This document shows positions 1 to 64,000 of a stretch of 64,000 nucleotides of DNA, piece after piece. The number at the start of each line of letters is the position of its first letter. Position 1 is the first letter of the stretch. The position numbers were made by a program, and so were the translations under genes. Origin of the DNA: Chloroflexaceae bacterium (GTDB lineage: Bacteria; Chloroflexota; Chloroflexia; Chloroflexales; Chloroflexaceae). The DNA lies in the NCBI GenBank assembly GCA_025057155.1, contig JANWYD010000019.1, positions 1-64,000 of the forward strand. Direction: 5' to 3'. The notes below the pieces were generated by a model. That model had not been told where the DNA came from, ran no database searches, and was given only the letters and a program-made list of their open reading frames with translations.

Positions 1-64
1 ACTCCACCGTGCCGGCGGAGAGGTCCACGTGGGCGATGCGATTGGCGAAGCCGCCGAGGGTCAT
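1..64 (-). CDS. Aldehyde ferredoxin oxidoreductase family protein, N-terminus only
   Basis: Only the first 21 codons are in the window; the gene continues past the left edge. The peptide begins MTLGGFANRIAHVDLSAGTV. A small-residue-rich start followed by a R-I-x-x-V-D-L-(S/T)-x-G-x-V-E stretch is the usual opening of tungsten-containing aldehyde:ferredoxin oxidoreductases. The ATG at 62-64 is supported by an AAGGAGG ribosome site a few bases upstream. AOR enzymes oxidise aldehydes to acids using a tungstopterin cofactor and a 4Fe-4S cluster, so the two MoeA genes at 9.4-12.8 kb fit it functionally. The call rests on a very short peptide. Confidence 0.55.
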   Translation of the reverse strand, partial: MTLGGFANRIAHVDLSAGTVE

Positions 65-936
65 AGGTGCCTCCTTGGGTAATGGTTGCTTGCCGAGAGT
101 GGATGACGAATGGTGTCCTCACCCTGCCCCCGGCCCCCTCCCTCGCCACCGGCGGTAGAGAGGGAGGGGGCGCCGCGCCGGGCGCGGCGGGGGCGGGTGA
201 GGAGCGGCAGCGCAACCTTCAAGGTTGCGCAACCTTGAGGGTTGCGGCCACGGATCAAACCGGTTTGCCCCGGGCCCCTGCCTGCCGGGAAACAAAAACA
301 CCCGGCGATGGGCGCCGCGGGAGCGCGGCCCTGTCCGAGGCGATGCTACAGAGCGAAAATGCGGAGCGTGGATCATCCTTCAACATCGAAGATCAGGTTG
401 CAGCAACGCAACAATACGATGACCAGCAGGGCCAGTCGGGCAGCGACTATCACCGTTCCCAGGCGGGGCGACTGGCGTGTATAGATGGTGTTTCGTAACG
501 GGAGCTTTTACTTATTGATTGTGCCACAGGACGGGAAACTTGTCCAGGGAACTTTCACATCCCGGCCTGCCCGACGGGACGGTTTGTGAGGCTATAGCCC
601 TCCCGGCAATTCTTCTCATCCCTGCCCGGGCCGGTGGGAAGGGTGTGGAGCAGCCAGGTTTCCCCATACCCTCAGGTGTAGGGGTTTTTGGGCGAGCAGG
701 GGTTTTCGGCATTCCAGTGCGCTTACGGTCCTCACCTCCCCGCCCCCCGCTCCCGCGCGCGGGAGCGGGGGGAGTTGGGCGTCCCGATGCCCCGGATGGC
801 GCATGCGACGCGAGGATGCGCCGGAAAACCCTGCACCTGAGAAGCTTCCCCATACCCCTGTCCAGGCCGGTTGGGGAGACAGGGGAAAACCCGGTGGCCC
901 CGGACTCCCGCCCGGCAAAGGCGCATTAAGACAACG
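65..936. other. Repeat-rich intergenic spacer
   Basis: No convincing gene is seen in these 870 bases. They contain a double palindrome built on CGCAACCTTCAAGGTTGCG near 210-245, a degenerate GGTTTCCCC repeat near 655-670, and a complete copy of the 171-175 bp mobile element described separately. Short open frames here are by-products of high GC. Confidence 0.7.
671..845. mobile_element. MITE-like element A, copy 1
   Basis: The element starts CTCAGGTGTAGGG and ends with the inverted form CCCTGCACCTGAG followed by AAGC. It is about 80-90% identical to 5061-5233. The 11-mer TTCCCCATACC lies immediately left (660-670) and immediately right (846-856), as expected of a target-site duplication. There is no coding capacity, so it would be a non-autonomous element. 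It sits inside a degenerate copy of the GGTTTCCCC repeat. Confidence 0.75.
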
Positions 937-2064
937 TCATAACGCTAACCCATAGAGCGCAATCGCATTCTGGCGGAGAATAGCCAGCGCCGCCGCCTCG
1001 GCCTCGGCGAGGGTCAGATCGCCGTCGGTGACGCAGCGGGTCAGCACGGCGGCCAGCGCCTCACGCCCGCAGCGCGCGCCGACATAGAAAGTCTCCGGGA
1101 TGAGGTGGGCGTCGGTGGAGAAGAGGATCTTGCTGATCGGGGCCAGTTCCAGGGCCGCGCTGGCCACCGCTTCCATCCCTGCGCGGCTGAGGTAGGGGAT
1201 GGCGAGCCCGAGGTCGAGGTACACGTTCGGATACACCGCGGCGAGGTAGCCGAGTTCGCGGGTGAAGGGATAGCCGGCGTGGAGGAGGACGACCGGCGCG
1301 GAACGCAGGTCGGCGCGTTCGAGGAGCGGCCGCAGGTGCAGCGGATTGGCCTCGCGCAGATCGAGGTCAGGGTCGCCGAAGCCGGTGTGGAACTGTACCG
1401 GCACGGCGTCGCGGGCGGCGATCTCCATCATAGTCCATACCAGCCAGTCATTCAGCGGTCTGGCGGCGATGCGCGCTGGCGCGCCGCGGACGACCGCCGC
1501 GCGCAACTCGGCGAAGGCCCGGCTGGCCGCCAGTGGGTCGGCGGGGGCCAGGCGCAGGCCGGTGCGGTAGGCCACGATGCTCTTGAAACCGACTACGGAA
1601 GGATCGCGCTGCTCCAGCCCGGCGCGAAAGGCGTCCACGAAGTCTTCCCAGGCGGAGATCTGTTCTAGCAACTGCGCGGCCAGGTGTTCGATGCGGATCA
1701 GGCGGAAGGTGGGCGCAAAGCGCTGATGCCACGGAGTGGGCATAATGCGATCGGGCATGAACCCGTCGTCGAGGATGAGGGCGGCGAACCCGCCGGCATC
1801 GAAGAGCCGCTGCGCCATCGCTTCGTAACCCAGTTGGTCGCGCAGCGCCTGCAGGCCCTCCAGCGAAGCTTCGCAGCCCAGCAGGTCGGCCAACTGGCGC
1901 ATGCTGCGCTTGAAAAACAACGTCTGCCGCACATGCCGGCTGACAATCGCCGCGTCGTAGCCCTCGGTAAATGCCGCCGCCAGCGAGAAGTCGTTCAGCG
2001 CCTCGGGGCGCAGCAGGTTGTGCGCGTGATGATCAACGATGGTCAGGTGATCGAGTTCCAACAT
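937..2064 (-). CDS. Amidohydrolase family protein, FluG N-terminal-domain type
   Basis: This 375-residue protein looks like an amidohydrolase-2 (PF04909) metal-dependent hydrolase. Visible hallmarks are D11-H-H-A-H15 on the first strand, a G-F-K-S segment with K161, QFHTG with H226, LLHAGYP with H262, and STDAH with D318. This is the usual order of metal ligands and catalytic Asp in a TIM-barrel amidohydrolase. It lies directly downstream of a glutamine-synthetase-like gene, and fungal/plant FluG proteins fuse exactly these two domains, so the pair probably acts on one gamma-glutamyl or amide intermediate. The ATG at 2064 is preferred over a TTG 15 bases upstream; neither has a strong ribosome site. 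The substrate is unknown. Confidence 0.85.
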   Translation of the reverse strand: MLELDHLTIVDHHAHNLLRPEALNDFSLAAAFTEGYDAAIVSRHVRQTLFFKRSMRQLADLLGCEASLEGLQALRDQLGYEAMAQRLFDAGGFAALILDDGFMPDRIMPTPWHQRFAPTFRLIRIEHLAAQLLEQISAWEDFVDAFRAGLEQRDPSVVGFKSIVAYRTGLRLAPADPLAASRAFAELRAAVVRGAPARIAARPLNDWLVWTMMEIAARDAVPVQFHTGFGDPDLDLREANPLHLRPLLERADLRSAPVVLLHAGYPFTRELGYLAAVYPNVYLDLGLAIPYLSRAGMEAVASAALELAPISKILFSTDAHLIPETFYVGARCGREALAAVLTRCVTDGDLTLAEAEAAALAILRQNAIALYGLAL

Positions 2065-2130
2065 AAGCTGAGGTGGCAATGCGCCAGGCAGGGAAGGGCG
2101 TGAGCGGGCATAGCCCGTCTACGAATAGGC

Positions 2131-2240
2131 ATAGTGTTCACATCGACCGAACACATTCGCACCGCAGAGGACGCGGAGGGCTTCAAAATGTTCATCCTCT
2201 CCGTTCCTCGGCGCGCTCTGCGGTACATCTGAACACGTAC
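2131..2240. repeat. 110-bp palindromic repeat, copy 1
   Basis: This segment is about 80% identical to 38403-38511. Both begin ATAGTGTTC and contain ACCGCAGAG...CTCTGCGGT as arms of an imperfect hairpin. Shorter relatives occur at 22627-22697 and 54645-54670. Here it fills the spacer between the amidohydrolase and the glutamine-synthetase-like gene. Confidence 0.7.
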
Positions 2241-2253
2241 ACGAATAGTCCTC

Positions 2254-3597
2254 TCAGTACCGCTCCAGGATCAGCCGCACTTCTTCCTCGTGCGACAGAT
2301 CCTTCATGGCCTGCCACTCGGCTCGGCGCACGGCCAGGTAGGAACGGGCCAGGTCGCCGCCCAGGGCCTCGAGCAGCACATCGTCGCGCTCCAGGGCGGC
2401 GATGGCCTCGCCGAGGGTCGCGGGCAGGGGCAGGATGCGCCGCTCAAGCCGCTCGGCTTCGGAAAGATCGGCGGGGTCACCCCGCACGGCATCGCCGAGG
2501 GGCAACTGGCGGTCAATGCCGTCAAGTCCTGCCGCGATCACCGCGCCGAGGGCGAGATAGGGATTGGAGGTGGCGTCGCAGGTCTTCAGTTCCACGTTGG
2601 TGACCGGCAGGCCGCTATCGGGCATGGGCACGCGCAGCGCGGCCTCGCGGTTGCCCATGCCCCAGCAGGTGAACGCGCCGCTCCAGAAGCGCGGGCGGAT
2701 GCGTTTGAAGCTGTTGGGAGAGGGGGTGGTCAGGGCCATCAGCGCCGGCAGATGCTCCAGAATGCCGGCCATGAAGGCGCGCATCGGCGCCGACAGGGCG
2801 CGGGGCTGGCCTGGCTCGGTGACGATGCTGGCGCCCTGGCGGGCCAGGCTGAGGTGCAGATGGGCGCCGTTGCCGGCTTTATCGGCGTAGATCTTCGGCG
2901 CGAAGGAAGCCAGCAGGCCGTGCTGCGCCGCGCAGGCCCTGACCGTCTCGCGGAAGACGATCTGCTGATCGGCGGCGCGCAACGCGTCGGCGTAGCGCAC
3001 TGGCAGCTCAAACTGGCCCGGCCCCGACTCGGCGTAGGTCATCTCCACCATCACGCCCTGGGCCTCCAGCGCTGACGTCATTGTGTTGATCACCTCCGCG
3101 GCTCCATCGAGGGCCGCGGTCTGGCAGAACACGGTGGCGTCAAACGGTGCAGGACCATCGGGGCCGGGGCGTAGCAGGGAGAATTCGTTCTCGAAGGCCG
3201 CGAAAACGCTCAGGTCGCGGGCGGCGGCGGCGGCAATCATGCGGCGGAGAAAGGAGCGCGGGCAGTGGGTCCAGGGCTGGTCGCCGGCGTAGATGTCGGT
3301 CAGCACGCGGGCGTGGCCGGGGGCATAGGGCAGCACGGCGAAGGTCGTCCAGTCCGCGCGCATGTGAACCTCGCCGTCGGGCGTCAGGCCGGTGTCGGGG
3401 GCCAGAGCGTCGTACATTACTGGCAGGGCCTGCTGCGCGGCAGCAATCCCGACCCCGTTGCCGGCCAGGTAGCTCTCGATCATCGTCGTCCGCACTGCCT
3501 TGGCGCGGATCACATTGGCGTTATCGCACCAGATGAAGCGCACAAAGCGCACCTGCTGGTTCTGGATCGCCGTCAGAATGCTTTGCACCGAAGTCAT
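2254..3597 (-). CDS. Glutamine synthetase family ligase (FluG C-terminal-domain type)
   Basis: The 447-residue protein contains the glutamine synthetase signature blocks in order: ENEF (136-139), ESGPGQFE (190-197), AGNGAHLHLS (241-250), NREAALRVP (316-324) and an ELKTCDATSNPYLAL block (336-350). It would form a gamma-glutamyl phosphate from glutamate and ATP and condense it with ammonia or an amine. Context (amidohydrolase downstream, amino-acid-type ABC transporter upstream) favours a gamma-glutamylamine synthetase role in amine or amino-acid catabolism over housekeeping nitrogen assimilation. ATG 3597 is chosen because the N-terminal SVQSILTAIQNQQVRFVRF matches the family start; the in-frame extension upstream is low-complexity spacer translation. 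Confidence 0.88.
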   Translation of the reverse strand: MTSVQSILTAIQNQQVRFVRFIWCDNANVIRAKAVRTTMIESYLAGNGVGIAAAQQALPVMYDALAPDTGLTPDGEVHMRADWTTFAVLPYAPGHARVLTDIYAGDQPWTHCPRSFLRRMIAAAAARDLSVFAAFENEFSLLRPGPDGPAPFDATVFCQTAALDGAAEVINTMTSALEAQGVMVEMTYAESGPGQFELPVRYADALRAADQQIVFRETVRACAAQHGLLASFAPKIYADKAGNGAHLHLSLARQGASIVTEPGQPRALSAPMRAFMAGILEHLPALMALTTPSPNSFKRIRPRFWSGAFTCWGMGNREAALRVPMPDSGLPVTNVELKTCDATSNPYLALGAVIAAGLDGIDRQLPLGDAVRGDPADLSEAERLERRILPLPATLGEAIAALERDDVLLEALGGDLARSYLAVRRAEWQAMKDLSHEEEVRLILERY

Positions 3598-3635
3598 GGC
3601 TCGCTGAGGTGAACGGAAGTTATATATAGAAGGGG

Positions 3636-3658
3636 CTGGGAGGGCAAAGCCCTCCCAG
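3636..3658. repeat. Perfect hairpin in the livK-glutamine synthetase spacer
   Basis: CTGGGAGGGC-AAA-GCCCTCCCAG is a 10-bp perfect stem with a 3-base loop, without a T-tract on either side. Related TGGGAGGGC/GCCCTCCC palindromes occur at about 11428-11450 and 11528-11550, so this is probably a dispersed REP-like unit. It lies just upstream of the glutamine-synthetase-like start codon. Confidence 0.6.
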
Positions 3659-3790
3659 AGGGATGCAATCCGGCTGCACATGATGTTCGGCGCGGTTTCA
3701 GGCAACCCGTTCCGGCGTCGGTTCGGCACCGAGTGCCTCCAGATGCGCCGCGCCCAATCCAAAATCTAAAATCGAAAATCCAACATCTCC

Positions 3791-4996
3791 CTAGGGCGTG
3801 ATCTCCTTGACGAACGTATACGCCCCATCCTGAACCTGAATAATCGTCACCGATTTGTCGGGCTTGCGTTGCCCCGGAGCATAGGTGATCTGCCCGGTGA
3901 CGGCGGCGAAGCCCTGGGTGGCGGCGAGGGCGTCGCGGATGGCTTTGGGATCGGCAGAGCCGGCGCGTTTGATCGCGTCGGCGATCAGGTTCAGCGTGTC
4001 GTAGCCGAGTACGGCGAAGGCATTCTCCGGCGGTTTGCCGTATTCCTGGGTGTAGGCCTGTACGAAGGCCTGCACCTTGGGGTCAACATTGTCCAGCGCG
4101 ACGTGGGTCGAGAAGAACACATTATCCGCAAGTTCGCCGGCTACCTCGGCGATCAGCGGGGTGTCGAAGCCATCGCCGGAAATGATCGGCATCTGCAGGC
4201 CGGCTTCACGGAACTGCCGGGTGGTGATGCCGGCTTCGTTGGGAATGGCCGAGATGAACAGCACGTCAGGCGGGGGATTGAGGGCCTGGACCTTGGCGAT
4301 CTGGGCCGAAAAGTCGGTGTCGCCAGAGCGATAGATGTCCTCGAGAACGATCTGGCCGCCCTTTTCGGTGAAGCGCTGCTTGAAGAAGGCCGCCAGCGCG
4401 GTGGTGAAGTCATAGGCCTGATCCACGAGCATGTAGGCCGTCTTCGCCTTCAGGTCGTCAATGGCGTAGTCGGCGATGGCGAAGGCCTGGGCGTCATCGC
4501 CGAAGGGGGCCATAAAGAAGAAATCGCCGATCTGCTCCGGCAGGGTCGGCAGCGTGGCGCCCGCAGTGACGAAGGGGATGCCGGCCTGCTGCGCGATAGG
4601 TCCGGCGGCCAGGGCAAAGGTCGAGTCGTTCAGACCGCCGATGGCGACGACCTTATGCACGTTGATCAGCTCCGAGGCGGCATTGGTCGTGGTCGTTTGA
4701 TCGGTCTTGCCGTCCACGGCGATCAGTTCGATCTGGCGTCCCAGCACCCCGCCTGCGGCGTTGATCTCCTTGACGGCCAGTTTCATGCCGTTTAGCCCGG
4801 GCGCGTCAATCGAGGACATGCCCCCGGTAATGCCGTAGAGAGCCCCGATCTTGATCGCTTCGGCTGCAGCGGCAGGCGAGGCAGCAGGCGAGGCGGCGGG
4901 GGCAGTGGGCTGGGCCGCAGGGGCGCCGCACGCGGCGGTGAGGATGATCAGAACGACGACGACCAGGGTGGAGAGCATCTGTTGTGTGGGTTTCAT
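3791..4996 (-). CDS. livK: Branched-chain amino-acid-type ABC transporter substrate-binding lipoprotein
   Basis: The 401-residue protein has a lipoprotein signal peptide: basic N-terminus MKPTQQ, a hydrophobic run, then lipobox TAAC with Cys23, followed by an Ala/Pro-rich linker. The mature part, from about IKIGALYGITGGMSSIDAPG, is a Leu/Ile/Val-binding (Peripla_BP_6) fold. It should capture the ligand outside the membrane and deliver it to the LivHM channel encoded upstream. ATG 4996 has AAGGTGAG upstream. It precedes the glutamine-synthetase-like and amidohydrolase genes on the same strand, suggesting that the ligand feeds that pathway. The true ligand (amino acid, amide or amine) cannot be read from sequence. 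Confidence 0.92.
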   Translation of the reverse strand: MKPTQQMLSTLVVVVLIILTAACGAPAAQPTAPAASPAASPAAAAEAIKIGALYGITGGMSSIDAPGLNGMKLAVKEINAAGGVLGRQIELIAVDGKTDQTTTTNAASELINVHKVVAIGGLNDSTFALAAGPIAQQAGIPFVTAGATLPTLPEQIGDFFFMAPFGDDAQAFAIADYAIDDLKAKTAYMLVDQAYDFTTALAAFFKQRFTEKGGQIVLEDIYRSGDTDFSAQIAKVQALNPPPDVLFISAIPNEAGITTRQFREAGLQMPIISGDGFDTPLIAEVAGELADNVFFSTHVALDNVDPKVQAFVQAYTQEYGKPPENAFAVLGYDTLNLIADAIKRAGSADPKAIRDALAATQGFAAVTGQITYAPGQRKPDKSVTIIQVQDGAYTFVKEITP

Positions 4997-5010
4997 AGCG
5001 CGACTCACCT

Positions 5011-5340
5011 TCAGTGGTCTGTGAACTAAGGTTTCTTGCATTGCTGCCCCCTCCCAACCTTCTCAGGCGGAGGGTTTTTCGAGCGAGAAGGGGTTTTCGG
5101 CATTCCAGCGCGCTTACGATCCTCACCCCGCGCCCCCCTCTCCCGCTTGCGGGAGAGGGGGGCGCGGGGCGTCCCGATGCCCCGGATAGCGCATGCGACG
5201 CGAGGATGCGCCGGAAAACCCTGCACCTGAGAACTCCCAACCTCCTCCCAACGGGGGGAGGAGCCGGACGCCCTCGCCCGGCGGGGGAGGGTTGGGGAAG
5301 GTGCGGGGGTTTAGCGAAAAAACTCCGTTCACAGACTATT
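5011..5340. mobile_element. Palindromic element B, copy 1, interrupted by element A
   Basis: The outer parts (5011-5060 and 5234-5340) together make a normal about 150-bp element B. It starts near AGTGGTCTGTGAAC and ends near GTTCACAGACTATT, with C-rich and G-rich arms able to pair. The centre is split by element A at 5061-5233. Other copies are at 15813, 21368, 55857, 57359 and 61248. Confidence 0.75.
5061..5233. mobile_element. MITE-like element A, copy 2, with 10-bp target-site duplication
   Basis: The 173-bp element has inverted ends TTCTCAGG / CCTGAGAA and the same interior as 671-845. The decamer CTCCCAACCT occurs at 5051-5060 and again at 5234-5243, directly flanking the element. Removing the element plus one decamer restores a standard element B. 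It lies between livK and its inferred promoter. Confidence 0.85.
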
Positions 5341-5479
5341 CGGATCGGTTCTGGATTGCGGATCGTGGATTGTGGATTGACTCGGGACGTCTCGACAGCG
5401 TAGACGGAACAGGCACGTTCGAACCCCTTCCCAGGCGTCTCCCCAGGCAGCCTTATCCGCTTTCCAGGAGAATAGCGTC

Positions 5480-5507
5480 ATTATAGGGATGTCTGTGGTT
5501 TTGGCAA
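5480..5507 (-). promoter_or_regulatory. Predicted sigma70 promoter for livK
   Basis: On the minus strand, TTGCCA (5502-5507) is followed after 16 bases by a perfect TATAAT (5480-5485). Transcription would start near 5473 and run into livK (start codon 4996). The roughly 475-base leader would contain element B and the nested element A. Confidence 0.55.
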
Positions 5508-5636
5508 GCGGGGCGCCCCGGGTCAGCTTCCCGCGCTGCACCGGTCTGGCGCGGGACGTGCGGGATGCACTGATGCGCCGCGCCCAGTAAGGCCGAAGCA
5601 TTCGCGCAGCCAATGCTTCGGCCTTACTCGGACGCG

Positions 5637-6662
5637 CTACGATGCCCCTTCACTCTCGACGGCGGGGAGCGGCTCGCGTCGGCGCAGCAGGTCGCTCAGT
5701 TCATGCCCGCCGAGCAAGCCCTGGGGGCGAAAGATCATCACCAGCAGCATGAGCAGGGCGATCACGATCTGGCTCAGGCCGTACAGCGGCCTGCCGCCGA
5801 CGGCCAGGCTGGTCTCGATGCCGCGCAGCCACTCTGGCAACAGGGTCATCAACACGCCGCCGAGGACAGCCCCGGTAATGCTGCCGGCGCCCCCGATTAC
5901 CACCATGGCGACGACGTTGAAGGTGATGGCGAACGAAAACGATGCCGGAGCGATGGCGGTGATCAGGTGCGCCCAGAGGGCCCCGGCGGTTCCGGCGAAA
6001 AAGGCCCCGACCACGAAGGCCAGCAGGCGCGTCGGAAAGACGCGGATGCCGCGACAGGCCGCCGCCAGTTCGTCTTCGCGCACGGCGAGCATGGCCCGCC
6101 CAAACGGCGAGCGCACCAGGCGCCAGATGATGATCACGCTCACCAGCATCCAGCCGTAGGCCCAGAGGAGCGAGGTGAAGGCGGGCAGGCCATTGAGGCC
6201 GCGCGCGCCGCGGGTCACCGTCTGCCAGTTGAGCGCCACCACCTGCACGATGACCATCAGGCCCAGCGTGGCCACCGATAGATAGTGTCCGCGCAGCCGC
6301 AACACCGGAATGCCGACCACGAAGGCCGCCAGCGCGGCCAGGGCGCCCCCGGCGAGCAGGGCCAGCGCAAAGGGCAGTTCCGCCCGAGCCAGCCAGGATG
6401 GCAGGTCCGGCAGGGCGACCAGCTTCATACTGGCAGGCATCGTCAGCAGGGCGGAGGCGTAGGCGCCGATAGCCATGAAAGCGGCATGACCGAGCGATAC
6501 ATCACCGCTGAAGCCGTTGGTCAGGCTCAGACTGACGGCGAGGATCACGTTGATCGCCACCACTGCCAGCACCCGCTGGTAATAATCGTTGAGCCGGTAC
6601 TCAGCGAGCACGACCAGCGCCGCGCCCAGGCCGAGGGCCAGCCAGCCATACACGGGCCTCAT
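5637..6662 (-). CDS. livM: Branched-chain amino-acid-type ABC transporter permease
   Basis: This 341-residue polytopic membrane protein shows the LivM-type permease core, for example the FSGDVSLGHAAFMAIGAYASALL stretch in the N-terminal half, a RSPFGRAMLAVREDELAAACRGI-like coupling loop that should contact the ATPases, and AGSITGAVLGG near the end. Start ATG 6662 overlaps the livH stop codon by 4 bases (ATGA), so translation is probably coupled. The reading frame extends upstream inside livH but is clearly a shadow there. It forms the translocation channel with LivH. Confidence 0.92.
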   Translation of the reverse strand: MRPVYGWLALGLGAALVVLAEYRLNDYYQRVLAVVAINVILAVSLSLTNGFSGDVSLGHAAFMAIGAYASALLTMPASMKLVALPDLPSWLARAELPFALALLAGGALAALAAFVVGIPVLRLRGHYLSVATLGLMVIVQVVALNWQTVTRGARGLNGLPAFTSLLWAYGWMLVSVIIIWRLVRSPFGRAMLAVREDELAAACRGIRVFPTRLLAFVVGAFFAGTAGALWAHLITAIAPASFSFAITFNVVAMVVIGGAGSITGAVLGGVLMTLLPEWLRGIETSLAVGGRPLYGLSQIVIALLMLLVMIFRPQGLLGGHELSDLLRRREPLPAVESEGAS

Positions 6663-7549
6663 GCGCGCCGTCCCTCCTCCAGGCCAAACAGCCCCGCCGG
6701 ACGCACCAGCAGAATCGCCAGCAGCAGCACGAACACAAACGCATCGCGGTAGCCAGAGAGGGCCGGGGGCGCAAAGGCGACAAAGAAGACCTCGGCGAAG
6801 CCAAGGAGATACCCGCCTACCATGGCCCCCGGAATGCTGCCAACGCCGCCGATCACCGCAGCGACGAAAGCCTTGAGGCCCGGCACGAAGCCCGTAAAGG
6901 GGTCCACCAGGCCAAACTTGCCGCTCCAGAGCACGCCGGCGACGCCGGCGAGGGCGGCGCTCACGCCGAAGGCCACCGCGATCACCCGGTTCACGTTCAC
7001 GCCCATCAGGTGCGCGGTCTGCACCCGCTCGCTGCACGCGCGCATGGCAATCCCGATCGTCGTGTATTTGACAAACAGGCTCAGAAGCGCCATCAAGGCG
7101 ATCGAGAGGAGCAAGATCACACCATCAATTGGCGCAATGGTCAACCCGGCCCACTCGACGCGGCGGGTCAGTTCGGCGGGCAGGCGCAGCGGGCGCGGCT
7201 GGGCTGTCAGGGCCATGGTTGCGCTGTTCTGGATCAGCGAACTGATGGCCAGGGAGGTGATCAGCATAGCCACTTCCCGCGAGCCGCGCAGGGGGCGATA
7301 GGCCAGCCGTTCAATGATGATGCCGATCGCGCCAGCGACGATCATGGCGAAGAGCAACGCCGACCAGACGGGCAGAACCAGGGCGCTCAGGGCCGCCAGG
7401 GCCACGTAGGCCCCCACGGTCATCATATCGCCGTGGGCGAAGTTGATCAGCCGCAGGATGCCGTAGACGATCGTCAGGCCAATGGCAACCAGGGCGTAAA
7501 TGCTCCCAAGGTTGAGGGCGTTGACGGTTTGTTGGAGGAGGTAGGTCAT
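6659..7549 (-). CDS. livH: Branched-chain amino-acid-type ABC transporter permease
   Basis: This 296-residue membrane protein begins MTYLLQQTVNALNLGSIYAL, the classical LivH opening, continues with GLTIVYGILRLINFAHGD, and carries the ACSERVQTAHLMGVN cytoplasmic coupling segment. About eight hydrophobic helices are seen. ATG 7549 has a GGGAGG ribosome site. Its stop overlaps livM. Together with LivM it should form the inner-membrane pore of the cluster's amino-acid-type importer. Confidence 0.93.
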   Translation of the reverse strand: MTYLLQQTVNALNLGSIYALVAIGLTIVYGILRLINFAHGDMMTVGAYVALAALSALVLPVWSALLFAMIVAGAIGIIIERLAYRPLRGSREVAMLITSLAISSLIQNSATMALTAQPRPLRLPAELTRRVEWAGLTIAPIDGVILLLSIALMALLSLFVKYTTIGIAMRACSERVQTAHLMGVNVNRVIAVAFGVSAALAGVAGVLWSGKFGLVDPFTGFVPGLKAFVAAVIGGVGSIPGAMVGGYLLGFAEVFFVAFAPPALSGYRDAFVFVLLLAILLVRPAGLFGLEEGRRA

Positions 7550-7601
7550 TGGCGGCCTCCCACCCGCATCATCGGCGGGTCTCCCCGAGACGCTATATCC
7601 G

Positions 7602-7643
7602 ACAATCCACAATCCACAATCCACAATCCACAATCCACAATCC
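7602..7643. repeat. Tandem heptamer repeat
   Basis: Six perfect tandem copies of ACAATCC fill the spacer between livF and livH. Looser relatives with AATCC/AAATC units occur at 3756-3783, 43899-43921 and about 57545-57570, and in inverse orientation at about 5350-5380. Such a tract could vary in length by slippage. Confidence 0.9.
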
Positions 7644-7669
7644 AAAATCACCTTAAACCTGCCTGGCGT

Positions 7670-8374
7670 CTACGCCCCCAGATAGGCCGCTCTGACCCGC
7701 GGATCGTCCAGGAGCGCAGGGGCGGGGCCGCTGAGAGTAATGGTTCCGGTTTCGAGAACATAGGCCCGATCGGCCAGGCGCAGGGCCTGCCAGGCGTTCT
7801 GTTCAACCAGCAGGACGGTCATCCCTTCGCGGCGCAACGCGGCGATGACCTGGAAGATGCGTTCGACCACCAGCGGCGCCAGACCCAGTGACGGTTCATC
7901 GAGGAGGAGCAGGCGCGGGGCGCTCATGATCGAGCGCCCCAGGGCCAGCATCTGCTGTTCGCCGCCGCTCAGCAGCCCGGCGATCTGGCGCTGCCGTTCG
8001 CCAAGGATGGGGAACAGGCTCAGCACCCGTTCCAGATCGCGGGCCACGGCGTCGCGGTCGCGCCGGTGGCCGGCGGCCAGGCGCAGGTTCTCGGCGACAG
8101 TCAGCCGGGCGAAGATCTGCCGCCCTTCGGGACAGTGCACCAGTCCGCGGCGCACAATCTCATGCGGCGCCAGGCGGGTGATCTCCGCACCCTCGAAGCT
8201 GATCCGGCCGCGTCTGGGGCGCAGCAGGCCGGAAATGGCGCTCAGGGCGGTGGTTTTGCCGGCGCCGTTGCTGCCGATCAGGGCCACGATTTCGCCCGGC
8301 TGCACCTCGAGCGAGATGCCCTTCAAAGCGTCAACGCGACCATAGGCCACGTGGAGATCGCGCACCTGGAGCAT
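7670..8374 (-). CDS. livF: Branched-chain amino-acid-type ABC transporter ATP-binding protein
   Basis: The 234-residue ATPase has Walker A GSNGAGKTT (34-42), signature LLSGGEQQMLALGRS, Walker B LLLLDEPSLGLAP and a switch His after VLLVEQN. Length and order match LivF. ATG 8374 is preferred; a TTG at 8389 would add five residues. It lies 1 base after the livG stop, so the genes are translationally coupled. It powers import through LivHM together with LivG. Confidence 0.93.
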   Translation of the reverse strand: MLQVRDLHVAYGRVDALKGISLEVQPGEIVALIGSNGAGKTTALSAISGLLRPRRGRISFEGAEITRLAPHEIVRRGLVHCPEGRQIFARLTVAENLRLAAGHRRDRDAVARDLERVLSLFPILGERQRQIAGLLSGGEQQMLALGRSIMSAPRLLLLDEPSLGLAPLVVERIFQVIAALRREGMTVLLVEQNAWQALRLADRAYVLETGTITLSGPAPALLDDPRVRAAYLGA

Positions 8375-8375
8375 A

Positions 8376-9191
<816 letters not shown>

Positions 9192-9280
9192 GACGACGAT
9201 CCTCTGCTTTCCAACGGAGTCTTCTGCTACCTGGTTGCGCTGCGTGGCTTCTTGAGGTACACGTCAGGGGAGGTGGCGTA

Positions 9281-9297
9281 GGGAAACCAGGTTTCCT
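9281..9297. repeat. REP-like palindrome C
   Basis: GGGAAACCAGGTTTCC is one member of a dispersed family with consensus GGGGAAACCNGGTTTCCCC. Clear copies are also seen at 11472-11490, 25756-25774, 29647-29665, 34174-34191, 36403-36421, about 36479-36497 and 38569-38587, with degenerate ones near 655, 11374, 43563 and 56047. All lie between genes, usually beside a CAGGGGCG-type stretch. Confidence 0.75.
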
Positions 9298-9400
9298 CAC
9301 ACCCCTGCCCGCGGGAAGGCTCGCCCCTCCCATCGCCGATTGGAGCGGGGGAGACCCGGTTTCCTACACCCCTGCCCAATCGGAAGGTCCCACACCTGCC

Positions 9401-11347
9401 TTACTCCCGCACTTCGCCCATCCTGCGCGTGTCGTAGCCACCCAGGGCCTCGACCGCGGCGCGGTAGGCCGGGTCGCCGAGCGCCTGGCGCAGCGGTTCG
9501 AGCAGTTCGCTCTCCCAGTGGCGGCGCGGCACGGCCAGTTCGTAGCATTCGCTGAACAGGGGCACGAACTCCAGCCCCAGAGCCCGCGCCGCAGCGCGAA
9601 TGCCCAGGCCCACGTCCGCGGCGCCGCTGAGCACTGCCGCCGCCACGGCCATGTGGGTGAACTCCTCGCGTTCGTAGCCGGCGATCGCGCCGGGGTCAAT
9701 GCCCGCCTGCTTCAGGTGATAGTCAAGCAGCACCCGCGTTCCCGAACCGCGCTGCCGGTTGACGAAGCGCACCCCCGGGCGCGCCAGGTCGCGCAGTTCG
9801 CCCAGACCCAGGGGGTTGCCCGGCGCCACCAGGAAGCCCTGTTCACGCCAGGCCAGGTGGACCAGGACGATCTCCTCGTCGGGCAGCAGGCGGCGCACGA
9901 ACGGCCGGTTGTACTCGCCGCTCTCCTCATCGAGCAGGTGGGTGCCGGCCAGATGGGCGTCGCGGCGCTTGAGGGCCATCAGGCCGCCCAGGCTGCCCAC
10001 ATTGGCCGAACTGAGGCGTCGCTGCGCTCCGGCGCGGTGCAGGTGACTGGCCAGCAGATCCAGCGCCAGGTCGTGGCTGCCGATGACCACCAGGGTGCGC
10101 TCGATCTCCTCCGGGTCGCGCAGGAGTTCAACCGCCACCTCGGCTCCGGCGTGCACCCCCTCGGAGAAGCGCGGGATGCGGGCGATGCCATCGGCCCTGA
10201 CCAGCGAAGTGACCACTCCGGCCCCGCGACTCAGCGGCGTGGCGATCAGGCGCCCGTCTACCCGCCCCAGGGTTACGCGCACGAACTCATCTTCGCCGAT
10301 CGGTGAAAGCAGCTTGCGGCTCATCATCGCGGCAAGCACGGGGCGCAAAGGCGGGGTCAGCCCCTGGAGCCGGTACACCAGCGGGCGCAGGAACAACTCG
10401 GCGGTGAGGGCCGCCGAGACGGGGTAGCCGGGCAGACCCAGGGCCGGTTTGCCTGCGGCGACGCCGAGGATCACCGGGTGGCCGGGGCGGATGGCCACTC
10501 CGTGGACGGCCACCTCGCCCAGTTCGGCCAGCACCGCCGCAGTAAAATCCTCCGAGCCAGCGGACGAGCCGGCGTTGATCACCACCACGTCGTGGCCTGC
10601 CAGGGCCTCCTCGACCACGGCGCGGAGCAGGTCGCGCTGGTCGGGCACGGGGGCGAAGCGGGTGGCGTGCCCGCCCCACTCTTCGACCATACCGGCCAGG
10701 ATCAGCGAGTTGAACTCCACAATCGCGCCGGGGGGCACTGCCTCGCCGCGGGCCTCGCGGGCCGCGGCCTCTTCGGGGGTGATCAGTTCCGTCCCGGTGG
10801 GAATGATCGCCACCCGCGGGCGTCGGCGCACCAGCAAGGTCGTATGGCCGGCGGCCGCGGCGGCCCCCAGATCCACGGGCCGCAGGCGCGTCCCCTCGGG
10901 GATGATCAGTTCCGTAGCGACAATATCCTCCCCCAGGGGGCGCACGTGCTGCCAGGGGGCCACAGCGGCGGTAATAGCGACGGTGGTCTCATCGAGCGTC
11001 TGCACGTGTTCGGCCATTACCACGGCATCGGTATGGGGCGGCAGGGGATCGCCGGTATCCACCCAGATTGCCTGCGTGTCGAGGGCGAGGGCGCGGGGCG
11101 CGGTTTCGGTGGCCCCGGCGGTATCGGCGGCGCGCACGGCAATCCCGTCCATTGCCGCGGCGTGGTAGTGCGGCACCGAGCGCGTGGCCCAGACCGGGGC
11201 GGCCGTCACCCGGTCGCGGGCCGCGGCCAGCGGAACGCTCTCGCCCTCCAGCGGCGACAGCCCCCCGGCGCGGGCCAGGGCGGCCTCGAAGCGGGCGATA
11301 GCCTCGTCGAGGGCGCGATCTTCGAGGTAGTAACGTCGTCTGGTCAT
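9401..11347 (-). CDS. MoeA-type molybdopterin molybdotransferase fused to a PBP-like domain
   Basis: This 648-residue protein has two parts. Residues 1 to about 420 are a complete MoeA: AMDGIAVRAADT (65-76), the molybdopterin-binding domain with INAGSSAGSEDF (257-268), LGLPGYPVSA (303-312) and a C-terminal beta domain. From about 435 (TLVVIGSHDLALDLLASHL) to the end it resembles the PBP-like domain (PF12727) related to periplasmic molybdate- and LysR-ligand-binding folds. MoeA inserts Mo or W into pterin; the extra domain may sense or present metal oxyanion or cofactor. ATG 11347 has GAAGAGG upstream. It lies next to a second, unfused moeA. A fused plus an unfused pair is often seen where both Mo and W enzymes are made. 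Confidence 0.9.
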   Translation of the reverse strand: MTRRRYYLEDRALDEAIARFEAALARAGGLSPLEGESVPLAAARDRVTAAPVWATRSVPHYHAAAMDGIAVRAADTAGATETAPRALALDTQAIWVDTGDPLPPHTDAVVMAEHVQTLDETTVAITAAVAPWQHVRPLGEDIVATELIIPEGTRLRPVDLGAAAAAGHTTLLVRRRPRVAIIPTGTELITPEEAAAREARGEAVPPGAIVEFNSLILAGMVEEWGGHATRFAPVPDQRDLLRAVVEEALAGHDVVVINAGSSAGSEDFTAAVLAELGEVAVHGVAIRPGHPVILGVAAGKPALGLPGYPVSAALTAELFLRPLVYRLQGLTPPLRPVLAAMMSRKLLSPIGEDEFVRVTLGRVDGRLIATPLSRGAGVVTSLVRADGIARIPRFSEGVHAGAEVAVELLRDPEEIERTLVVIGSHDLALDLLASHLHRAGAQRRLSSANVGSLGGLMALKRRDAHLAGTHLLDEESGEYNRPFVRRLLPDEEIVLVHLAWREQGFLVAPGNPLGLGELRDLARPGVRFVNRQRGSGTRVLLDYHLKQAGIDPGAIAGYEREEFTHMAVAAAVLSGAADVGLGIRAAARALGLEFVPLFSECYELAVPRRHWESELLEPLRQALGDPAYRAAVEALGGYDTRRMGEVRE

Positions 11348-11471
11348 AGCCAGCCTCTTCACCGGGGCGCGAGGAAACCTGGCTTCCCCGCTCTCTTCAG
11401 CCGCCTGTGGCGCCGTCAGGATGTTCCTGGGAGGGCCACACCCTCCCGGCCGCTCTCCGAGGCCGGGGCGC

Positions 11472-11490
11472 GGGGAAACCCGGTTTCCCC
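11472..11490. repeat. REP-like palindrome C, perfect copy
   Basis: GGGGAAACCCGGTTTCCCC forms a 9-bp perfect palindrome around one central base. A degenerate copy lies at 11374-11389, and a TGGGAGGGC/GCCCTCCC unit follows each, so the spacer between the two moeA genes carries a duplicated repeat block of about 100 bases. Confidence 0.8.
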
Positions 11491-11576
11491 GCACCCTTCA
11501 GCCGCCTGTGGCGCCGTCAGGATGTTCCTGGGAGGGCCACGCCCTCCCGATCCGTTCCATCGGGCAGGGATGACAA

Positions 11577-12809
11577 TCAAGAAAACAGCTTCACCTCAAC
11601 CTGATCGCCCGCGTACAGGCCGCCGAGATCCAGAGGCACATGCACCAGGCCATGGGCGCGGGCCAGGGTGTAGATCAGGTTCGACTTGCCGAAGACGGGA
11701 TCGGCCCACAGTTCCCCATCGCGCGCTTCCAGCCGCACCGGCACGAAATCCTCGCGTCCGGTACGCGAGGGGATGTTGCGCGCCAGGCGCGCCCATCGCG
11801 TCAGCGCGGGCGGCGCGGCGGCGTCCAGCAACTGGCGAATGGCCGGGGCGACAAACAACCCGAAGGCGATCATCGCCGAGACGGGGTTGCCGGGCAAGCC
11901 GAACACCGGGCGATTGCCGGCGGCAGCCAGAATGGTGGGTTTGCCAGGCTGGATGGCCACGCCGTGCACCAGCACCCCCGGCGCGCCGAGCGCGCCGATC
12001 ACCGCTACGGTCATATCGCGGGCGCTCACCGAACTTCCGGCGGCAATCACCAGGGCGTCGGCATCTTCCAGGGCGGCGCGGGCCATCGCCTCCAGGGTGG
12101 CGGCGTCATCGGGGGCGATGCCGCGGGGCATCGGTTCGCCGCCAGCGCGACGCACCAGCGCGGCGATAGTATACGTATTCACGTCGCGCACCTGCCCCGG
12201 CGCGACTGGCGCGTCGGGGGGCACGACTTCATCACCCGAGGCGAGGATGGCCACCCGCGGGCGCGCCACCACCGGCACGCGGGTGATCCCTACCCCGGCC
12301 AGGCCGCCCAGATCCTGGGGGCGCAGGCGGTGCCCGCGGGGGAAGAGCAGGTCCCCCCGGCGCACATCCTCGCCGACGGGGATAACATTCTCGCCCACGG
12401 CCACCGGGCGCACCACTTCGATGGTCGTCGCATCGAGGCGCTGGGTATACTCCACCATCACCACGCTATCGCTGCCGTCGGGGAGCATCCCGCCGGTATG
12501 GATCAGCGCAGCCTGGCCCGCGCCGACGGTGATGGTTGGGGCGCGGCCCATGGGCGCCTCGCCGCAGAGCGTCAGGTAGGCCGGCAGGCCCTCGCTGGCG
12601 CCGTAGGTGTCGGCGGCGCGCACGGCAAAGCCGTCAACCGTGGAGCGCGGGAAGGCAGGCAGATCAACAGGAGAATGCAGATCCTCGGCCAGCACGCGGT
12701 CGAGGGCGTCGTGGAGGGCCAGCGTCTCCACCCGCGCCAGCGGCGCCAGATGGCGCGCGAGGCGTGCATTGGCCTCGGCTATCGTCACAACCTGAAACAG
12801 TTCAGGCAT
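11577..12809 (-). CDS. moeA: Molybdopterin molybdenumtransferase
   Basis: This 410-residue stand-alone MoeA has the N-terminal STVDGFAVRAADTYG segment, the nucleotide/pterin-binding domain with IAAGSSVSARDMT, and GLPGNPVSAMIAF in the hinge to the last domain. It catalyses metal insertion into adenylylated molybdopterin. AAGGAG precedes ATG 12809. It lies upstream of the MoeA-PBP fusion on the same strand and probably shares a transcript with it. No other Moco genes (moaA, mobA, mogA) lie in the window. Confidence 0.93.
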   Translation of the reverse strand: MPELFQVVTIAEANARLARHLAPLARVETLALHDALDRVLAEDLHSPVDLPAFPRSTVDGFAVRAADTYGASEGLPAYLTLCGEAPMGRAPTITVGAGQAALIHTGGMLPDGSDSVVMVEYTQRLDATTIEVVRPVAVGENVIPVGEDVRRGDLLFPRGHRLRPQDLGGLAGVGITRVPVVARPRVAILASGDEVVPPDAPVAPGQVRDVNTYTIAALVRRAGGEPMPRGIAPDDAATLEAMARAALEDADALVIAAGSSVSARDMTVAVIGALGAPGVLVHGVAIQPGKPTILAAAGNRPVFGLPGNPVSAMIAFGLFVAPAIRQLLDAAAPPALTRWARLARNIPSRTGREDFVPVRLEARDGELWADPVFGKSNLIYTLARAHGLVHVPLDLGGLYAGDQVEVKLFS

Positions 12810-13148
12810 AGCATGCTCCTTCCTCGCAAGGGGGCTGCTATGTAGTATACACGGATGTCCGGGGTTTGCGGCAAGAGCGCGGAGTTGATGCAACATCTTC
12901 CGGGTGTGTCTGAGAGGTTTTTCCTGAAAACCAGCGAAATAATCTTGTCAGGCGGCCTGGTCGTCCCGCACCCTCCACCGAAAGCGGCGACCGCATCAGA
13001 TCTGGCAACACGGTTGATTGCATCTATGCCAGTTGGCGCTATCATTGCCTCCGACTCTGGCGCCTGGCGCAGTTGCGGAAAAATGCGGCGCAATGTCCGG
13101 ATGCAGCGCGTTTAATCTGCAAGCGCACTGACACTGAAGGAGGAGGCA
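12810..13148. other. Divergent promoter region between moeA and an exported-protein gene
   Basis: The genes on either side diverge, so both promoters should lie here. On the minus strand a TATACT (12844-12849) lies about 35 bases upstream of moeA with only a weak TTGCCG at a 19-base spacing. No clear -10 was recognised for the rightward gene, which has a strong AAGGAGGAGG ribosome site at about 13136-13145. No riboswitch fold was recognised. Confidence 0.4.
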
Positions 13149-13826
13149 ATGGGGAAGCATCGGATGGGTGCGTTGGGGATGGCGCTGGTAGCCGCGGTGT
13201 TAGGGTTAGGAGTTGGGTTCCTCTTACAGGTCAACTGGTCGAGTGGGGCAGCGGCAGCGCCCCTCGCGCAGCCGACGCCCGTCTCAAGCGGGATTGTCCC
13301 GCGCTTTATCAGTCTGGACCCGTATGGGGCGTATGTAGAGGGCGCGGCGACCTTTTCTGGAGGTTTTGGACCTAATAGTGGTTTACGCCTGGCCGATGGC
13401 GCTAATGGCAGCTTCAATCTGGGTTTCACGCTGCCTCCCGACTACGCCAGTGGCACGCCGCTGACAATACGCATGGTCTGGCACACCCCCTCAACCGGTT
13501 GTGCCATCGTCTTTCGACCGAACTCGATCGCTATAGCCCGCCCTGGCCGAAACCATATTCAAGGACCGGGAGCTTCCGATGGGTTATCTGTTGTCGGCGG
13601 CACGACCCTGAACGCGCCAGCCACGGCCAACAGTTCGCAGGCAACGCAGATCCAGATTGTCTCACCGATTAGTGGCACGCCCCTGCAGGCGGGTGATGTC
13701 ATTATGTTCAGCATGTTCCGTGCCGGGACCGCGCCTGAAGACACATGCACCGGCAATCTGGTCATCCAGGGGATGGCCTTGCAGTACCAGGGGCAGACGA
13801 CCTACCTCCCGCTGGTGGATGACTAG
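13149..13826 (+). CDS. Exported hypothetical protein with C-terminal YLPLV tail
   Basis: The 225-residue protein has an N-terminal signal sequence or anchor (hydrophobic 7-28, MGALGMALVAAVLGLGVGFL), then a Ser/Gly/Thr-rich, beta-strand-like body of about 190 residues with two or more Cys. It ends with YQGQTTYLPLVDD. No family was recognised. The Y-L-P-L-V tail resembles the end of the beta-helix protein at 29742 (VHLPLVRR), suggesting a shared surface-targeting or processing signal. ATG 13149 has AAGGAGGAGG a few bases upstream; an internal ATG five codons later is possible. The protein probably acts outside the cytoplasmic membrane. Confidence 0.8.
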   Translation: MGKHRMGALGMALVAAVLGLGVGFLLQVNWSSGAAAAPLAQPTPVSSGIVPRFISLDPYGAYVEGAATFSGGFGPNSGLRLADGANGSFNLGFTLPPDYASGTPLTIRMVWHTPSTGCAIVFRPNSIAIARPGRNHIQGPGASDGLSVVGGTTLNAPATANSSQATQIQIVSPISGTPLQAGDVIMFSMFRAGTAPEDTCTGNLVIQGMALQYQGQTTYLPLVDD

Positions 13827-13841
13827 GGCGATTGCAGGGTC

Positions 13842-13940
13842 GGGTGCAACCCGAAGGGTTGCACCCGCTGGTTTCCTGACCAGCAGAGGATTCGGGATGT
13901 CTGGTTCTTTTTCTGGGCGCAACCCGGAGAGTTGCGCCCA
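13842..13940. terminator. Paired hairpins between convergent genes
   Basis: Two strong stem-loops lie between the convergent stop codons at 13826 and 13947. GGGTGCAACCC-GAA-GGGTTGCACCC (13842-13866) has an 11-bp perfect stem, and TGGGCGCAAC...GTTGCGCCCA (13914-13940) a 10-bp one. Neither has a downstream T-tract. Both belong to the dispersed GCAACCCGGAGGGTTGC repeat family (also 33979-33999, 35571-35590, 62088-62107), so termination is inferred from position. Confidence 0.55.
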
Positions 13941-13946
13941 CGGTGC

Positions 13947-14900
13947 TTATTGCAGAGCAATGGCCCGGTATACTGCCTTCATCGCCCCGGCAGTGCGTTG
14001 CAGCGCGGTGAGGCGGCGCTCGGCAAACGCGGCCAGCCGGCGGTCAACCGGGCATCCTTCGCGGTAAGCGGCGCTCAGGGCGAACCATCTGGGCAACAGG
14101 TCGTTTTCGATCCATGTCCAGCGATCCTGAGTGTTGGCGATGCTGCGCGTGCCTAGCAGCACTGCCGGGAGGCCGAAGTAGCCGCTGAACCACGGCTGGC
14201 CCATCAGCCCGGAGAGGCCCTCGAAATCCAGCCAGGTGCCCAGGGAGGCCAGGCGCCGGCCCGGGTCGGACAGACGCTCCATATACGGCGGGAGAATGGT
14301 CATCTGTTCGTGGCGCAGCATGGCCACCGCGGCCTGATCGATCAGCGCGCGCCCCTCCTCCAGAGTGGACGGATCGCATACCCGGTGAGCGCCCTCATCG
14401 AGCATGCGAAACGCATCGAGGAGCGGGCGTTCCTCGTCGGCGGTCAGGCACGCCTCGAGCGCCTCCAGGCCCCCGTGGATGTAGGCCAGGTGGGCCCAGC
14501 CCGTGTCATTGAAAATTGCGTCGTTGGCCTGCTTGATCACCCGCAGATCCTCCAGCAGTTGCGCGGTCGCTCCCTCGTGCAGAGCGATGGGCACGAACAG
14601 CGCCACGCTCACCCCGCGGCTATGCAAGTCGCGCAGCAGAGCGGGCAGGGCCGTGCCGGGCGGGGGAATGGAGTCTTCGCGTAGCGCCTGGCGGGGGGCC
14701 ATCAGCATCTCTGCGGTGGCGACGGCGACTCCTACCTGGTCGGAGGCGAAGGCGGCCATCCCGGCCCACTTGAACAGCCAGGGTTCTTGCCGGTACCAAC
14801 TGGCGTAGGCGGCGGTGATGGCCTGGTTGCGATCACAAAAGCGTTCCGGCGGGGGAAGCTGGCGTTCGATGACAGCGCGCCATTCGGCCTGGGTGGGCAT
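13947..14900 (-). CDS. Uncharacterised protein (possibly DUF2515-like)
   Basis: This 317-residue soluble, helix-rich protein has a conserved-looking core, including NQAITAAYASWYRQ followed by PWLFKWAGMAAFASDQVG, and an HEQ/QPWFSGYFG region near the C-terminus. No signal peptide or membrane helix is seen. The core loosely resembles DUF2515 proteins, but I am not certain. ATG 14900 is preceded by AGGAG and by an extended -10 promoter at 14962-14970; the longer upstream frame is translated spacer. It is monocistronic between repeat-bearing spacers. Confidence 0.8.
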   Translation of the reverse strand: MPTQAEWRAVIERQLPPPERFCDRNQAITAAYASWYRQEPWLFKWAGMAAFASDQVGVAVATAEMLMAPRQALREDSIPPPGTALPALLRDLHSRGVSVALFVPIALHEGATAQLLEDLRVIKQANDAIFNDTGWAHLAYIHGGLEALEACLTADEERPLLDAFRMLDEGAHRVCDPSTLEEGRALIDQAAVAMLRHEQMTILPPYMERLSDPGRRLASLGTWLDFEGLSGLMGQPWFSGYFGLPAVLLGTRSIANTQDRWTWIENDLLPRWFALSAAYREGCPVDRRLAAFAERRLTALQRTAGAMKAVYRAIALQ

Positions 14901-14961
14901 AGATGCTCCTGCTAGGATACAGACTGGACGGATGCGGGCGCGCGCCCGCTCGCTGGCGGGC

Positions 14962-14970
14962 ATTATACCA
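14962..14970 (-). promoter_or_regulatory. Extended -10 promoter
   Basis: On the minus strand TGGTATAAT is a perfect extended -10. The start would be near 14955, giving a leader of about 55 bases to ATG 14900. No good -35 is visible. Confidence 0.6.
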
Positions 14971-15262
14971 GTCCTGAACCCGGTCGTTCGTTGCTCCGCG
15001 GTCAGGGCTGCTCGCGGCGTCTTTACGCCCCGGACCCGACGAAAGGCGGACGACCGCGTTGCTTCCTTACCCTCTGCCAGAGGCCGACCCTTCGCCGGGC
15101 CTGGCCTGGCGGCCTGCATTGCCTCGCCCTCGCGGATAAGGTAGACTACATCATGTCCCCGGCGGGCCGAGCAATGAGAGGGTATGCCCATCTCAAGAAG
15201 GCCCTTTGTCTTGTCAACGTTCAGGGCGCACCGATATGGCGCCCTCTGTGGAGGTATTCCCG

Positions 15263-15814
15263 ATGAGCGATCCATCAACGACGCAGGGCATCGCCACCCT
15301 CGGCGGAGGGTGCTTCTGGTGCCTGGAGGCGGTGTACGACCAGTTGCAGGGCGTCACCGATGTGGTTTCAGGCTATTCCGGGGGACACGTGCCCAACCCG
15401 ACCTACGAGCAGGTCTGCGGGGGCAAAACCGGTCACGCCGAAGTCGTGCAGGTGCGCTTCGATCCGCGCCTGATCAGCTACCGTGAGATCCTGGACGTGT
15501 TCTTCAGCATTCATGACCCGACCACCTTGAACCGCCAGGGCAACGACGTGGGGCCGCAGTACCGCTCGGTGATCTTCTACCACTCGCCGGAGCAGGAGCG
15601 GATCGCTCGCCAGGTGATCGCCGAGTTGAACGCCGCGAAGGTCTGGCCGCGCCCGATCGTGACCGAAGTAGCGCCCTTCAGCGCATTCTACCCGGCGGAG
15701 GATTACCACCAGGAGTACTTCGTCAATAACCCCGGGCAGCCCTATTGCCAGTTCGTCGTAGCGCCGAAAGTGGCCAAGTTTCGCCAGCAGTTCGCCGCCC
15801 GCCTCAAGGGGTGA
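15263..15814 (+). CDS. msrA: Peptide-methionine (S)-S-oxide reductase
   Basis: The 183-residue protein has the MsrA catalytic motif GGCFWC with nucleophile Cys17, then GYSGGH, a GHAEVVQVRFDP block, the DVGPQYRS segment and YHQEYF. It reduces S-methionine sulfoxide in proteins with thioredoxin. ATG 15263 is preceded by GGAGG at a good distance; earlier in-frame starts lack a ribosome site. No MsrB is seen nearby. Confidence 0.96.
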   Translation: MSDPSTTQGIATLGGGCFWCLEAVYDQLQGVTDVVSGYSGGHVPNPTYEQVCGGKTGHAEVVQVRFDPRLISYREILDVFFSIHDPTTLNRQGNDVGPQYRSVIFYHSPEQERIARQVIAELNAAKVWPRPIVTEVAPFSAFYPAEDYHQEYFVNNPGQPYCQFVVAPKVAKFRQQFAARLKG

Positions 15815-16034
15815 GTAGTCTGTGAACACAGTTTCCTGGCATTTCCGCCCCCCTCCCAACTGGGCGCGCCGCCGCGATCCGCGGCGCGCGGCTGGAGAAC
15901 GCAGTTTCCTGGCATTTCCGCCCCCCTCCCACCCTTCCCCCCGTCAGGTGGAGGCGCCGGACTCTTTCCCCCAGCGGGGGAGGGTTGGGGAGGGGGGCGC
16001 AGTTACCGAAAAAACTCCGTTCACAAAGTAGTGA
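15813..16034. mobile_element. Palindromic element B, copy 2, with internal duplication
   Basis: The element begins AGTAGTCTGTGAAC immediately after the msrA stop and ends CGTTCACAAAGTAGTGAG. It is longer than other copies because the segment GCAGTTTCCTGGCATTTCC is repeated around a GC-rich insert (about 15855-15900). It may act as a transcription terminator for msrA. Confidence 0.65.
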
Positions 16035-16049
16035 GTGGCAGTGTGTTAT

Positions 16050-16078
16050 GTAGGCCCAACCCGGAAGGTTGGGCCTAC
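16050..16078. terminator. Perfect 12-bp hairpin
   Basis: GTAGGCCCAACC-CGGAA-GGTTGGGCCTAC forms a perfect 12-bp stem with a 5-base loop and no T-tract. It belongs to the AACCCGGAAGGTT repeat class and lies between msrA and the small membrane protein, where it could stop or stabilise transcripts. Confidence 0.5.
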
Positions 16079-16185
16079 AGGCCCCCCCTGCAACATTCGC
16101 GGCTCTACCGGCGTCTCACTGCCAGAAGGTAAGAGGGCCGGCGCGGCGGGCACCGGCCAGCGCGAATGGTGGAGGGAGTAGTTCC

Positions 16186-16602
16186 ATGCAAACCAGGCAG
16201 GCCCGGATAGCCGGGATCGTGTTGATAGTTCTTGGGATCGTGGCGCTCTTTAATCTCTGGTGGCTCGTGCCGGCGGCGCTGCTGGCCCTTGGCGGCGTGG
16301 TGATCTACCAGCGCCAGCGGGCCATCGGGCGCGTGGGCGAAGCGGTGCAGGCGCTCCTGTGGGGCATGGGTCTGGCTGCGTTGCTGCTCGCCGATGTGAT
16401 CTTCCCCGGGGTGTTGATCCTGGGAGGCGTGAGCCTGCTGCTGCGGGGCCGCGAGGCCGGCATTGACGCTCGCCTCCAGACCCTCGTCGCTCGCTTCCGG
16501 CGAGGCCCGGCGATGAGCGCGCCGCAGAGTGTTCCCCCGGCCCCCGTGACGGTCATTGACGAGAGCGAGCGCCCCGCCACGAATGAGACCATCCGGCTCT
16601 GA
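16186..16602 (+). CDS. Small membrane protein (DUF5668/LiaF-TM-like)
   Basis: This 138-residue protein has three hydrophobic segments at about 9-26, 27-43 and 58-85, then a basic cytoplasmic tail (RGREAGIDARLQTLVARFRR). The pattern of GIVLIVLGIVALFNLWWLVPAALLAL resembles the N-terminal membrane domain of LiaI/LiaF-like envelope-stress proteins, but the domain is short and the assignment tentative. GGAGGGAG precedes ATG 16186; in-frame upstream codons lack a ribosome site. An inverted-repeat element begins directly at its stop codon. Confidence 0.75.
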   Translation: MQTRQARIAGIVLIVLGIVALFNLWWLVPAALLALGGVVIYQRQRAIGRVGEAVQALLWGMGLAALLLADVIFPGVLILGGVSLLLRGREAGIDARLQTLVARFRRGPAMSAPQSVPPAPVTVIDESERPATNETIRL

Positions 16603-16735
16603 GCAGGGTTCATGAAGATTCAGAATATAAACCGGTATTCGCCCGGCAGCCCGGCGGCTGAAGTCGCGGGCTACCGATGCGAAGCCCGCCTGCGCGGGCT
16701 ATACCGGATTTAATTCTTAATCTTCATAAACCTGC
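16603..16735. mobile_element. 133-bp element with 40-bp terminal inverted repeats
   Basis: The left end (GCAGGGTTCATGAAGATTC...) and the reverse complement of the right end (GCAGGTTTATGAAGATTAA...) match over about 40 bases, finishing in CCGGTAT/ATACCGG. The interior has a second hairpin of the CGGCTGAAGTCGCGGGCT type. The element begins one base after the preceding gene's stop codon. There is no coding capacity. Confidence 0.7.
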
Positions 16736-16886
16736 TCAACGAGGTGGGCTACGCCTCCGCTGCTCCATGCCTCTACGCTATGTGGAGGTGTGGAGATGGC
16801 AAGGACCTGAAACTGGGATGGCTTGAAAAGGGAAGGATCGCGCCCGGAGGCGCCGGACCGGCTATCGGCCACCGCTTCAGCGGTTG

Positions 16887-16922
16887 AGGTTCAGGGAGGG
16901 GAACCCTCCCTGAACCTTTTTT
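16887..16922 (+). terminator. Strong intrinsic terminator without an obvious gene
   Basis: A 14-bp perfect stem, AGGTTCAGGGAGGG-GAA-CCCTCCCTGAACCT, is followed directly by six T residues. It is the most classical rho-independent terminator in the window. The nearest upstream gene ends 285 bases earlier behind the inverted-repeat element, so it may end a long 3' leader or a small RNA. Confidence 0.85.
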
Positions 16923-17713
16923 GGCTGGAAGGACCAGCCTTCCCAGAGTGCTCCCCATCTCCGCCGCGCGAGGGTGCTGGGAGGGCCGCGCCCGCCGGGA
17001 CTCTCCACGCCTTCGGAGTTAGCCATGACGCCCTAACCTCTTCTCTCACGACACCGCTCATTAGCGCCAGCGGCCTGCTCAATCGATGGAAACAAGCTGA
17101 CATCCCGGCGATCGGGCCGGCCGCCTGCCAACGCTTGTCGCTCGGCACAGGACCCGCCACGTCTACCCTGTGCCGCTGCCGGCTGGGGGCCTGCCCTTCG
17201 GCCGCCACCTAATTTAACGGCAAGGCAGGTCAGGAACGCGCCGATGTCGCCTGAGAGCTGCTGGCGCGGATGGCGCAGGTATCAACGCGGATAAACCGGC
17301 GCACGCATCCGATATACGCCTCTTCGATGCGGAGCGAGGAGCGTTTGCGACACAGCGCGCCGCGCGCCTGATCGAGTCGTCCGGGCGGATGACCGGAAGA
17401 GGATATGTGGGGTGTGACGTAAAGTTCTGCACGTGCCGCGGCCCACCGACCCGCCGGGAGCCTGAAGGCTCCGGCTAGCATTGCGAAGACTACCTCCGTA
17501 GCCTGCTGAAGCCAGCGCAGGCCGGCTTCGCAGGACGTTAGCCCGCGGCTTCAGCCGCCGGGCGAAGGGGAACGTGCAGAACTTTTCGTCGCACCCGATA
17601 TGTGCAAATCCCTTTACATCGGATATGGAGTAATCTATACTCATCACACCAATGTACCGTGCAACGTACACAAAGGATGCGGCAGCATCGAACGTGAGTT
17701 TCAGGAGAGAAGG
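16923..17713. other. Gene-free spacer of the island
   Basis: No gene is recognised. Hairpins include CGGCACAGG/CCTGTGCCG around 17144-17175 and a GCCCGCGGCTTCAGCCGCCGGGC block near 17540-17563 related to the interior of the element at 16603. Codon-like structure is absent in all frames. Confidence 0.6.
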
Positions 17714-17912
17714 TTATCCGTCTATCAGGGCATGTGCGGGAACAGGCGGACGAAGGGTAGTCGAACGCCGTATAGGGCGGGACAAGACGGACAGTTGTCC
17801 GGCTAATATGGCGCAAGCGGGCATAGGCGGATGAAGGGCGGCTGAACACCGTACGGGGCGGGATTAGCCGGAAAGTTGTCCGTCTAATGTAGTATAGGCT
17901 GGAATAGGCGGA
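17714..17912. repeat. About 2.4 tandem copies of an 81-bp repeat
   Basis: The unit is recognised by (A/C)A(C/T)AGGCGGA...GGCGGGA...GTTGTCCGNCTAAT. AACAGGCGG at 17741 recurs as CATAGGCGG at 17822 and AATAGGCGG at 17902. Each unit contains short inverted repeats such as CCGGCTAAT...ATTAGCCGG. The function is unknown; it lies in the AT-richer, gene-poor island. Confidence 0.75.
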
Positions 17913-17997
17913 GGCGGTCGGTCTACTTCATGTTGGACGGCTATAAGAACAAAAAACCACGATTGAGACACTTTTGTCATTTGACAAGGATATTACA

Positions 17998-18029
17998 GCA
18001 AACACGGGCTATATTCAGCCCGCGTTTGC
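17998..18029. terminator. Stem-loop GCAAACACGGGCT / AGCCCGCGTTTGC
   Basis: This is a 13-bp stem with one mismatch around a 6-base loop. It lies just downstream of the minus-strand small ORF at 18049-18129 and could terminate transcription from that side, though a T-tract is not evident. Confidence 0.4.
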
Positions 18030-18048
18030 CGATTGACTGTATGGTAAG

Positions 18049-18129
18049 CTACAAAATCTTTATTGAGCGCAATACTATAAACTGATAAGCGAACTCGCGT
18101 TCCTGCACCAGATACGAGAAACGTTTCAT
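18049..18129 (-). CDS. Possible 26-residue peptide
   Basis: A 26-codon ORF beginning MKRFSYLVQE has an unusually good ribosome site: GAGGAGGT seven bases before the ATG. A perfect 8-bp hairpin, GAACGCAG...CTGCGTTC (18150-18171), lies just before that. No similarity is recognised. It could be a leader or toxin-like peptide or the remnant of a longer gene. Expression is unproven. Confidence 0.3.
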   Translation of the reverse strand: MKRFSYLVQEREFAYQFIVLRSIKIL

Positions 18130-18207
18130 GGCTGACCTCCTCAGTTGTCGAACGCAGTAAAGGCTGCGTTCTCCAGGTGAAAATGAGGTCAGCGCACTAC
18201 TTCCCAT

Positions 18208-18341
18208 ATTGACCAGGTGTGGTATACTATGGATGAGCCTACAGCGCATATTGCAACCGTATGTGCGCTGACCTCATTGACCAGGTGTGGTATACTATGG
18301 ATGAGCCTACAGCGCATATTGCAACCGTATGTGCGCTGACC
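18208..18341. repeat. Perfect 67-bp direct duplication carrying a promoter
   Basis: Two adjacent identical 67-base copies begin ATTGACCAGG and ATTGACCAGG (18208 and 18275). Each contains an extended -10, TGGTATACT (18220-18228 and 18287-18295), reading rightward. Each copy ends in GTGCGCTGACCTC, which is inverted relative to GAGGTCAGCGCAC at 18185-18197. Confidence 0.85.
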
Positions 18342-18409
18342 TCTATCAAAGCGCTGCTTTCCGCTTGGAGCCGGGGCAGCGTTTTGATCTGTATATTGGA
18401 TAGTACCAT

Positions 18410-18973
18410 CTATGTTGGATCATAGTCTACAGCGAGTGTCATCATAAATGCGTTTAGGCGCTTGACCTCACCTAGCTTGAGATCGGTTGGAAGCCTTAGT
18501 CTTGCTACACGGCCATCCTTCAGAGGAAAAGGATATTCCACCCATCCTGCTTCATCCGTCGAGATCCCAGTATCCGGAAGACTACTATCCGGCTCTTCTT
18601 TTCCTTGCGTGTTAGTAGTTCGCTCTTTTTTTGCTTTTCCATTCTGTTCTTTCCTCCTTGTTGCTTCGCTTGCTATAGGTTTCCAAGCGGAAGGATCCCT
18701 TACATAAGCAAGATACGACTCAACAGCTTGACGGAACTTGCGTTTGTATGTAGCAACGCTTTCAGGAGTGAAGTTCCTCCCCTTTAGGTTTTCGAAGCGA
18801 CGAAGAAGCTGTTCCACATCTATTTGTGATATATCAATGTTCTCCCAGTCATCCTCAACACTTAGAATATGGACAGCAGCCCGACGATATGAAGCAGCAG
18901 TATTTGAGTTCATTAGGCCGCGTCTTGAAGCCCAATCCCAATGCTCCACAAATGCTTTCCCTGTTGTTTCCAT
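18410..18973 (-). CDS. Hypothetical protein with recombinase core-binding-like N-terminus
   Basis: The 187-residue protein has three parts. Residues about 5-95 are helical (GKAFVEHWDWASRRGLMNSNTA ... ESVATYKRKFRQAVESYLAY) and resemble the SAM-like core-binding domain of tyrosine recombinases. There follows a charged, low-complexity linker, then a C-terminal block with YPFPLKDG and LRLPTDLKLGEVKRLNAFMMTLA. No recombinase catalytic R-H-R-Y residues are present, so it is not itself an integrase. ATG 18973 has GGAGGT at eight bases. Base composition is lower in GC than the neighbours, consistent with transfer. The function is unknown; a DNA-binding accessory role is a guess. Confidence 0.75.
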   Translation of the reverse strand: METTGKAFVEHWDWASRRGLMNSNTAASYRRAAVHILSVEDDWENIDISQIDVEQLLRRFENLKGRNFTPESVATYKRKFRQAVESYLAYVRDPSAWKPIASEATRRKEQNGKAKKERTTNTQGKEEPDSSLPDTGISTDEAGWVEYPFPLKDGRVARLRLPTDLKLGEVKRLNAFMMTLAVDYDPT

Positions 18974-19146
18974 ATTAGACCTCCAGATTGTCACCGCCTC
19001 ATCCGCCGTACCAGGATATCCGGATGATGGCATAGGATGCCGGCGCCGTCAACCACCATTTTTTCGGATATCCACACTGGACCTGAGGCGATAATTGGTT
19101 TGCACGGATGCCCTGCATGACCTACTCCTCGTAATTGTGTGTAAAA

Positions 19147-19408
19147 AATTAAGCGCCGTCCAACCCCGCTGTGCAACTGACGCCGCTGGCGCGGCCCTGA
19201 CCTGGGCTCGTTTTACCCGCAAACTACGGCTACCTATTACCGACCCCGGTTACTCCGCATTCCTCCTGCAACGACCAGGCGGAGCGAGGCGAGCCGATGA
19301 TCCAAGGGGCGGTAGCCGCAGTTTGCTGGCGCGTGTCGCCTGCCGCCGGCGCTGCTCGTTCACACGCCCGCCAGCGGCGCAGCTGACAGTTCCCCGTTGG
19401 GCGGCTGC
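19147..19408. repeat. Long imperfect hairpin resembling an integron attC site
   Basis: GCCGTCCAAC (19155-19164) and GTTGGGCGGC (19396-19405) pair as outer arms. They match the RYYYAAC and GTTRRRY boxes of attC. An unpaired spacer follows, then a second paired box (TGTGCAACTGACGCC with CGCAGCTGACA) with a few unpaired bases, then CGCTGGCG/CGCCAGCG. A further nested arm pair is GCAAACTACGGCTACC / GGTAGCCGCAGTTTGC. At about 245 bases it is longer than typical attC sites. The next gene begins 27 bases after the box. Confidence 0.5.
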
Positions 19409-19428
19409 AAGCAGTGCAGAGATTCTCT

Positions 19429-19908
19429 ATGTCGGCCAAGTCACGCGGAGCAAGTAATCAACAAGTCGGTCGTGCTGGCGAGTATTTCGTTGTCGCTGAA
19501 TTGAACAAGCGCGGGGCGTTTGCTGTGCCTTTTGCTGGCAATATGCCCAGGATAGATGTCATTGCTTGCAACAGTGATGAAAGCCGCACCGTTTATATTC
19601 AGGTGAAGACCAGGCGTGGCGGGAAGACCTGGCATTCAAGCATCGCGGGCTGCCAGCCAATGTCGCCAAAAGCCAACGAACATAACTTCTAGGTGTTTGT
19701 TGATCTGGGCGATACGAATGTGTATCCACGCTACTGGATTGTGCCAGAATGGTGGATAAAGGACAACATCTACAGGACACACCAGGCATATCTGAACAAA
19801 CACGGCGGCATAGGTCCCGGAAATCCAGATTCAACGCATCACTCTATTGATGAGAGCAGACTTGAACAGTGGAAGGACCGCTGGGACATTCTTGGCATCT
19901 TTGAGTAG
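19429..19908 (+). pseudogene. PD-(D/E)XK nuclease-like protein interrupted by an amber codon
   Basis: Reading through one TAG (19690-19692, codon 88) gives a coherent 159-codon protein. The first part has GRAGEYFVVAELNKRG (E18/E24), PRIDVIA (D43) and YIQVKTR (Q58-x-K60), the order of active-site residues in restriction-endonuclease-like folds. The second part continues VFVDLGDTNVYPRYWIVPEWW with no frame change, typical of the same family's tail. The stop falls in N-F-[stop]-V-F-V-D-L, where a Tyr is expected, so a single TAC/TAT to TAG change explains it. No ribosome site is strong; ATG 19429 starts 27 bases after the attC-like box. Readthrough is possible but nothing supports it. Confidence 0.75.
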
Positions 19909-20008
19909 GAGTCGCATTTCACGCGAAGTTTCAATCGCAAGGTTGCCACCTAGATCAACCCTGGCGACGTTGCATCGGCCCTGTCTCGGTGGCGCAACGC
20001 CATTGGCA

Positions 20009-20017
20009 TGGTATGAT
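20009..20017 (+). promoter_or_regulatory. Extended -10 promoter for folC
   Basis: TGGTATGAT lies 30 bases before the folC ATG, giving a short leader that contains the AAAGAGG ribosome site. Confidence 0.5.
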
Positions 20018-20046
20018 GCGAGCCATCGCATACCAAAGAGGCTTGC

Positions 20047-21366
20047 ATGGTCGCCATTCGCACCTATCAGGACGCCCTCGATTACATCTATAGCTTCGTC
20101 GATCCGGTGCGCAAGGCGGCGCCTGATCCTGAAGCCGCGGCGCTCAACCTGGAGCGCATGCGCCGGCTGCTGGCGGCCGCCGGCGACCCCCAGCACGGCC
20201 TGCGCGCGGTGGTGGTGGCGGGCACCAAGGGCAAGGGCAGCACCGCGGCGATGATCGAGGCCGTCGCCCGCGCCGCGGGGATGCGCGTCGGCCTCTTCAC
20301 CTCGCCGCACCTCAGCTCCTATCGCGAGCGAATTCAGGTCAATCGCGTGCTGATCGATCAGGACGAGGTGATCGCCCTGACGAACCTGACCCGCCCCGTG
20401 CTTGACGCCTTCGACCCCGCTCCCCTTGGCCGGCCGAGCGTCTTCGATGTCGGCCTGCTGCTGGCGCTGCGCTACTTCGCCGCTCGCCAGGTCGATCTGG
20501 CGGTGATGGAGATCGGCCTGGGCGGACGCTTCGATAGTGTCAATGTGCTTACCCCGCTGGTGTCGGTGATCAGTTCAATCAGCTACGACCACATGGCCAT
20601 CCTTGGGCGCACGCTGCGCGAGATCGCCTGGAACAAGGCCGGCATTCTTAAGCCCGGCGCGCCCGCCGTTAGCGCGCCCCAGCAGCCTGAGGCCGCCGCT
20701 GTGGTGGCCGAAGAGGCGCGGCGTGTCGGCGCCGACCTGTTCATCGCCGGGCCGGAGGGTCTCGCGCGCGCACACGGGCATGGCCCGGCGCTGCGCCCCT
20801 ATCCCATGCCGCCGGTGACGGCCCTGCGCGGCGCGTTCCAGGTTGAGAACGCCCGTCTGGCCCTGGGCGCGGCCCTGCTGCTGCGCGACCGCGGGCTACC
20901 CTTGCCTGACGCCGCCCTTGCCGAGGGACTGGCCGGCGTGAACTGGCCCGGGCGCTTCGAACTCGTGCCGGGAGCGCCGCCGGTGTTGATTGACGGCGCG
21001 CACAACGGCGACTCGGCCCAGAAACTCGTTGCCGCCATCCAGGCTGAGATACCCCACGATCAGCTTATCGTCGTCCTCGGAACCTCGCGCGACAAGGACA
21101 TCGCGGCCATCGCCGCCGCCCTGGCGCCGCCCGCCGCCGCGGTAGTGATCACCCGCTCGCGCCACAATCGGGCCATGGACATTGACCGCATCGCCGCCGA
21201 AGTGCGCGCGCACCTGCGCGGCCCCCTCCTGCTGGCCCCCGATCTGCCCGCGGCCCTTGACATGGCGCGCGGCCTTGCCGGCCCCCGCGACCTGATCTGT
21301 GTCACCGGCTCGCTCTTTGTGGCCGCCGAAGCGCGCGAGGCCCTCGGGCTGGCCGTGGCGGATTGA
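20047..21366 (+). CDS. folC: Bifunctional folylpolyglutamate synthase/dihydrofolate synthase
   Basis: The 439-residue Mur-ligase-fold protein has the P-loop GTKGKGST (59-66), TSPHLSSYRERIQVN, the EIGLGGRFDSVN block and the C-terminal LIDGAHNGDS motif. It adds glutamate to dihydropteroate and reduced folates using ATP. AAAGAGG precedes ATG 20047. Flanks are the island (left) and a repeat element (right), so it is probably monocistronic. No other folate genes are nearby. Confidence 0.96.
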   Translation: MVAIRTYQDALDYIYSFVDPVRKAAPDPEAAALNLERMRRLLAAAGDPQHGLRAVVVAGTKGKGSTAAMIEAVARAAGMRVGLFTSPHLSSYRERIQVNRVLIDQDEVIALTNLTRPVLDAFDPAPLGRPSVFDVGLLLALRYFAARQVDLAVMEIGLGGRFDSVNVLTPLVSVISSISYDHMAILGRTLREIAWNKAGILKPGAPAVSAPQQPEAAAVVAEEARRVGADLFIAGPEGLARAHGHGPALRPYPMPPVTALRGAFQVENARLALGAALLLRDRGLPLPDAALAEGLAGVNWPGRFELVPGAPPVLIDGAHNGDSAQKLVAAIQAEIPHDQLIVVLGTSRDKDIAAIAAALAPPAAAVVITRSRHNRAMDIDRIAAEVRAHLRGPLLLAPDLPAALDMARGLAGPRDLICVTGSLFVAAEAREALGLAVAD

Positions 21367-21367
21367 T

Positions 21368-21505
21368 TAGTAGTCTGTAAAGTAAGTCTTTCGCTAAACC
21401 CCCACCCCCTCCCCACCCCTCCCCCGCCGGGGGAGGGCGTCTGGCTCATCCCTCCAACGGGGGAAGGCCGGGAGGCAGGCGGAAACGCCAGGAAACTTAC
21501 GTCGG
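21368..21505. mobile_element. Palindromic element B, copy 3
   Basis: The element begins AGTAGTCTGTAAAG just after the folC stop and ends near GGAAACTTACG. Its C-rich left half and G-rich right half can pair around CCTCCCCCGCCGGGGGAGG. The right terminal repeat is less well preserved than in other copies. Confidence 0.65.
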
Positions 21506-21531
21506 ATAATAGCCAATCCCGTTTGATAGTA

Positions 21532-21540
21532 TGGTATGAT
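21532..21540 (+). promoter_or_regulatory. Extended -10 promoter
   Basis: TGGTATGAT lies about 165 bases upstream of the polysaccharide deacetylase gene, with no clear -35. Confidence 0.45.
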
Positions 21541-21705
21541 TGTAGCGGGCGTCTAAAACATGTGTTCGCAAGCATTCCGGGCGGCAGGGGCGCGGGCCAA
21601 CCGAGGTTTCCCTCTCCAGCGCCGAATGGGAGGGTAAAGGCGAGGCTCTCCTGTGAAAAACACCTTTTTTTCTCGTGAAGTCACACACAAGAATCTCCCA
21701 TCACC

Positions 21706-22614
21706 ATGAAACTGTTCCTGCCGGTGATACTGGGCCTGATCCTCGCCGCGGCGCTGGTGCTGATCTCTCAGCGCACGCCAGACCGGCGCATTGCCCCGGC
21801 GGGGGCGGTAGGCGGCGTTGAAGGGTTCCGCCTTGCCGGCGGCACGCGCGAGCCGCTTGCCCCGCCCCCCTCGGCGCCCCTGCCAACCCTTGTTCCCGTT
21901 GCGCTGCGTGGCTTCACCCCCGCCCTGCCCGGAGAGCGCCCCTACGTGCCCATCCTGATGTACCACTACGTGCGCCACGTGGATCGCGCCGCCGATCCCC
22001 TGGGCTTCAGTCTCTCGGTGACGCCCGAGCAGCTCGACGCGCAGCTCGGCTGGCTCAAGGCCGCGGGCTACGAGACGGTGCGGATGGACGCGCTGGCGGC
22101 CTGCATGCGCGGCGCAGGCCCCTGTCCCCTGCGGGCAGTGGCGCTCACCTTTGACGATGGCTACGCCGACGCCTTCACCGCGGCGCTGCCCATCCTGCGG
22201 CGCCACGGCTTCGTGGCCACCTTCTATATCGTGAGCGGTTTTGTCGGACAGCCGGGCTATATGAACTGGGGAGAGATCCGCGCCCTGCGCGATGCGGGGA
22301 TGGAGATCGGAGCGCACAGCATCTCGCACCCCGACCTGACCGGGTTGGGGCTGGAGGAAATTCGGGCGCAGGTCGGGCAGTCGGGCGCGGTGATCGCCGC
22401 CGAAATCGGCCAGCCGGTGCTTAGTTTTTGCTACCCGGGGGGGCGCTTCAACGATACGGTGGTGGCTGTCACCCGCGAGGCGGGCTATACTTCGGCGACG
22501 ACGACCATCCAGGATGGCCCGCAGAGCGACCCCTTCACTCTGCCACGCCTGCGCATCTCCGGCGATACGACCCTGGAGGGTTTTCAGTGGATGGTGGCGG
22601 CCTATCTGCCGTGA
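21706..22614 (+). CDS. Polysaccharide deacetylase (carbohydrate esterase 4 / NodB-like)
   Basis: The 302-residue protein has an N-terminal membrane anchor or signal (3-21) and a Pro/Ala-rich linker. Its NodB domain carries VPILMYHYV, LTFDDGY (catalytic and metal Asp at about 150-151), HSISHPD (metal His204 and His208), FCYPGGRFND and a C-terminal LPRLRIS segment. It probably removes N-acetyl groups from an extracytoplasmic glycan such as peptidoglycan or exopolysaccharide. ATG 21706 is chosen since it starts the signal sequence; the ribosome site is weak. It converges with hflX across a hairpin spacer. Confidence 0.93.
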   Translation: MKLFLPVILGLILAAALVLISQRTPDRRIAPAGAVGGVEGFRLAGGTREPLAPPPSAPLPTLVPVALRGFTPALPGERPYVPILMYHYVRHVDRAADPLGFSLSVTPEQLDAQLGWLKAAGYETVRMDALAACMRGAGPCPLRAVALTFDDGYADAFTAALPILRRHGFVATFYIVSGFVGQPGYMNWGEIRALRDAGMEIGAHSISHPDLTGLGLEEIRAQVGQSGAVIAAEIGQPVLSFCYPGGRFNDTVVAVTREAGYTSATTTIQDGPQSDPFTLPRLRISGDTTLEGFQWMVAAYLP

Positions 22615-22626
22615 AGGCGCCCATTC

Positions 22627-22697
22627 AATGTTACCGCAGAGCGCGCAGAGGATGAACCTGTTGTAACCCTCGACGTCACTCCGCGCTCTCTGCGGTG
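22627..22697. terminator. Hairpin between convergent genes
   Basis: ACCGCAGAGCGCGCAGAG and CTCCGCGCTCTCTGCGGT pair across a 35-base loop between convergent stop codons (22614 and 22749). It belongs to the CGCAGAG repeat class. Termination is inferred from position. Confidence 0.5.
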
Positions 22698-22748
22698 AAT
22701 ACCTGGTCGGTAGAGGTGAACGCTATCCCGCCGGTGTGTAGCTTGGAT

Positions 22749-24170
22749 TTAACGCCGGGCTACCCTCGGTCGATTCTCATAGGGCATAAACTCGCGCGCC
22801 AGTTCGCGGGGGATGCGCCCGAGAATATGGGTGCCGGCGTTGTCGTACTCCTCGCGTTCCACTACGCCGCGCCGGTGCCAGAGCGACACCAGATCATTGC
22901 GCTGGTAGGGGATGCGCACATCGAGGGTGACCATTGCCTCTCCCAGAACCGTCTCGATGCGTGCTCGCAGCGCGTCAAGCCCCCAGCCCTTCAGCGCCGA
23001 CACGGCGACAAAATCGCTCGGCAGCCCCATCTCCGCCACCAGGTCGGCAACGTCGGCGGCCTTCAGCCCCTCCATCAGATCAACTTTGTTGAGCACGGTC
23101 AGCATCGGGCGATCGGCCACGCCAAGCTCGCGCAGGGTCGCCTCAACGGTCTGGGCGTGTTCCTGGGCGTTAGGATGGGTGAGATCCACCACGTGGAGCA
23201 GCAGATCGGCCTCGTCGATCTCCTCCAGAGTGGCGCGAAAGGCGGCGATGAGCTGGGTGGGCAATTTCTGGATGAAACCGACCGTATCGGTCAGCAGGAT
23301 CTCCTGGCCGCCTGGCAGGGTAATCTGGCGCGTCGTCGGGTCGAGGGTGGCGAAGAGCTGGTTCGCGGTGTACACACTGGCGCCGGCGAGGGCGTTAAGC
23401 AGGGTGCTCTTACCGGCGTTGGTGTAACCCACCAGGGCCACCACGGGAATACCGCTCTGGCGCCGACGCTTGCGGTACAGCTCGCGATGGCGATGCACAT
23501 CGGCCAGTTGGGCCTTGAGCCAGGCGATGCGCCGGTCAATCAGCCGGCGGTCAATTTCCAACTGAGTTTCACCGGGGCCGCGCAGACCAACCACGCCGCC
23601 TGCCGAGGTGCCGCCGCCCGTGCCTGCCTGCCGCTCCAGGTGCGTCCACTGGCGCCGCAGGCGCGGGAGCAGATACTGGTACTGGGCCAGTTCGACCTGC
23701 AGGCGCCCCTCGTGCGTCTGCGCGTGCTGGGCGAAGATATCGAGGATGAGAGCCGTCCGGTCGAGCACCCCCACCTGGAGCACCTCTTCGAGGTTGCGGA
23801 TCTGGGAAGGGCTCAGCTCATCATCGAAGATCACCAGCCCGGCGCCGAGTTGCTCGCGCAGAGCCGCAACCTCTTTGACTTTGCCGGGGCCGATGAAGAA
23901 CTTGGGATAGGGCTGATCCAGCCGCTGGTAGATCTGGCCGACCACTTCAATGCCGGCGGTTTCAGCCAGCATGGCGAGTTCACGCAGCGAGTCCTCGGCG
24001 CTCCAGGGGCTGTGGAAACTGGCCACCTCGGCGCCGACCAGCAGCGCGCGAATGCGTGGCGCTGCGGTTGGATACAGGCGCTTGCCGTCCTGGGTGCGCA
24101 GCTCTTCGATGGTTGCCTCCTTGTGCTCTGGCCCGTCGGCGGGCGGTCCGGAATGGCTATGCCATCCCAC
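22749..24170 (-). CDS. hflX: GTPase HflX
   Basis: The protein has the HflX N-terminal domain (FIGPGKVKEVAA), the glycine-rich linker GGVVGLRGPGETQLE, and a Ras-like G domain with GYTNAGKST, a TLDPTTRQ switch, DTVGFI and NKVDL. HflX binds ribosomes and splits or rescues stalled ones. The start is uncertain. A TTG at 24224 falls inside the predicted -35 element and is unlikely. GTG 24170 is used here but lacks a ribosome site. The only good one, AAGGAGG, stands five bases before an ATC codon at 24108-24110. Starting there would give a protein opening EELRTQDGKRLYP, which suits the family. Confidence 0.93.
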   Translation of the reverse strand: MGWHSHSGPPADGPEHKEATIEELRTQDGKRLYPTAAPRIRALLVGAEVASFHSPWSAEDSLRELAMLAETAGIEVVGQIYQRLDQPYPKFFIGPGKVKEVAALREQLGAGLVIFDDELSPSQIRNLEEVLQVGVLDRTALILDIFAQHAQTHEGRLQVELAQYQYLLPRLRRQWTHLERQAGTGGGTSAGGVVGLRGPGETQLEIDRRLIDRRIAWLKAQLADVHRHRELYRKRRRQSGIPVVALVGYTNAGKSTLLNALAGASVYTANQLFATLDPTTRQITLPGGQEILLTDTVGFIQKLPTQLIAAFRATLEEIDEADLLLHVVDLTHPNAQEHAQTVEATLRELGVADRPMLTVLNKVDLMEGLKAADVADLVAEMGLPSDFVAVSALKGWGLDALRARIETVLGEAMVTLDVRIPYQRNDLVSLWHRRGVVEREEYDNAGTHILGRIPRELAREFMPYENRPRVARR

Positions 24171-24195
24171 GAACGCTTTGTTGCCGCTTATCGTA

Positions 24196-24224
24196 ATTAT
24201 AACGCTCGCAGGGCCGCGAGACAA
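24196..24224 (-). promoter_or_regulatory. Sigma70 promoter for hflX
   Basis: On the minus strand TTGTCT (24219-24224) is followed after exactly 17 bases by a perfect TATAAT (24196-24201). The start should be near 24189, which rules out a start codon at 24224. Confidence 0.7.
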
Positions 24225-24366
24225 GCGACTTTTGTCGGTTCACAGGGCTGATGCAACGTCCTGGGAGCAGGTCCCAGATCCCAGGTGGTTCGCCGGTTCT
24301 GGGGGTTGCGCCGCCCCGGCCTTCTCGCCGGAGGCGGACGTTGCACCAGGCCTGTGTCGGTTCATA

Positions 24367-25542
24367 TCAGGGGAGTTCCTGTGAAGGCATCGTCGGAACC
24401 TCGCTCGCCTCTCCCGCCTCCGCGCGCTGTGGCACGGGAGGCGCGGGAACGCGCGCCACCACCAGCGTGCCGGCGCCGGGACCGCTCTCCACGCGCAGGT
24501 CGCCGCCGAGCATGGCCAGCCGCTCACGCATCAGCCGTAGACCCAGCTTTTCTCCCAGATGTGTGATCGTGGCAACGTGCGCAGGATCAAAGCCCGGCCC
24601 CCAGTCGCGCACCTCCAGACGCACGGTGTCGCCAATCCGGGCGAGCGTCAGGGCTGCACGGCGTTCGCCGGTGTGCTTCGCCGCGTTCGTCAGTGCCTCG
24701 TTGGCCACGCGGAAAAGCGCCAGTTCCACTGCCGGGGCCAGGCGCTCAGGGCCAAGCCGCTCCTCCAGCATGATAGTCCAGCCGTCCTGGCGCAGGGTAT
24801 CCGCCAGTAGATGCAAGGCGCCCGCCAACCCCAGCGTCTCCAGGGTTGCCGGTCGCAGGCTCTCGATCAACCTGCGCGTCTCACCCACCGCCTGCCGAGC
24901 CAGCCTGACCAGACGGCGCAGGGTCGCGCGGTGGTGCGGCCCGCCGAAGCGCCGGCTCTGTTCAAGGGAATGCAACTGCTGGTAGAGGCTATGCAACATC
25001 TGGCCGACGCCATCGTGGACCTCAGCGGCGAAGTGACAGCAAAGCTCCTCACTCGCCCAGAGTTGCTGAGAGAGGAACTCGTTGGCAGCGTATCCGGCCA
25101 GGCTATCGAGAACGCCGCGTTCCCGCTCGTCAAGACGGCGTGACCGGCGATCAAGCACACAGATCGTTCCCACGGGATGCGCATGGCAATCACGCACCGG
25201 CCACAGGCTCAAAAAACGCATGCTGAGGGGCGCCCGGAGCAGCGGGCTGGCGAAGAAGCGAGGATCGCCGGTGAGATTGCTAACCACCAGAGGTTGCTGC
25301 TCCTGAGAGGCATAGACACAGGCGGCCAGGGCGCGGTTCACCGCATCGGGCGGAAGCGCCAGCGAAGGGCAACTCCACTGTCCATAGGTTTCGGGCAGGA
25401 TCAGGAGGGCCAGGGGCGCGCGCAGCAGGTGCGCGGTGAGTTCGGCGAACCGGTCGGGGCGCGAGGTGTGGAAGGAGACGTGGTTGGGGAGGGGAGCGAC
25501 GCGCGGCTCCGAGTTGCTCATCGTGGAGAACATTTGTGCCAT
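24367..25542 (-). CDS. GAF-domain sensor histidine kinase, NarL-partner (HisKA_3) type
   Basis: The 391-residue protein has no membrane helix. Residues about 30-165 form a GAF-like sensor (PLVVSNLTGDPRF ... GTICVLDRRSRRL). The dimerisation/phosphoacceptor segment has EVHDGVGQMLHS with His176, followed by a HATPase_c domain with NEALTNAAKHT, DWGPGFD and GLRLMRERLAMLGGDLRVES. It should autophosphorylate in response to a cytosolic ligand and signal to a LuxR/NarL-type regulator, but none is adjacent. The ATG choice among 25542, 25533 and 25521 is uncertain because no ribosome site stands out. Confidence 0.9.
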   Translation of the reverse strand: MAQMFSTMSNSEPRVAPLPNHVSFHTSRPDRFAELTAHLLRAPLALLILPETYGQWSCPSLALPPDAVNRALAACVYASQEQQPLVVSNLTGDPRFFASPLLRAPLSMRFLSLWPVRDCHAHPVGTICVLDRRSRRLDERERGVLDSLAGYAANEFLSQQLWASEELCCHFAAEVHDGVGQMLHSLYQQLHSLEQSRRFGGPHHRATLRRLVRLARQAVGETRRLIESLRPATLETLGLAGALHLLADTLRQDGWTIMLEERLGPERLAPAVELALFRVANEALTNAAKHTGERRAALTLARIGDTVRLEVRDWGPGFDPAHVATITHLGEKLGLRLMRERLAMLGGDLRVESGPGAGTLVVARVPAPPVPQRAEAGEASEVPTMPSQELP

Positions 25543-25863
25543 ACGTACAGGATTTGAACTATGGCGCTGCCACCACCGGGCAGCGCGAGGCGGCGCCAGA
25601 GTGCGACAGACTGTAGTATATATGCTCTGCTATACCCAGGTGTAACCGCTGTGCAATCGCGCCTGGCGGGCGGGGGTGTGGGGACAACCCGGGATTTCCC
25701 TCCCATCGCTCCCCTCCGGGGTTGGGTCGTCTGAGCCGCCGACAGGCGGGGATGTGGGGAAACCTGGTTTCCCCACGTTCTTTCCACTGGCGTCGGGTCG
25801 CCTGAGCCGCCGACGGGCGGGGACGTGGGGGAAACCTTGTTTTCCTACGTTGCCAGACGCCCG
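25543..25863. other. Repeat-filled spacer
   Basis: There is no gene. It holds a perfect palindrome C copy at 25756-25774, GGGGAAACCTGGTTTCCCC, two degenerate copies near 25690 and 25832, and a repeated GCCGCCGACAGGCGGGGA block (about 25735-25752 and 25810-25825), indicating local duplication of about 75 bases. Confidence 0.65.
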
Positions 25864-26256
25864 TCAGCGTTCGACGAAGAGCCACCGATCGCCCAGTTCA
25901 ATCGCTACGGGGATGAGCAGAAGCATCGGTACAGCCAGGCCGGCGGCAGCGAAGAGGAAGTAGAAGCACAGGGGGAGAATAACGAGAATCACTGCAAAGA
26001 TACTGCGCCCCAGGCTGCCCCAGCCGCTGGCGATCACCACGCCGAGGGCCGTCAGGGCGAAAATCACCCCGTCGCCACAGGTGCTCAGGGCGGGCTTGCT
26101 GTAGCACGAGTAGAGCGCCGACGGAATGGCAATCGCCAGGGGGAGACCCTCAAGTTCAAAGTAATTCGGCAGCAGCAGGCGTCGCAGCGCGAGCAGCAGC
26201 GCCCCGACCAGCACGCAGCCATAGGCCCAGATGAGGCGCTGTGTAGCGATAGGCAT
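25864..26256 (-). CDS. Small integral membrane protein, uncharacterised
   Basis: The 130-residue protein is almost entirely hydrophobic, with about four membrane segments (9-27, 36-52 weak, 61-80, 88-118). It has two Cys in YSCYSKPALSTCGDG between helices, and ends with a charged ELGDRWLFVER. No family is recognised. ATG 26256 follows a weak AGGACC. It is isolated between spacers and co-directional with leuS and the sensor kinase. Confidence 0.65.
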   Translation of the reverse strand: MPIATQRLIWAYGCVLVGALLLALRRLLLPNYFELEGLPLAIAIPSALYSCYSKPALSTCGDGVIFALTALGVVIASGWGSLGRSIFAVILVILPLCFYFLFAAAGLAVPMLLLIPVAIELGDRWLFVER

Positions 26257-26457
26257 GCCAGTGGGTCCTGAGCGATGACCTGGAGAACGTCGTTGCCATT
26301 CCTGTCAGATCATACACGCTCAGGGCGGTGTATGAGGCGCGCGGCAGAGCGGCTGATCGCGCGGCTGGAGATTGATGAGAAGAGCGCCGCCCTTCCAGCC
26401 GGGACGAGGGTGGAGAAATCCGGTTCCTCCACCCTGCTCCAACCGGCGATGGTCGCC

Positions 26458-29448
26458 TCAGCCAACCACGATGTTAACCAGTTTGCCCGGCACAACGATC
26501 ACGTTGCGAATGGGTTTTCCATTCACGTAAGCCTGCACCCGTTCGCTGGCCAGGGCCATTTCACGCAGGCGCTCCTCGCTGGTATCCACGGAGGCGACCA
26601 GTTTATCGCGCACCTTGCCGTTGACCTGCACGACGATCTCCACCTCGTCCTCAGCGGCCAGGGCCGGATCGGCGACCGGCCAGCGCTGCTGGTGCACGCT
26701 GTACGGGCGTCCGATCCGCGCCCACAGCTCCTCGGCGATATGCGGCGCTACCGGGGCCATCAGCAGGATCAATGTCTCGATGGCCTCGCTCCAGGCGGGC
26801 GTGCCGACCAGACCGGCGTCGCGCGCCTTGTAGAGGGCATTGGTGAACTCCATCAGGGCCGCGACCATGGTGTTGAACTTGAAGCCCTCGATGTCGTGCG
26901 AGACGCGGATGATTGACTGATGGGTGACGCGGCGCAGTTGCCGTTCGCTAAAGGTCGCCTCGGAGTTGCGCTCCTCCTCCGGGGCGAGCACGATGCGCCA
27001 CACCCGGTCGAGCCAGCGGCGCACGCCGGGCACGCCATCGGTGCTCCAGGGCACCGAGGCTTCGAAGTCGGAGATGAAGCACTCATAGCCGCGCAGGGCA
27101 TCGGCGCCGTGCTTTGCGACCACCTCGTCAGGAGTGATCACATTGTTCTTTGACTTCGACATCTTCTCGATGACGATCTGCCCGTTCACCTCCCGTGGCG
27201 GCGCGAGGATCAGCCCCTGGTTGCGCAGGCTCTTGAACGGCTCCACGAAGTTCAACAGGCCGTAATCATGGAGGAACTTGGTCCAGAAGCGGGCATAGAG
27301 CAAGTGCATCACCGCGTGTTCGGCGCCGCCGACGTACATATCTACCGGCAGCCAGTAATCCAGCAGTTCCCTGGCGGCCAGTTCGCGGTCATTGTGCGGA
27401 TCGGCGAAGCGCAGGAAGTACCACGAGGAGCAGGCGAAGGTGCCCATCGTATCGGTCTCGCGGCGGCCCTTGCGCCCGTCGGGCAGGGTGACGTTGACCC
27501 ACTCGTCAATCTTGGCCAGGGGCGACTCGCCGGTGGCGGTCGGCTCATAGCTCTCCACGCCGGGCAGGGTCAGCGGCAACTCATCATCGGACAGCATCAC
27601 TTCCATGCCGTCTTCGGCGTGAATGATGGGGATGGGCGTACCCCAGTAGCGCTGGCGGCTGATCAGCCAGTCGCGCATCTTGTAGTTCATGCGCCCTTTG
27701 CCCAGCCCGTGTTCTTCCAGGTAGGCGATCGCGCGCTCAACCGCCTCGGCGCCGGGCACGCCATTGATCGGCCCGGAGTGAATGGGCGGGCCATACTCGT
27801 CGTGGTAGACGATCTCGCGATAGGCGGGCACCGTCACCAGGTAGGCCATGTAGGTGGGAATGGCGTCCACCCGCAGCGCGGTGCGGATGCGGCTGGCGAT
27901 ACGCGCATCGGCCTCGACGCTGTCGAAGGGGATGACCGCGTCGGGGAAGATCGCCAGCCAGCCCGAACCGGCCACTTCGGTCCATCCCTCGACCAGGTAG
28001 GGGCGCACCAGGTCGGCGTAGGCGTTCGCCAGGGCGCCGCGCAGTTCCACGACCAGCTCGCCGGCCTCCTCGCTGAAGGCGTAGCCGGCCGCCCGCAGGG
28101 CCTCGCGCAGTTCGGGGCGGTAGGTTCCGGCGCGCAGCACCGAGCGGGCGACGTCATCGGGGCGGTTGATCACCGGGATGATCGGCAACCCGTACTTGAG
28201 GGCGAAGGCGAAATCGCGCTCATCATGGGCGGGCACGGCCATAATTGCGCCGGTGCCGTAGCCCATCAGCACATAGTCGGCGATCCAGATCGGAATGCGC
28301 GCGCCATTGACGGGGTTAATAGCATATCCGCCGGTGAAGACGCCCGTTTTCTCCTTCTCTTCAACCGGGGCGACCGCGCCGCTCTGCGCCCGGGTCTGCT
28401 CCACATAGGCCGCCACCGCCGCCTGCTGCTCGCCGGTGGTCACCTTCTGCACCAGGGGATGCTCTGGCGCCAGCACCATAAAGGTCGCTCCCCAGAGCGT
28501 ATCGGGGCGAGTGGTAAAGACCACGATCGGGTCGCCCTGCTCGGTGTGAAAGACCACCTCGGCGCCCCGCGAGCGCCCGATCCAGTTGCGCTGCATGGTG
28601 ACGATCTGCGGGGGCCAGTCCACCAGATCCAGATCGCGATCCAGCCGGTCGGCGTAGGCGGTGATGCGGAAGAACCACTGCTTGAGGACCTTCCGCTCTA
28701 CCAGGGCGCCGCTGCGCCAGGCTCGCCCATCGGGGCCGACCTCTTCGTTGGCGATCACCGTCTTATCCACCGGGTCCCAGTTGACGGTGGCTTCGCCGCG
28801 ATAGGCCAGGCGGAAGCGTCGCAGGAACTCCTGGCGCTGCAGGGGCGTGTAAGCGTTCCACTCGTCGGCGCTGATCTGCGGCTCCGACAGGGGCAGGTCG
28901 AGGCGACTGGTGCCGCTGACCGCCAGTTCCGCTTCCAGTTCAGCAATAGGCCGCGCCCGATCCACCCGCCGGTCGTACCAGTGGTCGTAGAGGCGCAGGA
29001 AGATCCACTGCGTCCAATGATAGTAATCCGGCTCGGAGGACGTGATTTCGCGGCTCCAATCGTAGCTGACCCCGATCAGGTTCATCTGGCGCTTGTAGTT
29101 GGCGGCGTAGCGCCGGGTCAACACAGCCGGGTTGGTCTTCGTCTTGATCGCCTGGTTTTCGGTGGGCAGGCCGAAGGCGTCCCATCCCATGGGATGGAGC
29201 ACGTTGTAGCCGCGCATGCGGTAGTAGCGGGCCACCACATCGGTGGGGATGTAGTTGCGGCAGTGGCCGACGCTCAAGCCCTCGCCGGAGGGGTAGGGAT
29301 AGAAGTCCAGCACGTAGTACTTGGGGCGGCTATCGGGGGGGCCGGTCCTGTACAATTCATCGGCGGCCCAGCGATCCTGCCATTTCTTTTCGATTGCGGC
29401 AGGATCGTAGCGCTCGATGTGCGTTTTCTCAGATTTCGGGTCGCTCAT
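26458..29448 (-). CDS. leuS: Leucine--tRNA ligase
   Basis: The 996-residue class I synthetase has the HIGH-type motif YPSGEGLSVGH (52-62), a large CP1 editing domain (TTRPDTLWGATFMVLAPEH; GYGTGAIMAVPAHDERD), the KMSKS loop EKMSKSKNNV, an anticodon-binding domain and a C-terminal extension ending VIVVPGKLVNIVVG. It charges tRNA-Leu. ATG 29448 has GGGAG upstream and lies inside the last 20 bases of an upstream 39-codon ORF, suggesting translational coupling. The length is at the long end for bacterial LeuS because of insertions in the editing half. Confidence 0.97.
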   Translation of the reverse strand: MSDPKSEKTHIERYDPAAIEKKWQDRWAADELYRTGPPDSRPKYYVLDFYPYPSGEGLSVGHCRNYIPTDVVARYYRMRGYNVLHPMGWDAFGLPTENQAIKTKTNPAVLTRRYAANYKRQMNLIGVSYDWSREITSSEPDYYHWTQWIFLRLYDHWYDRRVDRARPIAELEAELAVSGTSRLDLPLSEPQISADEWNAYTPLQRQEFLRRFRLAYRGEATVNWDPVDKTVIANEEVGPDGRAWRSGALVERKVLKQWFFRITAYADRLDRDLDLVDWPPQIVTMQRNWIGRSRGAEVVFHTEQGDPIVVFTTRPDTLWGATFMVLAPEHPLVQKVTTGEQQAAVAAYVEQTRAQSGAVAPVEEKEKTGVFTGGYAINPVNGARIPIWIADYVLMGYGTGAIMAVPAHDERDFAFALKYGLPIIPVINRPDDVARSVLRAGTYRPELREALRAAGYAFSEEAGELVVELRGALANAYADLVRPYLVEGWTEVAGSGWLAIFPDAVIPFDSVEADARIASRIRTALRVDAIPTYMAYLVTVPAYREIVYHDEYGPPIHSGPINGVPGAEAVERAIAYLEEHGLGKGRMNYKMRDWLISRQRYWGTPIPIIHAEDGMEVMLSDDELPLTLPGVESYEPTATGESPLAKIDEWVNVTLPDGRKGRRETDTMGTFACSSWYFLRFADPHNDRELAARELLDYWLPVDMYVGGAEHAVMHLLYARFWTKFLHDYGLLNFVEPFKSLRNQGLILAPPREVNGQIVIEKMSKSKNNVITPDEVVAKHGADALRGYECFISDFEASVPWSTDGVPGVRRWLDRVWRIVLAPEEERNSEATFSERQLRRVTHQSIIRVSHDIEGFKFNTMVAALMEFTNALYKARDAGLVGTPAWSEAIETLILLMAPVAPHIAEELWARIGRPYSVHQQRWPVADPALAAEDEVEIVVQVNGKVRDKLVASVDTSEERLREMALASERVQAYVNGKPIRNVIVVPGKLVNIVVG

Positions 29449-29548
29449 ACGGATCTGCTCCCTGGGAGATGAGCACGGCTGGCAGGCCATAGGTCGAACA
29501 AAATGGCAACATCCGGGCGCGAAGGCCGCTAAGGTCAGGGTCTGACAT
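29429..29548 (-). CDS. 39-residue upstream ORF overlapping leuS (candidate leader peptide)
   Basis: The ORF starts ATG 29546-29548 after AAAGGAGGTGA with five intervening bases, a perfect complement to the 16S 3' end and far better than the leuS ribosome site. It encodes MSDPDLSGLRARMLPF..., with five Leu in 39 codons, and stops at 29429 inside leuS in a different frame. The overlap of 20 bases would let ribosomes re-initiate on leuS. No similarity is recognised except that it opens with the same MSDP as LeuS. Its role as a regulatory leader is inferred. Confidence 0.55.
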   Translation of the reverse strand: MSDPDLSGLRARMLPFCSTYGLPAVLISQGADPYERPEI

Positions 29549-29646
29549 GGTGCTCACCTCCTTTCAGAGCCAGGCCATACAGGTTAGGAGGGGCGAAGCC
29601 CTCGGATAAGCGTTGCTTTCGTAAACGGAACCGGTTCGAGAGAGGC

Positions 29647-29665
29647 GGGGAAACCCGGTTTCCCC
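29647..29665. repeat. REP-like palindrome C in the leuS leader
   Basis: GGGGAAACCCGGTTTCCCC is a perfect copy lying between the extended -10 of leuS and the leader ORF, so it would be transcribed as a hairpin. Confidence 0.75.
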
Positions 29666-29723
29666 GCGCCCCGCCTGGTGGGGGTTTGACCCCGCCCCTT
29701 GATCGCGTGAACATGCTCTGCGT

Positions 29724-29732
29724 ATTATAGCA
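29724..29732 (-). promoter_or_regulatory. Extended -10 promoter for leuS
   Basis: On the minus strand TGCTATAAT is a perfect extended -10 placed just after the stop codon of the upstream gene. The start would be near 29717, giving a leader of about 170 bases to the 39-codon ORF. Confidence 0.65.
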
Positions 29733-29741
29733 CGAGACGAA

Positions 29742-31676
29742 TCAGCGCCGCACCAGCGGCAGATGGACGCGCCGCACTTCTTCCGCCACGCGCACCTCGG
29801 CGCTGCCCAGGTTCTCGCCGGGGCCGCGCACGCTGACGCGGAGCGTGCCGGGGGCGGCCACGTCGGCGGGCGCGAGCGCGACGCGAAGCTCCAGGGCGCT
29901 GATGAAGGTCGTCGGGCGGTCGGCGCCGTTAATCTGCACGACGCTGCCGGGGCTGAAGCCATCGCCCAGCACGTTGAGCGTTGGATTGGCGGCGTTCACA
30001 CCGATCAGCCCCGGCGCCACCGACAGGGCCAGCACCGCCTCAAAGGCCCCCAGGTCGCAGGCTGCTCCCTGCGGGCGGGCGACGCCGCGCTGGTCAGTCG
30101 GCGGGCAATCGGCCCCGGCGTTGAAGGCCGGGCTGGCGGCGGTGATGGCCATGGTGCGCGTTGGGCCGCCATTGTCGGCCAGGGCCTGCAATTGCGGATT
30201 ACGGAACTGGGGGTCGCCAGTCTGACCGGGCGCGCTTTTGCCCTGGAAGCAGGTGACGTCGTTGAAGAAATTGCCTCCGGTCAGGCGCGGGGGGAATTGC
30301 AGGCTGCGGCCGTCGTGGGCCAGTTCCGAGGAGCAGTGCTGCTGGATGTTCCAGTCGTTGGGGCCGTTGTCGGCGGTGTTGTTGACGAAGAGCGTGTTGC
30401 GCACCCGCCCGCCGGGCTGGCCGTTGATCTGGCTATTGCTGATGGCCCCGCCGACCCAGCCGGCGGTGTTGTTGGCGAAGGTGCTGTTGACGATCTCGAA
30501 GGGGTCGCTGTGGTTCACCACGTAGAGCGCGCCGCCGTTGGCGTTGAAGCCCGCGCCGGCGGCCCGGTTGCCCTCAAAGGTGCTGTTGACGATCCGCAGC
30601 CGCGCCCGTTGGGGAAAGGCCAGCGCCCCGCCCGAACCGTCTTCGTTGGGATTGCCGCCCGCTCCGGGCGTGCGCCGGACGCTGTTGGCGCTGAAGAGGC
30701 TGCGCTCGATCACAATGGCGGGGTTGCCCGTCGCGCCGCCGAGACTCGAGCCGCCGCCGCCGATGGCCCCGCCCTGGGCGCGCTCGCCGCCGATCACCGC
30801 GTTTTCGACAAACGCGCTGTCCAGCACTTCGGTCCGGCTGCTGTTCTCGTACATGTTCACGTAGATCGCGCCGCCCGAGTTGTAGGCGTGATTGCTGGCG
30901 AAGATACTTCGCGCAACCCGGAACAGGCCGTTCTCGCCGCCCAGACCGTCAATGTAGATCGCGCCGCCCAGGCTGTCCTGCGGCCGCGCGCCGATGGCGC
31001 TGTTGTTGCGGAATTCGCTGTCCTCGATGACCAGACCGCTCTGGAGCACGTGGATCGCTCCGCCCGCGCCATTGTTGGCGTCATTGCCGATGAAGCGGCA
31101 GTTCCGCACCGTCACCGAGCCGCCCTGGGAGTAGATCGCCCCGCCACCATAGTCGTAGGCGTCGCCGCGCGTCAGGCTGGTGACCGTGGAGTCATTATCC
31201 TCGAAGGTGACATTTTCGACGACAAGGGCTGGTTTGAAGGCCGGATTGGCGGCGCCGAAGACGCTGGCGACGGCGCCGCCGTTGGCGGCGTCATTGGCGC
31301 CGCCGGCCCGCCCGCCGGTGATCGTGAGGTTCCGCAGCGTCAGCACGCTGCTCCCCTGCGCGCCGGTGGTGCGATGGGCGATGATCCGGCTATTCTGGCC
31401 TCGCAGGGTGATCAGGCCGCCCCCGTCAATCGTCGTTTCGGGCGCGGTGATCTCGAAGGGCGCGCTGACCGTAATGGTCACCGGCGCGCCCCCGCAGTTG
31501 AAGCTAACACTGCCGCCGCCCGCCAGCGCCGCGCGCAGGCTTGCTTCGGTGCAACTGCCGGGCGTGCCATCGCCGACGATCTTCGGTGCCGCGCGCGCGG
31601 GAAGCGTGGGCGGCGTCGCCAGGACCAGCAGCGCGATCAAGGTCAGCGTGAAACGTCGCAGGGTTGGATGCACCAT
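29742..31676 (-). CDS. Secreted right-handed beta-helix protein (choice-of-anchor Q type)
   Basis: The 644-residue protein has a Sec signal peptide (hydrophobic 11-24, cleavage near ARA-AP). From about 65 to 500 it carries many repeated turns of the form (L/V)xxxxFxxNxAxxGGAI, for example SVTVRNCRFIGNDANNGAGG, which build a parallel beta-helix as in polymorphic outer-membrane/pectate-lyase-like proteins. A choice-of-anchor segment (GDPQFRNPQLQALADNGG ... GAACDLGAFE) follows, then an Ig-like IPT domain (about 545-630). It ends RVHLPLVRR. It is probably a surface-exposed or released adhesin-like protein. The terminal x-LPLV tail recurs at 13149. No catalytic site is recognisable. Confidence 0.88.
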   Translation of the reverse strand: MVHPTLRRFTLTLIALLVLATPPTLPARAAPKIVGDGTPGSCTEASLRAALAGGGSVSFNCGGAPVTITVSAPFEITAPETTIDGGGLITLRGQNSRIIAHRTTGAQGSSVLTLRNLTITGGRAGGANDAANGGAVASVFGAANPAFKPALVVENVTFEDNDSTVTSLTRGDAYDYGGGAIYSQGGSVTVRNCRFIGNDANNGAGGAIHVLQSGLVIEDSEFRNNSAIGARPQDSLGGAIYIDGLGGENGLFRVARSIFASNHAYNSGGAIYVNMYENSSRTEVLDSAFVENAVIGGERAQGGAIGGGGSSLGGATGNPAIVIERSLFSANSVRRTPGAGGNPNEDGSGGALAFPQRARLRIVNSTFEGNRAAGAGFNANGGALYVVNHSDPFEIVNSTFANNTAGWVGGAISNSQINGQPGGRVRNTLFVNNTADNGPNDWNIQQHCSSELAHDGRSLQFPPRLTGGNFFNDVTCFQGKSAPGQTGDPQFRNPQLQALADNGGPTRTMAITAASPAFNAGADCPPTDQRGVARPQGAACDLGAFEAVLALSVAPGLIGVNAANPTLNVLGDGFSPGSVVQINGADRPTTFISALELRVALAPADVAAPGTLRVSVRGPGENLGSAEVRVAEEVRRVHLPLVRR

Positions 31677-31861
31677 AGACCTTTCCTGACACGATGTTGC
31701 CGTAACGTCAGTGGCAGTCTATCCCTACGACGATCAGGCGGACAACCGTACCTCCATCCCACTCGTGGCCATTACCACAACAGGATCGCGTCTCGACGGG
31801 AGCCGGAGCAACCCGGCGGGTTGCCTCGGGGCGCTGGTCCCGGATAGAGCCGCGGGGAAGG

Positions 31862-32608
31862 CTACGACTCGGTAATGGTAATCCCCAGGATGGTCTCGCC
31901 AGGACGGGCGCGATCGGCGGGGTTCTCCGGGTCGCGGAGGGGGATGCCGTCCACAATCTCCTGACCGGCGATCACCCGGCCAAAGATCGTGTACTGCCCG
32001 TTGAGCCACTCCGCCGGGGCGGTGGTGATGAAAAACTGCGAACCGGCGCTATCGGGGTCGGCGGAGCGGGCCATGGCGACGATGCCCGGCCGGTCGAAGG
32101 CCAGTTTATCGGTGAACTCGGCGGGGATGCTGTAGCCGGGGCCGCCGGTGCCATCGCCGAGCGGGTCGCCGCCCTGGGCCATAAAGTCGGGCAGCACACG
32201 GTGCCAGGTGAGGCCGTTGTAGAAGTTGTTGCGCGCCAGGAACACGAAGTTGTTGACCGTCTGCGGGGCGATATCCGGCAGCAGTTCGATCACGATCTCG
32301 CCGCGCGGGGTAAGGATCGTCGCCGTGTAGCGCCGGGCGGGATCAATTGTCATCGGCGGCGGTGCGCTGTAGGTGTAGGTGGTGGCGGTAGGCAGGGCGC
32401 CCGGCAGTGGCGCGGCAGCGGCGGGCGCAGCGGTGGGCGCGGCGCCGGGGGCGGCGGTGGGCGCGGCGGCTTCGGGCGTCTGCGCCCGGCTGATGAGCAG
32501 CCCGGCGATGAGGCCGAGGATCAGCAGCACGACCGCCGCGGAGATGATGCCCGGCACGGGACTGGCCGGGGAAGAAGTTGTTTTGCTTCTGGAACGAGAC
32601 TGGCTCAC
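31862..32608 (-). CDS. Membrane-anchored peptidyl-prolyl cis-trans isomerase, cyclophilin type
   Basis: The 248-residue protein has an N-terminal cytoplasmic tail, a membrane helix at about 19-41, a low-complexity Ala/Pro/Thr linker (46-75) and a cyclophilin domain. The domain carries VNNFVFLARNNFYNGLTWHRV, FMAQGGDP, GSQFFITTAPAEWLNGQYTIFG and a final EIVDGIP. The substrate-binding residues F, M, Q, F and the catalytic-Arg position (HRV) are present. It should fold exported proteins outside the membrane. ATG 32608 is preceded by an extended -10 at 32664. Confidence 0.93.
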   Translation of the reverse strand: MSQSRSRSKTTSSPASPVPGIISAAVVLLILGLIAGLLISRAQTPEAAAPTAAPGAAPTAAPAAAAPLPGALPTATTYTYSAPPPMTIDPARRYTATILTPRGEIVIELLPDIAPQTVNNFVFLARNNFYNGLTWHRVLPDFMAQGGDPLGDGTGGPGYSIPAEFTDKLAFDRPGIVAMARSADPDSAGSQFFITTAPAEWLNGQYTIFGRVIAGQEIVDGIPLRDPENPADRARPGETILGITITES

Positions 32609-32995
32609 GCGAGTTCCTCACTGGAAGACAGGCGATGCTCCGGTGCGTGTAACAAACCAGCCCATTATAACACGCTGCGGCAGCGTCGCGCCGGGATGTG
32701 CGTTTGCTCCGCGCGCACTGGCGAGGCATGGCGGCCTTGCACGCAGGGTCTGAGAGGGCCAGGTCCTCTCAGGAATACGTTTTACCGCAGTTCTCGCATA
32801 CTCTGAACCGAGGCTTGCCGATCACCGCAACTGCTCAGACGCAGTGGCCGCGTTGCATCTTCGCGCCTTTGCGTCAAACTTTCGGAAGGCTGTGAAGAAA
32901 CCCGGTTGCCGCATGCTCTGCCTGAGGCGAGGGTCTGGCAGGGCGCAGCCTTTCAAGAAAGCGATCGGATAAGCCGCTTATGCTCGGCGAGGCTC
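32609..32995. other. Spacer with promoter and CTGAGAGGGCC hairpin
   Basis: Apart from the cyclophilin promoter, the spacer holds a hairpin CTGAGAGGGCC...CTCTCAG near 32750-32771 and scattered GC-rich unpaired sequence. I see no gene. Confidence 0.5.
32664..32672 (-). promoter_or_regulatory. Extended -10 promoter for the cyclophilin gene
   Basis: The minus-strand sequence TGTTATAAT is a perfect extended -10, placing the start about 50 bases before the start codon. Confidence 0.6.
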
Positions 32996-33928
32996 TTAGC
33001 CGAGCATCGCCGCCAGGGCGGGCGCGTGGCGGCTGATTTCGGCGCGCAGACGCAGCAAGGCCAGTTCACCGGCCCGGGCCTCGATCATCAGGTCGAACGG
33101 CGGCAGGCCGGCTGCGGCGCGCAGCAGGCGTTCGAGGTCGCCAATGGCGACAAAATCGGCGTGCTGGCCGGGGCGGGGCGGCAAGATGCGCGCGGGGGCG
33201 GGCGGGCGGGGCGGCAGGACGTGGGCCTCGCTCCGCTGGCTGCTGAGGTGCACCTCGGGCCGCAGACCGCCTGGCCAGGTGGCCAGGGCCAGGCCCAGGG
33301 CCAGAGGCAGCGCCAGCCCCTCGGGATTATGCAGTTCCCAGTGCAGCATATCGAAGACGATCGGCACGCCGCAACGCTGGTGCACCTCCAGCAGGCGTCC
33401 CAGGCTCGGCCCGGCGTGGCCATGTTCCAGCGCCAGGCGAGCGCGCGCCCGGGGCGAGAGGGCGGCGTAGCGCGCCGCGAAGCGCGCGCCGGCCCGCTCG
33501 TCGGCTGCCGCCGAGCTGAGATGGGCAACCACGATGCCTTCGGGCGGGCCGGGGCTCCGCCGCGCGTCGAGGGCCGCGAGCAGCGCCGCATGCGCCTCCA
33601 CCTCCACCAGCGCCTCCGCCGCTGCCACGTTGTCGGCCACGCCCAGGTCGAGCCCCGGCGCCAGATGGCAGCAGAGGCGCACCCCGGCCGCGACAACGCG
33701 CTCGGCCAGCGCTTCCAGCAGCGCCGCGCACTCACCGAGTTGCGCGTAGACCTCACGTATATTGAGCGCCGGCCCGAAACGGTAATAGCGCACGCCGAGA
33801 CGTTCCAGATACGTAAGGGCGTCGCCCAGGCGGGCGAGGCTCAGGCTGAGATGCGTGGCTGAGCCTGATCGGGACCCTGTTGCGTCGGGCTGACCAACTA
33901 ACTGCCCGCTGCATCCCAGACGGATCAT
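32996..33928 (-). CDS. UV damage endonuclease-like protein (UVDE/UvsE family)
   Basis: This 310-residue TIM-barrel protein matches the UVDE pattern: an N-terminal RLGCSG, LGDALTYLERLGVRYYRFGPALN, LALEHGHAGPSLGRLLEVH followed by GVPIVFDMLHWELHNPEG (conserved metal-ligand E, D and H), VHLSSQR, GQHADFVAI and DLMIEARAGELALLRLR. UVDE nicks DNA 5' of UV photoproducts, starting a repair route independent of UvrABC. An insertion of Pro-rich sequence (HVLPPRPPAPARILPPRPGQ) replaces the usual short loop before the HAD ligand. Such a gene suits a phototroph or mat-dweller exposed to sunlight. The start ATG 33928 lacks a strong ribosome site. Confidence 0.85.
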   Translation of the reverse strand: MIRLGCSGQLVGQPDATGSRSGSATHLSLSLARLGDALTYLERLGVRYYRFGPALNIREVYAQLGECAALLEALAERVVAAGVRLCCHLAPGLDLGVADNVAAAEALVEVEAHAALLAALDARRSPGPPEGIVVAHLSSAAADERAGARFAARYAALSPRARARLALEHGHAGPSLGRLLEVHQRCGVPIVFDMLHWELHNPEGLALPLALGLALATWPGGLRPEVHLSSQRSEAHVLPPRPPAPARILPPRPGQHADFVAIGDLERLLRAAAGLPPFDLMIEARAGELALLRLRAEISRHAPALAAMLG

Positions 33929-34277
33929 TGGCGACCTCTGCTAACCAAAGGCATTACAATGTTCTCGCGAGGACCCCGCGCGCAACCCGGAGGGTTGCGT
34001 TACCGTTTGTTCCCGAACGGGCTGCGGCATGGGGGCAACCCGATTCACCATACGCATTTCGGGCCTGCGCCGGCTCATTGTAACACGAAAACGTGTATTT
34101 TGCGGTCTTATGCTTCCGAGCGCGCACCTGGAAAGGTCGCTCCGCCATCTGTTTCCAGACGAGCGGGGGCATCGGGAAACCTGGTTTCCCCGCGCCCCTC
34201 GGGGCTGTAGCGGGTATGCTAGAGGACTCGCGCGGGCACGGAGTGAGGGGGCGTGGTGAGACCAGATTTCCCGAATC
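33929..34277. other. Repeat-filled spacer with a promoter
   Basis: It contains a CGCAACCCGGAGGGTTGCG palindrome (33979-33997), a palindrome C copy (34174-34191) and, on the minus strand, TGTTACAAT (34077-34085), an extended -10 about 145 bases before the UV endonuclease start. No gene is seen. Confidence 0.55.
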
Positions 34278-35510
34278 TCAGCGACTGCTGATATTGACGC
34301 GGCGGTGCGTGCGGGTGTAGTAGCGGATCTGGCGAGGGAGATTGTTATCGAGAGGCGTTTCGCGCACCGCAGTGATGATCGCCGCGGCGGCTTCGGCAAC
34401 GCAGGCAGCGATCGCCGGTTGCGGCGCGCCTTCGGCCCGCAGGCGGCGCAGCGTCGCTTCCCAGGGCACACTGCATGCGCCGCGGGCGACAATGCCCACG
34501 ACATCGGGCAACGCTCTGGTATGGCGCGTCCAGTTAAGCCCCAGGCAGAAGGCGGTGACCGAACAGGGCAGGCGTTCGACGCTGAGGAGGAGCGGTTCAA
34601 CATCGCGAGCCACGGCGAAGACGAGTAAGGCCCGGTCATCGGCGGTGAGTTCTTCGGCGCTGCGGAGCGGGATCTGGAGCAATTCGGCCAGCGCCGCCGC
34701 CAGGGGCCGGGCGAGGCTATCGGCGGCAAGGACGGCGCTGAAGCGCCAGTTGGCGCTGGCGACCAGGGCGATCAGGCGTTGCAGGGTGGTGCCGATGTTG
34801 GGATAGGTAAAGTGGTAATCCTGGGTCTCGCGGAGTTGCAACCCATCGTCGCCAGTTGAGCCAAGGTAGATCACGCCGTCTTCGGCATACAACTGATCCT
34901 TAATGTTGGTCAGGCTGCGAAATTCGCGGTGGCGCTCGACGCTGTTGAGGTTGTCAACCACCTCGGCCATTGCGGCTGGCGAACTGGCCTGCAAGAGGGC
35001 GCGCCCGAAGGCGGCGGTGGCCTCGTCGTAGCGGCGCAGGCCCAGCAGGCAGCGCCCGTGCAGGTTGTGCACCTCCCAGTCCTGGGGGTAACTCTGCAAT
35101 GGCAGGTCGAGATGTGCCAGCGCCCGGGCGTAGTCGTTGCGCTCGAAGTAGATCAGCGCCAGTTCGAAGTGGGCCGCCGGATCGTCAGGGACGAGTTTGA
35201 GGCACTGCTCGAAGGCCTCAAGGGCTTCGTCGTAGCGTTCAAGCTCAACCAGCACATAACCCAGGTTGAAATAGGCCAGGAAGCTGCCCTCAAGACTGGC
35301 CACCAGGCGGAACTCCTCAACGGCCTTGGCGAAAAGCCCCGCCCGCTGGTAGTAGAAGCCGAGGGCGTTGTGGGCTTCGGGTTGGAGCGGATCGGCGGCG
35401 ATCGCCTGGCGATAATGAGCAACGGCCTCGCTGATCCGGTTGGCCCGTTCCAGAGCCATGCCGAGTTGGAGGTGACGCAGCGCTTCTGAGCGGTTATGCG
35501 GTTCGTTCAT
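34278..35510 (-). CDS. Tetratricopeptide-repeat protein
   Basis: The 410-residue soluble protein opens with five to six TPR units over residues about 8-180, each with the W/A-x-x-L-G-Y-A-x-P spacing, for example AVAHYRQAIAADPLQPEAHNALG, FAKAVEEFRLVASLEGSFLAYFNLG and YDEALEAFEQCLKLVPDDPAAHFELA. The second half (about 210-400) is non-repetitive, with a receiver-like alternation of strands and helices but no recognisable catalytic motif. It is probably a scaffold for protein assembly. AGGAATG precedes ATG 35510. It lies co-directionally downstream of RNase PH, 80 bases away with a hairpin between. Confidence 0.88.
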   Translation of the reverse strand: MNEPHNRSEALRHLQLGMALERANRISEAVAHYRQAIAADPLQPEAHNALGFYYQRAGLFAKAVEEFRLVASLEGSFLAYFNLGYVLVELERYDEALEAFEQCLKLVPDDPAAHFELALIYFERNDYARALAHLDLPLQSYPQDWEVHNLHGRCLLGLRRYDEATAAFGRALLQASSPAAMAEVVDNLNSVERHREFRSLTNIKDQLYAEDGVIYLGSTGDDGLQLRETQDYHFTYPNIGTTLQRLIALVASANWRFSAVLAADSLARPLAAALAELLQIPLRSAEELTADDRALLVFAVARDVEPLLLSVERLPCSVTAFCLGLNWTRHTRALPDVVGIVARGACSVPWEATLRRLRAEGAPQPAIAACVAEAAAAIITAVRETPLDNNLPRQIRYYTRTHRRVNISSR

Positions 35511-35590
35511 CGCTCATTCCTGCGGCCTTGATAGGCCGGGGCGCGGGGAGATCCGACTGCCCCGGCGCGCCCGCAATCCGGAAGATTGCG

Positions 35591-36304
35591 CTACAGCGCC
35601 AGCACGCGCCGCTGGATCGCCAGCAGTTCGCCTATGCCCTCCGTAGCAAGATCAACCAGGGCATTGAGGAGCTGTCGGGAGACCGGCGTTCCCTCGGCGG
35701 TGCCCTGCACTTCCACAAACTCGCCGCTGTCGGTCATGACTACGTTGCAATCCATGTCGGCGCGGCTATCCTCGGTATAATCTAGATCGAGGAGCAACTC
35801 GCCGTCAACGCTGCCCACGCTCACCGCTGCGACGGCGCGGACCAGCGGCGAGCGCGCTAGAAGCCCATCCGCAACCAGGCGCCTGCAGGCCAGCGCCAGG
35901 GCGACGTAGCCTCCGGTGATCGCTGCGGTACGGGTGCCCCCATCGGCCTGGAGAACATCGCAGTCAACAGTGATCAGCCGTTCGCCGAGTTCCTCCAGCG
36001 CCACGGCGGCGCGCAGGGAGCGCCCGATCAGCCGCTGGATCTCCTGGGTGCGACCGCTGGCGCCGCTGCGCTCGCGCCGGGTGCGGGTCAGGGTGGCGCG
36101 TGGCAGCAGGGCGTATTCCGCGGTCACCCAGCCGCGCCCCTGCCCCTTCAGCCAGGCTGGAATGCTCTCTTCAACGCTCGCGGCGCACAGCACCCTGGTG
36201 TTGCCGCAGCTAATCAGCGCTGATCCCTCGGCGTAGGGCGCGGCGTTGGGGATGATCTCGACCGGACGCAACTGGTTCGGCCGGCGTCCGTCCTGGCGTG
36301 TCAT
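35591..36304 (-). CDS. rph: Ribonuclease PH
   Basis: The 237-residue protein begins [17 protein letters not shown], the family opening. It contains [29 protein letters not shown], the RSLRAAV segment and [15 protein letters not shown], with the phosphate-binding GGTRTA and conserved Asp residues. It trims 3' ends of tRNA precursors with phosphate. ATG 36304 follows AGGAG; upstream in-frame residues are translated repeat. An extended -10 lies 27 bases upstream. It is slightly shorter than the usual 238-260 residues but complete. Confidence 0.96.
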
Positions 36305-36330
36305 GACGTGCTCCTGGCATTTGTGGCTGT

Positions 36331-36339
36331 ATGATAGCA
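36331..36339 (-). promoter_or_regulatory. Extended -10 promoter for rph
   Basis: The minus-strand sequence is TGCTATCAT, placing the start near 36324 with a leader of about 20 bases. Confidence 0.5.
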
Positions 36340-36402
36340 TGGGCTTTTCAGTTTGGACAAGATGTAGAGGTGACGGAAAACCGTCCCTCCAGGCAGGGGC
36401 GC

Positions 36403-36497
36403 GGGGAAACCCGGTTTCCCCGCTCTCTTCCAACCTGCGCCGGGGCGCCCGGCGCTCATCTGTCAGGCAGGGGAAGGGGGGAAACCCGGTTTCTCCC
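36403..36497. repeat. Two REP-like palindrome C copies between divergent genes
   Basis: GGGGAAACCCGGTTTCCCC occurs at 36403-36421, and GGGAAACCCGGTTTCTCC at about 36479-36497. They lie back-to-back in the rph-selB divergent spacer, 25 bases before the selB start. Confidence 0.75.
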
Positions 36498-36523
36498 TAT
36501 TCCTGTTCAGCAATGAGGCGTGT

Positions 36524-38392
36524 ATGTACGTCGTTGGCACCGCCGGTCATGTAGACCACGGGAAGTCAACCCTGGTGAAGGCCCTGACCGGGATCGATCC
36601 GGATCGCTGGGAGGAGGAGCAGCGCCGGGAGATGACGATTGATCTTGGCTTCGCCTGGCTAACACTGCCCTCGGGGCGCGCCGTAAGCCTGATTGATGTG
36701 CCCGGTCACGAGCGGTTCATCAAGAATATGCTGGCAGGCGTCGGCGGCCTCGACGCCGCGTTGCTGGTCGTCGCCGCTGACGAGGCGGTGATGCCCCAGA
36801 CCGTCGAGCATCTGGCCATCCTCGATCTGCTCGCGGTGCGTCACGGGGTGGTCGTGCTGACCAAGGCCGACCTGGTGGATGCCGACTGGCTGGCGCTGGT
36901 CGAGGAGGAGGTGCGCGCCCGGCTCAAGGATACCAGCCTTGAGCCTGCGCCGATCGTCGCCGTCTCGGCGCGCACTGGTCAGGGCCTCGACGTGCTGGTG
37001 GCGACGCTTGACCGGGTGCTCGACGCGACCCCTTCGCGCGCGGCGGCGACCGGCGCGCCGCGCCTGCCGGTGGATCGCTCGTTTACCATCGGCGGTTTTG
37101 GCACGGTGGTGACCGGCACGTTGCTCGATGGGCCGTTGCGCGTTGGCCAGGAGGTGGTGATCCTGCCGGCGGAGCGTTCGGCTCGCGTGCGGGGCTTGCA
37201 GATCCACAAGCAGCGTTGCGAGACGGCGCTACCGGGCGCGCGTTTGGCGGTGAACCTGGCCGGGGTGCACCATCGCGAGGTGGCCCGCGGCGATGTGCTG
37301 GCGTTGCCTGGCGTTCTGCGCCCGAGCACTCTGCTCGATATGCACGTGCGGGTGCTGGGCGACGCCCCGGCGCCGCTTGAGCAGAACACCGCCCTGGATC
37401 TGTTCCTCGGCGCGGCTGAGGTGCGATGTCGCCTGACGCTGCTCGACGCCGAGGCGCTGGCGCCGGGGAGCAGCGGCTGGGTGCAACTACGCCTGGAGCG
37501 CCCTGTAGTAGCGGTGCGCGGCGACCGCGCCGTCCTGCGCGTGGCCTCCCCTGGCCGCACCGTGGCCGGCGGCGTCGTGGTTGATCCGCACCCGCCGCGG
37601 CACCGGCGCTTCCGCCCCGAAGTGATCGCCGGCCTCGAGGTGCGCCTGCGGGGCGATCCGCTGGAGTTGCTGCTCCAGGCCCTGGGGGATGGTCCGCCGC
37701 GCCCCTGGGCCGAGGTGCGCGCCGAGACCGGCCTGCTCGACCGGCGTTCCCTGGCCCCGTTGCTCACGGCGGGGCGGGTGCTCTGGCTCGGTGCGCCGCC
37801 GGAGCAGCCAGACGCGGTAGATGACGGATGGCTGGTTTCGGCCGCAGGCTGGGCGCAACTGGAAGCGCGGCTGCTCCCGGCCCTGCGCGACTATCACCGC
37901 CGTTACCCCCTGCGGCGCGGCATGCCCCGCGAGGAGGCGCGCCAGAAGCTCCGCCTGCCGGCGCGGGCGCTGGGCGCGGTGCTCGACGAAGCCGCGCGGC
38001 GGGGCCTGGCGGCCTGTAATGAGACGCACGTCTGGCTGGCGGGCCACGACCCGCGGCCGTCACCTGAGCAACTGGAAGCGATTGAGGCCGCACTGGCGGC
38101 GATGCGCCGGGCGCCCTACGCTCCGCCCGCGCCCGCGCTTGACGAGGAATTGCTGGCCTGGACCCTCGAACGGGGTCTCATCGTGCGTCTGGCCGCCGAT
38201 GTCTTTTTGCTGCCGGAGACCTATGCCGAGTTGCTGGCCTGGGTGCGCGCCGCTGCCGCCGATGGCGGCGTGAGCGTCGCCATGCTGCGTGATCGCTTCG
38301 GCACTAGTCGCAAGTATGCCGTGGCTTTCCTCGAGCATCTCGACGAGCGCAAAATCACCCGGCGCGAGGGCGAGGGCAGGGTGCTGGTCTGA
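36524..38392 (+). CDS. selB: Selenocysteine-specific translation elongation factor SelB
   Basis: The 622-residue protein has an EF-Tu-like G domain with GHVDHGKST (8-16), the SelB-specific EEEQRREMTIDLGFAWL switch I, DVPGHE (58-63) and TKAD (113-116). Beta-barrel domains follow (SFTIGGFGTVVTGTL), then four winged-helix domains at the C-terminus (about 375-622) that bind the SECIS hairpin. It delivers Sec-tRNA to UGA. The presence of the gene implies a selenoproteome, though selA, selD and tRNA-Sec are not in the window. ATG 36524 has no strong ribosome site. Its upstream neighbour is divergent. Confidence 0.95.
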   Translation: MYVVGTAGHVDHGKSTLVKALTGIDPDRWEEEQRREMTIDLGFAWLTLPSGRAVSLIDVPGHERFIKNMLAGVGGLDAALLVVAADEAVMPQTVEHLAILDLLAVRHGVVVLTKADLVDADWLALVEEEVRARLKDTSLEPAPIVAVSARTGQGLDVLVATLDRVLDATPSRAAATGAPRLPVDRSFTIGGFGTVVTGTLLDGPLRVGQEVVILPAERSARVRGLQIHKQRCETALPGARLAVNLAGVHHREVARGDVLALPGVLRPSTLLDMHVRVLGDAPAPLEQNTALDLFLGAAEVRCRLTLLDAEALAPGSSGWVQLRLERPVVAVRGDRAVLRVASPGRTVAGGVVVDPHPPRHRRFRPEVIAGLEVRLRGDPLELLLQALGDGPPRPWAEVRAETGLLDRRSLAPLLTAGRVLWLGAPPEQPDAVDDGWLVSAAGWAQLEARLLPALRDYHRRYPLRRGMPREEARQKLRLPARALGAVLDEAARRGLAACNETHVWLAGHDPRPSPEQLEAIEAALAAMRRAPYAPPAPALDEELLAWTLERGLIVRLAADVFLLPETYAELLAWVRAAAADGGVSVAMLRDRFGTSRKYAVAFLEHLDERKITRREGEGRVLV

Positions 38393-38402
38393 AGGAGAAC
38401 GG

Positions 38403-38511
38403 ATAGTGTTCTTAGCTGCCGAACATGTTCGCACCGCAGAGGGCGCGGAGGGCTTCAAAAAGTCGACCCTCTACGTTCATCTGCGCGCTCTGCGGTAAAT
38501 CTGAACGCGTA
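38403..38511. repeat. 110-bp palindromic repeat, copy 2
   Basis: This copy is about 80% identical to 2131-2240, with arms ACCGCAGAGGGCGCGGAGGG and CTGCGCGCTCTGCGGT. It starts 11 bases after the selB stop and may act as its terminator. Confidence 0.7.
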
Positions 38512-38606
38512 TGGTTTCCCCGTTCTCCTGCGTCCGGGCGGGCGTTGCTCGGGCTGGTTGGCGGGAATGGGGAAACCAGGTTTCCCCATCCCCCTGCCAC
38601 GGAGTG

Positions 38607-38615
38607 TGGTACACT
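38607..38615 (+). promoter_or_regulatory. Extended -10 promoter for galK
   Basis: TGGTACACT lies 47 bases before the galK start. It overlaps no gene and follows a palindrome C copy at 38569-38587. Confidence 0.45.
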
Positions 38616-38661
38616 AAGCCTGTTTTCTCGCATCCTACCCGCTGCGCCAGTGGAGCCTGGT

Positions 38662-39825
38662 ATGCTCGATGTTCGCCAGTTGTACAATGCCTTCGCCACG
38701 CACTTTGGCGACCCCCCGGCACTGCTCGTGCGGGCGCCGGGGCGTGTAAATCTGATTGGCGAGCACACCGATTACAACGAGGGCTTCGTGCTGCCCATCG
38801 CCATTGATCGTGCCACCTTCGTCGCGGCGCGAGCGCGCACGGATCGCGTCATCCGCGTCTACAGCGCGCAGTTCGACGCAGAGGATCAGTTCTCTCTCGA
38901 CCAGGTCGAGCGGAACCCTGATCAGCCCTGGAGCAACTATGTGCGCGGGGTGGTGAAAGGTATGCTGGCCTGCGCTCCTTCCCTGAGCGGAGCCGACCTG
39001 TCAATTGACAGCCAGGTGCCCCTCGGCGCCGGTCTCTCGTCGTCGGCGGCGCTGGAGGTGGCGGTCGCCTATGCGCTGCAATTGCTCAATGCTCTTGATC
39101 TGTCAGCTATGGAGCTGGCCTTGCTGGCGCAGGAGGCGGAGCGGAGTTTCGTCGGGATGCAGTGCGGGATTATGGACCAGTTCATGGCCGCCCTGGGAAG
39201 CGCCGGGCACGCCCTGCTCCTCGATTGCCGCGACCTGAGCTACCGGCCCATCCCTATCCCGCCGCAGGCGCGGGTGGTGGTGTGCGACAGCGGCGTGCGT
39301 CACACGCTGATGGGTTCGGAGTATAATGAACGCCGCGCTGCCTGCGAACAGGCGGTGCAACTGCTGCGTGCGCGCCTGCCGCAGATCTCCGCCCTGCGCG
39401 ACGTCGCGCCCGCGCAACTCGAAGCCAATGCCGATCTCTTGCCTCAGCCAATCATCCGGCGCGCCCGGCACGTGGTGAGCGAGATCGAGCGCACCCTGGC
39501 GGCCGCCGCAGCCCTGGAGCGGGGCGATCTTGGCCGCTTTGGGGCGCTGATGGACGCTTCGCACGCCAGCCTGCGCGATGATTACGAGGTAAGCACTCCT
39601 GAGCTTGATGCGCTGGTGGAGCTCGCCCGGCGCCTGCCCGGCTGCTACGGCTCGCGCCTCACCGGCGGCGGCTTCGGCGGCAGCACGGTGAGCCTGGTGG
39701 AGGAAGCGGCCGTCGAGGGCTTTGCCGCTGAACTGGTCGCCGGCTACCGCGCGCGTCTGGGCCGCGAGGCCCACGTGCTGGTCTGCACCCCCTCCGAAGG
39801 CGTGAGCCAGGTGGCCGTATTTTGA
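38662..39825 (+). CDS. galK: Galactokinase
   Basis: The 387-residue GHMP kinase has the galactokinase signature [13 protein letters not shown] (27-39), the ATP-binding [13 protein letters not shown] motif, the catalytic-Asp region [10 protein letters not shown] and the C-terminal [12 protein letters not shown] motif. It phosphorylates galactose at C1 in the Leloir pathway. No galT or galE is next to it. ATG 38662 has TGGAG upstream; the long upstream frame is translated repeat sequence and the promoter lies within it. The enzyme is complete. Confidence 0.96.
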
Positions 39826-39937
39826 TGTGGGGCGGCGCAACCGTGCGGGGAGGGTCCGGAAGGGCAATGCTCCCTACGAGAAGACCTTTTCTCATTCGAT
39901 GTGAAGCAGCCGACAGACAGGTGGAAACGAGGCGTGA

Positions 39938-40885
39938 ATGAGCGAACATGCGCTTCGACGGCAACTCGACCTGGGCGGGCCGCTGTCACCGGTGCTGATC
40001 CCGCTGGTCCTGGGGCTGCGGCGCAAGATGCTGCTGCGAGCCGGCGCGGTGAGCGTTGAGCGCCGCCTCGCGGGCGTCAGGACGCACTGGTACCACGTTC
40101 CAGGACGACGGAACAGCGATCCGGATTTGCCGATAGTGCTCGTCCACGGCATCGCCGACAGCGCGCTGACCTGGGCCTTCACCATGCGGGGCATGGCCCG
40201 CATTGGTCCGGTCTACGCCCTCGACCTGCCGGGATTCGGGCTGAGCGGCTTCCCTCCGGGCCGGCGCTACACCACGATTGCCGAGCACACCCAGGTGCTG
40301 GCCGCGCTGCTGCGCGAGGTGGTTGGCCGGCCCGCCTTGCTGGCGGGCAACTCGATGGGCGGCTGGATCGCCCTGCGTCTCGCCCAGTTGCACCCTGAGC
40401 TGGTACGGGGCCTGGTGTTGCTGGCTCCCGGCGGGGCGCTGCTCAACGGGCGCGCCTCCTGGCAACCCTTTGTTGATGTGGTGACCGCGCCTGATCTGCG
40501 TGCCGTCCGGCGCATCTACCGCCAGATGTACGGGCGTGTGCCGCTGCCGCTCTACTTCAGCCAGCGCGCCTTCCAGTCACTCTTCCTGCGCGACCCGGTG
40601 CAGCAGTTCGTGGCCGCGGCCAGCGAGGATGAGTTTTTCACCGCCGAGGAGCTGCGCCGGATTACCCTGCCGGTCGGTCTCATCTGGGGCGAGCGCGATC
40701 GCTTTTTGCCCGTCGGTTCGTTCGAATTCTTCCGCGACAATCTGCCGGGAGCCGACGTGCTGGTGCTACGGGGCTGCGGCCATCTGCCGCAGTACGAGCG
40801 CCCCCGCGCCGTGGTGCGCTTCGTGCGCCGTTTCGCCCGGCAGCGCCTCGGCGCCCCGGCGGCGGGGGTGGCGTATACGCGCTAG
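39938..40885 (+). CDS. Alpha/beta-fold hydrolase
   Basis: The 315-residue protein has the hydrolase elbow GNSMGG with nucleophile Ser139, an oxyanion strand VLVHGIADSALTW, a DLPGFGLSG loop, a catalytic Asp in WGERDRF and a catalytic His in GCGHLPQYERP. The N-terminal 40 residues (LIPLVLGLRRKMLLRAGAVSVE) form an amphipathic extension that could touch the membrane. The substrate is unknown; related enzymes cleave esters or C-C bonds of lipophilic compounds. GAGG lies 5 bases before ATG 39938. A palindromic spacer separates it from the protease pair. Confidence 0.9.
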   Translation: MSEHALRRQLDLGGPLSPVLIPLVLGLRRKMLLRAGAVSVERRLAGVRTHWYHVPGRRNSDPDLPIVLVHGIADSALTWAFTMRGMARIGPVYALDLPGFGLSGFPPGRRYTTIAEHTQVLAALLREVVGRPALLAGNSMGGWIALRLAQLHPELVRGLVLLAPGGALLNGRASWQPFVDVVTAPDLRAVRRIYRQMYGRVPLPLYFSQRAFQSLFLRDPVQQFVAAASEDEFFTAEELRRITLPVGLIWGERDRFLPVGSFEFFRDNLPGADVLVLRGCGHLPQYERPRAVVRFVRRFARQRLGAPAAGVAYTR

Positions 40886-40994
40886 GTGCGCGTGCGGCTG
40901 CGCTCCTCACCCTTCCCCGACCCCCTCCCTCTCCACCTGCAGTGGAGAGGGAGGAGTTGGGGGAGGATGAGGACTTGAACACTCAGGATCGCCC

Positions 40995-42290
40995 ATGTCC
41001 ACACCCATCCAAGCTCATACCCTCGCCAACGGCCTCCTGGTGCTCACCAGGGAGGTGCACAGCGCCCCCGTCGCCACAAGCTGGATCTGGTACCGCGTAG
41101 GCAGCCGCAACGAGCCCAGCGGCGAGACCGGTATCAGCCACTGGGTCGAGCACATGCTCTTCAAAGGCACCCCCGGCATGCCGCGCGGCGAACTGGACCG
41201 GCTGATCGCCCGCAATGGCGGGGTCTTCAATGGCTTCACCTGGATTGACTACACCGCTTACTACGAGACCCTGCCCGCTGATCGCATCGAGCTGGGGCTG
41301 CGGATCGAGTCCGACCGCATGGTCAATGCGCTCTTCGATCCCGCCGAGGTGGAGAGCGAACGCACCGTGATCATCTCCGAGCTGGAGGGCTACGCCAATT
41401 ACCCCGAGACCTGGCTCGACGAGGCGGTCAAGGCCATGGCCTTTACTGTGCATCCCTACCACCACCCGGTGATCGGCTACAAGAGCGACCTGCTGGCGAT
41501 GACCCGCGATGAGTTGGTTGCCTACTACCACACCTTCTACGCCCCGAACAACGCCGTGCTGGTGCTGGTGGGCGACTTCGACACCGACACGCTCTTGCGG
41601 CAGGTCGAGCAGTATTTCGGCTCCCTGCCCCGCGGTCCCGCGCTGCCTGCGGTGCGTGCGGTGGAGCCGGAGCCGCAGGGCGAGCGCCGGGTGACCATCC
41701 GCAGGCCCGGGCCGGCCCAGTACGTGCAGATCGCCTACCTGGCCCCCGATTGCCGCAACCCGGACTTCGCGCCGCTGGCGGTGCTCGACGCGGTGCTGAG
41801 CGGCGCGCGGCCCCTCAGCTTCATGGGCGGCGGCGCGCAGACCAACCGCAGCGCGCGGATCTACAAGGCGCTGGTGGAAACCGAGCTGGCCGCGGCGGCC
41901 TGGAGTTCCTACGCCCCCACTCGCGATCCGTTTCTCTTTGAGTTGAACGCCACCGTGCGCGAGGGACGCGACGCCGCCGCCGTCGAAGCGGCCCTGCTGG
42001 CCGAAATTGAGAAGATCCAGCGGGACGGGGTCACGCCTGAGGAACTGGCCAGAGTGCTCAAGCAGGTGCGAGCACAGATCGCCTACAACAACGAGAGCGT
42101 CACCGACCAGGCCCTGCAGATTGGCATGTGGGAGATGCTCGACAGCTTCCGGCGCGTCGAGACGTTGCCAGAGGAACTGGCCGCAGTGACCCCTGAGGAT
42201 GTCCGGCGGGTCGCCCGGACCTATCTCACCGAACGACGCCGGGTGGTGGGCCACTTTATTCCAACGGAGGAGCAGGAAGATGGCGACTGA
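40995..42290 (+). CDS. M16 zinc metallopeptidase, catalytic subunit
   Basis: The 431-residue protein has the inverted zinc motif HWVEH (H49, E52, H53) and the downstream zinc ligand Glu129 in ISELEGY, matching active M16B (pitrilysin/processing-peptidase-like) subunits. The C-terminal half has the usual second M16 repeat (ALVETELAAAAWSSYAP). It degrades or processes small unstructured peptides within a clamshell formed with its partner. Its last 11 bases overlap the start of the inactive partner gene, so expression is coupled. Confidence 0.95.
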   Translation: MSTPIQAHTLANGLLVLTREVHSAPVATSWIWYRVGSRNEPSGETGISHWVEHMLFKGTPGMPRGELDRLIARNGGVFNGFTWIDYTAYYETLPADRIELGLRIESDRMVNALFDPAEVESERTVIISELEGYANYPETWLDEAVKAMAFTVHPYHHPVIGYKSDLLAMTRDELVAYYHTFYAPNNAVLVLVGDFDTDTLLRQVEQYFGSLPRGPALPAVRAVEPEPQGERRVTIRRPGPAQYVQIAYLAPDCRNPDFAPLAVLDAVLSGARPLSFMGGGAQTNRSARIYKALVETELAAAAWSSYAPTRDPFLFELNATVREGRDAAAVEAALLAEIEKIQRDGVTPEELARVLKQVRAQIAYNNESVTDQALQIGMWEMLDSFRRVETLPEELAAVTPEDVRRVARTYLTERRRVVGHFIPTEEQEDGD

Positions 42291-43554
42291 AGCGCGCGGC
42301 ATTGCCGGGGCGACGCGCTATGTCGCCTCAAATGGCCTCGTGGCCTTGATCTACCGTAATCCGAGCGCGCCGACGGTGAGCGTGCGCGGCGAGGTGCGGG
42401 TCGGCGCGGTGCACGAGACGGCGGCGCAGAGCGGCCTGGCCGCCTTTACCGGCGCGGCCCTGATCCGCGGGGCCGGCGAGCGCACCTTTCAGCAGATCGT
42501 TACCGAGACCGAGGAGCGCGGTTGCAGCGTGAATGCCGCTGGCGGGCTGCACACCAGCGGCTTTGCCGGCAAGGCCCTGGCGGAGGATCTGCCGCTCATC
42601 CTGACCATTCTCGCCGACATGCTGGCCCGGCCAACCTTTCCGCCCCGCGAAATTGAGAAGTTGCGCGGCCAGGTTCTCACCAGCCTGCGCGAGAGCGACC
42701 AGGAGACCGGCACGCAGGCCTGGCGCGCCGCGCGGGCCTTGCTCTATCCTTCCGAGCATCCCTACAGCCGCCTCACCAGCGGCACGCTCGAGACAGTGCA
42801 GGCCCTGACGCGCGAAGACCTGGTGCGCTTCCACCAGCGCTATCATCCCGCCGCTGCCACCGTGGCGATTGTGGGCGATGTCGAGCCAGAGGCGACTATC
42901 GCCCTTCTGGAGTCCTCTCTGGGCGCCTGGCCGCCCGCGGGTTCGCCGCCAGCCCTGGATCTCCCGCCGGTTCCTCCGCTGGAGGCCGTGCTGCGCCGTG
43001 ACGTGCCCATGAGCGGCAAGATCCAGTCCGACATCGTCTGGGCCGTGCACGGCCTGCGCCGGACTGACCCGGACTACTACGCGGCTATGATGGCCAACAT
43101 GATCCTCGGGCGTCTGGGAATCGGGGGGCGGCTGGGTGAAAAGGTGCGTGAAGAGCAGGGGATGGCCTACTATTGCTACAGCAACCTCGATGCCGACGTG
43201 GGCGCCGGCCCCTGGTCGGCGGTAGCGGGGGTCAATCCGGCCAATGTGGAACGAGCCATCGAGGCGTTGCTGCAAGAAGTGGCCACCTTTGTCGAGCACG
43301 GCCCTGACGCCCAGGAGGTCGCCGACGCGCGCGATTATCTCACCGGCAGCCTGGTGCTGAGCCTGGAAACCAACGATGGCATTGCCGCGGCGTTGCTGGC
43401 GATTGAGCGCTTCGGGCTGGGGCTGGATTTTATTGAACGCTACCCGGCGATTATCGGGGCCATCACCGCCGATCAGATCGTTGACGTAGCCCGGCGCTAC
43501 CTCTCCATCGAACGCTACGTGCTGGCGGTAGCCGGCCCCCCGGCGAGCCTTTGA
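42280..43554 (+). CDS. M16 peptidase-like protein, non-catalytic partner
   Basis: The 424-residue protein is homologous in layout to the preceding gene but has HETAAQSGLAAF where HxxEH should be, so it lacks zinc ligands. It retains the substrate-binding R/Y pair (GRLGIGGRLGEKVREEQGMAYYCYS) and a glycine-rich loop. Such active/inactive pairs form heterodimeric proteases, here the bacterial M16B type. Start ATG 42280 is preceded by GGAGGAG inside the upstream gene. Both partners are probably cytoplasmic; no signal peptide is present. Confidence 0.93.
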   Translation: MATEARGIAGATRYVASNGLVALIYRNPSAPTVSVRGEVRVGAVHETAAQSGLAAFTGAALIRGAGERTFQQIVTETEERGCSVNAAGGLHTSGFAGKALAEDLPLILTILADMLARPTFPPREIEKLRGQVLTSLRESDQETGTQAWRAARALLYPSEHPYSRLTSGTLETVQALTREDLVRFHQRYHPAAATVAIVGDVEPEATIALLESSLGAWPPAGSPPALDLPPVPPLEAVLRRDVPMSGKIQSDIVWAVHGLRRTDPDYYAAMMANMILGRLGIGGRLGEKVREEQGMAYYCYSNLDADVGAGPWSAVAGVNPANVERAIEALLQEVATFVEHGPDAQEVADARDYLTGSLVLSLETNDGIAAALLAIERFGLGLDFIERYPAIIGAITADQIVDVARRYLSIERYVLAVAGPPASL

Positions 43555-43619
43555 TAGAGAAGCCGGGTTTCCCCACGCCCCTGCCCGGGGCGGTGTTATG
43601 ACGAACTGACGAGGTTGCG

Positions 43620-43847
43620 ATGATAGTGAGCGGCACAAAGGATGCAATTCTGAACGTCGTTCAACCCATCAGCATCCACGGAACGATCCTCTACGATCTG
43701 GTCTACACCCACGTTGGCGAGACGCAACCGCGCCAGGCGCGGATCGGGGCCGAGAGCATCTACGCCGACCCGCAGCCAGGCGACGCAGTGCGCGTTACAT
43801 ACCTGATGAATGTGGCAACGGCTGTGGAGCGGCGTGATGGAGGTTGA
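43620..43847 (+). CDS. Conserved-looking 75-residue hypothetical protein
   Basis: The protein opens MIVSGTKDAILNVVQPISIHG and looks like a small beta-rich domain (ILYDLVYTHVGE ... GDAVRVTYLMNVATAVERR). GAGG precedes ATG 43620. It lies 65 bases after the protease pair on the same strand and may belong to that transcript. No family is recognised; the amphipathic strand pattern argues against a random frame. Confidence 0.6.
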   Translation: MIVSGTKDAILNVVQPISIHGTILYDLVYTHVGETQPRQARIGAESIYADPQPGDAVRVTYLMNVATAVERRDGG

Positions 43848-44022
43848 AGCCGCTGCAGGCGCACTGGCCCCCGATCCGATCAGGACGCCAGATACGGCAA
43901 TCCAAAATCTCAAATCCGAAATGATTATGATAGCGTTTCTCGGAAAGGTTGACCCTCAACCCTGGTAGCCCAAGCCTGGCAAGCCGCACGGCGCAGTGTC
44001 TTCAGCGGATCAAGCATTCCGG

Positions 44023-44733
44023 TCAGTGCTCTAATCCCCGTAGCGCGCCTGCGCCATATGACCCAAGCCAGTATCCCTGCTCCAGATCCCCGCAGAGCAC
44101 GAAGGGCGCGCCTGGATCAGGCTCGACCAGCGTGCGCAGATATGTTACCGTGTCCGCGAGGCGTGTCAGCGCGTCCTGGTCGCCCGATCCCCACAGACGT
44201 TGGGCCAGCGCCGGAGCGGGGTACGGATGGCCCGGACGGGTTGCCAGCAAACTTAAGAGGGTAAATGCGTCGGGCTGCAGGTCAACCGGCTTTCCGGCAC
44301 GGATTGCCCAGCGCCTTTGCGGGTCAATGTTGAGCAGTCCGATGACAAGCGCGCTGGATTGCTCGTTGCGGCGCCGGAGCTGGGCGCGAATGCGTGCCAG
44401 CAGTTCTTCGGTGCGGAAGGGACGCTGCACATAATCATCGGCGCCCAGTTCCAGCGCGCTGACTACCAGCCGATCATTGCGAGCCGGACCAATAACGATT
44501 ATTGTTGCCGAACATGCCGCGCGAATGGTCGGAATATGGATCGCCTCATCAGCCGAGGGCAAGTCAAGCAGGACGAGGTCGGTCTGGCTGCGCAGCATTT
44601 CCAGGGTTTGCTGCAAGCCAACCGCCAGACTTGCTCGATAGCCTTCTTGCATCAGACGCGGCATAAGATAGTCATGAGTTCTATCGCCAAGACCGGAGAT
44701 GAGAATGCTGGCAGAAGGGGCCATAAACGACAT
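44023..44733 (-). CDS. Response regulator transcription factor with divergent receiver
   Basis: The 236-residue protein has an N-terminal receiver-like fold (ASILISGLGDRTHDYLMPRLMQ) with phosphoacceptor-like Asp in LVLLDLPS and a Lys replaced near GADDYVQRPF (R instead of K). An OmpR/PhoB-type winged helix follows (PDAFTLLSLLATRPGHPYPAPALAQRLWG ... DTVTYLRTLVEPDPGAPF). The first acidic pair of the receiver is missing, so it may be phosphorylation-independent. No kinase is adjacent. ATG 44733 is preferred; ATG 44724 is possible, and neither has a clear ribosome site. Confidence 0.8.
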   Translation of the reverse strand: MSFMAPSASILISGLGDRTHDYLMPRLMQEGYRASLAVGLQQTLEMLRSQTDLVLLDLPSADEAIHIPTIRAACSATIIVIGPARNDRLVVSALELGADDYVQRPFRTEELLARIRAQLRRRNEQSSALVIGLLNIDPQRRWAIRAGKPVDLQPDAFTLLSLLATRPGHPYPAPALAQRLWGSGDQDALTRLADTVTYLRTLVEPDPGAPFVLCGDLEQGYWLGSYGAGALRGLEH

Positions 44734-44905
44734 CTCAACTACCGAGCCACGCTGGCGTCGTGGATGTACTAACTGCTGAGGTCGTGTACCTGCACGGTCT
44801 TGAAGTGGGTTCCGGCAAGGCCGGGTCTTTTCGGAACCCACATTCCTCTAGGTCAAGCAACCAGATCGCTCGTTCCTCCCTGGAGGGTGCGGTTGACTAT
44901 TCTGA

Positions 44906-45745
44906 CTATGCTGGCAAGTTGCCTGGACCGGGACACGGTTCGGGCGGCGCGCTCTGCACGATGATTGTTACTCCTTCGATCAATTCCAGAAATTGCCGTA
45001 TCGTAGCCTCGGCCTGCTCCGTGGCTTTGCGCAACACGCCATCTTCGCAGGCGGTGCGCAGGATCTGGGCTTCAGCTTCCTGCCGCGCCAGGGATTCCAG
45101 ATCTTTGTTCTCCGGGGCGAACCAGCCCCGATTCCGGCTGTAGACTCGCGTCCCGGCGTTATCCAGGTGGCTGCTGAAGATCCGCGCGGGCGGCAACAGC
45201 ACAGTGATGGTCTGCCCGTCCGGGGAAAGGGTCACGTCGGCGGCTTCGACCTCACTGAGATCGATCCCCGCTACTACTGAGCCGCGGGCGATCAGCAGCA
45301 AGGCGTCACCGGCAAAGAAATCAAACAGCGGGTTGCCCTGGCTCTGCTGTACCTCGATGACCGTCTGCACGGTATACGATGCGGTTTCAAGCCGGCTGAG
45401 GGCCTGAATGCGTTGCACCACGACGGCGCTGGAGAGCGCCGTGGGCGTCGGGGTGGCGATAATCTGGCCCAGATTGGGGGGTTGGAAGAAGCGTCCGAGG
45501 CCGCTGACGAAATGATTGAGGGCAAAGATGCCGATCAACAATGCCGCCAGGCCGCCGAGGACAAAATACAGGCTTGCCCGGGCGCACCCGCCGCCGTATC
45601 CGTTGCCGCTGAAGCTGGGACGCGGCAACATGGGCGGGTCGTAAAAGTCAACCTCATCATCAATCAGTTCGCCACGTGCTTTTCGTAGACGTTGCTGCAT
45701 CAGGTTTTCGCGAGGAGGTCGTGGGTCGTAGTCCTGATCCGACAT
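44906..45745 (-). CDS. DUF4230 membrane protein
   Basis: The 279-residue protein has a charged cytoplasmic N-terminus with RENLMQQRLRKARGELIDDEVDF, one membrane helix at about 60-83 (ASLYFVLGGLAALLIGIFAL), then an extracytoplasmic DUF4230 domain. Its repeats are RIQALSRLETASYTVQTVIEV, LLLIARGSVVAGIDLSEV, DGQTITVLLPPARIF and RNRGWF, followed by an amphipathic C-terminal helix. DUF4230 proteins are widespread with no known function. ATG 45745 follows AAAGGA. It lies 55 bases downstream of the menaquinone methyltransferase on the same strand. Confidence 0.88.
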   Translation of the reverse strand: MSDQDYDPRPPRENLMQQRLRKARGELIDDEVDFYDPPMLPRPSFSGNGYGGGCARASLYFVLGGLAALLIGIFALNHFVSGLGRFFQPPNLGQIIATPTPTALSSAVVVQRIQALSRLETASYTVQTVIEVQQSQGNPLFDFFAGDALLLIARGSVVAGIDLSEVEAADVTLSPDGQTITVLLPPARIFSSHLDNAGTRVYSRNRGWFAPENKDLESLARQEAEAQILRTACEDGVLRKATEQAEATIRQFLELIEGVTIIVQSAPPEPCPGPGNLPA

Positions 45746-45800
45746 CGGTTTCAATCCTTTTAGTTGAGCCGGCATGCCGGGCCGAATGGCGTAGCGAGGC

Positions 45801-46517
45801 CTAAACTTTTGCGCCAACGTGAATGGCCACGGCGCCCAGACTAAGGAGGCGGTACGTCACGTGGCGCCAGCCAGCCTCGCGCATCATCGCTGCCAGACGC
45901 TCCGGCGACGGGAAGGCGCGGGCCGACTGTGGCAGATAGGTATAGGCCCGGCGATCCCCGCCGAGGATCTGCCCGATCCAGGGCACGACGCCCTCGAAGT
46001 ACAACCGGTGCCCTAGCCGTACCAGCGCGTGCCTGGGGCGGGCCACTTCCAGGCAGGCCATCACGCCGCCCGGGCGCGCCACGCGGTACATTTCGCGCAA
46101 GGCCTGTGAGATATCGGTGACATTCCGCATCACAAAGCCGGTAGTGATGGCATCGAACGTATTGTCGGGGAAGGGCAGCCGCAGGGCGTCACCGCCCACG
46201 AAGGCGGCCCGCTGACCCTCCAGGCCCGCGAGTTTCTCGCGACCGGCGGCCATCATTGGCACGGTAAAATCCACGCCGACCGCAATGCCCTCGCGGGTCC
46301 ACCCGGCGAGTTCAACCAAAAAGTCTCCCGTACCGGTGCCTACATCAAGGGCCCGCCCGTCAATCGGAGGAGCAACCTGCTCAACGACGCGCCGCCGCCA
46401 GTACTGGTCCAGTCCGAAGGTCATCACCCGGTTCACCCGGTCGTAGCCTGGGGCAATGCGGGTGAACATACGTTCAACATACTCCGCTTTCTCGTCGAGG
46501 GTTGGCAGTACGCTCAC
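45801..46517 (-). CDS. menG: Demethylmenaquinone methyltransferase (UbiE/MenG)
   Basis: The 238-residue SAM methyltransferase has the UbiE N-terminus KAEYVERMFTRIAPGYDRVNRVMTFG, motif I ALDVGTGTGDF, the GVDFTVPMM, GDALRLPFPDNTFD and GFVMRNVTD blocks, and LEVARPRH. It methylates demethylmenaquinone in the last step of menaquinone synthesis. GTG 46517 has GAGGAG at a normal distance, whereas GTG 46529 does not. An adjacent unrelated methyltransferase (46617) is also on the minus strand. Confidence 0.92.
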   Translation of the reverse strand: MSVLPTLDEKAEYVERMFTRIAPGYDRVNRVMTFGLDQYWRRRVVEQVAPPIDGRALDVGTGTGDFLVELAGWTREGIAVGVDFTVPMMAAGREKLAGLEGQRAAFVGGDALRLPFPDNTFDAITTGFVMRNVTDISQALREMYRVARPGGVMACLEVARPRHALVRLGHRLYFEGVVPWIGQILGGDRRAYTYLPQSARAFPSPERLAAMMREAGWRHVTYRLLSLGAVAIHVGAKV

Positions 46518-46616
46518 AGCACTCCTCACCGGGGCAGTTGCAGTTTAAAGTATCCCGCGCTGCACATCTGGACGTGGCCGGGGCCGTGCTGCTTCCCGAA
46601 CACGTCGCCTGAAACT

Positions 46617-47390
46617 TTACCCTGGCTTGCGCGCGACCCAGAAGATGCGCTGGGCGCGCGGACCGGGGGGGTGTAGCGTGAAGCTGTCGTACAGCGCTTC
46701 GACGTGCAGTCCCGCCCGCTCCAGTAATGCCGTAACTGTTTCCGGGGGATAGGCGCACTCCACGTGCAATTCGTCGAAGCGTTCGTAGCCCTTCTTGTCG
46801 TCGCCCACAAAGCCGGTTAGCACCGTAATGTTCCGTTCCGAGGCGTCGTCGAAGTGACTGCGCTGAAGCTGCACGTAGCCATCATACTCCTGGATCACGC
46901 ATTCCCCCCAGTCGTGCTCCAGGAAGTGGCGCGTGTTCAGATCCGCCACGTAGAGACCTCCGGGGGCCAGCGCGCCGGCGACGGCATGAAAGCAGGCCGC
47001 CAGATCGGCCTCGGTGGGCATGTAGTTCAAACTGTCGTAGGTGCACGTAACCAGATCGAAGGCCATCGCCGGAACCAGACCCTCAAGGTCACGCATGTCG
47101 CCATGCACCAGGCGCACGTCTTTATCTTCGCCGGCAGCCTTGGCGGCAGCCTGGGCCAGCATTGCCGCCGAACGGTCAAGGCCGGTGACCTCCCATCCAT
47201 CCGCAGCCAGCAGCAGCGCCAGGGTGCCGGTGCCACAGGCGAGATCCAGGGCGCGCCGTCCGCTGACCGGATGCTGGCGCAACAGGTCGCGCAGATACTG
47301 ATGAACCAGCACGGCGAAGCGGGTCTGGCCGCTCCGGTCGTAGAGCGGCGCGTAGCGCTCGTAGGGTGGGCTGAGGTGGTGCTCGTTCAT
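46617..47390 (-). CDS. Class I SAM-dependent methyltransferase
   Basis: The 257-residue protein has N-terminal YERYAPLYDRSGQ, motif I ALDLACGTGTLALLLAADG, an Asp in TGLDRSAAML, then HGDMRDL, FDLVTCTYDSLNYM and LAPGGLYVADLNT. The C-terminus is beta-rich with ECAYPPETVTALLERAGL. The substrate cannot be predicted; the profile suits small-molecule methylation. ATG 47390 is chosen because the extension upstream is spacer translation; the ribosome site is weak. A minus-strand TGTTACAAT lies at 47613-47621. Confidence 0.9.
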   Translation of the reverse strand: MNEHHLSPPYERYAPLYDRSGQTRFAVLVHQYLRDLLRQHPVSGRRALDLACGTGTLALLLAADGWEVTGLDRSAAMLAQAAAKAAGEDKDVRLVHGDMRDLEGLVPAMAFDLVTCTYDSLNYMPTEADLAACFHAVAGALAPGGLYVADLNTRHFLEHDWGECVIQEYDGYVQLQRSHFDDASERNITVLTGFVGDDKKGYERFDELHVECAYPPETVTALLERAGLHVEALYDSFTLHPPGPRAQRIFWVARKPG

Positions 47391-47640
47391 GAACGCTGAT
47401 CCATGCCGGCGCGGCAGAGGCCCATCGGGACGCACGCGCCAGGCCCTGACGCAGGTTCCTGGCAATAGCGCCTCCCTGTCGGACCTGAAGCATAGTCCAG
47501 AGGGTTGCGATGCAACCGACGGGGTCGGAGGGATAATTGATTACCCCCACCCCTCCAGCGGCAGTGGGGCGACGCTCCTACTATCACTGCGTATCATTAC
47601 TTATCTGGGTGTATTGTAACATGGCCCTCCCCGCCGGTTG

Positions 47641-48645
47641 TTACGGTTCGCTCGATCCTGCCGCAGCGCTGCCATTGCTTGCGGCGTCAGTTGTTGGCGC
47701 CGAGCGGCGCGCCAGAGGGTACCAGAAGGAGAGGATAAAGCCCACCAGAATATGCTGCACATTGATCAGCAAAAAGAGCGCCGAGAGCGCCAGGGCCTGC
47801 TCGGTTTGATACCCATACGGCAGGAGCACAGCGATCAGTGCGGCGTCGCGCACACCCACGCCGGCAATTGAGATCGGCAGGACCTGTAGTACGGCAATCA
47901 GCGCCGAAACGCCCACCACCACCGCCAGGGGCGCGCGATCAAGCCCCAGGGCCAGGAAGAGCAACCAGAGCCGCAGGAAGGTGAAGGCCGCCGAGCCGAG
48001 GGAGAGCAGGGTTAGCTCGGCGACCAACGCCGGGCGCAGGCTCAGGCCGTGGAGCTGGCTGTTCCAGCGGCTCAGGGTGGCGGTGAAGCCCGGCGCGAAG
48101 CGGGGCAGCGCAACTGTCAGCATCCACGTCCGCGGGACTCGGGCCACCAGCACCGCTGTCAGCGCTGCCAGGCCCACGGCCATCACCAGCACCAGCGCCG
48201 TCTGCAATTCACGGCTGGGGAGCAGACGGCCCAGGGCGAAGATGCCCAGCGTACCGAACGCGGCCATCACCAGCAGATCGAAGAGCCGATCAATCACCAC
48301 ACTGAGCATGGCCGGGGCCAGCGGCTGCCCTCGATCATGCAGGTAGACCCCCTTGAGCAGGTCGCCGGCCTGTCCGGGTGTGGTGGCGCCATAAAACAGC
48401 CCGACAGTGTACAGACCGCAGGCGGTACGGAAGTCGAGCTGTAACCCCATTTCCCGCATCAGGCGCAGCCAGCGCCAGGACTTGATCAGGACGAAGGGCG
48501 GCATCAGCAGCAGCGAGAGCGCAATGGGCCAGGCTTGCGCGCTGCGCAGACTCTCCCACAGTTGCTCAAGGTTGGCATTGGCGAGGAAGAGGACAAGCAG
48601 CGCCGGGCCGAGCAGGCGCAGCAGAAGGGGAAGATACTTTTTCAT
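47641..48645 (-). CDS. Flippase-like integral membrane protein (LPG-synthase TM/UPF0104 type)
   Basis: The 334-residue polytopic protein begins MKKYLPLLLRLLG. About eight to nine hydrophobic segments include FVLIKSWRWLRLM, LYTVGLFYGATTPGQAGDLLKGVYLHD and ALIAVLQVLPISIAGVGVRDAALI, the signature stretches of the lysylphosphatidylglycerol-synthase transmembrane (UPF0104) family. Members without the synthase domain are thought to move lipid-linked substrates. It starts 4 bases after the GT2 stop codon, so it is the last gene of a coupled glycosyltransferase operon and may flip the glycolipid made there. Confidence 0.9.
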   Translation of the reverse strand: MKKYLPLLLRLLGPALLVLFLANANLEQLWESLRSAQAWPIALSLLLMPPFVLIKSWRWLRLMREMGLQLDFRTACGLYTVGLFYGATTPGQAGDLLKGVYLHDRGQPLAPAMLSVVIDRLFDLLVMAAFGTLGIFALGRLLPSRELQTALVLVMAVGLAALTAVLVARVPRTWMLTVALPRFAPGFTATLSRWNSQLHGLSLRPALVAELTLLSLGSAAFTFLRLWLLFLALGLDRAPLAVVVGVSALIAVLQVLPISIAGVGVRDAALIAVLLPYGYQTEQALALSALFLLINVQHILVGFILSFWYPLARRSAPTTDAASNGSAAAGSSEP

Positions 48646-48649
48646 GCGC

Positions 48650-49573
48650 TCACTCGCGCCGCTGGAAGCGTAGCGCGGCGATCTGTTCGGCGAGCAGGCC
48701 GAACATAAAGACGATAATGCCGCCAACAAACAGGGCTGCCGTCGCGTTAGGGATCTTCAGCCAGACGCCGTTGACCGCCACGCTGGCGATATAGGCCAGC
48801 AGGCTCAACAAAAACATGCCCAGGGCGATCGGAAAGTAGACCCGCAGGGGCGCGAACAACGAGATGATCCGCAGGATGATCAGCCCGAATCGGACCCCGT
48901 TCTTGAAGAGCTTCTGGCCGCTCCGCCCGCCCAGGCGCCGCTGGCCCTCGATGCTCACGAAGCCCACGCAGTAGCCGGCCTTGAGCAGGCTCAGGGTGCT
49001 GGTGGTGGGGTAGGAGTAGCGATTGGGGAGCAGGTGCAGGAACTCCATAATCACCTCGCGGCGCATGGCCCGGTAGCCGCTGGTCAGGTCGCGCACCTCG
49101 GCCTCAACCAGGTAGGCCCCGAGCGCGTCCAGCGCGCGGTTGCCGAGGCGGCGCGCCAGCGTGTCGCCCTGGGTTTCGGGGGTGCGCGCGCCGACGACCA
49201 TATCATAGCCGGCGGCGATGCCATCGAGCAGATCGGGGATGTAACGCGGGTCCATCTGGCCGTCGGCGTCCATCAGCAGGATGACCTCGCCGCTGGCGCG
49301 CCGAATGCCGGTTTTAACGGCGGCGCCGTTGCCCCGGTTGACCGGATGGCGCTCGACGCGCGCCCCGGCGGCCAGCGCCGCGGCGGCGGTTCCATCGTGG
49401 GAGGCGTCGTCCACCACCAGGATCTCGGCGTCGGGCAGGGCGGCGCGCACGCGCTGCACCACGGCCCCGATGTTGTGGGCCTCATTGAAGGCGGGGATCA
49501 CCACGCTGACGGTGAAGGGGTAGGTTCGCGGCGCTTCGGGCCGGGAGGTTGCTTCTGGAATGGCCAGGCTCAT
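48650..49573 (-). CDS. Glycosyltransferase family 2, dolichyl-phosphate mannose synthase-like
   Basis: The 307-residue protein has a GT-A domain with VSVVIPAFNEAHNIG, LVVDDASHDGT, GNGAAVKTGI, LLMDADGQMDPRYI and GARTPE, the amphipathic hinge TSGYRAMRREV, and two C-terminal membrane helices (about 235-258 and 268-292). It matches the polyprenyl-phosphate hexosyl transferases that supply lipid donors to GT39-type enzymes, two of which are encoded upstream. ATG 49573 overlaps the preceding stop by 4 bases. Confidence 0.94.
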   Translation of the reverse strand: MSLAIPEATSRPEAPRTYPFTVSVVIPAFNEAHNIGAVVQRVRAALPDAEILVVDDASHDGTAAAALAAGARVERHPVNRGNGAAVKTGIRRASGEVILLMDADGQMDPRYIPDLLDGIAAGYDMVVGARTPETQGDTLARRLGNRALDALGAYLVEAEVRDLTSGYRAMRREVIMEFLHLLPNRYSYPTTSTLSLLKAGYCVGFVSIEGQRRLGGRSGQKLFKNGVRFGLIILRIISLFAPLRVYFPIALGMFLLSLLAYIASVAVNGVWLKIPNATAALFVGGIIVFMFGLLAEQIAALRFQRRE

Positions 49574-51846
49574 GGCTGTTCCTGGACGCTGGCCGGAGAC
49601 GCCGGTTGCTCCACGGCCACGTCGCTGATCATCACGCTGAGCACGCGCGCGTCGCCGCTGGCGCGGTTGATCTGCACGGGAATGAAGGTCGGCGCCTCCA
49701 GCCGGAGCGTCAACTGGTCGGCGCCGCTCAGGCTGGCGGGTACGGCGATGCGGTAGACGCGCCACTCTCCGCCGCGTACTGGCAGGGTCATGCGCTCCTC
49801 GCCAAGCATCAGGCGCAACGGCGTATCGCCGGGCAAACCTCCTGCCATGCGCAGCCGCAGCACTGCGCCCGCGCTCAGCGCTTCAGGCAGGGGCAGACGA
49901 ATGATGCCCCGGTTCTGCAACCAGCGGTAGGTGCGCGAGGCGTCCCCGCCCGCGGGCAGTTGCTCGCCGAAGGAGAAGCCGTCGAGGTAGCCGAAGTCAA
50001 GCCCATTGCCCAGGCGCAGGGCAGTGAGCGGCGGGGGACGCAGCCACTCCATAGCCAGTTTCTGTACATCCTCGCCCGCCCGCACCTCGGCGTCTTCGAA
50101 GAAGAGCCGCGCCAGTTCGTGGTTGCCCTGCGCCCGCGCCAGCGCCCCGCGCACCACGTCGCCGCGATGGGTGTGGCGCGTGCCGAGGGCTTCCCAGCCC
50201 TGATCGTAGTCGCCCAGTTCCAGGTAGAGCAGCGCCAGTTCGGCGCGCCCATCAACGAAGTCCGGGTCGGCAGCGAGCATGCGCTCATAGGCCGCGATCG
50301 CGCCGGGGTAATCGCCCTGGCGATAGGCGCGCACCGCCGCGGCGCGATGCCACTCCCGTTGCGCGCCAGCGGCAATGATCCGCGGGTAATCGCGATAGCT
50401 GAAGACCAGGAACAGGAACCCCGCGCAGAGGAGCATGCCCGCCACGCCCCACGGGGAGCGCAGGTAGGCCCGGGCCGCGGCCCGCGCCGCCGCCGCATCG
50501 CGCCGCCGGAGGGCCAGCCAGTTCCACAACGCCCCCAGCGTCGCCGCGCCGTAGAGGGCCATGAACAGCCAGATCGGCAGCAGATAGCGCGGCTCGACAT
50601 GGATGAGCATCACCGTCAGGCAGGAGTAGGCGATCCAGCCCAGCGCCAGCAGCCGGAAGCCGCCTTCGCGCGGGCGCGCGGCCAGGGCGAACGTGCTCGC
50701 CGCGCTGAAGATCAGCCAGAGCAGGTCACCCACGGCGCCGATGATCCACACCTCACGCAGCGGGCGGGTGAAGAAGCTGACCTTAACGAAGTAATCCTCG
50801 ATGAACTGCGCCTTCCAGATGTGCTGGAAATGGGGCCAGAAATTGCGTGTGAGCCGCCACGGCTCCTCGTTCAGAATACGGCGGATGTCGGCGCTCACGA
50901 AGTCCTGCCGCTCCTCCTGGGGAATGGCGGCCAGAATGGCCTTGGCCTCGCCTTCGCCCCGGCCAGCGTTCACTGCGTCGCTCATTGCCATCCACAGATT
51001 CACCGGCCCCAGGGTGTCAATGATGATCAACCGGTTATAGGTGACGTAGTTCCGCGCCGTCCACGGGGCGATGAGCGCCGCGAAGGGCAGCAGAAAGATC
51101 GCCGCGGCGACCGCGAAGCGCCGCAGCCAGGACCAGAGCCGCGCCGCGCCGGATGGGCGCCGGTCGCCGGGCGCCGTCTCCCACAGCAGGAACCCCAGCA
51201 CAAAGACTGCGGCGTAGAGCGCTGGCGAGCGGGCCAGGGCCGCCACGGCCAGCGCCGCCCCCGCGCCGGCCAGCCAGGGCCAGCGCCGGCTGTCGCGCCA
51301 GCGCACCAGCGCCCAGCAACTCAGCGCCAGGGCGAAGAAGAAGAGCGGCTCGCTGAGGATCAGCGCCGGCAGTTCCACCAGCGGAAACCAGACCGCCAGC
51401 ACCGTGGCGAAGATCAGCCCCGCCCGGCGACTGAACAGGCGCCGGGCCATGTCGTAGCCTACGGGAACGAGAAGCAGCGAGAGCGCCACCTGCACGCCGC
51501 GGATTATAGCAATGCCCAGAGGCGGATCCCCCAGGATCATCGCCGTTTTCAGCATCGCGGCGAAGAAAAACACATGTCCGGGCGGCCGGATGAGCCACGA
51601 GTTGTCTACGTATTCTCCGGTGGCGGCCAGACGGAGCGCCCGCTGGTAGTAATCGCCGTCATCGGCTGCCGAGAAGCGCGGATCGATGTCATTGACGGCG
51701 ATGAACCAGAGCCGCAATCCCAGTCCCAGCAGCACCAGCGCCGCCAGGTACAGCGCGGCGGCCGAAACGCGCGGCAGCGCCACTGCGATGCCGCGGGTCG
51801 CTCCGCTTGCCTTGCCGCCGGAGGTTGCTGCCTGTGCCGTGTGCAT
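49570..51846 (-). CDS. GT39/ArnT-like membrane glycosyltransferase with TPR and C-terminal beta domain
   Basis: The 758-residue protein is a PMT/GT39-like transferase. An extracytoplasmic Asp-containing first loop lies after helix 1 (AVNDIDPRFSAADDGDYY), the WLIRPPGH segment follows, and about 11 membrane helices run to residue 480. A tetratricopeptide stretch (RAYRQGDYPGAIAAYERMLAADPDFV, residues about 510-610) comes next, then a beta-sandwich-like C-terminal domain. TPR repeats next to a GT39 core are unusual and may gather substrates. It would transfer sugar from polyprenyl-phosphate-sugar made by the coupled GT2. ATG 51846 is selected as the first credible start. Confidence 0.88.
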   Translation of the reverse strand: MHTAQAATSGGKASGATRGIAVALPRVSAAALYLAALVLLGLGLRLWFIAVNDIDPRFSAADDGDYYQRALRLAATGEYVDNSWLIRPPGHVFFFAAMLKTAMILGDPPLGIAIIRGVQVALSLLLVPVGYDMARRLFSRRAGLIFATVLAVWFPLVELPALILSEPLFFFALALSCWALVRWRDSRRWPWLAGAGAALAVAALARSPALYAAVFVLGFLLWETAPGDRRPSGAARLWSWLRRFAVAAAIFLLPFAALIAPWTARNYVTYNRLIIIDTLGPVNLWMAMSDAVNAGRGEGEAKAILAAIPQEERQDFVSADIRRILNEEPWRLTRNFWPHFQHIWKAQFIEDYFVKVSFFTRPLREVWIIGAVGDLLWLIFSAASTFALAARPREGGFRLLALGWIAYSCLTVMLIHVEPRYLLPIWLFMALYGAATLGALWNWLALRRRDAAAARAAARAYLRSPWGVAGMLLCAGFLFLVFSYRDYPRIIAAGAQREWHRAAAVRAYRQGDYPGAIAAYERMLAADPDFVDGRAELALLYLELGDYDQGWEALGTRHTHRGDVVRGALARAQGNHELARLFFEDAEVRAGEDVQKLAMEWLRPPPLTALRLGNGLDFGYLDGFSFGEQLPAGGDASRTYRWLQNRGIIRLPLPEALSAGAVLRLRMAGGLPGDTPLRLMLGEERMTLPVRGGEWRVYRIAVPASLSGADQLTLRLEAPTFIPVQINRASGDARVLSVMISDVAVEQPASPASVQEQP

Positions 51847-52033
51847 GCCGTTACTTCGAAGTTCCCTGTGGGCCACTGCCTCGGAAAACCACGATTCTCC
51901 ACATCGCTTCACCTGGCAGCGGAATCCCGCTCCTCACCCTCCCCCGCCGCGCTGCGCTCGGCGCCCCCTCCCTCTCCGCCGCAGGAGGAGAGGGAGGGGG
52001 CCGGAGGGGGAGGGTGAGGACCATGCCCCCCCC

Positions 52034-54538
52034 TCACTCTCCCGCACCCGTGCCCAGACGGTACAACCCGTATCGCCCGCTCATGCTCACCCGCGCCGCG
52101 TCCGGCTGCGGCAGCGGCGGCGGGCCGGCCGTTTCGTCCCACAGCAGGTAGCGCGCCCCTGCGGCGTGTATCGCGATGAGATCCTCCGCGCTGATCCCCG
52201 TGTCGGTCCCGACGTGCGGGGGCCAGTCAACCACGCGGTGGGCGATGGCCGAATACTTGGCCAGCGGCGTTCGGGTTGACACTCGCGCGGCAATCCCTTC
52301 GCCGGGGGCGGTTGTCGCCTCAACCATGCGGATCGCCGCGACTTCCTCCGCCGGTTGTTGCGCCAGGACGTAGCGCGCCCCGCTTTCGTAACCGCCCCAT
52401 AGTACCACAACCAGCGCCAGGCTCGTGCCGAGCAGCAGGCGTCCCCCGCGCGCCAGCCGCCACAGGCTCCAGCCCGCCGCGACGGCGTAGATCGGCGCCA
52501 GCGGCAGAAAGAAGCGTTGCAGGCTGAACGCTGCGCTGACCAGGGCGACGTATCCGGCGATGAGGATCAGCAGCGCCGCGGCGATCCTCAGGTCCTGGCC
52601 GCTTCGCCGGACCAGCAGCAGCGCCCAGCCCAGCAGACCGGCCACGGCGAGCCAGTTGGCCGGCCAGCCGAGCAGGCGCAGTTGCCAGGCGCGCCCAAAC
52701 TCGCTGGTGTCTTCGGCCCCGCTGCCGGTATAGCCGATCACATTGCGCCGCCAGTTCTCGAAGAAGCGCCCCGGATCGCGCAGCACCACTTCGGCCAGGC
52801 CAATGTCGTTAGGCGCTTCCTCCCAGCGCCCCCAGTCGGTGTTGCCGTATACCGCCAGCCAGATGTTCTTGGCCTGCTGATTGTAGAGCGGGTTGCCCGT
52901 CCCGATAGTGTTGACAATCAGTTGCGGCAGCATCGTGGCAACCATCGCGCCGGCGAAGACCACTGCCAGCCTGCGGGGGCGCGACCGGGCCGCCAGCAGC
53001 AGCGCGACGGCGCCCCAGGGCAGCAGGATCAGCCCGGGGTGGCGCATCAAGAAGGCCAGTCCTCCGCCGAGACCGGCAATGGCGGCCAGCAACAGCGCGG
53101 CGTGTCCATCCGACTTGCTCGTTGTCTGGTCGGGTTCAGGGTTGGCGATGCCAGCCTTACCGTCTCTCCGCGACTCCCCATCTCTACATTTCCACATAAC
53201 CGGTTCATCCGGCTGGGAAGGCGAGGAGGTCAGGGGCGCATTGTTAGACGAGTTTGATCCATGCCCGAGCGCGGCCGCCAGGGCCGCCACGCTCAGGGTC
53301 ACGCAGGCGGCAAAGGGCATGTCACTGCCAACATACAGGCCATACTGCGCCACCAGGCCGTTCAGCGCCAGGGCCAGCAGGGCCAGCAACGCCGGGCCAG
53401 GCGGCAGCACGACGCGGGCAAGCCAGTACCCCGCGCCGAGCAGCGCCGCTCCGCTCAGCGCCGCCAGAAAGCGCCCTGCCAGAAAAGCGTTGCCCTCGAA
53501 GAACGGCCGCGCCAGCCAGAGCAACAGCGGGTATCCCAGGTGGTAGAACCCGTCGGCGCGGAAGATGCTCGCCAGCGTATCGCGTGTGGCAAAGACCCGA
53601 AAATCGTTTTCCACCCCGGGTCGGGAGAGGGTAACGTGCTGTCGGGCCAGGACCAGCGTCGCCGCCGTCCACAGGCCAATCACGGTGACAGGAGCCGCGA
53701 CGCTGACGAGGCGCGGCCAGCGTTCGGCCAGAGCCGGCCCGTCGCGCAACGCCAGCAAGCCGCCCAGAGCAAGCACGGCGAGCGGCGGGAGCGCCCGCAG
53801 CGGGTAGGGGTAAAGCGGCGGCTGAAGCCGGTAGAGCAGCAGCCAGGCCAGGCCATAGGCCAGCAAGGCGGCGGGAACGAGCCCCTTCCTCTCCCGTGGC
53901 GCGCTGCCATTGGCGCGAAACAGCGCCCAGAGCAGCGCGCCCGCTATGGCGGCGTAGGCGATCTGGGCAGGATAGGGAGCAATGAAGCCTGGCCCGACAC
54001 GATAGATGGCCCGGTCAATCAGCACGCCCGCCTCGCGGCCATCGGCGAGGCGGGTCGTGTCGGCGCGGATCTCGATGAAGAAGTCGGTGGCCTTGAACCA
54101 GCCGCCGCGGATGGGAATCTGGCGCTCTTCCCACGCATTGCTGGCCTGGAAGCGATCAAGTTCCGTAACGCCGTTGAGCAGCACGGTAACATAGGGTGGC
54201 GGACCGCTTTCGCGCCAGCCGCGCAAACGCAGGGTGATTGCGCCAGGCAGTCCGGCCTGGGGGAAGATCAGGGCCGCCGAGGCGCCACTCCAGCGGGCTC
54301 CGCCCTCGGCGCCTTCCAGGTAGGGGCGCGGCCCGCCGGGATCGCCGGGCCGCTCGGCGTCGAAAAAACCCTGGATGTAGGCCGCATCGAACCCCCCGAT
54401 GTTGACCGCGTGGGTCGCCGGGATCTGCGAAAGCAGGAAGATCAGCAGCGCGCCAAGCGCGGCCCAGGTCAGGGCCGGAACCAGGCGCGCCGGCGCCCGA
54501 TCAAGCAACGAGCGCCTGGTCTGAAGAGCGTGTTTCAA
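52034..54538 (-). CDS. Large membrane glycosyltransferase, PMT-like
   Basis: The 834-residue protein starts at TTG 54536-54538. After a first membrane helix (about 20-38) comes a beta-sandwich extracytoplasmic domain of about 150 residues (FDAAYIQGFFDAERP ... GWFKATDFFIEIRADTTR). About 12 further helices follow, with motifs typical of GT39/GT83-like enzymes (FYHLGYPLLLWLARPF; LMRHPGLILLPWG) and a soluble C-terminal segment. A charged low-complexity loop of about 60 residues (around 440-500) interrupts the core. It probably adds sugars to a lipid-linked or surface glycan with the adjacent genes. Substrate specificity is unknown. Confidence 0.85.
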   Translation of the reverse strand: MKHALQTRRSLLDRAPARLVPALTWAALGALLIFLLSQIPATHAVNIGGFDAAYIQGFFDAERPGDPGGPRPYLEGAEGGARWSGASAALIFPQAGLPGAITLRLRGWRESGPPPYVTVLLNGVTELDRFQASNAWEERQIPIRGGWFKATDFFIEIRADTTRLADGREAGVLIDRAIYRVGPGFIAPYPAQIAYAAIAGALLWALFRANGSAPRERKGLVPAALLAYGLAWLLLYRLQPPLYPYPLRALPPLAVLALGGLLALRDGPALAERWPRLVSVAAPVTVIGLWTAATLVLARQHVTLSRPGVENDFRVFATRDTLASIFRADGFYHLGYPLLLWLARPFFEGNAFLAGRFLAALSGAALLGAGYWLARVVLPPGPALLALLALALNGLVAQYGLYVGSDMPFAACVTLSVAALAAALGHGSNSSNNAPLTSSPSQPDEPVMWKCRDGESRRDGKAGIANPEPDQTTSKSDGHAALLLAAIAGLGGGLAFLMRHPGLILLPWGAVALLLAARSRPRRLAVVFAGAMVATMLPQLIVNTIGTGNPLYNQQAKNIWLAVYGNTDWGRWEEAPNDIGLAEVVLRDPGRFFENWRRNVIGYTGSGAEDTSEFGRAWQLRLLGWPANWLAVAGLLGWALLLVRRSGQDLRIAAALLILIAGYVALVSAAFSLQRFFLPLAPIYAVAAGWSLWRLARGGRLLLGTSLALVVVLWGGYESGARYVLAQQPAEEVAAIRMVEATTAPGEGIAARVSTRTPLAKYSAIAHRVVDWPPHVGTDTGISAEDLIAIHAAGARYLLWDETAGPPPLPQPDAARVSMSGRYGLYRLGTGAGE

Positions 54539-54679
54539 GTGCAGTTCCAGAGGACCGGTTCAGGCGTCAGTAATCCATCAACCGGTTTTTCTGAAGAAGC
54601 CGCTGTAATCCGCCCGTAGATGCGCGGACCCGAACAGACCCCGCCGTTCTCTGCGTCCTCTGCGGTTAACATCGGAACA

Positions 54680-55813
54680 TCACGGACTGGCAGTAGGCAT
54701 GGGCGTCGCCTCCGGCTCGCGCACAGGTACGTCGCCGAGTGGCGGGCTGACCAGAGCCTGGTTGACCCAGCCGGCCCCATCCGGGCTGTTGATCGCCGAG
54801 CCAGGGCTGTGCCGGGATCCCAGGCGGATCAGGTACCACTGGCTATTCGGGCTGCGCCCGATAAAAATGATCTCGTCACCGAAGGTAACGCGCCCGATCG
54901 GCTGATTGTTAGTGCCGGGGAAGGGCCGCACATTCGCGTCCTGGCGCACCGTGCCGGTCAACACATCCGTAGCGATGCTTGCCGTCGTTGGCGCCAGGAT
55001 TGGTTCTACAGTCGGCGCGGCGCCGACCGGCGCCTGCACGGGCGCGGCCGTGGGCGCGGCAGAGATAGAGGTTGGCGCCACCGTGGGCAGGGTAAGCTGC
55101 GGGATCTGCGTCTGGCCGGGAATAATCCGGCCAAAGCCGGCCAGTTCGTCGCGCAGGGCGCTGACCACGCTGAACGCCAGCACCAGGGAGAAGATCATCA
55201 GCACCGCCACGACCGCAGTTTTGATTAGTTCAAGTCCCTGTCCCCATACGCTGCGGCGGCGAATCTCGTCGAGGGCGCTGCGGGCCGTGTCGGCCACCGG
55301 TTCGCCCCAGCTCGTTCGTCCCTGATCGGTCTGGGCGACCCGTCGCAACTCCCACAGGGCGCGCACGTCGCCGATCTGGCTCAGGGCGCGAACGGCGCTC
55401 CAGCGAACGTTGCTGTTGGGATGGTTCAGAGCCTGGACGAGCGGGCCAACGGCGCGAGCATCGCCAATCCGGCCGGCGGCCTCGGCGGCGCGGTAGATTG
55501 TCAGCCAGGGCTGGTTGGGGGCCATCGCCGCGCCGAGCGCCGGTATCGCTGGCGCGCCAATAGCGGCCAGTTCATCAACCGCGACGGTATGAAGCGGGTG
55601 GCTGGTATCGCCGAGAGCGTGAATAAGCGCGTCAATCTGCTCGCGCGATGAGCCGCCCCGTCCGCCCCGGGGCGCGCGCTGGCGACTGGTCGTGCTGGAC
55701 AGTCGCCGGGTGGCCTGAGGCGACGCGCTGTACGCCCCTCCGGCGGGCGTCTGGCCTGTGGCGCCGGCCGGGGCGCTATTCATCTCAAGCGGTTCCTGTC
55801 GCTCGGTCGTCAT
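54680..55813 (-). CDS. HEAT-repeat protein with membrane helix and SH3-like domain
   Basis: The 377-residue protein has a Ser/Thr/Arg-rich N-terminus, HEAT/PBS-lyase-like repeats over about 60-175 (LGDTSHPLHTVAVDELAAIGAPAIP, AAGRIGDARAVGPLVQALNH, RALSQIGDVRALWELRRV), one membrane helix at about 190-212, a Pro/Ala/Thr-rich stalk, and a bacterial SH3-like domain (DVLTGTVRQDANVRPFPGT...). The predicted topology puts the repeats inside and the SH3 domain outside, where such domains bind cell-wall glycans. ATG 55813 is likeliest; an alternative ATG lies 10 codons later. Confidence 0.82.
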   Translation of the reverse strand: MTTERQEPLEMNSAPAGATGQTPAGGAYSASPQATRRLSSTTSRQRAPRGGRGGSSREQIDALIHALGDTSHPLHTVAVDELAAIGAPAIPALGAAMAPNQPWLTIYRAAEAAGRIGDARAVGPLVQALNHPNSNVRWSAVRALSQIGDVRALWELRRVAQTDQGRTSWGEPVADTARSALDEIRRRSVWGQGLELIKTAVVAVLMIFSLVLAFSVVSALRDELAGFGRIIPGQTQIPQLTLPTVAPTSISAAPTAAPVQAPVGAAPTVEPILAPTTASIATDVLTGTVRQDANVRPFPGTNNQPIGRVTFGDEIIFIGRSPNSQWYLIRLGSRHSPGSAINSPDGAGWVNQALVSPPLGDVPVREPEATPMPTASP

Positions 55814-55856
55814 TGTGTGACCCGTTGATGCGGTTGAAGTTCTGCGATGGACGCTC

Positions 55857-56001
55857 AGTAGTTTGTAAACAAAGTTTTTCGCTATACCCCCGCCCCCTCC
55901 CCAACCCTCCCCCGCTGGGGGAGGGAGCCCGGCGCCTCCCCCCAACGGGGGGAGGTTGGGAGGGGGCGGAAATGCAAGGAAACTTAGTTTACAGACCGCT
56001 C
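55857..56001. mobile_element. Palindromic element B, copy 4
   Basis: The element begins CAGTAGTTTGTAAAC and ends GTTTACAGACCGCTC, with pairing arms around CCTCCCCCGCTGGGGGAGG and a second pair near CTCCCCCCAACGGGGGGAG. It is the best preserved copy and lies between the HEAT protein and CoaBC. Confidence 0.75.
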
Positions 56002-56132
56002 AGAGCCTTTCCGGACACCTCACTCACCGCTGGTTGGAGGAGGGTGGGGCAACCAGGCTTCCCCACGCCTCTGCCCGGGGAGGAGGCGGATCGGCGCGCG
56101 ACTCTCGTACAGAGCCCCTTCGAAACCTTGCC

Positions 56133-57350
56133 TCAGACGTGCGTCCGGCTGGCCTGCCAGTGGGTGTAGCGTACCACGATCGCGTCAAGCAGGGCCGCCG
56201 CCGCCTCGGTCTTCGATTGGCGCGGCAGGGGGGTGACGCCTTCGCGGTCAACCAGGTACAGGGCGATATCGGGGCGTCCAATGCTAGCCACCGCGTCGTT
56301 GGCGACGATCAGATCGAGGCCCTTGCGTTCCAGCTTGCTCCGGGCATTTGCCAGCAAATCATCAGTCTCGGCGGCGAACCCTACCTTGAACAGGTCGCGT
56401 CGCTGGGCAAATCCGGCGACGATGTCAGGGTTGGGCAGAAGTTCGAGGATCAGCCCCTCATCGCCGCGCTTCTTGATCTTGCTCTCGGCGGCTGCTGCCG
56501 GGCGGAAGTCGGCCACGGCGGCATTCATAATCAGCATATGGGCGTGCTCGCAGGCGGCCTGCACCGCGTCGCGCATCTGTAGCGCCGTTTCAACCTGCAC
56601 CATGTTGACCGCCGCTGGAGCGGGCAGGGCGGTGGGACCGCTCACCAGCGTCACATCGGCCCCCAGGTCGCGCGCGCGGGCGGCCAGGGCATAACCCATC
56701 TGCCCCGAGGAGCGGTTTCCGATGAAGCGCACCGGGTCGATCGGCTCGCGGGTGCCCCCCGCCGTCACCACGACCCGCTGCCCCCGCAGCGGCCCGCTGT
56801 GGCGCCCCAGCAGCGCCCGGATCTCCCCTTCGAGCGTGGCCGGTTCGGGCAGACGTCCTTTGCCCGAAACGTGCTCGGCCATAAGCCCCTCTTCCGGCTC
56901 CAGCACGGTGAAGCCCCTGGCGCGGAGGGTGGCGACGTTGGCCTGGGTCGCGGGATTGGCGTACATCAAAGGGTTCATTGCCGGAGCGATTAACACCGGC
57001 CCGGAGGCGGCGAGGATGGTCGTCGTCAGGAGATCATCGGCCATGCCCGCAGCGATCCGCGCGATAGTGTGGGCGGTGGCAGGGGCCACGATCACCGCGT
57101 CGGCCTGCGCGCCGAGGCTCACATGGCCGATCACCCCGTCTTCGGGCAGTTCCCACATATCCCTGAGCACCGCTCGCCCGGTGAGGGCCTGGAACGTTGC
57201 CGCGCCAACAAAGCGCTCCGCCGCCGCAGTCAGCACCACATCCACCTGCGCGCCGGCCAGGGTCAGGTCACGCGCCAGTTGCGCCACCTTGTAGGCCGCG
57301 ATGCTGCCACAGACCCCCAGGAGCAGTTTCTTTCCACTCAGAATATCCAT
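56133..57350 (-). CDS. coaBC: Bifunctional phosphopantothenoylcysteine decarboxylase/phosphopantothenate-cysteine ligase
   Basis: The 405-residue protein has an N-terminal CoaC flavoprotein (LLLGVCGSIAAYKVAQLARDL; PAMNPLMYANPATQANVATL, with the PXMNXXMW-type motif) and a C-terminal CoaB (VVVTAGGTREPIDPVRFIGNRSSGQMGYALA; NAAVADFRP; KIKKRG). It makes 4'-phosphopantetheine for CoA. Met begins the conserved KKLLLGVCGS strand, so the start at 57350 is firm. Element B copy 5 is in its leader. Confidence 0.97.
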   Translation of the reverse strand: MDILSGKKLLLGVCGSIAAYKVAQLARDLTLAGAQVDVVLTAAAERFVGAATFQALTGRAVLRDMWELPEDGVIGHVSLGAQADAVIVAPATAHTIARIAAGMADDLLTTTILAASGPVLIAPAMNPLMYANPATQANVATLRARGFTVLEPEEGLMAEHVSGKGRLPEPATLEGEIRALLGRHSGPLRGQRVVVTAGGTREPIDPVRFIGNRSSGQMGYALAARARDLGADVTLVSGPTALPAPAAVNMVQVETALQMRDAVQAACEHAHMLIMNAAVADFRPAAAAESKIKKRGDEGLILELLPNPDIVAGFAQRRDLFKVGFAAETDDLLANARSKLERKGLDLIVANDAVASIGRPDIALYLVDREGVTPLPRQSKTEAAAALLDAIVVRYTHWQASRTHV

Positions 57351-57358
57351 CTAAGAGC

Positions 57359-57505
57359 TTATTCGTTTGTGAACGAAGTTTCCTTGCATGTCTGGCCCTC
57401 TCCCAGCCTCTCTTCGTTGGGGGGAGGAGCCAGGCGCCCTTTGCCGCTGAGGGGGGCTGGGAAAGGGATGCGAGTTTAGCGAAAAACTTCGTTCACAACC
57501 TGCTT
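57359..57505. mobile_element. Palindromic element B, copy 5
   Basis: The element begins TTATTCGTTTGTGAACGAAG and ends CTTCGTTCACAACCTGCTTATT. It lies 9 bases upstream of the coaBC start codon and downstream of a predicted promoter, so it would be transcribed in the coaBC leader. Confidence 0.7.
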
Positions 57506-57588
57506 ATTTGAACGACGTCCCGGGTGACAGCGCCGCGCCGCGCCCAATCCGCGATCCAGAATCGAAAATCGCACAGGTCTGTTCCGGC

Positions 57589-57597
57589 ATTGTAGCA
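57589..57597 (-). promoter_or_regulatory. Extended -10 promoter for coaBC
   Basis: The minus-strand sequence TGCTACAAT is an extended -10 with no -35 visible. The leader to the ATG would be about 235 bases. Confidence 0.45.
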
Positions 57598-57652
57598 TCA
57601 GGGTGCAGGAGCGTCAAAGGCGCCCGTCGCCACGGCCACGCCATGGGGGTGG

Positions 57653-58525
57653 TCACGCCTGCGCCGCCGCCGGCTTGCCTTCGCGCTGGCTGCCAAACAC
57701 CCGGCTCCAGGCGTATGACAGTTCGCCGCCGAAGAGCAAGATCTGCGATGAGATAAAGACCCATAGCAGAAGAGTCATTGCCGCCCCCAGGACGCCGAAG
57801 GACGAGAAGTTGACCCGCGCGAAAATAAACTCCGCCAGGCGCTGGAGTACGGTAAAGGCGATTGCCGCGACCAGAGCCGCCGGCCAGACGTCGCCCCAGC
57901 GTGGCAGCGGGCTGGCCAGCACTTTGTAGAGGGTGGCGAAGCCCGCGGTCAGCAAGGCGATGAACAACGCTATCTGGACTACCTGCACCAGCAGCCTGTT
58001 GAGCGGCAGCCAGTCCGTATAGGCCATCAGCAGCGAGATGGCCAGATTGCCCAGCACGGCGGCGAGGATGAGCGCCGCGATGCCCAGCAGTAGCGCGAAC
58101 AAGGTCAGGCGGCCCATCACCATCGTTGTGACTGCCGTCTTCAACCCGCCGCCATTTGCCCCGGGTTGCACGTTCCAGATCTGTTGCAGGGCCCGGTGCA
58201 GCGCGCCCAGCAACCCCGTGGCGGCAAAGAGCAGCGTCACGACCCCCAGCAACCCCGTGCCAACCCGGGTTTCGGAAAAGTGCGTCAGGGTCTGGCTGAT
58301 CAACCCGGCAATCTCGGCCGATCCCACCAGTTGCAGCAGCATCGTCTGCACGTTCAGTTGCTGCGGATCAACCACGAACCCGACGATGCTGATCACCACC
58401 AGCAGCATCGGGAAGATCGAGAAAATTGCGAAGTACGCCAGAGCTGCGGCCATGTCGCCGACCCGATCACTCTGGTATTTTTCGACGGTCAGGCGGATCA
58501 GGCGCACCAGGGGATGATTGTGCAT
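57653..58525 (-). CDS. YihY/virulence factor BrkB family membrane protein
   Basis: The 290-residue protein has six membrane segments. It opens HPLVRLIRLTVEKYQSDRVGDMAAALAYFAIFSIFPMLLVVISIVG and shows the family blocks (LLGVVTLLFAATGLLGALHRALQQIWNV; PAALVAAIAFTVLQRLAEFIF; LLLWVFISSQILLFGGELSYAW). The family was once called ribonuclease BN in error and its function is unknown. The ATG has GGAGAGAAGG upstream. It diverges from the ATP-grasp pair across a spacer with a perfect hairpin. Confidence 0.94.
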   Translation of the reverse strand: MHNHPLVRLIRLTVEKYQSDRVGDMAAALAYFAIFSIFPMLLVVISIVGFVVDPQQLNVQTMLLQLVGSAEIAGLISQTLTHFSETRVGTGLLGVVTLLFAATGLLGALHRALQQIWNVQPGANGGGLKTAVTTMVMGRLTLFALLLGIAALILAAVLGNLAISLLMAYTDWLPLNRLLVQVVQIALFIALLTAGFATLYKVLASPLPRWGDVWPAALVAAIAFTVLQRLAEFIFARVNFSSFGVLGAAMTLLLWVFISSQILLFGGELSYAWSRVFGSQREGKPAAAQA

Positions 58526-58659
58526 GCCCTTCTCTCCTCAGACTCCAGATGCGATGTCGCTGCGCGGCCTGTTGCGTATCCGTTCGGAAGAGGCGCGGCC
58601 TCCCCGCGTCCTCCGATGTTATGGATGGAACGGCGTCGGGGAAAACTCCAGACTCCAGG

Positions 58660-58706
58660 GTTACTGGCCGGTTCTGGCGGCTACGCCCTCAGAACCGGCC
58701 AGTAAC
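58660..58706. repeat. Perfect 17-bp inverted repeat
   Basis: GTTACTGGCCGGTTCTG and CAGAACCGGCCAGTAAC are separated by 13 bases. Adjacent sequence (CGCCGGAGG...GACGTTGC, 58738-58752) resembles that at 24326-24340, so it may be part of another dispersed repeat. Confidence 0.6.
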
Positions 58707-58801
58707 GTGAGCGGCGCAGCCGCCCCAGCCCCTATCGCCGGAGGCTGACGTTGCCTCAGCCCGTTCGAACGTCTCCAGCATTCCGCCGCGAAGCGCAGCT
58801 A

Positions 58802-58810
58802 TGGTACAAT
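58802..58810 (+). promoter_or_regulatory. Extended -10 promoter for the ATP-grasp pair
   Basis: TGGTACAAT would start transcription about 65 bases before GTG 58883. It lies downstream of the TTG at 58751, which argues against that alternative start. Confidence 0.55.
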
Positions 58811-58882
58811 CCCGGCTACGCATGGGCAAAATCAAAATGGCCTGCCACCAGGGCGGCCGTTGCTGTCGCGGCAGGAATCGCT

Positions 58883-59818
58883 GTGGATACCAGGAAGATT
58901 GGCGTTCTCGTAGGTCGTGAGTGGTCCTGGCCTCCGGCGTTCATTGAGGAGGTGAACCGGCGGAAAGCGGGCGTGCTTGCCGAATTCGTTAAGCTCGGCG
59001 GCACGCGCATGGCTGAGCCATGCGAATACGATGTCATTGTGGATCGCATTAGCCATGAGATCCCATACTATCGAACATTCCTGAAAACGGCGGCCCTTTC
59101 AGGCACGCGAGTGGTGAATAATCCTTTCTGGTGGAGCGCCGATGATAAGTTCTTCGGCGCCAGTCTCTGCACCCGCCTCGGCATTCCCCATCCCCGGACC
59201 ATCGCCTTGCCCTCCCATTCCTACATCGAAGGCGTGGTCGAGGAGTCGTTGCGGAACCTGCGCTACCCCCTGCCCTGGAAAGAGCACGTTGACTATGTTG
59301 GCGGCTTTCCCGTTATTCTCAAACCGGCCTGGGGCGGCGGTTTCAAACAGGTCTACAAGGTGCACAGCTTTGAAGAACTCTGGCGCGCCTACAATGAGAC
59401 CGGCACGGAGTGCATGATGCTCCAGGAATACATTGCCTGGGAAAAGTACGTGCGCTGCATCGTCATCGGGCGCCGGCACATCGTGACCATCAAGTTCGAC
59501 GCCAACGCCCCCTGGCCCCATCGCTACTTCCGTGATGACTATTATCTGACGCCGGACGAGGGGCGCCAGGTCACCGAGTACGCGCTGCGTATCAACCAGG
59601 CCCTCGGCTACGATATGAATACGGTCGAGTTCGCCCTCAAAGGAGGCGTGCCCTACGCGATTGATTTTACCAACCCCGCCCCTGATTTCGACGTAAATTC
59701 CCTCACCCCCTACTACTTCGACTGGGTGGTGAAGACGATGGCCGATTTTACCATCGAACTGGCCCTCCAGGGCCGCCAGACGCCCACTGAGTACCCCTGG
59801 AGCCGGATGATTGGATAG
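58883..59818 (+). CDS. ATP-grasp ligase of unknown substrate
   Basis: The 311-residue protein is a RimK/D-Ala-ligase-like ATP-grasp enzyme. A short Rossmann-like N-domain (KIGVLVGREWSWPPAFIEEVNRR) leads to the ATP-grasp core with GGFPVILKPAWGGGFKQVYKV, ECMMLQEYIAWEKYVRCIVIG and a metal-binding tail in EFALKGGVPYAIDFTNPAPDFD (E and N ligands). It should activate a carboxylate as acyl-phosphate and join it to an amine or thiol. GTG 58883 is chosen because AGGA precedes it and because the predicted promoter lies between it and the next in-frame start. The next gene is 4 bases downstream. Confidence 0.85.
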   Translation: MDTRKIGVLVGREWSWPPAFIEEVNRRKAGVLAEFVKLGGTRMAEPCEYDVIVDRISHEIPYYRTFLKTAALSGTRVVNNPFWWSADDKFFGASLCTRLGIPHPRTIALPSHSYIEGVVEESLRNLRYPLPWKEHVDYVGGFPVILKPAWGGGFKQVYKVHSFEELWRAYNETGTECMMLQEYIAWEKYVRCIVIGRRHIVTIKFDANAPWPHRYFRDDYYLTPDEGRQVTEYALRINQALGYDMNTVEFALKGGVPYAIDFTNPAPDFDVNSLTPYYFDWVVKTMADFTIELALQGRQTPTEYPWSRMIG

Positions 59819-59822
59819 TCCA

Positions 59823-61205
59823 ATGAGCCTGCTCGCGGCTATCGAATACTATCATAACCTGCTCACCCCGGAGGTGGCGGCGGCCTCCTGGGCGCGTCTC
59901 AGCGAAGAGATGCGCGCCCGCCGGCTCTACTTCGGCGAGCGGCCCCTGGCGACCGTGCTGCGCCCCCGCCTGCTCACTGCCGGGCACTACGCTTTGCTGC
60001 AACGCGCCGTCAGCGTCGTCGCCGCCGCGGCCCGCAAGGTTGTCGCCGCCGCCCTTGACCCCGGCCCCGATGGCGAGGCGGTGCGCCGGGTCTTGCTGCT
60101 CACGCCGCAGGAAGAGAACCTGATCGCCCGGCATCCTGGCTATGCCGAGCCGAGCGCCCACTCGCGCATGGACGCCTTCCTGACCCTCGACGGGGCCTCG
60201 CTCCAGTTCGTTGAGTACAATGCGGAAAGCCCCGCCGCGATTGCCTACCAGGATCTGCTGGCCGAGTCATTCCTCGCCATGCCCGTAATGCAGGAGTTTG
60301 TACGCCGGTTCCCGCTGCGCCCGCTGCCCGCCCGCTGGCGGCTGCTGGAGACCCTCCTTGCCGCCTGGCGCGAGGCCGGCGCGCCGGGCGGCGAACCGGT
60401 GGTGGCGATTGTTGACTGGCGCGGCCTTCCCACTGCTACCGAGTTCGAGTTGTTCGCCGCCTACTTCGCCGAGCACGGCCTCCGCGCCTTGATCTGCACC
60501 CCCGACGACCTGCGCTTCCGCGACGGGCGCCTCATCGCCGAACTCGATGACGCCGTCGTCCCCGTGACTATCGTCTTCAAGCGCGTGCTTACCAGCGAAT
60601 TGCTCACCCACTACGGCGCGGCGGCCCTTGATCACCCCCTGGTTCAGGCCTACACCGCCGGCGCCTGCGTGCTGGTCAACAGTTTCCGCGCCAAGTTGCT
60701 CCACAAAAAGTCCCTTTTCGCTCTCCTGTCCGATGAAGGCTTCCACGCCCCCCTCAGCCCCGAGGAACGCGCCGCCGTAGCCGCCCATGTGCCCTGGACC
60801 CGCGTGGTGCGCCCCGGCGAGACCACCTATCAGGGCGAGCGGGTTGATCTGCTGGCCTTTGCCCGCGCTAACCGCGAGCGACTGGTGCTCAAACCCAATG
60901 ATGACTACGGCGGGCGAGGCGTCACCATCGGCTGGGAGACCGATGCTGTCGGCTGGGAGGCGGCGCTGCGGGCGGCGCTGCAGGCGCCCTTCGTGGTGCA
61001 GGAGCGGGTGCGCATCGCCTACGAACCCTACCCCGCCCTCGTGGATGGCCAGGTGATCGTGAGCGAGCGGCTGGTGGATAGCGACCCCTTTCTCTTCGGC
61101 GCCGAGGTTGGCGGCTGCCTCTGCCGCCTCTCTACGATGACGCTGCTCAACGTCACCGCCGGTGGCGGTTCCACGGTTCCGGTCTTTGTGCTGGAACAAA
61201 GTTAG
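59823..61205 (+). CDS. Circularly permuted ATP-grasp-like protein
   Basis: The 460-residue protein contains DAFLTLDGASLQFVEYNAESPAAIAYQDLL and LPVMQEFVRRF in the first half, an FKRVLTSELL region, and later ANRERLVLKPNDDYGGRGVTIGWET, PFVVQERV and GAEVGGCLCRLST. The order, with glycine-rich ATP-binding loops after the E-x-N block, suggests a circularly permuted (type 2) ATP-grasp ligase related to glutathionylspermidine-synthase-like enzymes. The substrate is unknown. It forms an evident two-gene operon with the preceding ATP-grasp gene (4-base gap). ATG 59823 is preferred to TTG 59811, which overlaps the upstream stop. Confidence 0.82.
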   Translation: MSLLAAIEYYHNLLTPEVAAASWARLSEEMRARRLYFGERPLATVLRPRLLTAGHYALLQRAVSVVAAAARKVVAAALDPGPDGEAVRRVLLLTPQEENLIARHPGYAEPSAHSRMDAFLTLDGASLQFVEYNAESPAAIAYQDLLAESFLAMPVMQEFVRRFPLRPLPARWRLLETLLAAWREAGAPGGEPVVAIVDWRGLPTATEFELFAAYFAEHGLRALICTPDDLRFRDGRLIAELDDAVVPVTIVFKRVLTSELLTHYGAAALDHPLVQAYTAGACVLVNSFRAKLLHKKSLFALLSDEGFHAPLSPEERAAVAAHVPWTRVVRPGETTYQGERVDLLAFARANRERLVLKPNDDYGGRGVTIGWETDAVGWEAALRAALQAPFVVQERVRIAYEPYPALVDGQVIVSERLVDSDPFLFGAEVGGCLCRLSTMTLLNVTAGGGSTVPVFVLEQS

Positions 61206-61247
61206 GGGTTTAGAGCGCTGACCGGAGCGGGTTGCGCTGAGGATCAT

Positions 61248-61395
61248 GAGTGGTCTGTAAAGTGAGTTTCGTGGCATTTCCGCCCCCCTCCCAGCCTCCC
61301 CCCGTTGGGGGGAGGAGCCGGACTCCCTCCCCCGCCGGGGGAGGGTTGGGAAGGGGGGCGGAAATGCAAGGAAACGTAGTTCGCAGACTACTGAG
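61248..61395. mobile_element. Palindromic element B, copy 6
   Basis: The element begins GAGTGGTCTGTAAAG and ends CGCAGACTACTGAG. The interior CCTCCCCCCGTTGGGGGGAGG and CCTCCCCCGCCGGGGGAGG form two stem tips of a cruciform-like fold. It separates convergent genes ending at 61205 and 61439. Confidence 0.75.
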
Positions 61396-61438
61396 CTGTG
61401 TGGCTTGCTAACACTCGCGCTGCCAGCGTTGCGATCAA

Positions 61439-62062
61439 TTACTGGCCAATAAAGTTGATAATCCCAATCGCCACCCCTGCCCCCCAGAGCGCCAGCAACC
61501 CCCCGCCCACCACGAGCAGCGCGGCAAGGATCCAGGTGGCCGCCGCCCGCCAGAGGGTGATGCCGTGGGCCTCGGCCAGCCCGACGACGCTCAATCCGCC
61601 AGCCCAGAGCCAGAGCAGGCCGTGAATGACCCAGAAGAGACTGCTCAACGGTCTTGCTGCCGCCGGTCCGCCGAAACTGGCCGCCGGAAAGAGGGCCAGT
61701 TGCGCCAGCCAGAGCGGCAGCCCGGCAATCACCGGGGCGACGGCCAGCGCCAGCACGGCCCGCACCTGCCGCGCCTCGGCGCGCCCGCCCAGCCAGCGCC
61801 CGCCGGTGCGTAACAACACTCCGCAGCAGATCAGCGCCGCCAGCCCCAGGGGCGGCCCGGCCACCAGCGCGATGGCGAGCACTTCCCATGGGCGCACTTC
61901 CGCGCCCAGGCCATGCCAGGCCGCCCAGGCGAACACCGCGTTGATCCCCGCCAGCACCGCGCGCAACCCCGTTAGCAGGGGGGGGTGGGCGATGGCCGCG
62001 GCTCGCAGCGCCGCCCGTGGCCGCCGCCAGATGGCTTGCCACGGGCGGAAAGGCGTCCTCAT
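61439..62062 (-). CDS. Yip1-family-like membrane protein
   Basis: The 207-residue protein begins MRTPFRPWQAIWRRPRAALRAA, an N-terminal signature (W-x-x-P-R-x-x-x-R) of Yip1-type bacterial membrane proteins. About five hydrophobic segments follow, ending WGAGVAIGIINFIGQ. Bacterial members have unknown function. The start at 62062 has a weak GAAGAG. It is separated by only 13 bases from the downstream end of the next glycosyltransferase gene, so it is probably in its operon. Confidence 0.75.
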   Translation of the reverse strand: MRTPFRPWQAIWRRPRAALRAAAIAHPPLLTGLRAVLAGINAVFAWAAWHGLGAEVRPWEVLAIALVAGPPLGLAALICCGVLLRTGGRWLGGRAEARQVRAVLALAVAPVIAGLPLWLAQLALFPAASFGGPAAARPLSSLFWVIHGLLWLWAGGLSVVGLAEAHGITLWRAAATWILAALLVVGGGLLALWGAGVAIGIINFIGQ

Positions 62063-62075
62063 ACATACAGGCTCT

Positions 62076-64000
62076 TCAATGTGTGGTCGCAACCTGGAAG
62101 GTTGCGCTAACATTCCGACTCTGCGGAACCACATAAAGATAGACCAGCAATCCCATCAGAATTGCCAGGTTCACCCACGCCACTGCTTCCGGCAGCGCGC
62201 TGTCGCGGATCAGCGGCATAAGCTCCGGCGTGAAGCTGCCGATGGCCCCGAAGATGTTGATCGTTGCGTTGACCGCCAGCACCGTGTAGGGCAGCAGCAG
62301 GCGCGGATCGGCGGCGGAAGCCAGGAGCAGGAAGGGCAGGGCAAAGAAGGCGTAGCGTTCGTGGATCTGCGTCGGCAGGGTGAAGAACGCCAGCCCCAGC
62401 GTTGCCGCGCCCACCAGGTAGGTGTGCGGATGGGGCTGGCGCAGGACGGCCGGCATCACCAGCAGCGCCGCCGCGCCGACCAGCAGAAAGCCCAGGGTGC
62501 GGTAGCTTATCCCGGCCCACTCCGTCAGGTCGGAGACGCGCTGATCGCCGACCACCAGCCACCACAAGTTGTAGGCCCGGTTGGTCACCTGCGGGAAGCG
62601 GCCAACCGATCCCACCACGGTCTGGTACAGCCCCGGTCCTTCACCAAGCAGCACCAGCGGCGTGCTAAGGGCCACAATCAGGCTGAGGGCGATCAGCGCG
62701 CCCTCGACGAAGCCGCGGGGACCGTAGCGCCGCAGGGTGGCCGCGTAGATCAGGGGCGCGAGCACAATTGCCTGGGCCTTGATCAGCAGCCCCGTAGCCC
62801 AGGCCAGCCAGCTCCCGCGTCCGCGCCAGCGGTCGAGCCAGATGACCGCCGCGGCCATCGGCAGGGTCAGCAGCACGTCTACCTGGCCCCACCAGGCCAC
62901 GTTGATCCACACCGGCGGCGCCGCCGCGTAGAGCGCGCCGAGCAGCGCCGACCGCGCCACGCCGCCGTGCCGGCGCGCCCAGCGGTAGATCAGCGCCACG
63001 CTGAACAATAACGCCGCCAGGCTGGGCAGTTTCACAATCACGCGGGTAACCGCCGGTAGCGGATCGTAGTATGTGCCGCCCAGGAGCGACACCAGCGGGC
63101 CAAGCAGCCAGAGGGTGGCCAGGTTGAGGGGCAGGTAGTCGCACCCGTAGTACGAGAGATCGGCGAAGCGGCCCTCCATCATAAAGCCCATCCAGCGCGC
63201 CGACAGCTCCAGATCGCCCACCGGGTCGGGCGCTGTGAGCCAGGGGAGACAGCAGGCCAGGGCCAGCGCCAGCAACCCGCCAAGGGCCAGGGCGTCCCGG
63301 CGACTCCCGGCAAGCGGCGGCCAGATCGGTGGCGGAAGGGGCGGCCACAAGCGTTCGATCAGCAGGGCGCCCACGGCGCCGATTCCGCCCAGGAAGAGCA
63401 GGTTGCCGAGGAAGGCATAGCGCCAGGCCCCGATGGTCTGCAGAGCACAGGCGGCGATCTGCAGGCCGAGCACCCCGGCGGCTGCCCGCACCGCCGAAAG
63501 CCCGGCCCGTCGCAGGAGCGCGTACCAGCTCACCGTGGCGAAGAGGAGCATGGCAAGAAGCAATGCCGGCGGGCGGTCCTGGCCGCCAATCAGCAGGCTC
63601 TGCACGACGATGCCAAGCTGGCGCCCTCTGATCTCAAAGGGCGGCGAGCGGAGGACGAGGGTGAGCCGTTCGCCGGGGTGAGGCGGCAGCAACAGGTAGT
63701 ACGTGCGGAGGCCAGGCTGCACCATGAAATGCTGCGACAGACGGTTTGCCGCCAGTTCAAGGCGCGTCGGGCCGTCAATCCCGCTGGAGAGGCGCATCCG
63801 CAGGACCAGGCGCCCGCCGGGGTTGGGCGGTTGCAGCACTCCTTCACCTTTGGTCCAGCGAAAGGAGCCCGGCCGGTCGGCCAGGGTTTCAACAGCGTGC
63901 AACCCGGAGGCGGGCAGCATTGCGGGCAGGGCCGTGACGTCGAAGGCGGCCGTGCGCGGGCCGGAATAGACCAGGCCGAGGCCCAGGAAGGCGGTCGTCA
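62076..64000 (-). CDS. Multi-pass membrane glycosyltransferase-like protein, N-terminus outside window
   Basis: The reading frame stays open to the right edge, so at least 641 residues are present and the start lies beyond 64000. The N-terminal portion carries a membrane helix followed by an extracytoplasmic beta-sandwich (SFRWTKGEGVLQPPNPGGRLVLRMRLSSG ... LPPHPGERLTLVL). About 12 helices follow, with GT87/PMT-like signatures: a DPVGDLELSARWMGFMMEGR loop, YYGCDYLPLNLATLW and LPTQIHERYAFFALPF, which often marks mannosyl-type transferases. It resembles the organisation of the protein at 52034. It probably acts in glycan assembly. Confidence 0.8.
   Translation of the reverse strand, partial: TTAFLGLGLVYSGPRTAAFDVTALPAMLPASGLHAVETLADRPGSFRWTKGEGVLQPPNPGGRLVLRMRLSSGIDGPTRLELAANRLSQHFMVQPGLRTYYLLLPPHPGERLTLVLRSPPFEIRGRQLGIVVQSLLIGGQDRPPALLLAMLLFATVSWYALLRRAGLSAVRAAAGVLGLQIAACALQTIGAWRYAFLGNLLFLGGIGAVGALLIERLWPPLPPPIWPPLAGSRRDALALGGLLALALACCLPWLTAPDPVGDLELSARWMGFMMEGRFADLSYYGCDYLPLNLATLWLLGPLVSLLGGTYYDPLPAVTRVIVKLPSLAALLFSVALIYRWARRHGGVARSALLGALYAAAPPVWINVAWWGQVDVLLTLPMAAAVIWLDRWRGRGSWLAWATGLLIKAQAIVLAPLIYAATLRRYGPRGFVEGALIALSLIVALSTPLVLLGEGPGLYQTVVGSVGRFPQVTNRAYNLWWLVVGDQRVSDLTEWAGISYRTLGFLLVGAAALLVMPAVLRQPHPHTYLVGAATLGLAFFTLPTQIHERYAFFALPFLLLASAADPRLLLPYTVLAVNATINIFGAIGSFTPELMPLIRDSALPEAVAWVNLAILMGLLVYLYVVPQSRNVSATFQVATTH

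Follow-up and report, generated by a model that had tools for sequence, protein, structure and literature searches.

The window analysed here (the whole stretch of 64,000 nucleotides) is part of contig C19 of a Chloroflexales genome (G000, 5.13 Mb in 189 contigs). At 5010-5343 it contains two short mobile elements, one inserted into the other (Table 1). The inserted element belongs to a family of approximately 175 bp (MITE 1), the interrupted one to a family of approximately 140 bp (MITE 2). The genomes compared were those of three sister species (G001, G002 and G003) and further genomes (G009, G036 and G048), among which G009 and G048 represent other Chloroflexales genera.

Table 1. Repeat elements and flanking duplications in the window
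Feature	Position	Strand	Remarks
MITE 1 copy 1	669-843	+	family-standard ends; beside and within GGGGAAACCNGGTTTCCCC-type repeat
Copy 1, left 11-bp duplication	658-668	+	GTTTCCCCATA; family-standard boundary
Copy 1, right 11-bp duplication	844-854	+	GCTTCCCCATA; one mismatch to GTTTCCCCATA
MITE 2 host, interrupted by MITE 1	5015-5338	+	ends TGGTCTGTGAAC / GTTCACAGACTA; absent from G003
MITE 2 host, left 5-bp target duplication	5010-5014	+	TTCAG; empty site ...CCTTCAGATCG... in G003
MITE 2 host, right 5-bp target duplication	5339-5343	+	TTCGG; one mismatch to left TTCAG
MITE 1 copy 2 (insert, 173 bp)	5061-5233	+	ends TCTCAGG...CCTGAGAA; start may be 5060 by family-standard ends
Copy 2, left target duplication	5051-5060	+	CTCCCAACCT; read in sequence
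Copy 2, right target duplication	5234-5243	+	CTCCCAACCT; read in sequence
MITE 1 central GC-rich palindrome	5126-5169	.	self-complementary; arm changes paired between copies
Further MITE 2 copies with 5-bp duplications	15816-16030, 55859-55998, 57363-57502, 61251-61390
GGGGAAACCNGGTTTCCCC palindrome copies	9268-9307, 11359-11398, 11460-11499, 25744-25783, 29635-29674, 34161-34200, 36391-36430

An earlier note, made from the sequence alone, had described a 173-bp insert with inverted ends interrupting a second element. The ends and the coordinates were reproduced, and the host was recognized as a MITE 2 copy. The decamer is indeed repeated exactly on both sides, but the "clean" 10-bp duplication of the note has a length of 9-10 bp in this copy (the T at 5060 belongs to the decamer and to TTCTCAGG alike), and the length characteristic of the family is 11 bp. 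As the note had proposed, excision of the insert and one repeat restores the host: subtraction of the 173-bp insert and one decamer from the 324 bp leaves 141 bp, which aligned end to end with other MITE 2 copies. In G003 the corresponding site reads ...GACTCCCCTTCAGATCGATTTTGG..., with the whole nested element and one TTCRG missing. Since the nest is absent from G003 and the restored host aligns over its full length with its relatives, the order of events is empty site, then MITE 2, then MITE 1. Precise loss of the nest in G003 is possible in principle as an alternative to insertion, but it is less simple. The nested insertion at this locus is real and well supported.

MITE 2 elements have the ends TRGTYTGTGAAC and a length of 129-140 bp, except for two longer copies, the interrupted one and a 215-bp copy at 15816-16030. 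Nine copies were found in the window plus a further 280 kb of G000 sequence, and eight of them are flanked by 5-bp duplications that differ in one base at most. These ends and 5-bp duplications point to a transposase different from that of MITE 1.

The second MITE 1 element of the window, copy 1, had been placed at 671-845 with an exact 11-mer on both sides. The duplication is real, but the boundary was two bases off, and the 11-mer TTCCCCATACC represents this duplication in a reading shifted by 2 bp. The copy does sit inside another repeat, as claimed. An empty site was sought in G003, where this intergenic stretch is too diverged for alignment. The repeat at copy 1 is of a third type, the palindrome GGGGAAACCNGGTTTCCCC, of which the window contains at least seven copies. 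Elsewhere in the window, at 18208-18343, 68 bp are duplicated perfectly in tandem.

MITE 1 is represented by at least 101 distinct complete copies in G000 (5.1 Mb), with a modal length of approximately 175 bp including the outer bases. These copies were taken from searched and fetched loci; we estimate that 25-30 more lie outside this set, giving approximately 130 in total. The copies share terminal inverted repeats of 19-20 bp (YTCTCAGGTGYAGGGTTTT; ends of this type can also be written CTCTCAGGTGYAGGGTTTTT). A search with 27 bases from the right end gave 92 matches with up to three mismatches and the 17-base end CTCAGGTGYAGGGTTTT gave 257 matches with up to two mismatches, whereas the reversed patterns used as controls gave none. 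The consensus derived from 96 full-size copies has 174 bases, starting with CTCTCAGGTGTAGGGTTTTTCGAGCGAG and finishing with CCGGAAAACCCTACACCTGAGAA. The outer bases are CT or TT on the left in 91 and AA on the right in 95 of the 101 copies. An element of this length is too short to encode a transposase. In the central palindrome the two arms changed together between copies: at one pair T-A occurs in 68 copies and G-C in 8, at another C-G in 55 and A-T in 12. Template switching or selection on the hairpin could lie behind these paired changes.

The 11-bp segments flanking MITE 1 at a fixed position were identical in 25 copies and differed by one mismatch in 22 and by two in 15. Thus, 62 of the 101 copies have a duplication with at most two mismatches, and the remaining 39 have none at this stringency in the standard position. 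A duplication score of at least 10 was reached by 39% of the real copies compared with 0.5% of flank-swapped pairs; with free placement, a score of at least 8 was reached by 59% of the copies versus 1.3% when the flanks were swapped between copies. The duplicated 11-mers vary from copy to copy, indicating that they do not belong to the element consensus. The note had named the absence of duplications or matching ends in other copies, and decamers belonging to the consensus, as findings that would speak against a MITE family; with the copies collected and their ends aligned, other copies showed both features, and the decamers lie outside the consensus. Empty sites were also found. For the copy at C4:170342, the joined flanks minus one repeat gave gap-free alignments with both G003 (86% over 464 bases) and G002 (84% over 487 bases). 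Duplications of unique sequence, such as GACGGCGGATG, were found together with a clean empty site.

Divergence of the copies from the consensus averages 7.7% and ranges from 2.3 to 14%, identity reaches 97.1% in the closest pair, and the still-recognizable duplications contain 10% mismatches per site. These values speak for an old family rather than a currently active one. At present MITE 1 is probably dormant in G000. The description of the family in the note as transposition-competent could not be upheld for the present, given this divergence and the failure to find an intact partner in G000.

A transposase gene with matching inverted ends, which the note had suggested looking for, was present in two relatives. 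In G009, an element of 1371 bp has the 17-base end without mismatch (17/17) on both sides and encodes a 375-amino-acid transposase, which also occurs in identical form on contigs of Oscillochloris sp. RM1_1_4. The G048 element (1358 bp), at the same locus also in Roseiflexus sp. SKYB12, has end matches of 17/17 and 16/17, is flanked by a 12-bp duplication without mismatch, and carries an interrupted transposase gene. With regard to the duplications of about 8-13 bp expected of IS4 elements, the 12 bp in G048 and the 11 bp of MITE 1 stand beside G009 and several related IS copies, for which no clear duplication was obtained. The transposase of the candidate partner matches the Pfam family DDE_Tnp_1 (PF01609), and the IS4 signature Y-2-R-3-E-6-K was recognized by eye in aligned relatives (e.g. 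YGLRAWIECSYKDMR/K). The G009 protein carries A in place of the second catalytic D of its relatives. Because the score with the NCBIfam IS4 model NF033591 (86.7 bits) was below the cut-off of 152, the candidate partner is called IS4-type, with no subgroup. A PDB sequence search yielded no relevant transposase. In the draft assemblies of the own genus, which could conceal an intact copy, only fragments of the partner transposase were found, and the only DDE_Tnp_1 match of G000 carries an internal stop. An IS4 fragment beside a MITE end on contig C7 of G000 was considered as the lost partner and rejected: its far end is similar to the termini of the element in G036 (CTTTCGGGGGTAGGTATTTT), and the MITE more probably inserted into or next to an unrelated IS. 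On contig C83 of G048 (Roseiflexus sp. SKYB12), an IS4-type element at 655-2630 is bordered by further ends of the same type, which suggests that this IS lies within a MITE. G001 contains another type of MITE (loci L204, L209, L214 and L219) that shares the MITE 1 ends but has a different interior and frequently lies at the end of a contig. Such short elements sharing the ends fit mobilization in trans.

Genes called by a simple coding score place 89 of the 101 MITE 1 insertions in intergenic DNA, which makes up approximately 17% of the sequence. Repeat matches were sought in 344 kb of the genome, a background that includes both window copies and thus carries a small bias. A match was found for 56% of 62 reconstructed empty sites, for 22% of random intergenic points and for 2% of coding points, the controls not being matched for GC. 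Three named repeat types held 35% of the 62 sites versus 6.7% of the random intergenic points, and the enrichment was 2.5-fold for repeats overall and 5-8-fold for these three types. Folding scores were stronger at insertion sites. The preference for repeats is therefore real but partial: the statement that the family uses repeats as landing sites captured this preference but went too far, as many insertions fall outside recognized repeats. The target consensus of IS231-like elements is GGG(N5)CCC. Some MITE 1 sites fit such a target (GGGCGCAGCCC), but the overall profile is merely GC-rich and this candidate was rejected.

The reading that we favour, with a probability of roughly 0.8, is that MITE 1 is a non-autonomous DNA transposon of approximately 175 bp moved in trans by an IS4-type DDE transposase, and that the nest at 5010-5343 arose in two steps. 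The transposase would come from a full-length insertion sequence that shares the MITE 1 ends, MITE 1 would be joined to target cuts staggered by about one helical turn (11 bp), and gap filling would yield the 11-bp duplication. MITE 2 would have entered the intergenic space in the first step, and MITE 1 would have entered MITE 2 in the second. The strong central palindrome and the intergenic, palindrome-rich surroundings might suggest a quite different origin: the elements would be palindromes of the REP/BIME type, disseminated through recombination or by a REP-associated (Y1) transposase, and the short direct repeats would belong to the host repeat by coincidence. REP/BIME units are 20-40-bp palindromes devoid of a target duplication, whereas MITE 1 measures approximately 175 bp and has terminal inverted repeats of 19-20 bp and a duplication of fixed 11-bp length with a sequence that varies from site to site, and in relatives its empty sites align without gaps. 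On the evidence of the duplications and empty sites such an origin was rejected, and we regard it as extremely improbable. It is also unlikely, if less so, that a different transposase mobilized MITE 1 and that the IS4-type elements of the relatives came to share its ends by convergence or capture. The failure to find an intact IS4-type partner in the own genus would agree with this, as would the fact that both matching elements, damaged or suspect as they are, belong to other genera. The near-perfect end matches in G009 and G048 argue against it, as do duplications of 11-12 bp, as in IS4, similar ends on related IS4-type elements of the order, and the different G001 MITEs with the same ends.

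In the favoured reading, moved in trans by the IS4-type enzyme, MITE 1 would prefer GC-rich, often palindromic intergenic repeats, perhaps partly for their sequence and partly as harmless landing places. The enrichment in repeats might instead reflect nothing more than avoidance of genes and a bias towards GC-rich DNA, neither repeats nor palindromes being targeted as such. This account is compatible with the favoured reading, and we consider it possible, though at less than even odds. Insertion sites are indeed richer in GC than intergenic DNA (0.664 versus 0.593). However, the enrichment was already measured against intergenic points and is 5-8-fold for the three named types, and one position, e.g. 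CTCCCCAACCC, was hit repeatedly by several independent copies. It seems doubtful, to a degree close to that of a different transposase and slightly beyond it, that the transposase recognizes palindromic targets in folded form (hairpin or cruciform), so that intergenic repeats would breed nested repeats and the paired palindrome changes would be kept because the palindrome serves mobility or acts as a landing pad.

The candidate partner resembles the IS4 family (De Palmenaer et al. 2008, PMC2266710) in its DDE and YREK motifs, single transposase gene, length of approximately 1.36 kb and, where a duplication was clear, duplications of 10-12 bp; duplications of about one helix turn are known for that family (PMC2266710). 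Its ends (CTCTCAGGTG...) fit no listed subgroup, as IS10 and ISPepr1 have 5'-CT ends but duplications of 7-9 bp (PMC2266710), and the window, in contrast to the IS4 family, holds only a non-autonomous derivative. ISRm22, an IS4 family member of Sinorhizobium meliloti (Tobes and Pareja 2006, PMC1525189), likewise lands in extragenic palindromic repeats and shows imperfect duplications in some copies. All of its copies are in REPs and it has a 6-bp repeat (PMC1525189), whereas MITE 1 has 11 bp and only part of its copies are in repeats. ERIC and MITEAba12 (PMC10969869) are similar as short, non-coding, high-copy elements with inverted ends, present in tens to hundreds of copies; they differ in ends and partner, and MITE 1 has clear 11-bp duplications and the nested arrangement. 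In the literature we found no MITE of this kind described in Chloroflexales, and positions 1-8000 of the window gave no match in Rfam.

As a bacterial mobile repeat, MITE 1 is of an ordinary kind. Because insertion of IS4-type elements into palindromic repeats has already been described, the general picture is unchanged. The locus provides a clean example of how bacterial intergenic repeats stack, in which the order can be read, both layers having target duplications and a sister species having the empty site. It also links a high-copy MITE family of Chloroflexales to a poorly described group of IS4-type transposases.
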